Positions 1 through 23,837 of a stretch of 23,837 nucleotides of DNA are shown in pieces. The notes under the pieces were generated by a model. That model was not told the DNA's origin and did no database searches. It saw nothing but the letters and a program-made list of their open reading frames with translations. Each line of letters begins with the position of its first letter. Position 1 is the stretch's first letter. The position numbers and the translations under genes are program-made. This DNA is from a virus, in the IMG/VR virus record IMGVR_UViG_3300001681_000092, positions 1 to 23,837 of that record. One strand, 5' to 3'.

Positions 1-125
1 ACGAAGTACAAATATGGGATATTACTAGTAGCTGTAAGTTTGCTAAACGGCATTTAACTAAACGTAAGAAATTCTATAAAGAAGCAGAGTATCCTTTTTC
101 TTTAGAGAAGCTAGAATGGAAGTAA
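1..125 (+). CDS. 3' end of a gene cut by the window start
   Basis: An open frame enters the window (first full codon at 3) and ends with TAA at 123-125, giving the last 40 residues of a protein. The tail is basic and aromatic (many Lys and Arg, ending LEKLEWK). No motif is recognisable in so short a piece, so no function is offered. It is followed after 18 nt by the next start on the same strand. Confidence 0.5.
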   Translation, partial: EVQIWDITSSCKFAKRHLTKRKKFYKEAEYPFSLEKLEWK

Positions 126-127
126 TT

Positions 128-149
128 ATGCATAATTATTATTATGCAT
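128..149. repeat. Perfect 9-bp inverted repeat over a start codon
   Basis: ATGCATAAT (128-136) and ATTATGCAT (141-149) are exact reverse complements around a 4-nt loop. The right arm contains the ATG of the next gene at 144. The box CATAAT (131-136), one mismatch from a -10 element, lies inside the left arm, with seven bases between it and the ATG. The site could be a start-masking hairpin in read-through RNA, or an operator over a promoter. Confidence 0.4.
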
Positions 150-467
150 TTAGAAAGATACTACGGACATTTAGCGGACGTAAGCGGAGAATATCATAAG
201 GTCGAACTAACGCCTTTTGGTTTAGAGGTAATAGTGTGTTACTCCGGTTGTTGCCGAATCTTAATGAACCACGCAAGAGATAGGTTAGAAAAGCCCGGAA
301 TGAAATGGGCAACAGATAACTGTCTTGACCAAACGGTGTATATTAAAATGAAAGAGTATATCGGAGAACATGGGCATAATCTGTTGCATTACAGGATCAT
401 AACTTACATGAAACCACGGGACGTTACATTCTGGAAGTTAACGTATCCTAATAGCCTTGCATTTTAA
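144..467 (+). CDS. Small protein of unknown function (107 aa)
   Basis: A complete 107-aa frame with no recognised domain. It is rich in His, Tyr and Cys (a GCC run near residues 35-37 and another Cys near 60), without an evident CxxC zinc motif, signal peptide or membrane helix. The ATG at 144 lies in the right arm of an inverted repeat and has no Shine-Dalgarno sequence. It is preceded by a -10-like CATAAT, so it may be read from a very short leader. A second ATG at 128 in another frame runs only about 23 codons and was not preferred. It lies upstream of replication-associated genes. Confidence 0.55.
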   Translation: MHLERYYGHLADVSGEYHKVELTPFGLEVIVCYSGCCRILMNHARDRLEKPGMKWATDNCLDQTVYIKMKEYIGEHGHNLLHYRIITYMKPRDVTFWKLTYPNSLAF

Positions 468-524
468 AATCACCAAAGACAGATTAAAGACATAGTTATT
501 GGTTAGCTTTAGGTTATCTTCATA

Positions 525-530
525 TATAAT
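525..530 (+). promoter_or_regulatory. sigma70-type -10 box placing +1 on the ATG at 537
   Basis: A perfect TATAAT ends six bases before the ATG. If the hexamer is at -12 to -7, transcription starts on the A of the start codon. There is no good -35 at 17 bp spacing (GTTAGC); a TTGGTT lies 20 bp upstream. No Shine-Dalgarno sequence is possible on such a transcript. Confidence 0.5.
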
Positions 531-536
531 ACACTT

Positions 537-1037
537 ATGAAAATACACACACTTGAAGACACAGCATACGAATTAGATGAATTACCTGAGAAGATAGATG
601 ATTTAAGATTTTCTATTTTTGACAACAGCAATCCTAAGGACCCAGACTATTTTTATATTCCTTTAATCTTTTTAGAAAGCTTTACTGCACCTGCGCTTGT
701 TTTAAGAATCGGCGATAAAGTTCTTAAAATGCCTATGGACTGGCATCTATTAATAGGCGAATACGAAACAGGCGATTTAGAAGCATTGCAATTAACAAGT
801 ATAAATGATAGAGATTTCAAAGCGTTTGAATTTAACAGTCTAAGTGGTTACAGTGCTGACTTTTTACCTGTAGAAGTATTAGATGTATATAACGAAGTAC
901 AATGGTATAATCCTAAGTTAAAAAACGGGCAGTATTTAGCCGTGCCGATAGATGAAGGTTCTAAACCTAGAGTAGTGTATTTTATTAAAGATGTGTCTAG
1001 AAATTGTCAAATAGTAGATTACTCACAGGCCTGGTAA
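537..1037 (+). CDS. Conserved-looking phage protein of unknown function (166 aa)
   Basis: An acidic, soluble 166-aa protein with a central mixed alpha/beta stretch (roughly residues 40-130, including IPLIFLESF, KMPMDWHLLIGE and LTSINDRDF) and a C-terminal part ending in VYFIKDVSRN followed by a short acidic tail. I believe similar proteins occur in marine T4-like phages, but I know no function for them. It starts directly behind a TATAAT box with no leader. Its TAA is immediately followed by the ATG of the next gene at 1038, so the two are likely translated together. The run of genes that follows (clamp-loader-like, zinc finger, polymerase-like) suggests a role in DNA metabolism or its control; that is inference from position only. 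Confidence 0.75.
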   Translation: MKIHTLEDTAYELDELPEKIDDLRFSIFDNSNPKDPDYFYIPLIFLESFTAPALVLRIGDKVLKMPMDWHLLIGEYETGDLEALQLTSINDRDFKAFEFNSLSGYSADFLPVEVLDVYNEVQWYNPKLKNGQYLAVPIDEGSKPRVVYFIKDVSRNCQIVDYSQAW

Positions 1038-1484
1038 ATGGCACAAAAGTTAGATATATTTAAAGTATTACGAGCAGTTGATAAGAAGGATTATGCATTC
1101 TACGACACGTTAACAGACGAAGAGAAGAAAGGTTTTACGGCATTTTTAGGGTTAAAGTGGGGTGCAAGCGTAGAAGGTAACCAAACGATACAGCACTACT
1201 ACCTAGCAAGTATGAACCATCATGCAAACAAACACTTGTTCAACATTAGTAAACACCCTAAGTTACAGTGGCTAACATTAGCGGCAGGCAGTCCTAATTT
1301 TGGACAGCAACGACATAATTGGATAAAAGGTAAAAAGAAAATATCTACTAAAAAACAAGACGATATTAAGAAAGAATTGATAATGTTATATCCATCCTAC
1401 AAAGAAGATGAGATAGAATTGCTAAGTACAATGGTTACAAAAAAAGAGATAAAGCAGTATGCTAAAGACAGCGGTCAAGTCTAA
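1038..1484 (+). CDS. Possible clamp-loader small subunit (gp62-like)
   Basis: A 148-aa helical protein. Its order of features resembles what I remember of gp62-type clamp-loader small subunits of marine T4-like phages: an acidic N-terminal segment, a central stretch with tryptophan and small residues, a helix with N and H residues (LASMNHHANKHLF, about residues 57-69), a basic loop (HNWIKGKKK, about 93-101), and a C-terminal helix pair ending with KKEIKQYAKDSG. In T4, gp62 with gp44 loads the sliding clamp gp45 at primer ends. There is no diagnostic motif, so this is a fold-level guess. It abuts the 166-aa gene with no gap and overlaps the following gene by 26 nt, consistent with a replication operon. 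The alternative is an unrelated small DNA-metabolism protein. Confidence 0.4.
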   Translation: MAQKLDIFKVLRAVDKKDYAFYDTLTDEEKKGFTAFLGLKWGASVEGNQTIQHYYLASMNHHANKHLFNISKHPKLQWLTLAAGSPNFGQQRHNWIKGKKKISTKKQDDIKKELIMLYPSYKEDEIELLSTMVTKKEIKQYAKDSGQV

Positions 1485-2154
1485 GCTTGAATGTAGGTTT
1501 TGCGGCAAAGTTTACAAGCGCGAGAAAGCATTTGTAGTACATGTTTGCGAGAAGAGAAAGCGATGGGAAGAACGAAAGGAAAAAGGCGTAAGACTAGGAT
1601 ACAATACATTCTTAAAGTTTTACAAATATACGCACGTCGCAGGAAAAGAAAAAAGCCATGAAGAGTTTATACATAGTCCATACTATAAAGCGTTTGTTAA
1701 GTTTGGTAGGTACTGTGTAGACATTAATGCTATAGGTGTTAATAGGTTTGCTGATTATGTTATACAGAGTGGCAGAAAGCTAGACTATTGGTGTAGTGAT
1801 GTAGTATACACAGAGCATTTAGAGAAGCTACTAAGAGTAGAGAATCCAACAGATGCATTAGCAAGAGCCATACAGCATGGCATTAAATGGGGAGAAGTGA
1901 ATAATGCAAATGAATATGACATGTTACGATATGGTAAGACTAATGAAGTCTGCTATTCAATAGATAATGGGCATATTAGTCCTTGGGTTGTATATAGTTG
2001 CGATAGTGGTGTTGCTTATTTAAGTAGCTTAACTACAGAGCAAACACGTATAATATGGGATAAGATTAATCCAGACATTTGGCAACCTAAATTTGCAAAG
2101 TACAGAGAAGAAAAGGAATTTCTAGAAAAAATGCTAAAAGAGGCAGGTTGGTAG
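1459..2154 (+). CDS. Zinc-finger protein of unknown function (231 aa)
   Basis: The N-terminus carries a C2HC finger: C12-x2-C15-x12-H28-x-C30, followed by a highly basic helix (KRKRWEERK). The remaining 190 residues form an acidic to neutral helical domain with no motif I recognise, ending LEKMLKEAGW. The finger plus basic helix suggests nucleic acid binding, perhaps for a replication or recombination partner. The ATG at 1459 overlaps the end of the upstream gene; starting there keeps the finger near the N-terminus. The next gene begins 15 nt after its stop. It could also be a nuclease accessory protein, but no catalytic residues stand out. Confidence 0.7.
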   Translation: MLKTAVKSKLECRFCGKVYKREKAFVVHVCEKRKRWEERKEKGVRLGYNTFLKFYKYTHVAGKEKSHEEFIHSPYYKAFVKFGRYCVDINAIGVNRFADYVIQSGRKLDYWCSDVVYTEHLEKLLRVENPTDALARAIQHGIKWGEVNNANEYDMLRYGKTNEVCYSIDNGHISPWVVYSCDSGVAYLSSLTTEQTRIIWDKINPDIWQPKFAKYREEKEFLEKMLKEAGW

Positions 2155-2168
2155 AATAAAATAATGAA

Positions 2169-2732
2169 ATGAGAATAGACGCTGATATTGATATTGATTT
2201 TGCGGATAGAGAGTCAATACTTACACTAGTAAAACACACACCAGCAAGGCAAGAGACTAATACTGACACCAAACAGCATAACAGCGGTGTTTATGTTACT
2301 GATATACCGTACGATCCTGTGCATAACTGTGCAAACATAGACTACAAAGAAGCAGATGCTCGTGGCTACTTTAAGATAGATTTCTTAAATGTATCAGTGT
2401 ACAATCATATTAGAGATCAAGAGCATTACGATATATTGTTAGCTAAAGAGCCTAAATGGAATAGACTACAAGACAAGGTCTTTTGTAGCAACCTTATACA
2501 CATTGGTGACCATTATAATTTAGTGCAACAAATGAAACCTAGTAGTATTATGCAGATGGCAATGTTATTATCAATAATAAGACCTGCTAAACGACATCTA
2601 ATAGGAAAAGACTGGAAAGATATTGCTAAAGAGGTATGGGTTAAGCCAGACGATAATGCTTATTATTTTAAACAAGCGCATGCTATTTCATATGCAACAC
2701 TAGTAGCGTTGCATATGAATATTATTAATTAG
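2169..2732 (+). CDS. Mini C-family DNA polymerase (DnaE/PolC)-like protein
   Basis: A 187-aa protein that looks like a cut-down palm of bacterial DNA polymerase III alpha. In order: DADIDIDF at residues 4-11 matches the PD(F/I)D(I/V)DF block holding two catalytic Asp (D401 and D403 in E. coli DnaE). KIDFLNV at 69-75 matches the KFDFLGL block with the third Asp (D555). A segment around SIMQMAMLLSIIRPAK (126-141) is like the DLVALVALYRPGP segment. KQAHAISYA at 168-176 is like KSHAAAYA. The PHP domain, the Gly-Ser nucleotide-binding motif, the fingers and the C-terminal domains are absent. Family knowledge gives the motifs; that it is a remnant, an inactive regulator or a small working enzyme is open. 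Cyanophages and related phages seem to have similar proteins annotated as hypothetical. It follows the zinc-finger gene by 14 nt and converges with a minus-strand gene. Confidence 0.6.
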   Translation: MRIDADIDIDFADRESILTLVKHTPARQETNTDTKQHNSGVYVTDIPYDPVHNCANIDYKEADARGYFKIDFLNVSVYNHIRDQEHYDILLAKEPKWNRLQDKVFCSNLIHIGDHYNLVQQMKPSSIMQMAMLLSIIRPAKRHLIGKDWKDIAKEVWVKPDDNAYYFKQAHAISYATLVALHMNIIN

Positions 2733-2756
2733 TGATATACATAAGATAGTGTATTG

Positions 2757-3137
2757 CTATTTGCTAATATCTCTTACAAGAGTTATAGATTTTCTTTTAG
2801 ATCGTTTATGAGTGATGTTATCTAAGCTAGTGCATGGCCCACTTAATAACTCTACAGTTTTGTTAGTAAACGTTAGTCTATAACTCTTAAATTGCGCGAA
2901 CTCTTTCTTTAAGAATAGGTTTATAGGCACGCTTCTATTTGCTTCCCACCACCATGTTTCGCCTAAGTCTAAGAATAGCTGTTTCTCTTCTTGATCTTGT
3001 ATATCACCAAAGTTATACATAGTAGTAAAGAGCTTGTCCTGATTCATTACTATTCCTATATATTCAACCCCTGCATAACGAACTATTGACAAAAATGGAT
3101 ATTTTTCGGATACCTTTTGAAATAGTTCATTTTCCAT
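2757..3137 (-). CDS. Conserved-looking phage protein of unknown function (126 aa), minus strand
   Basis: This is the only well-supported minus-strand gene in the window. The protein begins MENELFQKV, has a beta-like centre (VRYAGVEYIGIVMNQD), an aromatic WWWEANR stretch near residues 60-66, a predicted helical or strand region, and a basic C-terminus (KRSKRKSITLVRD). No domain is recognised, but the composition is that of a real soluble protein. I chose the ATG at 3137; a GTG at 3149 would add four residues. A TATAAATA late box on the minus strand at 3175-3168 would start RNA near 3162, giving a leader of about 25 nt with no clear Shine-Dalgarno sequence. Late control hints at a virion or assembly role. 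Its stop is 24 nt from the stop of the convergent polymerase-like gene. Confidence 0.75.
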   Translation of the reverse strand: MENELFQKVSEKYPFLSIVRYAGVEYIGIVMNQDKLFTTMYNFGDIQDQEEKQLFLDLGETWWWEANRSVPINLFLKKEFAQFKSYRLTFTNKTVELLSGPCTSLDNITHKRSKRKSITLVRDISK

Positions 3138-3144
3138 ATAAATA
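3137..3144 (+). promoter_or_regulatory. T4-type late promoter box (TATAAATA), plus strand
   Basis: An exact match to the T4 late consensus. If it occupies -13 to -6, the start is base 3150, the A of the ATG of the structural gene, so the transcript would be leaderless. The box overlaps the start codon of the minus-strand gene (3137-3135). Confidence 0.7.
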
Positions 3145-3149
3145 TACAC

Positions 3150-3968
3150 ATGTATTCAACTAAAGTCTATTTATACAACCAACACAAACGGGTCATTATA
3201 GTCGACCCGGATTTAGAATTAAACAGCATCTATCGAGCGAGGTATTCAGAAGTGTATTCTTATAACTTAAAAGCACATAAAGGAGTAGATACTACTTTAC
3301 TATTCCAATTTCTTAACCAAGATCAAAAACCTATTAATTTAGGTAGCACAGTATTTACTTTTAGGATATTATCCAGAGAAGGAGACGAGCTATTGTTAAG
3401 TAAAGATCTAACAATAACAAACGTAGAGAAGGGCAAAGCGAAAATAGTACTATCGGGAAGTGACTTAGATAACATTGAGAGTCAACGAGCACACTATAGT
3501 ATAGAGCGTAGCTTTAATTCGTTATTTGATCCTACGTTTATGGACGATGATGCTAATGCTAGAGGCAATTTAGAGATATTAGATAGCGTGTATCCTAAAT
3601 TTGTTGATAGTGTTAATGTAACAGTACCGGATTTATTCAATTTTAGTAGACCACCAAGGTCTGATCCAATAGTTACTAGCCAAGTAGAAACCAAAGATCA
3701 GTTATTGCATACGTTCCAAGTAGATATAACTGACTTCGTAGGAGCATTACAACTACAAGGCTCAGTAGTAGGCGGTTCTAACCCGTTAGAATGGTATGAT
3801 ATTGTACCTGATGTAGGAAGTTCTGCAACAATTTTCAGCACGACAACGACTAGCAATAACTATTATAATATAACAGGAACACATCCTTTTTTAAGAATAA
3901 AAATAGAAGGAACACCAACAAGTATATCACCAATCGAGGGCACAATTGATAAAATACTATACAGATAA
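3150..3968 (+). CDS. Probable virion structural protein (tail or baseplate appendage), 272 aa
   Basis: A beta-rich, Ser/Thr-rich protein. Residues about 30-125 (a pattern of short strands with LFQFLNQDQKPINLG, FTFRILSREG and an IVLSGSDLDNI turn) resemble the N-terminal immunoglobulin-like domain of BppU-type baseplate upper proteins. The second half (about 170-272) is a second beta domain with a Gly/Ser/Thr-rich loop. No signal peptide or membrane segment is seen. A perfect late promoter box places +1 on its ATG. It is transcribed with phoH behind it (6 nt gap). The function is inferred from composition, domain resemblance and late promoter; it may be a neck, tail or baseplate decoration. Confidence 0.55.
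   Translation: MYSTKVYLYNQHKRVIIVDPDLELNSIYRARYSEVYSYNLKAHKGVDTTLLFQFLNQDQKPINLGSTVFTFRILSREGDELLLSKDLTITNVEKGKAKIVLSGSDLDNIESQRAHYSIERSFNSLFDPTFMDDDANARGNLEILDSVYPKFVDSVNVTVPDLFNFSRPPRSDPIVTSQVETKDQLLHTFQVDITDFVGALQLQGSVVGGSNPLEWYDIVPDVGSSATIFSTTTTSNNYYNITGTHPFLRIKIEGTPTSISPIEGTIDKILYR
3168..3175 (-). promoter_or_regulatory. T4-type late promoter box (TATAAATA), minus strand
   Basis: On the minus strand, 3175 down to 3168 reads TATAAATA exactly. It lies inside codons 7-9 of the plus-strand gene and faces the minus-strand gene that starts at 3137, with a predicted start near 3162. Confidence 0.6.
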
Positions 3969-3974
3969 ACTTTA

Positions 3975-4685
3975 ATGTCAGCAAACAATAAATTTAGTGG
4001 CGCTAGCGTCATAGCTAAACAACATTTAAAACTAATTGATGTTAAAGCAATAACAGAAGCACAACAATCATTCTTTGATAATTACGATAGCGGGAAATCG
4101 CAGTTGTTATTAGGCTTTCCGGGAACAGGTAAAACATTCTTAAGTTTATACAAAGCATTCAATGAGATAATCAACGGTAAGACAGAAGTATCAAGGATTA
4201 TTATTGTTAGAAGTGCAGTTCCAACACGCGACATAGGCTTCTTACCAGGCGATTTAAACGAAAAGTCACAGATATATGAACTTCCATACAAACGAATATG
4301 CTCTGAGCTGTTCGGACGCGACGATGCATACGAGATATTAGTAGCAAAAGGTGTAATACAGTTTATGATTACATCTTATGTACGCGGTATTACGTTAACT
4401 AATTGTATTGTAATAATGGATGAATTTCAAAACTGTACAGCACACGAAGCAGACTCGGTATTAACTAGACTAGGCAGAGATTCCAGAGCAATGTTCTGTG
4501 GTGATTTTATGCAAACTGACTTTACTAAATTAAAAGACATGGATATCGGTAAGTTTGTTGAAGTGTTAGAATCGATGGTCAACTGGTTTAGTATAAATGA
4601 ATTTGGTGTAGAAGATATTGTACGATCCGGGCTAGTTAAAGCATACATCCAAGCTAAGTATTTAAAGCATCAAGACGGTTATTAG
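3975..4685 (+). CDS. phoH: PhoH-like P-loop ATPase
   Basis: A 236-aa PhoH-family ATPase. Walker A is GFPGTGKT at residues 47-54, Walker B is IVIMDE at 145-150, and the sensor-like MFCGDFMQTDF lies at 173-183. The conserved VRSAVPTRDIGFLPG block (78-92) is typical of the family. PhoH proteins are ATPases, some shown to act on RNA or as helicases in larger fusions; their role in phages is not settled, although they are common in marine phages and were once linked to phosphate stress. Only the ATPase core is present. It follows the structural gene by 6 nt and its last base overlaps the GTG of the next gene (TAGTG). No own promoter is evident. Confidence 0.93.
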   Translation: MSANNKFSGASVIAKQHLKLIDVKAITEAQQSFFDNYDSGKSQLLLGFPGTGKTFLSLYKAFNEIINGKTEVSRIIIVRSAVPTRDIGFLPGDLNEKSQIYELPYKRICSELFGRDDAYEILVAKGVIQFMITSYVRGITLTNCIVIMDEFQNCTAHEADSVLTRLGRDSRAMFCGDFMQTDFTKLKDMDIGKFVEVLESMVNWFSINEFGVEDIVRSGLVKAYIQAKYLKHQDGY

Positions 4686-4960
4686 TGAAGAATGATACAA
4701 GTTTAAAATTTGATGAGGTTACTGAAGAGAATACGCAAGCATTTAAAGACAAATTTGCTACTGATGTCGAACATACTAGTGAATGTATAACTGAAACAGT
4801 AGAAGCTATGGGAGAGTTAATAGCAAAAGTATGTAAAAGTCAACAATCAGATTTACAGAGCGTATTAGCTTCGATAACTATAGAAACATTTGATGAACAT
4901 CTTAGAGAAATATTAGCAGGGAAGAAATGCAATTGCAGGAAAACGAAACACCTGAATTAA
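4685..4960 (+). CDS. Small acidic protein of unknown function (91 aa)
   Basis: This gene starts at GTG 4685, sharing one base with the phoH stop, which implies translational coupling. The first 80 residues are acidic and probably helical. The last 11 are basic with a CNC pair (GKKCNCRKTKH), which might bind metal or nucleic acid. The 3' end overlaps the next gene by 34 nt in another frame. No family is recognised. Confidence 0.6.
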   Translation: MKNDTSLKFDEVTEENTQAFKDKFATDVEHTSECITETVEAMGELIAKVCKSQQSDLQSVLASITIETFDEHLREILAGKKCNCRKTKHLN

Positions 4961-5655
4961 AGAATTTAGTATCGTTTGGTTGCAGTTGGGCGTTCGGTGA
5001 TGAACTATTAGATCCAGACTTAGAAAAGAAAAATATTCCTAGTCATTACACACAGAATGACGAATATCGATTAAGTCGTTGCTACACAGGAATACTTGCT
5101 AAACAGTATAACCTAACTCAAGAAAATCTAGCATTCCCTGGCTCAAGTTTACAGTCGATGCAGTGGAATCTTATGTGGTGGTTAGATAATCATAATGAAG
5201 AATACATTAAAGACTCTATTTTGCTAGTAGGACTAACAGATGAAAGTAGGATTAGCTGGTATGACCCTAACCATGACGTTGGCAGAGATGACCCTGATTG
5301 GAATAGATACTTGCATGCACAATGGTTAGATTGTGCAGGACCTAACGTACCCGATGGATGGCATAAGCTACACAAGTACCATACAGCAATGTCTGCTTGT
5401 AACGAATTAGATAAATTACGCTATAAAACAACAGTTAGAATGTTTGATGGCGTATCAGCAAGTTACAATATACCTGTAGTGCAGTTTAATTTACTAGCTA
5501 GAACATTTATAAAATGTAATACCTTGCATAACTTGCAGATTCGTGATGTACTTAATGAAGAGAACCAGTATTTTCCAGTTTTTAAACCAGGCGGACACCC
5601 AAATGAACTCGGACATGTAATAATTGCAGAAACACTTGATGAGTATTTAGAATGA
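4927..5655 (+). CDS. SGNH/GDSL-hydrolase-like protein
   Basis: A 242-aa protein with the frame of an SGNH hydrolase. The first strand leads into FGCSWAFGDEL (residues 17-27), where S20 would be the block I nucleophile. The last block is GGHPNELGH (222-230), matching the HPxxxGH end of block V. The usual Asp three residues before the block V His is replaced by Pro221, so activity may be altered or use another acid. SGNH enzymes cleave esters of lipids, sugars or acetyl groups, so a role in modifying a surface polysaccharide, or in an unknown late step, is possible. The start overlaps the previous gene by 34 nt; the first block begins at residue 13, so little room exists for a later start. Its end contains the -35 of the RNA promoter described next. 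Confidence 0.65.
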   Translation: MQLQENETPELKNLVSFGCSWAFGDELLDPDLEKKNIPSHYTQNDEYRLSRCYTGILAKQYNLTQENLAFPGSSLQSMQWNLMWWLDNHNEEYIKDSILLVGLTDESRISWYDPNHDVGRDDPDWNRYLHAQWLDCAGPNVPDGWHKLHKYHTAMSACNELDKLRYKTTVRMFDGVSASYNIPVVQFNLLARTFIKCNTLHNLQIRDVLNEENQYFPVFKPGGHPNELGHVIIAETLDEYLE

Positions 5656-5663
5656 AGTATAAT
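5636..5663 (+). promoter_or_regulatory. sigma70-type promoter for the intergenic RNA
   Basis: TTGATG (5636-5641), a 16-bp spacer and a perfect TATAAT (5658-5663). The -35 lies in the last codons of the SGNH-like gene. The predicted start is near 5670, and no reading frame of useful length follows on the plus strand for over 370 nt. Confidence 0.6.
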
Positions 5664-5669
5664 AGTTGA

Positions 5670-6006
5670 TATGCAGTTAGTTGTTACCGACTAATGTTAG
5701 GTGTTGGTTGTCGCTTACATGCATGATATCAACCCTAAAGTGACGGTCCTTTATTACTTTAGAGTTATTCGGTAATACTGAAACGTATTATGTTAACGGA
5801 TAGCGATACGTAGCTTTGCGTATTTCCAAAATTAAAGTAGTGTCTAAGACTTCTAGTCTAATTGACTATGCTTAGAAAAGGTGGCGAGGTATTCCGTAAC
5901 ATAACGCCATGCACAAAAGTATTATGTTAGCGCAGGGTTTTTTAGTAATAGTTTTGTTTATACCCTCATAACTTGCTAGTCCGACAGGTGTGCGATTCGG
6001 ACTTTT
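5670..6006 (+). ncRNA. Candidate structured non-coding RNA, about 335 nt, family unknown
   Basis: The 390-nt gap between the SGNH-like gene and the primase holds no credible gene, but has a promoter at its left end and a terminator at its right. Hairpins seen by eye: 5677-5683 with 5688-5694 (7 bp, TTAC loop). 5697-5706 with 5730-5738 (one bulge). 5735-5741 with 5756-5762 (7 bp, competing with the previous). 5772-5778 with 5785-5791. 5805-5810 with 5819-5824. 5843-5848 with 5871-5876, enclosing 5854-5858 with 5864-5868. 5881-5886 with 5905-5910. The element GTATTATGTTA occurs twice, at 5785-5795 and 5919-5929. Nothing matches tRNA, tmRNA, RNase P, 6S or a group I intron core by eye. Role unknown; it may regulate host or phage RNAs or packaging. 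Confidence 0.55.
5978..6006 (+). terminator. Intrinsic terminator ending the intergenic RNA
   Basis: AGTCCGA (5978-5984) pairs with TCGGACT (5997-6003) around a 12-nt loop, and the stem runs into TTTT (6003-6006). The U tract is short, so efficiency is uncertain. Confidence 0.6.
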
Positions 6007-6033
6007 CATTCTAACCTAGCATTATTTTTACTA

Positions 6034-6039
6034 TATAAT
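6034..6039 (+). promoter_or_regulatory. sigma70-type -10 box placing +1 on the primase ATG
   Basis: A perfect TATAAT ends exactly six bases before the ATG at 6046, the same geometry as at 525 and 15698. No good -35 is visible at standard spacing (CTAACC at 17 bp). It lies 28 nt downstream of the terminator at 6006, so the primase probably needs its own promoter. Confidence 0.5.
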
Positions 6040-6045
6040 AATATA

Positions 6046-7014
6046 ATGCTAGATATCGTATCCTACTTACCCCCAAAAAGAAAAAAAACAAGCAGTGGCT
6101 GGATAAGTTTCAATGCGATTTGCTGTACATACAACGGCGAGTCACGAGATAAACGCGGTCGCGGTGGGGTAATGCTAGATAGCACAACTGATTGGCATTA
6201 TCATTGTTTTAATTGCGGATACAAAGCAGGTTTTACATTAGGTCGTCCTGTGACACTCAAAGCAAGATGCTTGTTAGGTTGGTTGGGTGTAAGTAGTATT
6301 GATATAGACTGGCTTAATTTAGAAAGTTTAAGACACAAGAGCATTACAGATATATTAGATGACAGAACTGTCCAGCGTAAGAAGATAGAGTTTAAGGAAA
6401 TAGCATTACCTGAAGAGGCACGCGCAATAACACAGCATGATAAAAAGTTTGTTAGTTATTTAAAAGGAAGAGGATTAAAGTACGACGAGTACCCGTTTAT
6501 GATTACTCCTAGAGGCAAAGCACGTTACAAGAATAGGATAATCATACCATACACAAACGATAATAAGATAGTAGGATATACATCGCGTTTCTTAGATGAC
6601 AGATTACCTAAGTACTTAAACGAGCAACAACCTGGTTACGTGTTTGGATTAGATTTGCAGAAAGAGAATTGGCAGTATGCTATAGTTACAGAAGGAATAC
6701 TTGATGCGATAAGTATCAATGGATTAGCAGTCCTGCATAATGAAATTAGCAACGATCAAGCACAGCAGTTAAAACAACTGTACAGAGAGATTATAGTCGT
6801 GCCAGATCAAGATAAAGCGGGACTAAAGCTAGTAGAAAAGGCTATTGAGCACGGGTTTAATGTAAGTATACCAAAGTGGGATGATAAGGTTAAAGATGTA
6901 AACGATGCTGTACAGAAACATGGTAAAATAGCTACAATGCTGTCTATAGTTAATAATAAACAAAGCGGATTTAAGGCAGAAGTACTAACGAAATTTAACA
7001 ACAAGTTTAAGTGA
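6046..7014 (+). CDS. DNA primase, T4 gp61 type
   Basis: A 322-aa primase that makes RNA primers for lagging-strand synthesis together with the gp41-type helicase encoded next. The N-terminal zinc-binding region contains C26-C27 and the HYHCFNCG cluster (H51-C57). The C-terminal TOPRIM domain has the Glu motif VTEGILDAIS (E216) and the DxD motif VVPDQDKAG (D254, D256), followed by KDVNDAV near 283-289. Between them lie RNA polymerase-type basic blocks such as KNRIIIPY and GYTSRF (about 162-182). The length is close to T4 gp61. It probably starts at 6046 without a leader, behind a TATAAT box. Its TGA (7012-7014) overlaps a GTG that opens a duplicated mini-ORF leading to the helicase start. Confidence 0.9.
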   Translation: MLDIVSYLPPKRKKTSSGWISFNAICCTYNGESRDKRGRGGVMLDSTTDWHYHCFNCGYKAGFTLGRPVTLKARCLLGWLGVSSIDIDWLNLESLRHKSITDILDDRTVQRKKIEFKEIALPEEARAITQHDKKFVSYLKGRGLKYDEYPFMITPRGKARYKNRIIIPYTNDNKIVGYTSRFLDDRLPKYLNEQQPGYVFGLDLQKENWQYAIVTEGILDAISINGLAVLHNEISNDQAQQLKQLYREIIVVPDQDKAGLKLVEKAIEHGFNVSIPKWDDKVKDVNDAVQKHGKIATMLSIVNNKQSGFKAEVLTKFNNKFK

Positions 7015-7054
7015 ACGAATACGGTAAAAAGTTTAAGTGAAAGAATACGGTAAG
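7003..7054 (+). repeat. 26-bp tandem duplication of the primase/helicase junction
   Basis: 7003-7028 and 7029-7054 differ at only two of 26 positions. Each copy contains the sequence AAGTGA, in which a GTG start overlaps a TGA stop. The first copy carries the primase stop and a GTG (7011) opening a 9-codon frame, MNEYGKKFK, that ends at 7040. That stop overlaps the helicase GTG at 7037 in the same way. The mini-frame resembles the helicase N-terminus (MKEYGK), so it is a duplicated start region. The ancestral state was probably a direct GTGA overlap. Confidence 0.85.
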
Positions 7055-8419
7055 GATATACAAAAGTTTTTCTTAGAGATGATGCTTGGCGATGCTGAGA
7101 GTTATATTCGGGTACAAAATATTTACAATGTTGAGAACTTCCATGCTGATTTACAAGAAATTGCAGAGTTCATAAAGACACACTCAGATAACCACGGTAC
7201 GTTACCGACCTATGAACAAGTTACAGCCACTACAGGTCTTAAAGTAGAACCTGTATCAGAATTAACTGCCGGGCATTATGATTGGTTTTTAACAGAGTTT
7301 GAAGGATTTACACGTAGACAAGAATTAGAACGTGCAATACTACAAAGTGCAGATTTATTAGAGAAAGGTGAGTATGATCCTGTAGAAAAAATTATTAAAG
7401 ATGCAGTACAGATTAGCCTAACTAAAGACATGGGCACTGATTACTTTGCAGATCCTAGAGCTAGACTCTTAGCAATTAAAGAAAACAACGGACAAGTTAG
7501 TACAGGATGGCCGATGCTTGATAAGAAGTTGTACGGTGGGTTTAATAAAGGCGAGTTACAGATATTTGCAGGTGGATCTGGCTCCGGTAAGTCGTTGTTT
7601 ATGCAGAATTTAATAGTTAATTGGGTAGAGCAAGGACTTAATGGAGTGTTTATAACACTAGAATTAAGTGAGAATTTATGTAGTTGGCGTATAGATTCTA
7701 TGATGACAGACACAGCAACTAAGCAAGTATTCAGAGACTTAGATAACGTTGAGATGAAAGTTAAGATGCTAGGAAAGAAGTACGGTAAGCTACGTATTAA
7801 GTACATGCCAGCACAGAGTACAGTTAATGACATTAGATCTTACGTTAAAGAACTAGAGATACAACATGGCATAAAGATGGACTGTATGTGTATTGATTAT
7901 TTAGACTTATTAATGCCAGTTGGTACTAAGGTTAGTCCTGAGAATTTGTTTGTTAAAGACAAGTACGTATCAGAAGAGATAAGAAATCTAGCAAAAGAGC
8001 TAGACATTATTATGGTAACAGCATCGCAGTTAAACAGGTCAGCAGTAGAAGAAATAGAGTTTGATCATAGTCATATTTCGGGTGGTATTTCTAAAATTAA
8101 TACAGCAGATAATGTATTCGGTATTTTTACAAGCAGAGCAATGCGTGAAAGAGGAAAGTATCAAATACAGTTAATGAAAACACGTTCTAGTTCGGGTGTA
8201 GGACAAAAAGTAGAACTAGAGTTTGACATGAATACTCTAAGAATTACAGACGAGGGTGCAGAACTTGAAGATACACCGACATCAAGTGAGATAATGTCAA
8301 AAATTAAAATAGGAGCTCCGAGTATACCTCCAGAGAATACACCAAAAGTAAAAGCAAATACATCAAATACGCAAAGTGCTAAATTGCAGAGCATGTTGAA
8401 TAGCATTAAATCTAAATAA
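7037..8419 (+). CDS. Replicative DNA helicase, DnaB/gp41 family
   Basis: A 460-aa hexameric 5'-3' helicase of the T4 gp41 type that unwinds the fork and recruits primase. The N-terminal helical domain is about 1-130. The RecA-like domain has Walker A GGSGSGKS (179-186), Walker B MCIDYLDLL (284-292), the VTASQLNRSA motif (327-336) and a KTRSSSGVG loop (381-389), which fits the Arg-finger/DNA-loop region of DnaB proteins. The C-terminal 50 residues are low-complexity and may bind partners. The start is GTG 7037 inside the second copy of a 26-bp duplication, coupled to a 9-codon frame that follows the primase stop. A late-type box overlaps its stop region and serves the next gene. Confidence 0.93.
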   Translation: MKEYGKDIQKFFLEMMLGDAESYIRVQNIYNVENFHADLQEIAEFIKTHSDNHGTLPTYEQVTATTGLKVEPVSELTAGHYDWFLTEFEGFTRRQELERAILQSADLLEKGEYDPVEKIIKDAVQISLTKDMGTDYFADPRARLLAIKENNGQVSTGWPMLDKKLYGGFNKGELQIFAGGSGSGKSLFMQNLIVNWVEQGLNGVFITLELSENLCSWRIDSMMTDTATKQVFRDLDNVEMKVKMLGKKYGKLRIKYMPAQSTVNDIRSYVKELEIQHGIKMDCMCIDYLDLLMPVGTKVSPENLFVKDKYVSEEIRNLAKELDIIMVTASQLNRSAVEEIEFDHSHISGGISKINTADNVFGIFTSRAMRERGKYQIQLMKTRSSSGVGQKVELEFDMNTLRITDEGAELEDTPTSSEIMSKIKIGAPSIPPENTPKVKANTSNTQSAKLQSMLNSIKSK

Positions 8420-8422
8420 ATA
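8415..8422 (+). promoter_or_regulatory. Late promoter-like box (AATAAATA)
   Basis: One mismatch from TATAAATA, overlapping the helicase stop. The predicted start is near 8428, giving a 17-nt leader with an ACTACTAGGGG segment that supplies the Shine-Dalgarno sequence for ATG 8445. The same ACTAG(A/G)GG block follows the late boxes at 16425 and 22621. Confidence 0.5.
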
Positions 8423-8444
8423 CAGCAACTACTAGGGGTCATTA

Positions 8445-8702
8445 ATGCAAAAACGGACAAGAAGCATTCTTGAAGAACTTGAGAATTTTCATATTGAAAG
8501 TGATAAGAAACATATTATTAGGAGTCGTGCCGATAGCCTTATTGAAAGCGCAGGTAGATTGTTAGATTTAATTTCTGAAACTTATACTAATGAAGAAGCT
8601 GAGAACTTATCCCGTAAGTTATTGAATTCGATAAAAAGTGGTGATAATCGTAAGTTTCAACGTAGTCTAAGGAAAATAAATGAGGGTAAAGGAAGTAATT
8701 AA
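8445..8702 (+). CDS. Small helical protein of unknown function (85 aa)
   Basis: An 85-aa charged, helical protein (ILEELENFHIE, LIESAGRLLDLISE, LSRKLLNSI) with a basic C-terminus. No domain is recognised. It has a late-type box and a good Shine-Dalgarno sequence (AGGGG), and opens the late block. Its end overlaps the next gene by 23 nt. A head-core or scaffold-associated role is guessed from position only. Confidence 0.65.
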   Translation: MQKRTRSILEELENFHIESDKKHIIRSRADSLIESAGRLLDLISETYTNEEAENLSRKLLNSIKSGDNRKFQRSLRKINEGKGSN

Positions 8703-9432
8703 CGAAGGTCTAATGGACCATGTCAGACGGTTTGTTGGCTCTATTAAAGGTAGTGGATTCTTAAATGCTTTTAAAGAAGCAAAGCAAGACAGCAAGATTC
8801 GTGATGCCGCAGAAGGATGGCTTAATACTTGGAAGTTCCGTTTGGCCGACATAATAAAAAGGAACAAAGGTCAAGTCCCATCACAACAAATAATACAAGC
8901 AGAGTTATCACAGTTTATACACGGTGATATGCAAGTGCCGCAGAGTAGATACTCACAAAAAGGAATACAAGAATTAGTAGATTATAGTACTAGTGGACAA
9001 ATAGGTACCAATAAGTCATTGAACTATATGACAGCATTGTTTACATTAAGCTTAGTACCGGTAGAAGAGCTCGAACCAACACCTACAGTAAGTGCAGAGA
9101 TGCCAGCAGTACAAGCAGTAGTACCGTTTGGAGAAGAAGTACCAACAAGCGAGAAGCGTCCTGGTAATATTGTACCTGTTAAAGCTGTAAAAGCAGACGG
9201 TGCAATATTTGTTAAGTTTGACGGAGCATGGTTCTACGATATGGATGGATCCGGCATTAAGTTTAAGTTAAGTCCGACCCCAATAGAAAATCCAGTCGGA
9301 TTAGAAATGGAAGATGCAACGGAAATGCCTGTTAGGATTGGACCGTCGGGTACTAGAACGCTAAGACGATTAAATCCAACACAAGCACAGCAATGGCTAG
9401 GTGGGCGCATGCAACAAGCAAGAGGAGAATAA
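8680..9432 (+). CDS. Probable head-associated protein (250 aa), unknown function
   Basis: The protein opens MRVKEVINE followed by G, close in form to the capsid-targeting leader of T4 internal proteins (MKTYQEFIAE, cut after Glu by the prohead protease gp21, with Ile or Leu two residues before the Glu). A helical basic domain follows (about 10-130). Then comes a Pro/Glu/Val-rich linker (about 128-165) and a C-terminal beta-like domain with VKFDGAWFYDMDGSGIKFK (about 183-201) and an Arg/Gln-rich tail. I recognise no family. The start overlaps the previous gene. The head role is inferred from the leader-like N-terminus and the neighbourhood. Confidence 0.65.
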   Translation: MRVKEVINEGLMDHVRRFVGSIKGSGFLNAFKEAKQDSKIRDAAEGWLNTWKFRLADIIKRNKGQVPSQQIIQAELSQFIHGDMQVPQSRYSQKGIQELVDYSTSGQIGTNKSLNYMTALFTLSLVPVEELEPTPTVSAEMPAVQAVVPFGEEVPTSEKRPGNIVPVKAVKADGAIFVKFDGAWFYDMDGSGIKFKLSPTPIENPVGLEMEDATEMPVRIGPSGTRTLRRLNPTQAQQWLGGRMQQARGE

Positions 9433-9433
9433 G

Positions 9434-9586
9434 ATGGAAGAAGAGAACATTAATGAAACTGAGAGCGAAGTTTATTTTTTAGCACGGTTAAGAGATAAAA
9501 TAATCTCTACAGGTAGTGAAGTAATATTTGAAACAGATGATGATGCTGAAGAAGAGCCTGTTTACTTAAAGATGCATGATGAGTAA
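9434..9586 (+). CDS. Small acidic protein (50 aa)
   Basis: I place the start at ATG 9434, eight bases after an AGGAG at 9421-9425 and just after the upstream TAA (9430-9432). An in-frame ATG at 9401 would add 11 residues that merely translate the end of the upstream gene. The product is very acidic (EEENINETESE at the start, ETDDDAEEE near residue 33). The C-terminal end overlaps the next gene by 11 nt. Function unknown. Confidence 0.6.
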   Translation: MEEENINETESEVYFLARLRDKIISTGSEVIFETDDDAEEEPVYLKMHDE

Positions 9587-10145
9587 TTTCTCTTTCCTAC
9601 AAGACCTAACTGAAGCAAGAGTATTCAGACGTTTATCTGAAGTTAAGAATATGGATGTTGATCAAGTAGCGTTAATAATGCTGAACTACTTTTATGCGCT
9701 TATGATATTGTGGCATGAAGACCAAAAGACAGCAATAAAATATGCTAAGTCCATAATGGTATATCCTACGTTTAAAGAGTTTAAAGTATCGCAACCAGAC
9801 TTATATAATGCAATGGTTATGCTAATGCAACAAGAGAAGTACTTCGGTAAGCAGTCTAGTTTCTCATTACCTGAGTTACGTATAAGAAGAATATTGCGAG
9901 ATATGGCTAACGGTAGAGTAGATGAACGTGATTTCTATCAGCTAATGCTAATATTAATGCGGGAGACTAAAGGTACTAACGATATGCATCAGAAGTTAAG
10001 AAGACAAATGCATGACTACGATAGAGCAAGCGTATTTGATAGAATACGTAATATTAGACATCTACTGTTGGCAATACGTAAAGGTGTTAGTATATATCCT
10101 GATCTACATGCCCCACTCCAGAAAGCTTTGAACAGACTGACATAA
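9576..10145 (+). CDS. Probable head or virion protein (189 aa), helical
   Basis: A 189-aa alpha-helical protein with many Met, Leu, Arg and Tyr. The N-terminus FSFLQDLTEARVFRR contains L-T-E before Ala-Arg, which fits the gp21-type cleavage rule (Ile/Leu-x-Glu before a small residue). From memory, cyanophage head proteins can open with a similar FLxxLxEAR segment. The rest alternates hydrophobic helices (LIMLNYFYALMILW, about 33-46) with basic ones near the end. No catalytic motif is seen. Two ATG codons lie in a row at 9576 and 9579; either may serve. A late box for the next gene overlaps its stop. Confidence 0.65.
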   Translation: MMSNFSFLQDLTEARVFRRLSEVKNMDVDQVALIMLNYFYALMILWHEDQKTAIKYAKSIMVYPTFKEFKVSQPDLYNAMVMLMQQEKYFGKQSSFSLPELRIRRILRDMANGRVDERDFYQLMLILMRETKGTNDMHQKLRRQMHDYDRASVFDRIRNIRHLLLAIRKGVSIYPDLHAPLQKALNRLT

Positions 10146-10148
10146 ATA
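10141..10148 (+). promoter_or_regulatory. Late promoter box (CATAAATA) with a 5' hairpin in the leader
   Basis: One mismatch from TATAAATA. The predicted start is near 10154, giving a leader of about 49 nt that opens with a hairpin (ACAAC at 10159-10163 with GTTGT at 10168-10172) and ends in AAGGAG (10191-10196), six bases from the ATG. The hairpin may protect the mRNA. Confidence 0.6.
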
Positions 10149-10202
10149 AGTGTAAGATACAACGGTTGTTGTCTCTACAAACAAAGAATAAAGGAGTCTA
10201 TT

Positions 10203-10481
10203 ATGGCATCAGTAACTAAAGTACATGGTAATCATGGCGCATTTGAAGCAGTCGGTCGTGACATTGCTATTTCAACATTTTCTAAATCTAACATGACACA
10301 AGCAGAATTAAATGATGTTTGTGATTTTGTCATGACAACTAACACTATTACAGCAGTTGGTACATTTGAAGCAGGCGTAACTGACGTAGTTACGGTTATT
10401 ACTGAAGGTCCGGCAATTGCGGCAGGTTCTAACTTCGGTGGCGTAACAGGTGTTACATCAGCGGCATTAGCTAACTACTAA
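10203..10481 (+). CDS. Small, probably abundant virion protein (92 aa)
   Basis: A 92-aa protein rich in Ala, Gly, Val and Thr with few charges, likely a compact beta or mixed fold (VGTFEAGVTDVVTVITEGP, IAAGSNFGGVTGVTSAALANY). No family is recognised. The regulatory frame is striking: own late box, leader with 5' hairpin, strong AAGGAG site, and a double-hairpin terminator right after the stop. This monocistronic, high-output design suits a protein needed in many copies, such as a capsid decoration, tail or internal protein; which one is not visible. Confidence 0.75.
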   Translation: MASVTKVHGNHGAFEAVGRDIAISTFSKSNMTQAELNDVCDFVMTTNTITAVGTFEAGVTDVVTVITEGPAIAAGSNFGGVTGVTSAALANY

Positions 10482-10490
10482 GAGTTAATC

Positions 10491-10545
10491 TTACGTAGTG
10501 CTTTAAGCACGTAAAAAAGCCTGGTTTTTTAGCCAGGCTTTTTTT
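10491..10545 (+). terminator. Strong intrinsic terminator with two hairpins
   Basis: The first hairpin is GTGCT (10498-10502) with AGCAC (10506-10510), flanked by TTAC and GTAA. The second is an A-rich GCCTGG arm (10513-10524) with CCAGGC followed by seven T (10533-10545), the best terminator in the window. It closes the 92-aa gene; the T tract reaches to five bases before the next late-type box. Confidence 0.9.
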
Positions 10546-10549
10546 ATGA

Positions 10550-10557
10550 CGTAAATA
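10550..10557 (+). promoter_or_regulatory. Late promoter-like box (CGTAAATA) placing +1 on an ATG
   Basis: Two mismatches from TATAAATA at the first two positions. The box ends five bases before the ATG at 10563, which is the leaderless geometry seen at 3137, 11237 and 22269. It lies just downstream of a strong terminator, so a promoter is expected here. Confidence 0.45.
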
Positions 10558-10562
10558 GCGAC

Positions 10563-10793
10563 ATGGATAATTTAAAAGACGTTAAAACAATTTACGAAAG
10601 CCCAGATGGCGGCAAGACTGTTTATGCTAGGCAAATAGGTTCTAAGGAACGTAGATTAATTGTAACAGACGACACAGAGAATTGGCGTTACTATCTTAGA
10701 TACAAGGATTGGGATACCTTAGCAATAGAAAACCCGGCTATAAGAGAAACATTAGAACAACTTAAAATCTTAGAAACCCTTTGCAACACGTAA
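10563..10793 (+). CDS. Small protein of unknown function (76 aa)
   Basis: A 76-aa protein with a beta-hairpin-like start (TIYESPDGGKTVYARQIG), a WRYYLRYKDW aromatic stretch at about 42-51 and a helical C-terminus. No family is recognised. It follows the terminator and a late-type box with no leader and no Shine-Dalgarno sequence. It overlaps the next gene by 13 nt if that starts at TTG 10781. Confidence 0.6.
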   Translation: MDNLKDVKTIYESPDGGKTVYARQIGSKERRLIVTDDTENWRYYLRYKDWDTLAIENPAIRETLEQLKILETLCNT

Positions 10794-11245
10794 CAGTATA
10801 TTCTCTATTTGATATTACTGAGACTGCTGTAGTTAGAAGTTTTAGGATTGATCAACTACCACTTGTTACTAAAACAGGTATAGAGATTACTAACGAACAA
10901 GAGTGGAGATTTCGCCGCAGACAGCAAAGTAACTATGAGGTATTATTACAAGTACTGTCGTTAAGGATACAACCGTTGATGTTAGGAGGTCCTAAAATAA
11001 AGACTAACCAATTGCTTTCTAAATATAAATTTGATAAGAAATACAAAGGTAAGCATACAGTTTGGACATTAGAGTTTGAGTTTGAATCAGTAGGTGCATT
11101 AGCAATTGCGGATGATACTGTAGGTGCGTTATATCAGGATTGTAATAATGTTCCTATGTTACAAGATTTAACCGAAACAGTACAGGTTAACGGACACTTT
11201 AATTGTAAAGAGCGTAACATATACTTTGAATCAGGTAATAAATAA
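10781..11245 (+). CDS. Unknown phage protein (154 aa), likely virion-related
   Basis: The protein begins MQHVTVYSLFDITET if initiated at TTG 10781; no ATG or GTG lies near the start, and the VYSLFDIT segment looks like the real N-terminus. The middle is basic (RFRRRQQSNYEVLLQVLSLRIQP) and the second half is beta-like (WTLEFEFESVGAL). From memory, proteins with a similar opening occur in marine T4-like phages without known function. The 3' end contains the late box of the next gene. Confidence 0.6.
   Translation: MQHVTVYSLFDITETAVVRSFRIDQLPLVTKTGIEITNEQEWRFRRRQQSNYEVLLQVLSLRIQPLMLGGPKIKTNQLLSKYKFDKKYKGKHTVWTLEFEFESVGALAIADDTVGALYQDCNNVPMLQDLTETVQVNGHFNCKERNIYFESGNK
11237..11244 (+). promoter_or_regulatory. 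Late promoter box (AATAAATA) placing +1 on ATG 11250
   Basis: One mismatch from TATAAATA. Five bases separate it from the ATG at 11250. The stretch AATAAATAAC with G two bases before the ATG is nearly the same as the one before the PAAR gene (22269-22284). It overlaps the previous stop codon. Confidence 0.55.
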
Positions 11246-11249
11246 CAGT

Positions 11250-11768
11250 ATGAAAAAGACTTTCAGTAAGGTTAAACGCAAACTTAAAAAGCTAGTTAAA
11301 AAAGAGTTCACAGCTGATTCTAATGAATTGATTTCAAAGATAGGCGACACGTACATTGTTTATAATCAATATCAGATTATTCCAGATGATAATAAGTTTA
11401 ACATTTACGAAAAGAATGGTAAGCTAAAACATCTAGTTACTACATATACATCAGCTAGTGCAATATCATGGTGCATAGCAGACAAGAAAGAAGAAATAGA
11501 GTTAGCAAACAACATAATAGCATGTGACAATAAAATAGAATTCTTACTAGGTGATATTACACATACCAAACAAGTATTAAAGAATACTCCTTCATCTCAT
11601 CGAGAAGGTGTGCTATTAGCAAGACTTCAAGAATACAATCTTAAACACTACAAGTTAAAAGGCAAGTTACATAAATATATACAACGAGCTAAATACATCA
11701 AAAAATTAGGATTGGACAATGAATCTAAACGAACTAGCAGAAAAAAACACGTCATCGAAGTACGCTAA
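11250..11768 (+). CDS. Unknown phage protein with basic N-terminus (172 aa)
   Basis: I place the start at ATG 11250 because a late box sits exactly 5 bases upstream; a TTG at 11226 would add eight residues and overlap the upstream gene. The protein opens with a strongly basic helix (MKKTFSKVKRKLKKLVKKEF), followed by a small beta region (about 30-75), a helical region with ELANNIIACDNKIEFLLGD (about 89-107), and a basic C-terminus rich in Lys, Tyr and Arg. The basic helix suggests contact with DNA, RNA or an acidic scaffold. It overlaps the next gene by 50 nt. Confidence 0.65.
   Translation: MKKTFSKVKRKLKKLVKKEFTADSNELISKIGDTYIVYNQYQIIPDDNKFNIYEKNGKLKHLVTTYTSASAISWCIADKKEEIELANNIIACDNKIEFLLGDITHTKQVLKNTPSSHREGVLLARLQEYNLKHYKLKGKLHKYIQRAKYIKKLGLDNESKRTSRKKHVIEVR
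11670..11677 (+). promoter_or_regulatory. Possible late promoter box (CATAAATA) inside a gene
   Basis: The same sequence as the box at 10141, lying within the 172-aa gene. The predicted start is near 11683, about 36 nt ahead of ATG 11719. It could be coding coincidence (Tyr-Ile-Lys codons are AT-rich). Confidence 0.35.
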
Positions 11769-12678
11769 CACTTATAAAGCGCAATTCGGAGTAGATATCA
11801 ACCTTGATGCTCTTACTCTTAAAGAAACCTCTAAATTATTAGTCAAGTCACAAGAGCTTATTAGTGAATTTAGACACTCACATAAATTTCACACCAGCCA
11901 GAACGATTCGTCGTACATGCAAATGTTAATGCTTGCAGAAACATTAACTGCAAAAGTACTAGAATTAAATGAAGCAGGCGATCCTGGATCGTTTGGTGGC
12001 AACAACACAAATACAGGAAAAAGTATGAAACCAATTATTCCGGGACAGATGTCAGGCGAGTATGCTAACGCCTTAAAGAAAACAGCAATGGGAGAAGATA
12101 TTTCCGCAAAGGAATACAAGAAACTTAAAAAACGTGGCATTAGTGAAAGTTTACTAACTGTATTAGACAGTAAAGATACTGCTAGAGCATTTATGCGTAA
12201 GATTGTAGAGTCTAAGCGTGTACTAAACGAAGATGAAGTTTCATCAGCACAAGTTGTACTAGCGGCACAAGATATGGTCGACAGAGTACAAAAGATGGTA
12301 GAGGACATGGTTGATTTACAACACAAAGATGTTCCAGCATTAGCAGACACTATGAAATCAGAAATTGGTGTTGATCAAGCTACACAGTTTAAAGACACAA
12401 TGTCAGCGGCATTGCAGACATTGTCAGACACATTAAGTGATACTAAAACTCAAATGGATGGCGCTGTAGCAATAGTTACAGGTGAAGGCAGTCTAGCAGA
12501 TCCAATGGGTGAGTTAGCAGGTGTAGACGCAGGCATGCCGCCAATGGACGAATTAGGCATGGATGACATGGATATGGGTGCAGATTTAGATGGCGACGGT
12601 ATTCCAGATGATGCTCCAGTAGAAGAGCCAATCCCAGTACCAGGCGGTGATATGGAATTAGGAAGAGAGAGAAGATAA
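11719..12678 (+). CDS. Probable prohead core or head protein with acidic C-terminus (319 aa)
   Basis: Residues 1-100 form a helical N-terminal domain, then a Gly/Asn-rich linker. A long helical middle (about 110-260, many Met, Asp, Glu and Ser) may form coiled coils. The last 60 residues are very acidic and include DLDGDGIPDD, a match to the DxDxDG calcium-binding loop of EF-hand or thrombospondin type 3 repeats. MNLNELAE at the start and LELNE before Ala-Gly (near residue 88) fit the Ile/Leu-x-Glu form cut by T4 gp21. The build is that of scaffold or core proteins, but no homology to gp22 is visible. Its TAATG stop/start overlap couples it to the next gene. Confidence 0.65.
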   Translation: MNLNELAEKNTSSKYANTYKAQFGVDINLDALTLKETSKLLVKSQELISEFRHSHKFHTSQNDSSYMQMLMLAETLTAKVLELNEAGDPGSFGGNNTNTGKSMKPIIPGQMSGEYANALKKTAMGEDISAKEYKKLKKRGISESLLTVLDSKDTARAFMRKIVESKRVLNEDEVSSAQVVLAAQDMVDRVQKMVEDMVDLQHKDVPALADTMKSEIGVDQATQFKDTMSAALQTLSDTLSDTKTQMDGAVAIVTGEGSLADPMGELAGVDAGMPPMDELGMDDMDMGADLDGDGIPDDAPVEEPIPVPGGDMELGRERR

Positions 12679-13007
12679 TGTCAACCCTGATGGAAGACAT
12701 TAGGTCTGACTTAGTTAATATATTTTCAGAACGTAAAGAGCAACCGGTCCAAGACGTAAGTAACTTTAATGTTGATGAAGCACGTAACGCAATTAATGAA
12801 ATGCAACATAAACTTAATAACTTTACTAATGAGTTAGAGGCAGTAATTGTACAGTACATGAAGCCAGAAGTTGCCCAACATTGGCAACAAGCTGGTCTAG
12901 CAGATTTAAGAGTATTAGTTGGCGCAGGAGCAGGCGGTTTAGATGGCGGCGTATTAGAGAGTTTGCAAGAGTTAGTAGATAAAGCCGAAGAGTACGTAAA
13001 GAAATGA
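12678..13007 (+). CDS. Small helical protein of unknown function (109 aa)
   Basis: A helical protein (ARNAINEMQHKLNNFTNELEAVI, about 36-58) with a Gly/Ala-rich turn (LVGAGAGGLDGG, about 79-90) and a final helix. No family is recognised. It shares one base with the upstream stop, and its own stop overlaps the next ATG by 4 nt, so it belongs to one translational unit with the flanking head-type genes. Its start is supported by the AGGAAGAGAGAAG stretch just upstream. Confidence 0.65.
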   Translation: MSTLMEDIRSDLVNIFSERKEQPVQDVSNFNVDEARNAINEMQHKLNNFTNELEAVIVQYMKPEVAQHWQQAGLADLRVLVGAGAGGLDGGVLESLQELVDKAEEYVKK

Positions 13008-13339
13008 AAATCAAAGAGCTATACGAATCTGAAGAAGAGAAATTAACTGCATTAAGTCAGTTTTTAATCGGAAGAGCCGACGATGAGGATTCTGCATCTA
13101 CGTTAAGTGTAGATGCTTTTGTATCAATAGCAGATAGAATGGGTATGTCATTAGACTATGACTCATTAAGTGATATGATTGAAAGAGGTGCTTTAAGTAA
13201 TGTTGTAAGAGACATAGATAAAAATAAAATAACATTCTCAAGCGAAAAAGAAATTACAGATCAGGGTATGTCAGTAGACAAAGCCCGTAATACAGTTAAT
13301 AACATGGCGAAAAGGGCTATGAATAAAAACAGAGGGTAA
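13004..13339 (+). CDS. Small acidic protein with leader-like N-terminus (111 aa)
   Basis: The protein begins MKIKELYESEEEK; L-Y-E before Ser fits the gp21-type cleavage form seen in T4 internal head proteins. The body is acidic and helical (DEDSASTLSVDAFVSIADRMG), ending in a basic tail (NMAKRAMNKNRG). The ATG overlaps the upstream TGA (ATGA). No enzymatic motif is seen. An internal head or core protein is the best guess. Confidence 0.6.
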   Translation: MKIKELYESEEEKLTALSQFLIGRADDEDSASTLSVDAFVSIADRMGMSLDYDSLSDMIERGALSNVVRDIDKNKITFSSEKEITDQGMSVDKARNTVNNMAKRAMNKNRG

Positions 13340-13340
13340 T

Positions 13341-15047
13341 ATGAAACAACGTTCAGAATTTGAAGCATTAATGAGAAATGCAGGTTTAGACATGCTTAAA
13401 GAGTATGATGCTAAAGATATTTATAAAGGCGGATATAAAGACGGCAAATATCCAGACGGAAGTGAACCTAAAGGTTATGACAAAGACGGCAACTATCCAG
13501 ACGGAAGTAAACCTAAAGGTTATATCGATACTCTTTCACACGAAGAACAACATGGACTTGTTAGACTACCTGCAGATGACCCAGTAACTGAAGCACATGA
13601 CGAACCGGAGAAATGGAGTGACATAGAGATGTCACCGCCAGAAGAGTGGTTGGGAAATATTTTAACCGCATTAGGTATATCTAGCGATGATAAGTTGCCA
13701 ACAGCTAAAGCAGATGAGCAAGCAGATGAGCAAGTAGACGAAGACCATACAGACAGCTGGCAAGATAGATATATGCCATTCTTTAGTTTTCCGCATAGTC
13801 GACAAACTAAAGCCAGAGATGCAATGGCTAAAGCATTGGAAAGATCTTCAAGAAATCCTTTTCAGAAAAAGCCTGTAGAGAGAACCCCACAAGCAAAGCA
13901 AGACGGACCCTTAGAATGGATACAAAAATACGGTAAAGAAGCCGCTCAAGACATGATGCGAACATTATCTACTGGCAAAAAGACATGGGACGATTATACA
14001 GATAGTGCACCAATAAAGGAAGATGAACAAATAGACGAAGACTGGTGGGACGATCTTACAAGTAATTTTAGTGCACCAAAAGAGGAAGAGACAGTAGATT
14101 ACGATGCAGTTAATTTATCACGTTATAGACGTGCAATGAGAGATGGTAATTTAGGAAATGTTGGCCCTGTTGGCCCAGATGGCACAAGTTTTAGTCCTGA
14201 TCGCTGGGACAAGTATGCTCAAATGGCAGACGATCAAGATGTTGATGATGCAAATTACTATGTAGATGAAATTGGCGCAGAGATGCCAGATGATGAGTAT
14301 TATGCACCGATTCCATTTGATGATACTGATCCTGATGCAGAATATGAGGCGGATAAACAAGCACAAGCACATAGACAAGCACAAGCAAAAGCAGATGATA
14401 TACAAGCAGATAAGCGCACAGACTGGGACGTACGTAGAGCAGATGACCAGTTTGATAATTTAGATGCAGAGTATGATGCAGATTATGATTTAGATCAACA
14501 AGCAAAAGCACAAGCAAGAGCAGATGCTAAAGCGGCTAAGTTAGCACAAGTAAGAGCTAAGAAAACAGGCAGCAAAGTGAAACCTCAAATGGATACTGCT
14601 CCAGCTGATGTAGATTTAAGCCCAGATCAACTAGACACACGTAGAAAAGTACAAGACAAATACGGTCTAGATAAAACCAAAGCTGTACAAGATCTAAGTG
14701 CTATAGACGGTGATCAACAAGATGAGTTAATACGAGCAGTAAACAAGCCAAAAGCAGGCGTAGGAGTTCCAGGAGTATCAGGAAGTTCAATATCAGGTAA
14801 TGCTACAATGGCTGATCCTACGGTAACCAAAGGCGCACAAAACACAGACGACTTTGGTTACGACTTAGATGCTGATTCAAACTTTGCAGGACAAACAAGA
14901 TCTCCAGAAGGTATGGAGAAGCAAAGAGCTTTACGTAACAAACAGCTAAACAGAAATGCCGGCATGGGATGGGACGAAAGTGTTGAAAATAATGCAGAAG
15001 TAATGACTGAAATGGACAGAATGCTTAGGATTGCAGGCCTTAGATAA
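13341..15047 (+). CDS. Large low-complexity acidic protein, probable head interior or virion (568 aa)
   Basis: The largest gene of the late block. The N-terminus FEALMRNAGLDML is followed by two copies of a 15-residue repeat built on DGxYPDGSxPKGY (about 33-62). A long acidic region rich in Asp, Ala, Gln and Lys follows (AKADEQADEQVDED near 124-137; QAQAHRQAQAKADD near 340-353; QQAKAQARADAKAAK later). Short regions with Trp and Pro are scattered through it. The C-terminus MDRMLRIAGLR resembles the N-terminal motif. It is likely disordered. Similar acidic proteins serve as internal head or scaffold components in T4-like phages, but this one has no recognised relative. An agagggtaat Shine-Dalgarno stretch precedes the ATG. 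Confidence 0.75.
   Translation: MKQRSEFEALMRNAGLDMLKEYDAKDIYKGGYKDGKYPDGSEPKGYDKDGNYPDGSKPKGYIDTLSHEEQHGLVRLPADDPVTEAHDEPEKWSDIEMSPPEEWLGNILTALGISSDDKLPTAKADEQADEQVDEDHTDSWQDRYMPFFSFPHSRQTKARDAMAKALERSSRNPFQKKPVERTPQAKQDGPLEWIQKYGKEAAQDMMRTLSTGKKTWDDYTDSAPIKEDEQIDEDWWDDLTSNFSAPKEEETVDYDAVNLSRYRRAMRDGNLGNVGPVGPDGTSFSPDRWDKYAQMADDQDVDDANYYVDEIGAEMPDDEYYAPIPFDDTDPDAEYEADKQAQAHRQAQAKADDIQADKRTDWDVRRADDQFDNLDAEYDADYDLDQQAKAQARADAKAAKLAQVRAKKTGSKVKPQMDTAPADVDLSPDQLDTRRKVQDKYGLDKTKAVQDLSAIDGDQQDELIRAVNKPKAGVGVPGVSGSSISGNATMADPTVTKGAQNTDDFGYDLDADSNFAGQTRSPEGMEKQRALRNKQLNRNAGMGWDESVENNAEVMTEMDRMLRIAGLR
13437..13526 (+). repeat. Two tandem 45-nt in-frame repeats
   Basis: Units 13437-13481 and 13482-13526 are nearly identical and encode two copies of K-D-G-x-Y-P-D-G-S-x-P-K-G-Y with one variable residue. 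The KDGxYPDGS form resembles short metal-binding or Gly-rich turn repeats. The number of units could vary between related phages. Confidence 0.8.
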
Positions 15048-15048
15048 G

Positions 15049-15056
15049 GTAAAATA
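15049..15056 (+). promoter_or_regulatory. Weak late-like box (GTAAAATA) at leaderless distance
   Basis: Shares only AAATA with the late consensus. It lies five bases before ATG 15062, and the AAATAACAGCATG stretch is close to the corresponding stretches before 11250 and 22282. Weak evidence. Confidence 0.25.
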
Positions 15057-15061
15057 ACAGC

Positions 15062-15688
15062 ATGATCCTTTCAGAACTAGACAACATTTTAAAGAATGCA
15101 GGCGTTAAGATTTTCGTAACTGAAGACCGTGACGCATCACTTGATTACAAAGAAAAAGAAGTTAAAGGCATTCTTGATAAAGTTCAAGTAGAACTTTCTA
15201 AACAACACAGTTCAGCTTATACTAGGTTAGCGCAACGATATCGACAACTCGACGAACAAGCTAAAGAGTTAAAAGAAGCAAGAGATGAATTAAATAACAC
15301 AGTTCGTGATAAGGCACTAGATTTGTTTGATGCTGAAGATGAGATTATGACTAGAGTAGTCGAAACTGCTAGCATGACAATTAATATCAGTAAACGTACA
15401 ACAGTTACTACACAAAAAACAGATTATGAAGCTATGCTTGAAGCGTTAGTAGATCAATTAAGTGATAGAGTTCCTGAACTAACTCAGATGTTAGAGGGAT
15501 TAGAAAAGACCTACACAACTATTATAGAAAAAGAACGCAAACCTGCATTAAGAGTTAAAGTAAAAGAAGAAGAAAGCGACTCTTACATTGCAGATATTAG
15601 TGCTAAAGTGTCACAATTTGTAGATAGATTTATAGCAGGGTTTGACAGCAAATTAGACAGTATCAAATACATACTTGACAGGGCATAA
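15062..15688 (+). CDS. Coiled-coil head-type protein (208 aa)
   Basis: The protein opens MILSELDNILKNAGVKIF, sharing the LxxxLKxAG motif with the 568-aa protein. A long charged helix follows (about 30-85, RYRQLDEQAKELKEARDEL), suited to a coiled coil. Next come a Thr-rich strand (INISKRTTVTTQKT) and further helices to the end. No known family. The build suggests a scaffold-like or structural role. It is the last gene of the late block; a strong early-type promoter begins in its final codons. Confidence 0.65.
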   Translation: MILSELDNILKNAGVKIFVTEDRDASLDYKEKEVKGILDKVQVELSKQHSSAYTRLAQRYRQLDEQAKELKEARDELNNTVRDKALDLFDAEDEIMTRVVETASMTINISKRTTVTTQKTDYEAMLEALVDQLSDRVPELTQMLEGLEKTYTTIIEKERKPALRVKVKEEESDSYIADISAKVSQFVDRFIAGFDSKLDSIKYILDRA

Positions 15689-15703
15689 GTAACCTGTTAT
15701 AAT
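15675..15703 (+). promoter_or_regulatory. Perfect consensus sigma70 promoter
   Basis: TTGACA (15675-15680), a 17-bp spacer and TATAAT (15698-15703): the full consensus of a housekeeping-sigma promoter. The -35 lies in the last codons of the upstream gene. Six bases separate the -10 from ATG 15710, so the start falls on the initiation codon. Such a promoter should fire at once after infection. Confidence 0.85.
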
Positions 15704-15709
15704 ATACTA

Positions 15710-16429
15710 ATGTCATTATTAGTAGAAAGATATCTATACTCTGAGCTTTCCAGAAAATCCATAGATGGCAAACGCCTATACAATACACCGACAGGTGCGT
15801 TACCATCAGTAACCACGATTTTATCAGCAACTAAAGATGAAAAAGATAAAGCAGGTCTTGAAAACTGGCGTAAAGCAATAGGTGAAGCAAGGGCAGACGC
15901 TATTTGTAGAGAAGCGGCCAACCGAGGTACTAGGATGCACAAATACCTTGAAGATTATGTTATTGACGGCAAGCTTAAGAAAGCAGGTACTAATCCGTTT
16001 GCAAAAGAAGCACACATAATGGCAGAAGAGATTGTTAATAAAGGTATGTGTAATGTTAACGAATGTTGGGGTACAGAAGTACCGTTATACTACCCAGAGA
16101 TATATGCAGGCACTACTGACTTAGTAGGAGAACACGACGGACACCCTGCTATTATGGACTTTAAGCAATCAAATAAACCAAAAACAGATGAACGTGTGCA
16201 AGACTATTGCATACAGCTAGCGGCTTATTCAGCGGCACACAATGCTATGTTTGGCACTAACATACAGCGCGGTGTTATATTAATGTGTGTTAAACCAAAT
16301 CAACCTACCCCCGGACTCTTTGAAGGACAGAAGTATCAAGAATGGGTCATTGAAGGTGAAGAGTTTAAAAAATGGGACTATGTTTGGTGGAAAAAAGTAG
16401 AGCAATACTACGAAAATAATATCGCATAA
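15710..16429 (+). CDS. PD-(D/E)XK phage exonuclease
   Basis: A 239-aa nuclease of the RecB/Cas4-like PD-(D/E)XK family. LPSVTTIL (31-38) and GTRMHKYLEDY (73-83) form the N-terminal helical part with H77. The metal-binding core has AGTTDLVG (D137) and IMDFKQS (D150, K152), and the following helix has the family's Q-x3-Y (Q169, Y173). Members process DNA ends in recombination or degrade DNA. The gene is isolated between late genes but has its own perfect sigma70 promoter, so it is expected early and may act on host DNA or in recombination-dependent replication. The start must be near 15710 because the family region begins soon after; the mRNA would then be leaderless. Confidence 0.85.
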   Translation: MSLLVERYLYSELSRKSIDGKRLYNTPTGALPSVTTILSATKDEKDKAGLENWRKAIGEARADAICREAANRGTRMHKYLEDYVIDGKLKKAGTNPFAKEAHIMAEEIVNKGMCNVNECWGTEVPLYYPEIYAGTTDLVGEHDGHPAIMDFKQSNKPKTDERVQDYCIQLAAYSAAHNAMFGTNIQRGVILMCVKPNQPTPGLFEGQKYQEWVIEGEEFKKWDYVWWKKVEQYYENNIA

Positions 16430-16432
16430 ATA
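16425..16432 (+). promoter_or_regulatory. Late promoter box (CATAAATA)
   Basis: One mismatch from TATAAATA, overlapping the exonuclease stop. The predicted start is near 16438; the leader carries ACTAGAGG as the ribosome site for ATG 16461. The box overlaps a perfect palindrome (16431-16450). Confidence 0.65.
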
Positions 16433-16450
16433 GTTAAAAGCATTTAACTA
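16431..16450. repeat. Perfect 8-bp hairpin next to a stop codon
   Basis: TAGTTAAA (16431-16438) and TTTAACTA (16443-16450) around AGCA. It begins two bases after the exonuclease stop codon. Only transcripts reading through from upstream carry both arms; the late transcript would start in the left arm. There is no U tract. Confidence 0.6.
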
Positions 16451-16460
16451 GAGGTATCAC

Positions 16461-18098
16461 ATGGCGATCACGCAAATCTCCAGAATTACACACCGTAAAG
16501 GATTACAAGAAAACTTACCACAATTGACAGGCGCAGAGCTTGGATGGTCGTTAGACGAAAGACGTCTGTTTATCGGTAACGGTAAACTTGTTGATGGTGC
16601 ACCTATTATTGGTAACACAGAAATTCTAACACAGTTTAGTAATATACTATCGATATCAACAGGTTACACGTATAAAGGTACGTTAGCAGGTTACGAAGTC
16701 GTAACAGGACCTATACCTAGTACACCTGTAAATAGAACGCTACAAGAAAAGTTTGATGATTTTGCTAGTGTAAGAGATTTTGGTGCAGTAGGAGATGGAG
16801 TAACTGATGATACTGATGCTATTAACAGAGCATTATTTGAATTATTTGCTAGAGAAACAAATACTGAAGTTAGAAGAAGTTTATTTTTTCCAGCTGGCAC
16901 ATATAGAGTAACCGGATGCATAGAAGTTCCATCTTTTGCTAAGTTATGGGGAGAAGGTGCAAATAGTTCTACTATTAGATACGAAGGTTCGATTGTTACT
17001 TGCGCAATGAGAACTGCAGATAGCAAACAGCAAACCGGCTCTGGTATCGGTAACTTTGGTGCTATTCCTCCGTCGAATATAGAGATCAGCAGTCTTACAA
17101 TCCAATCTACAGTACACCATGATGAAGCGATAATGTTTGTAGAACAAGCAACTGAATGTTACTTTGATAGTGTACATTTTGCAGGTCCTGGAACAACAGC
17201 AGACATTACAGTCGCTGACTCAGACGCGGCAGTTACTATTAGAAGTACAGCCGCAGTAGTAACAAAGAATATAACATTTGATAAGTGTAGCACATCGGGA
17301 ACCGGCATTGGCTTAGACATTAACGCTGAATGTAGAGGTATTACTTTTTCAAATGGGCGATTTGATACACATTACAAAGGTGTAGTTATAGGCGAATCAC
17401 CAGTTGATGGTGGTCCTACAGGTGTTAGAATTTCACAAAATACGTTTGATAATATATCTAGACAAGGCATCATAATAGGCATGCCTGGTCATTTTATTGA
17501 GGTTTCATTTAACATATCAGCATTTAACATGTTCTATGATGTTGGCAATACATTTGGTGGTGCAGGTTCTCCAACATTTCCTATAGTTGACATTCACGCT
17601 AAGAACAATGCTAGCTACGGCGACATGTTTAACCGTAATGATACTGATAATGTTACGTTTCCTAGGATAGCACTAAACGAAACAGGCTCTATTGGATTTG
17701 ATGCAAGTAATAAAATTGAATTAGGCACGTATGTTCGCGACGTAGGTAGAACAGTAATATTAGCAAATGCAACGGCTGTAGCTACGTCAATAATTGATAT
17801 TAATTTGCTAGATTCAACTACATTAGATGTACAGCTTAATGCGTTTAATATAAATTACACTATTAGACGTAATAATAATGCTGGAGTTAGCACAATACGT
17901 ACAGGAGTTATAAATGTAGCTACTGAGTCGAATAATTGTGCAATAACGTACAACGATACGTTTACAGAAAATGCATCTACTGGCGTTACACTTACCGTAA
18001 CACAAACAGGCACAGATGTAGATGTAAAATATACAACTACAGATATTACCGCTACGACAGATGCTACTATGAGCTATTCACTCGTTCGATTATATTAG
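16461..18098 (+). CDS. Tailspike or fibre protein with pectate-lyase-like beta-helix
   Basis: A 545-aa protein. Residues 1-45 (ISRITHRKGLQENLPQLTG, ELGWSLDERRLFIGNG) match the attachment motif found at the start of many phage fibre and spike proteins. SVRDFGAVGDGVTDDTDAI (103-121) is the classic start of the pectate-lyase-superfamily beta-helix, and many short beta turns follow to about 430. The C-terminal part is Thr/Asn-rich and probably a trimerising or receptor-binding beta domain. Such proteins bind and sometimes cleave surface polysaccharide. It is driven by its own late box and has an ACTAGAGG ribosome site. Its stop codon lies inside a hairpin that may end the transcript. Confidence 0.85.
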   Translation: MAITQISRITHRKGLQENLPQLTGAELGWSLDERRLFIGNGKLVDGAPIIGNTEILTQFSNILSISTGYTYKGTLAGYEVVTGPIPSTPVNRTLQEKFDDFASVRDFGAVGDGVTDDTDAINRALFELFARETNTEVRRSLFFPAGTYRVTGCIEVPSFAKLWGEGANSSTIRYEGSIVTCAMRTADSKQQTGSGIGNFGAIPPSNIEISSLTIQSTVHHDEAIMFVEQATECYFDSVHFAGPGTTADITVADSDAAVTIRSTAAVVTKNITFDKCSTSGTGIGLDINAECRGITFSNGRFDTHYKGVVIGESPVDGGPTGVRISQNTFDNISRQGIIIGMPGHFIEVSFNISAFNMFYDVGNTFGGAGSPTFPIVDIHAKNNASYGDMFNRNDTDNVTFPRIALNETGSIGFDASNKIELGTYVRDVGRTVILANATAVATSIIDINLLDSTTLDVQLNAFNINYTIRRNNNAGVSTIRTGVINVATESNNCAITYNDTFTENASTGVTLTVTQTGTDVDVKYTTTDITATTDATMSYSLVRLY

Positions 18099-18124
18099 GT
18101 TAAAAATAAGAGTTATTCTAACCT
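18097..18124 (+). terminator. Possible terminator or processing hairpin
   Basis: AGGTTA (18097-18102) pairs with TAACCT (18119-18124), and inside AATAA pairs with TTATT around GAG. It overlaps the spike stop codon. No U tract follows, so it may be a processing or stability hairpin instead. The same outer stem occurs after the PAAR gene. Confidence 0.4.
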
Positions 18125-18132
18125 GCGCTCTG

Positions 18133-18138
18133 TATAAT
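18133..18138 (+). promoter_or_regulatory. sigma70-type -10 box upstream of nrdA
   Basis: A perfect TATAAT, with start near 18145 and a leader of about 32 nt. There is no clear -35 at standard spacing and no Shine-Dalgarno sequence before ATG 18177. It probably drives the ribonucleotide reductase operon. Confidence 0.45.
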
Positions 18139-18176
18139 TCGATACATACATAACAAGTATCAATAAATTATAGAAC

Positions 18177-20447
18177 ATGAGTATAATAGTCACTAAGCGC
18201 AACGGTACCAAAGAAGAATTAGACATAGAAAAATTACATAGAGTTGTAATCTGGGCGACAGAAGGCATTACTGGCGTTAGTGCAAGTAATATTGAGATCA
18301 AAAGCCATATACAGTTTTACAACGGCATCAGCACACGTGATATTCAAGAAACGCTAATTAAAGCAACTGCTGATTTAATAACAGATGAAACCCCAAATTA
18401 CCAGTTCGTTGCAGGCAGACTAATCAATTATCACTTACGTAAAGAAGTATACGGTAAGTTTACTCCGTGTCACATTTATGATATTGTTGATAAGAACACT
18501 AATAGAGGATTTTATGATCCGTTGCTATTGCAAGAATATAGCGAAGGTGAATGGAATTATATTAATAACTTTGTTAAGCATGATCGTGATAATGATTTTA
18601 CGTATGTTGCTATGGAACAGTTACGTGGAAAATACTTAGTACAGAATAGAGTTACTAAAGAGATATTCGAAACACCGCAAGTATGTTATGCGTTAATTGC
18701 CGCAACACTATTCGCACATTATCCAAAGAAAGGTAAAAAGACTAGATTGCATTGGGTTAAAGAATATTACGATGCAATTAGCTTGCATCAAATAAGTCTA
18801 CCTACTCCTGTAATGGCAGGTGTAAGAACACCACAGCGACAGTTCAGTAGTTGTGTATTAGTAGAAACAGACGACAGTTTAGATTCTATTAATGCCACAA
18901 CAAGCAGTATTGTTAAATACGTAAGTCAGAAAGCTGGAATAGGTATTGGTGCTGGTAGAATACGAGCAATTAACTCTCCTATTAGAAGCGGAGATGCTTA
19001 CCATACAGGTGTTATACCCTTCTATAAATTGTTTACTACGGCGGTCAAATCTTGCTCACAGGGCGGTGTTCGTGGAGGAGCCGCTACTCTGTATTACCCT
19101 ATTTGGCACTTAGAAGTCGAAGATCTTCTTGTTCTAAAAAACAACAAAGGCACAGAAGAAACTAGGATCAGACAGCTTGATTATGGCGTACAGTTTAACA
19201 AGTTAATGTACGAGCGTTTACTTGCAGGCGAAGATATTACGCTGTTTAGTCCTAATGATGTGCCTGAACTGTATGATGCATTTTATGCAGACCAAGACAA
19301 GTTCAAAGAGCTGTATGAAATATGCGAGCGTAAGACTTCTATACGTAAGAAAAAGGTACCAGCGTTAGAATTGTTTCAGTCATTTGTGCAAGAACGTAAA
19401 GACACAGGTAGAATTTACTTAATGAACGTGGATCACGCTAACGAACATAGTTCATTTAAAACAGATGTTGCTCCTATTAGGATGAGTAATCTATGTTGTG
19501 AGATTGATTTGCCTACTAAACCGCTCAGTAGCCTCGATGACGAAGAAGGTGAAATTGCACTTTGTACATTATCGGCAATTAATTGGGGTGCGTTCAAGAA
19601 CCCAGAGGACATGCAAAGTGCTTGTAATTTAGCAGTAAGAGGTCTGGATTCATTGCTAACATACCAACGGTATCCTGTTAAAGCCGCACAGAAAGCAACC
19701 GAAAAACGCAGGCCTTTAGGTGTAGGCATTATTAACTTAGCGTACTTTTTAGCAAAACACGGTACTGGTTATAATAGTAAAGAAGGATTAGAATTAGTAG
19801 ATACATGGGCACAGCACTGGAGTTATTACTTAATACACGCAAGTAACGAGTTAGCACAAGAGCATGGTGCATGTCCGGGCAACAACGAAACCAAATACAG
19901 CGATGGTATATTACCAGTAGACACGTACAAGAAAGAAGTAAACGAACTAGTTAAGCATAAGAACAAAGTAGATTGGAAAGGACTAAGAAAAAATCTTAAA
20001 AAATACGGTATTAGAAACTCTACATTAATGGCGTTAATGCCTGCAGAAACTTCAGCACAAATTAGCAACAGTACAAACGGTATTGAACCGCCTAGAAGTT
20101 ATGTATCTATTAAGCAAAGTAAAGATGGTGTAATGGCACAAGTAGTACCAGAATACAGACACTTAAAGAGCAAATATGAACTGTTATGGGATCAACCAGG
20201 CCCGGAAGGGTACTTAAAAGTCATGGCAGTATTGCAAAAGTATATAGATCAAGGTATTAGTGTTAATACAAGTTATAATCCTACACAATATGAAGATGAG
20301 AAGATACCAATGAGCGAAATGCTTAAACATATTGTTATGTTTTATAAGTACGGTGGAAAACAGATGTACTACTTCAACACGTTTGATGGTGCTGGCGAGA
20401 TAGATGTACATGCAGATGACGAAGATTGCGACAGCTGTAAAATTTAA
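18177..20447 (+). CDS. nrdA: Class Ia ribonucleotide reductase large subunit
   Basis: A 756-aa catalytic subunit that reduces ribonucleoside diphosphates to deoxy forms. The N-terminal ATP-cone (about 1-90, VTKRNGTKEELDIEKL) provides allosteric activity control. Active-site residues match E. coli numbering plus one: C226 and C463 (redox pair), N438, C440 (thiyl radical) and E442 in NLCCEI. The LMALMPAETSAQISNSTNGIEP signature is complete. C-terminal cysteines C751 and C754 (CDSCKI) would pass electrons from glutaredoxin; they are spaced more tightly than in E. coli. Full length and apparently active. It heads an operon with a 47-aa ORF, nrdB and glutaredoxin, supplying dNTPs during infection. 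Confidence 0.97.
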   Translation: MSIIVTKRNGTKEELDIEKLHRVVIWATEGITGVSASNIEIKSHIQFYNGISTRDIQETLIKATADLITDETPNYQFVAGRLINYHLRKEVYGKFTPCHIYDIVDKNTNRGFYDPLLLQEYSEGEWNYINNFVKHDRDNDFTYVAMEQLRGKYLVQNRVTKEIFETPQVCYALIAATLFAHYPKKGKKTRLHWVKEYYDAISLHQISLPTPVMAGVRTPQRQFSSCVLVETDDSLDSINATTSSIVKYVSQKAGIGIGAGRIRAINSPIRSGDAYHTGVIPFYKLFTTAVKSCSQGGVRGGAATLYYPIWHLEVEDLLVLKNNKGTEETRIRQLDYGVQFNKLMYERLLAGEDITLFSPNDVPELYDAFYADQDKFKELYEICERKTSIRKKKVPALELFQSFVQERKDTGRIYLMNVDHANEHSSFKTDVAPIRMSNLCCEIDLPTKPLSSLDDEEGEIALCTLSAINWGAFKNPEDMQSACNLAVRGLDSLLTYQRYPVKAAQKATEKRRPLGVGIINLAYFLAKHGTGYNSKEGLELVDTWAQHWSYYLIHASNELAQEHGACPGNNETKYSDGILPVDTYKKEVNELVKHKNKVDWKGLRKNLKKYGIRNSTLMALMPAETSAQISNSTNGIEPPRSYVSIKQSKDGVMAQVVPEYRHLKSKYELLWDQPGPEGYLKVMAVLQKYIDQGISVNTSYNPTQYEDEKIPMSEMLKHIVMFYKYGGKQMYYFNTFDGAGEIDVHADDEDCDSCKI

Positions 20448-20591
20448 ATGTTTCAGAGTTTTTTGCTTTACTCAATCAACGGTAGTACTAAACGCATTAG
20501 GGCAATAGATAGGCGAGATGCTGTTAAGCAATATGTACAACAAGGTGGTAATACACGTGAAATTAGATCAGTTTTTAAGGTTAGTCAATGA
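20448..20591 (+). CDS. 47-aa ORF between nrdA and nrdB
   Basis: The ATG follows the nrdA TAA with no gap, and the TGA overlaps the nrdB ATG by four bases (ATGA), so the frame fills the space exactly and looks real. The product begins MFQSFLLYSINGSTKRIRAIDRRDAVKQ, a short strand then a basic helix, with a second helix after a QQGGNTR turn. It may simply couple translation of nrdB to nrdA, or regulate the reductase. No family is recognised. Confidence 0.7.
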   Translation: MFQSFLLYSINGSTKRIRAIDRRDAVKQYVQQGGNTREIRSVFKVSQ

Positions 20592-21715
20592 GTGTAATAA
20601 ATTTAAATAAAGATAAAAGTCACATAGACAGTCCTATGTTTTTAGATCCTAACGGAAGTATGGGTATACAGCGTTTTGAAACGCTAAAGTATGAGAAAAT
20701 AGACAAGCTTACAGATAAGCAAATGGGATTCTTTTGGCAACCACAAGAAGTTGATGTAACACGAGATATTAAAGACTTCCGTGCATTAACTGAACACGAA
20801 CAGCACATTTTTACATCTAATTTAAAGCGACAAATACTATTAGACTCAGTACAAGGTAGAAGTCCTAGTCTTGCGTTTTTACCTATTGCAAGTATTCCTG
20901 AGTTAGAGTCTTGGATTAGTCTATGGGCATTTAATGAAACAGTACACAGTAGAAGTTACACCCATATCATTAGAAATGTGTACTCTAATCCTAGTGAAGT
21001 GTTTGATGAGATGCTAGACATACAAGAGATTGTAGAATGTGGTGCTAATGTTAGTAAGTACTATGATGATTTAATTGAGTACAGCAATTACTACCAGTTA
21101 TTGGGATATGGTACGCATACAGTTAATGGAAAGAAACTAGAAATTACAGAGTATGAATTAAAGAAGCGGTTATGGCTTGCGTTATTAAGTGTTAATGTAT
21201 TAGAAGGTATACGTTTTTATGTATCATTTGCTTGTAGTTGGGCATTTGCTGAGATTAAGAAGATGGAAGGTAATGCCAAGATTATTAAATTGATATGCCG
21301 TGACGAAAACTTGCATTTAGGATTTACACAAACAATGATTAAGTTATTACCAAAAGACGACCCTATGTTTGCTAAGATACAAGAAGAGACAAAAGAAGAA
21401 GCAACTACGATGTACTTAGATGCTGTACAGCAAGAAAAAGATTGGGCTAAGTACCTGTTTAAAGACGGTTCTATTATTGGACTAAATGAGGAATTGCTCG
21501 GACAGTATGTTGAGTTTATTGCTAACAAGAGAATGCGGGCAGTTGGTTTAGACTCGCCGTTTGTTGGAGGATCTGACCCGTTACCTTGGACAGGTAAATG
21601 GATATCGGGTTCTCAAGTACAGGTAGCACCACAAGAAACAGAGATTACGACATACATTGTAGGCGGTGTTAAGCAAGATGTTGATGAGAACACATTAAAG
21701 GGATTTAGTTTATGA
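20588..21715 (+). CDS. nrdB: Class Ia ribonucleotide reductase small subunit
   Basis: A 375-aa ferritin-like radical subunit. All iron ligands and the radical tyrosine are present at E. coli numbering plus two: D86, E117 and H120 (NETVH), Y124, E206, and E240 and H243 (RDENLH). It holds the di-iron tyrosyl radical and passes it to NrdA. The C-terminal tail (DVDENTLKGFSL) would dock on NrdA. The ATG overlaps the stop of the 47-aa ORF, and its TGA overlaps the glutaredoxin ATG, so all are translated in series. Confidence 0.97.
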   Translation: MSVINLNKDKSHIDSPMFLDPNGSMGIQRFETLKYEKIDKLTDKQMGFFWQPQEVDVTRDIKDFRALTEHEQHIFTSNLKRQILLDSVQGRSPSLAFLPIASIPELESWISLWAFNETVHSRSYTHIIRNVYSNPSEVFDEMLDIQEIVECGANVSKYYDDLIEYSNYYQLLGYGTHTVNGKKLEITEYELKKRLWLALLSVNVLEGIRFYVSFACSWAFAEIKKMEGNAKIIKLICRDENLHLGFTQTMIKLLPKDDPMFAKIQEETKEEATTMYLDAVQQEKDWAKYLFKDGSIIGLNEELLGQYVEFIANKRMRAVGLDSPFVGGSDPLPWTGKWISGSQVQVAPQETEITTYIVGGVKQDVDENTLKGFSL

Positions 21716-21969
21716 TTACAATTTATGGAAAAGCAGGATGTGGATTCTGTATTAGAGCAAAAGATTTATTGATAGAACACGATATTGACTTTACAGAGGT
21801 CAGGATCGATGAAGATGACAAGGCAAGAGATTTTATAGTAGCAGAAGGACATAAAACAGTACCACAGTTGTATGTTAACGGAACTCTGTTAGTAGAAGGT
21901 GGGTACACTGGGTTAGCGGCAGTACCAAAACCATTATTAGAGTCTAGGATTAACGAATTAAAAGGATAG
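21712..21969 (+). CDS. Glutaredoxin
   Basis: An 85-aa thioredoxin-fold reductant. The active site is C10-G-F-C13 in YGKAGCGFC; TVPQLYVNG supplies the cis-proline, and the GGYTGL segment contacts glutathione. It probably re-reduces NrdA, as T4 NrdC does for the T4 enzyme. The CGFC dipeptide is less common than CPYC. It overlaps nrdB by 4 nt, completing the reductase operon. Confidence 0.92.
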   Translation: MITIYGKAGCGFCIRAKDLLIEHDIDFTEVRIDEDDKARDFIVAEGHKTVPQLYVNGTLLVEGGYTGLAAVPKPLLESRINELKG

Positions 21970-21970
21970 C

Positions 21971-22273
21971 ATGAATATAAAGAAAGGTAAGATATACGGG
22001 TTTAAGTTAAACAGTGGCGAAGAAGTTATTGCTAGAGTAGATAGTGTCGACGGCAATATTGTAAAAATTATAAAACCGTTGAGCCTAGCATTTGGACAAC
22101 AAGGTCCTAGCTTAATGCCTAGCATGGTATCAGCAGACTCTGAGAAGTCAGTTAGTCTTAACTTAGATGTCTGCTCGTTAGTTGCTAGAGTAGGTGATGA
22201 TGTAGAAGGACATTACCTTAGAGGTATATCTGACTTAGACCTACCACCAGAGAAGCAGATCATAACAGAATAA
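21971..22273 (+). CDS. Sm-like (LSm/Hfq-fold) phage protein
   Basis: A 100-aa protein. The N-terminal half (GKIYGFKLNSGEEVIARVDSV, then DGNIVKIIKPL) matches the Sm1 pattern of bent strands with a Gly-Glu turn. A Pro/Met/Ser-rich loop follows, then a short strand (VSLNLDVCSLVARVG) and an acidic tail. Small Sm-like proteins of probable cyanophage origin are known from marine metagenomes, with ring-shaped assemblies; their RNA targets are unknown. Fold assignment is from pattern, not alignment. It starts one base after the glutaredoxin stop. A late box for the next gene overlaps its final codons. It could chaperone the phage's own structured RNA at 5670-6006; this is speculation. Confidence 0.55.
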   Translation: MNIKKGKIYGFKLNSGEEVIARVDSVDGNIVKIIKPLSLAFGQQGPSLMPSMVSADSEKSVSLNLDVCSLVARVGDDVEGHYLRGISDLDLPPEKQIITE

Positions 22274-22276
22274 ATA
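22269..22276 (+). promoter_or_regulatory. Late promoter box (AATAAATA) placing +1 on the PAAR ATG
   Basis: One mismatch from TATAAATA, with five bases before ATG 22282. It overlaps the stop of the Sm-like gene. It is the match to the box at 11237 and separates the early reductase transcript from late PAAR expression. Confidence 0.55.
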
Positions 22277-22281
22277 ACTGC

Positions 22282-22581
22282 ATGGGAAGCGCAGTTTCAA
22301 GAGTAGGAGATACAATATCGGTTCATGAGTGTGGCGTTGTACCAACAGCGGCTACAGGCTCTGCTGATGTTCTTACTAACAACATACCCACACACAGACA
22401 AGTCGACTCTAATACATCGCATCCAAGTGTCCCTGCACCACCTTGCACACCCCACGTAACTACACTAACGACCGGAAGTACTTCTGTGTTTGTTAACAGT
22501 AAAGGTATTGCACGTATAGGCGATAACTATGGGTGCAGTATCGTGCTAACATCGGGTAGTCAATCAGTGTTTTCAGGTTAA
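22282..22581 (+). CDS. PAAR-repeat protein, tail spike tip (gp5.4-like)
   Basis: A 99-aa PAAR protein forming the sharp conical tip on the central spike, as T4 gp5.4 does on gp5. Features: AVSRVGDTISVHECG at the start, a Pro/His segment with SHPSVPAPPCTPHVTT, and the second half GSTSVFVNSKGIARIGDNYGCSIV, the typical PAAR pattern of Gly-rich beta hairpins. His and Cys residues (H15, C17 and the PPCTPH cluster) could bind the tip metal. A late box sits at leaderless distance. The stop codon lies in a perfect palindrome. Confidence 0.92.
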   Translation: MGSAVSRVGDTISVHECGVVPTAATGSADVLTNNIPTHRQVDSNTSHPSVPAPPCTPHVTTLTTGSTSVFVNSKGIARIGDNYGCSIVLTSGSQSVFSG

Positions 22582-22590
22582 ATTTAACCT
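22575..22590 (+). terminator. Palindrome AGGTTAAATTTAACCT over the PAAR stop
   Basis: AGGTTA (22575-22580) pairs with TAACCT (22585-22590) around AATT. It overlaps the TAA (22579-22581), and a TTTC follows. It shares the outer stem with the hairpin after the tailspike gene. It may be a terminator or an RNA end-stabilising or processing site. Confidence 0.45.
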
Positions 22591-22620
22591 TTCATGCTCT
22601 CTAAAAGTTATATACTGAAC

Positions 22621-22628
22621 TATAAATA
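22621..22628 (+). promoter_or_regulatory. Perfect T4-type late promoter (TATAAATA)
   Basis: An exact consensus. The predicted start is 22634, giving an 11-nt leader (AGAGGAGAACA) that is little more than a ribosome binding site before ATG 22645. Confidence 0.75.
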
Positions 22629-22644
22629 CTACTAGAGGAGAACA

Positions 22645-22899
22645 ATGGAATTAGCAGTAAATGACCACAAACTCACCATTATGAATGCTATGTCGCATTC
22701 TTATCAGGGTTATACGTCTAGCTATAAAAGCTCTAGAGTATTTCAAGATATCTTTGAGACTGAGCATAACTGTAAGGTCATAAAAAACTACTCTACTACA
22801 GGTTATTTTGTAACTGAAGGTGTTAGCACTAAATTCTGGCAATCCCTCAAATTTAAAGATTCTAATGAGGTTACTATGTTTTTATTAAAGTGGGCATAA
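22645..22899 (+). CDS. Small protein of unknown function (84 aa), paralogue of the next gene
   Basis: An 84-aa protein with an excellent ribosome site (AGAGGAG) and a perfect late box. It has no recognised domain. The second half, from VFQDIFETEHNCKVIK to EVTMFLLKW, aligns by eye with the next gene (VIITELEKMCKCRVTK to DLTMFL), including a Cys and a terminal TMFL. This suggests a small alpha/beta domain duplicated in tandem. Late expression points to a virion, assembly or lysis-time role. Confidence 0.7.
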   Translation: MELAVNDHKLTIMNAMSHSYQGYTSSYKSSRVFQDIFETEHNCKVIKNYSTTGYFVTEGVSTKFWQSLKFKDSNEVTMFLLKWA

Positions 22900-23141
22900 G
22901 GGTAGAAACTCGACATTTATTAGGGTATGCAAATGCCTATGACCATGTGTATAACAAAGTATCAGAAGAAAAAGGATGTAGGATATTACATAATGCTGTA
23001 ATAATTACTGAACTTGAGAAAATGTGTAAGTGCAGAGTGACTAAACAGTGTGAAGCTATGTTATTTTTACCCACACAAATGTATCATACGATATCTGAAC
23101 TAGAATTTCACACAAAAAGAGATCTAACAATGTTTTTATAG
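22890..23141 (+). CDS. Small protein of unknown function (83 aa), paralogue of the previous gene
   Basis: Starts at GTG 22890, overlapping the previous gene by 10 nt; no ATG lies nearby. It shares the previous gene's C-terminal half, with CKCRVTK, a Tyr-rich N-terminal part (GYANAYDHVYNK) and the final TMFL. Its stop TAG (23139-23141) follows a run of five T, and an open -1 frame continues from there into the sulfotransferase-like region, so it may be joined to the next ORF by frameshifting. Confidence 0.65.
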   Translation: MGIRVETRHLLGYANAYDHVYNKVSEEKGCRILHNAVIITELEKMCKCRVTKQCEAMLFLPTQMYHTISELEFHTKRDLTMFL

Positions 23142-23179
23142 TTACAATAATTACAGATCCAGCAGTAGGAGGAACGTTT

Positions 23180-23837
23180 TTGACATGGAGCCTTCATTAT
23201 CTTGCAGGACATACAACGTACTTAACAACATCTGGCAAATACGTAGATTTACCAGATAATCCGATGCAAAAACATAATGCAGATGGGGACAATGCGCATG
23301 GGTTCGAAACAATTAATACAGGTAGCACATATAAAAGAGTTAAAACTGCAATTGAACTTTTAGATAATCCAGAGAGAGAAAGAGAAAGCAAGAATTTATT
23401 TAATGTATTGTATGTGCATTCAGGCAATTATCATTTAGATAAACACACAGAATGGCACAGAGCATTTAACCTAATGCTAGAAAAGAAGTACCCTGTTATA
23501 CTAGTACGATTGCCAAAGGCTCAGGTCCTATATCACTCACTCTTACAATTCCGAAGAAGCGAACAGACTCATGATGATATATTAGAATGTTATTTTAGTC
23601 ACTCAACTGAGCAACAGAAGAAATCAATTTTAGCAAACGTATATGATAAGCGGGAATTTATAGCATTAAATTATAAAAATCCATTTGATTTTGATGAATA
23701 TGCAACACTGTTTAACTCATTACCGGATAGAAATGACATTTTACACCTTCTTTCTATAGATGTATGGCAAAATTTAGATAATACTATACATGATATCATG
23801 AAGTTTATAGATATTCCGATAAATTCAAAAAGATATG
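23180..23837 (+). CDS. Sulfotransferase-like or P-loop-like ORF, cut by the window end
   Basis: An open frame from 23099 to the window end. I list TTG 23180, seven bases after a perfect AGGAGG (23167-23172). However, the upstream in-frame residues VTIITDPAVGGTF look like the first strand and phosphate-binding loop of a sulfotransferase-type fold, so the real protein may begin earlier, at a rare ATA/ATT codon or through a -1 frameshift from the preceding gene. The rest has LTWSLHYLAGHTTYL, a VLYVHSGNYHLDKH block, VILVRLPKA and a KREFIALNYKNPF segment, patterns I associate with uncharacterised sulfotransferase-like proteins of marine phages. The 3' end is missing. Confidence 0.5.
   Translation, partial: MTWSLHYLAGHTTYLTTSGKYVDLPDNPMQKHNADGDNAHGFETINTGSTYKRVKTAIELLDNPERERESKNLFNVLYVHSGNYHLDKHTEWHRAFNLMLEKKYPVILVRLPKAQVLYHSLLQFRRSEQTHDDILECYFSHSTEQQKKSILANVYDKREFIALNYKNPFDFDEYATLFNSLPDRNDILHLLSIDVWQNLDNTIHDIMKFIDIPINSKRY

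Follow-up and report, generated by a model that had tools for sequence, protein, structure and literature searches.

To our knowledge, lytic phages have few structured RNAs. Phage T4 has two stable RNAs, C and D, which are non-coding, lie inside the T4 tRNA cluster and have no known function. GOLLD and ROOL are often found on phages or prophages, and the tmRNA (SsrA) contains several pseudoknots in series within about 300–400 nt. Structures of GOLLD, ROOL and OLE are among the material of PMC12286853. In type III toxin-antitoxin systems the antitoxin RNA is an H-type pseudoknot and neutralizes an endoribonuclease (PMC5086642), and phage PhiTE expresses a pseudo-ToxI RNA as a means to escape ToxIN (PMC3475682). 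This well-studied phage pseudoknot RNA turned out to serve counter-defense.

The locus described here lies in a viral record of 23.8 kb (23,837 nt, IMGVR_UViG_3300001681_000092), the whole of which is termed the window. The first-pass annotation of this DNA had proposed an undescribed structured RNA between an SGNH-like gene and the primase gene. The proposal is supported: sequence, pairing and promoter are conserved in relatives, and no Rfam family was matched. No description of the RNA was found in the open-access literature. The reading preferred here, with moderate confidence and on the basis of sequence comparison, is a new non-coding RNA family encoded by phages, which would act early, in trans and through protein binding.

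Gene context, homologues and distribution

The gap between the two genes measures 390 nt (5656–6045) and contains no ORF of at least 50 aa, in agreement with the gene-free gap reported earlier. The genes on the 3′ side of the RNA are the primase and a DnaB-like helicase. The SGNH-like protein gave no match in Pfam or PHROG, and a structural protein encoded upstream of the primase in PA5oct showed no detectable relation to it. Across the phage group the SGNH-like gene is a frequent neighbor of the primase. It is multiplied beside the primase in two loci: two copies flank the RNA in L230 (3199–4760), and there are four copies in L152 (1043–5016). As far as the contigs reach, the RNA of the homologues is surrounded by PhoH and/or SGNH-like genes and the primase. 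No partner protein or gene co-occurring with the RNA was visible. The features of the locus are collected in the table.

Table. Features of the RNA locus in the window and the basis of each assignment
Feature	Position	Strand	Basis
SGNH-like protein, upstream neighbor	4927–5655	+	Motif reading only
Sigma70-type promoter TTGATG-16-TATAAT, overlapping the SGNH-like gene at its 3′ end, stop codon included	5636–5663	+	Consensus matching
RNA of about 334 nt, predicted to be structured and non-coding	5670–6003	+	5′ end estimated from the position of the -10 box; 3′ end set at the last paired base of PK2
5′ hairpin P1, TTAGTTG-TTAC-CGACTAA	5677–5694	+	Folding; hairpin at the corresponding L002 position, read by eye
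Hairpin P2: 5706–5710 with 5730–5734	5706–5734	+	Two compensatory changes, window versus L002
Hairpin P3: 5735–5741 with 5756–5762	5735–5762	+	Compensatory change in L002
P4: outer 5764–5771/5797–5804, inner 5772–5778/5785–5791, 3′-side bulge	5764–5804	+	Three compensatory changes, window versus L002
Pseudoknot PK0: S1 5805–5810/5819–5824, S2 5813–5818/5833–5838	5805–5838	+	Geometry-only search in 12 sequences and hand-set helices
Hairpin P6: 5843–5848 with 5871–5876	5843–5876	+	Compensatory changes in relatives
Pseudoknot PK1, most conserved part: S1 5881–5886/5905–5910, S2 5895–5904/5922–5932 (G5930 bulged)	5881–5932	+	Covariation and geometry search
Hairpin P8: AGGGT 5934–5938 with ACCCT 5962–5966	5934–5966	+	AAAGG/CCTTT type in most lineages
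Pseudoknot PK2: S1 5971–5975/5985–5989, S2 5978–5984/5997–6003	5971–6003	+	Covariation and geometry search
Promoter-like element of the primase: AACCTA box 6013–6018, TATAAT 6034–6039	6013–6039	+	Directly before the primase ATG; outside the RNA
DNA primase, downstream neighbor	6046–7014	+	ORF list and Pfam/PHROG searches

A scan for relatives of the primase yielded L001, which is nearly a copy of the window, and a sister lineage (L002–L004), whose gap RNA aligns to the window with many compensatory changes. Many other relatives have only about 33 nt in the gap. A covariance model of P4–PK1, termed R1, matched L129 with an E-value of 4e-9. A degenerate pattern was then made from the L129 PK1 sequence, and three further scans added L236, L218, L243, L230, L251, L295, L299, L376 and L377, each of which was confirmed by R1. 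The homologues comprise 12 distinct sequences, with several close pairs, from one primase clade of environmental viruses that infect bacteria, and the RNA is nearly always located between the SGNH-like gene and the primase. Given the supported pairs on the primase tree (window/L002, L129/L236 and L218/L243), the 12 sequences are not all independent. Among PK1-core patterns run against IMG/VR, over-long exact versions returned only near-identical copies and chance hits, a looser version returned new lineages, and another returned no new lineages.

Upstream sequence was readable at 226 primase-bearing loci. Of these, 25 show a gap of 357–448 nt, all of them RNA-bearing and many of them mutual copies; one has a 260-nt gap without the RNA, and the measurable rest fall below 100 nt. 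All RNA-bearing rows of the primase tree belong to one supported group of 16 (99/99), which includes four RNA-lacking rows. L298 and L300 are of this same clade, with the RNA absent at the locus, which speaks against the preferred reading, as do the lack of a visible partner protein, the uncertain 3′ end and the weak promoter matches in some lineages. One gain and two losses of the RNA form a possible history of this pattern.

No match to the gap was found by blastn in 50,697 phage records. A PK1 pattern scan of one genome per species for 84,980 bacterial and archaeal species (GTDB), which reaches close PK1 sequences only, gave no supported match; its 25 hits were chance-like, and none was supported by R1 (best E-value 0.036). 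The model R2 found no copy in the complete jumbo phages PA5oct, Atu_ph07, Phosso, SCTP-2 and Vibrio phage 2.275.O. Over these five and 35 viral contigs it recovered the known clade only, with weak hits at E-values of 0.03–0.08 treated as chance. R2 likewise found no second copy in the window record. A weak R1 match on the minus strand at 2681–2773 (16 bits, E-value 0.0025) falls mostly within a coding region and is probably due to chance.

Promoters, boundaries and the primase gene

The sigma70 promoter of the first-pass annotation is present, and comparison establishes its position, since an equivalent element overlaps the SGNH stop in the homologues. This reads TTGACA-17-TATAAT in L002, TTGACA-17-TATATT in L129, L236 and L377, and TTGACA-16-TATACT in L218, L243 and L376. 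On the RNA side, seven of the 12 sequences have a perfect TTGACA and score 11 or 12 of 12; at the corresponding site, 85 of 86 RNA-lacking relatives score 8–10 of 12. The promoter is weaker in L230 (9 of 12), L251, L295 and L299, and is not clearly distinguishable from shuffles there.

The boundaries given earlier have been revised. The stretch given there begins at 5636 with the promoter (5636–5663), and the RNA proper is expected from near 5670. An intrinsic terminator had also been described, but a scan found 0 canonical terminators, and the stem concerned is the S2 helix of the pseudoknot PK2. A GC-rich hairpin with a T-run is not a conserved feature of the 3′ end: a short T-run follows PK2 in five of 13 homologues (the window, L001, L002, L376 and L377) and is absent in L129, L236, L218, L243, L230, L251, L295 and L299. 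As a result, the 3′ end of the RNA is uncertain. The predicted length in the other lineages is 279–352 nt.

From about 6007 onward, the sequence resembles a promoter of the primase. In RNA-bearing lineages the primase ATG is directly preceded by an AT-rich stretch with a TATAAT-like box, upstream of which some lineages have an AACCTA box, and in L230 the second SGNH-like gene and the primase each have an AT-rich -10-like box of their own. The AACCTA motif was considered as part of the RNA and rejected; its presence in L300, which lacks the RNA (and in reversed form in L298), led to its assignment to the primase promoter. At the SGNH stop, 6–7 nt ahead of the primase ATG, many RNA-lacking relatives carry a TTGATT-N-TATACT-like promoter. 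There seems to have been a shift of the primase promoter, with RNA-lacking relatives being leaderless and using the SGNH-stop promoter and RNA-bearing ones using the TATAAT at the ATG (window 6007–6045; L006, L015, L021, L305). As the SGNH-stop promoter directly drives the primase in RNA-lacking relatives and precedes the RNA in the others, the arrangement suggests that the RNA was inserted behind the ancestral primase promoter. More generally, it suggests that an RNA unit may enter a compact replication operon by insertion downstream of a promoter already there, the downstream gene then having a promoter-like box of its own.

The same arrangement bears on the main rival to the preferred reading, a cis-acting leader or attenuator of the primase, which is considered unlikely. 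The promoter at the SGNH end would then read through the RNA, and PK2 would decide on read-through into the primase. The apparent insertion between this promoter and its former target favors such a role, as do the T-run after PK2 in some copies and the fact that the primase comes next in every lineage except L230. However, the gene order in L230 is SGNH–RNA–second SGNH–primase; with this intervening gene the RNA is probably not simply a primase leader and, by comparison of gene order, is separable from the primase. The -10-like box of the primase in RNA-bearing lineages and the inconstant T-run also argue against attenuation, and 280–350 nt is large for an attenuator. The earlier statement that the unit is not simply a leader can probably be retained on account of the second SGNH-like gene and the promoter-like box, without the terminator as a conserved feature. 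As all homologues come from one clade, a function tied to the locus may still apply.

Hairpins and pseudoknots

The region folds better than its shuffles (z -2.4; 0 of 100). Conservation of the RNA is lowest in its 5′ domain, and the 3′ two-thirds have the order PK0-P6-PK1-P8-PK2, that is, three H-type pseudoknots in tandem with two hairpins between. The alignment of the gap in related phages proposed in the first-pass annotation has been carried out; it shows conservation of both sequence and pairing, and each helix examined has compensatory changes. The two-part stem that it had pointed out at 5843–5876 corresponds to helix P6. An RNAalifold consensus of three sequences gave a different 3′ fold and was set aside, as this program cannot draw pseudoknots. 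An 18-nt direct repeat, 89% identical (5781–5798 and 5915–5932), links P4 and PK1 in the window; its P4 copy was not seen in L002.

PK1 contains an 11-nt A-rich loop at 5911–5921. Its S1 helix occurs as GTGGCG/CGCCAT, GTAGCG/CGCTAT, TTAGCG/CGCTAA and GCGGCG/CGCCGT, and S2 is also variable across lineages. The test alignment for PK1 and PK2 was fitted to only one helix of each pseudoknot. Jointly, the two pseudoknots have 97.7% standard pairs, with both sides changed in 14 of 26 pairs and 34 double-changed cells against 10 expected. None of 500 shuffles scored as high, and slid structures fall to 22–50% paired. The two helices outside the fitting model, taken alone, are 98.3% paired, with six of 10 pairs double-changed. 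Such compensatory changes across independent lineages are those of a conserved structured RNA; comparison thus establishes PK1 and PK2 as pseudoknots and conservation at the RNA level.

A geometry-only search, which takes the best H-type pseudoknot per piece of roughly 40–60 nt without an alignment, recovered the identical three pseudoknots in nearly every sequence with near-constant loops. The loops are L1 0–2 and L3 6–11 in PK0; L1 10–11, L2 0 and L3 10–12 in PK1; and mostly L1 1–4 and L3 5–11 in PK2, for which L230 has an alternative pairing. The H-type geometry of PK0 and PK2 is compact. The pair tables of PK0, P6 and P8 were chosen by hand for each sequence, so that their pair counts are biased upward; the geometry-only result for PK0 is free of that bias. 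PK0 is well supported as a predicted pseudoknot, partly by hand-set helices. It was considered whether PK0 and PK2 are duplicated units, and this is unsupported across lineages. The RNA as a whole is defined well enough for the building of covariance models.

Predicted role and comparison with known systems

As its shape has been kept while its sequence changed, the RNA very likely has a job during infection. In the proposed mechanism, the host RNA polymerase would transcribe it, probably early, from its own sigma70-type promoter, and the 3′ two-thirds would fold into the chain of three pseudoknots and two hairpins; transcription and timing are both inferred. The RNA would then probably act in trans, serving an RNA-binding protein of the host or the phage as a rigid ligand that resists nucleases. 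Sequestration or inhibition of a host factor, like that by the phage antitoxin mimics, is the leading guess, and protein binding as a decoy or inhibitor is put forward tentatively. With similar caution, it may belong to an RNA class of unknown kind, in which a rod of three unlike H-type pseudoknots, alone and in trans, reprograms or disarms a host machine early.

A more specific version of trans action is a mimic of a type III pseudoknot antitoxin, or another RNA decoy, that would switch off a host abortive-infection nuclease. The antitoxins cited above, the PhiTE precedent and the compact geometry of PK0 and PK2 fit this role, which is nevertheless rather improbable. No tandem repeats were found in the RNA, and there is no Rfam match to ToxI. 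The similarity between PK0 and PK2 clearly exceeds that of shuffles in no more than two or three of the 12 sequences. No toxin gene adjoins the RNA; downstream, the position of a ToxN-like endoribonuclease gene after a terminator is taken by the primase and the DnaB-like helicase.

Origins of phage T4 use promoter-driven R-loops. An origin-of-replication transcript, serving as an RNA primer or R-loop, would suit the adjacent primase and DnaB-like helicase genes and is very unlikely, as primers and R-loops can do without conserved RNA pseudoknots, selection is seen to act on the folding of the RNA, and most relatives lack such a unit upstream of the primase. A degenerate or permuted tmRNA, suggested by the pseudoknot chain and similar length, is scarcely credible given the absence of a conserved tag ORF and, by eye, of a CCA end or T-arm, together with negative ARAGORN results for tRNA and tmRNA in 13 sources and the lack of any match to the tmRNA families of Rfam at E-values up to 10.

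The first-pass view that this is neither tRNA nor tmRNA therefore holds, and its suggested check against covariance models of known RNAs has matched no Rfam family. At curated thresholds, the whole window had no Rfam match; at E-values up to 10, the stretch 5500–6200 gave chance hits only. Nine homologue-bearing sources gave no relative, with chance-level E-values and none consistent across homologues, and no Rfam 15 family was reached at its family threshold. Shuffled sequences generally contain ORFs at least as long as the longest one within the RNA.

Among the known systems, GOLLD, ROOL and OLE are likewise structured non-coding RNAs found through comparative genomics, but they are much larger, are represented in Rfam and have other architectures, and the RNA here has no match to them. 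The T4 RNAs C and D resemble it as non-coding RNAs of a lytic phage without known function, and differ in being shorter and in their location in a tRNA cluster. The tmRNA shares pseudoknots in series and a similar length, and differs in its tRNA-like domain, CCA end and tag ORF. The closest working analogy would be the pseudoknot antitoxins and their phage mimic, taken without their defining repeats and toxin gene. Like these, the RNA is a small non-coding RNA of H-type pseudoknots, and that of PhiTE is likewise phage-encoded and targets a host toxin protein. In contrast to the near-identical repeats of the ToxI type, the RNA here, of 280–350 nt, consists of three unlike pseudoknots with hairpins between them.
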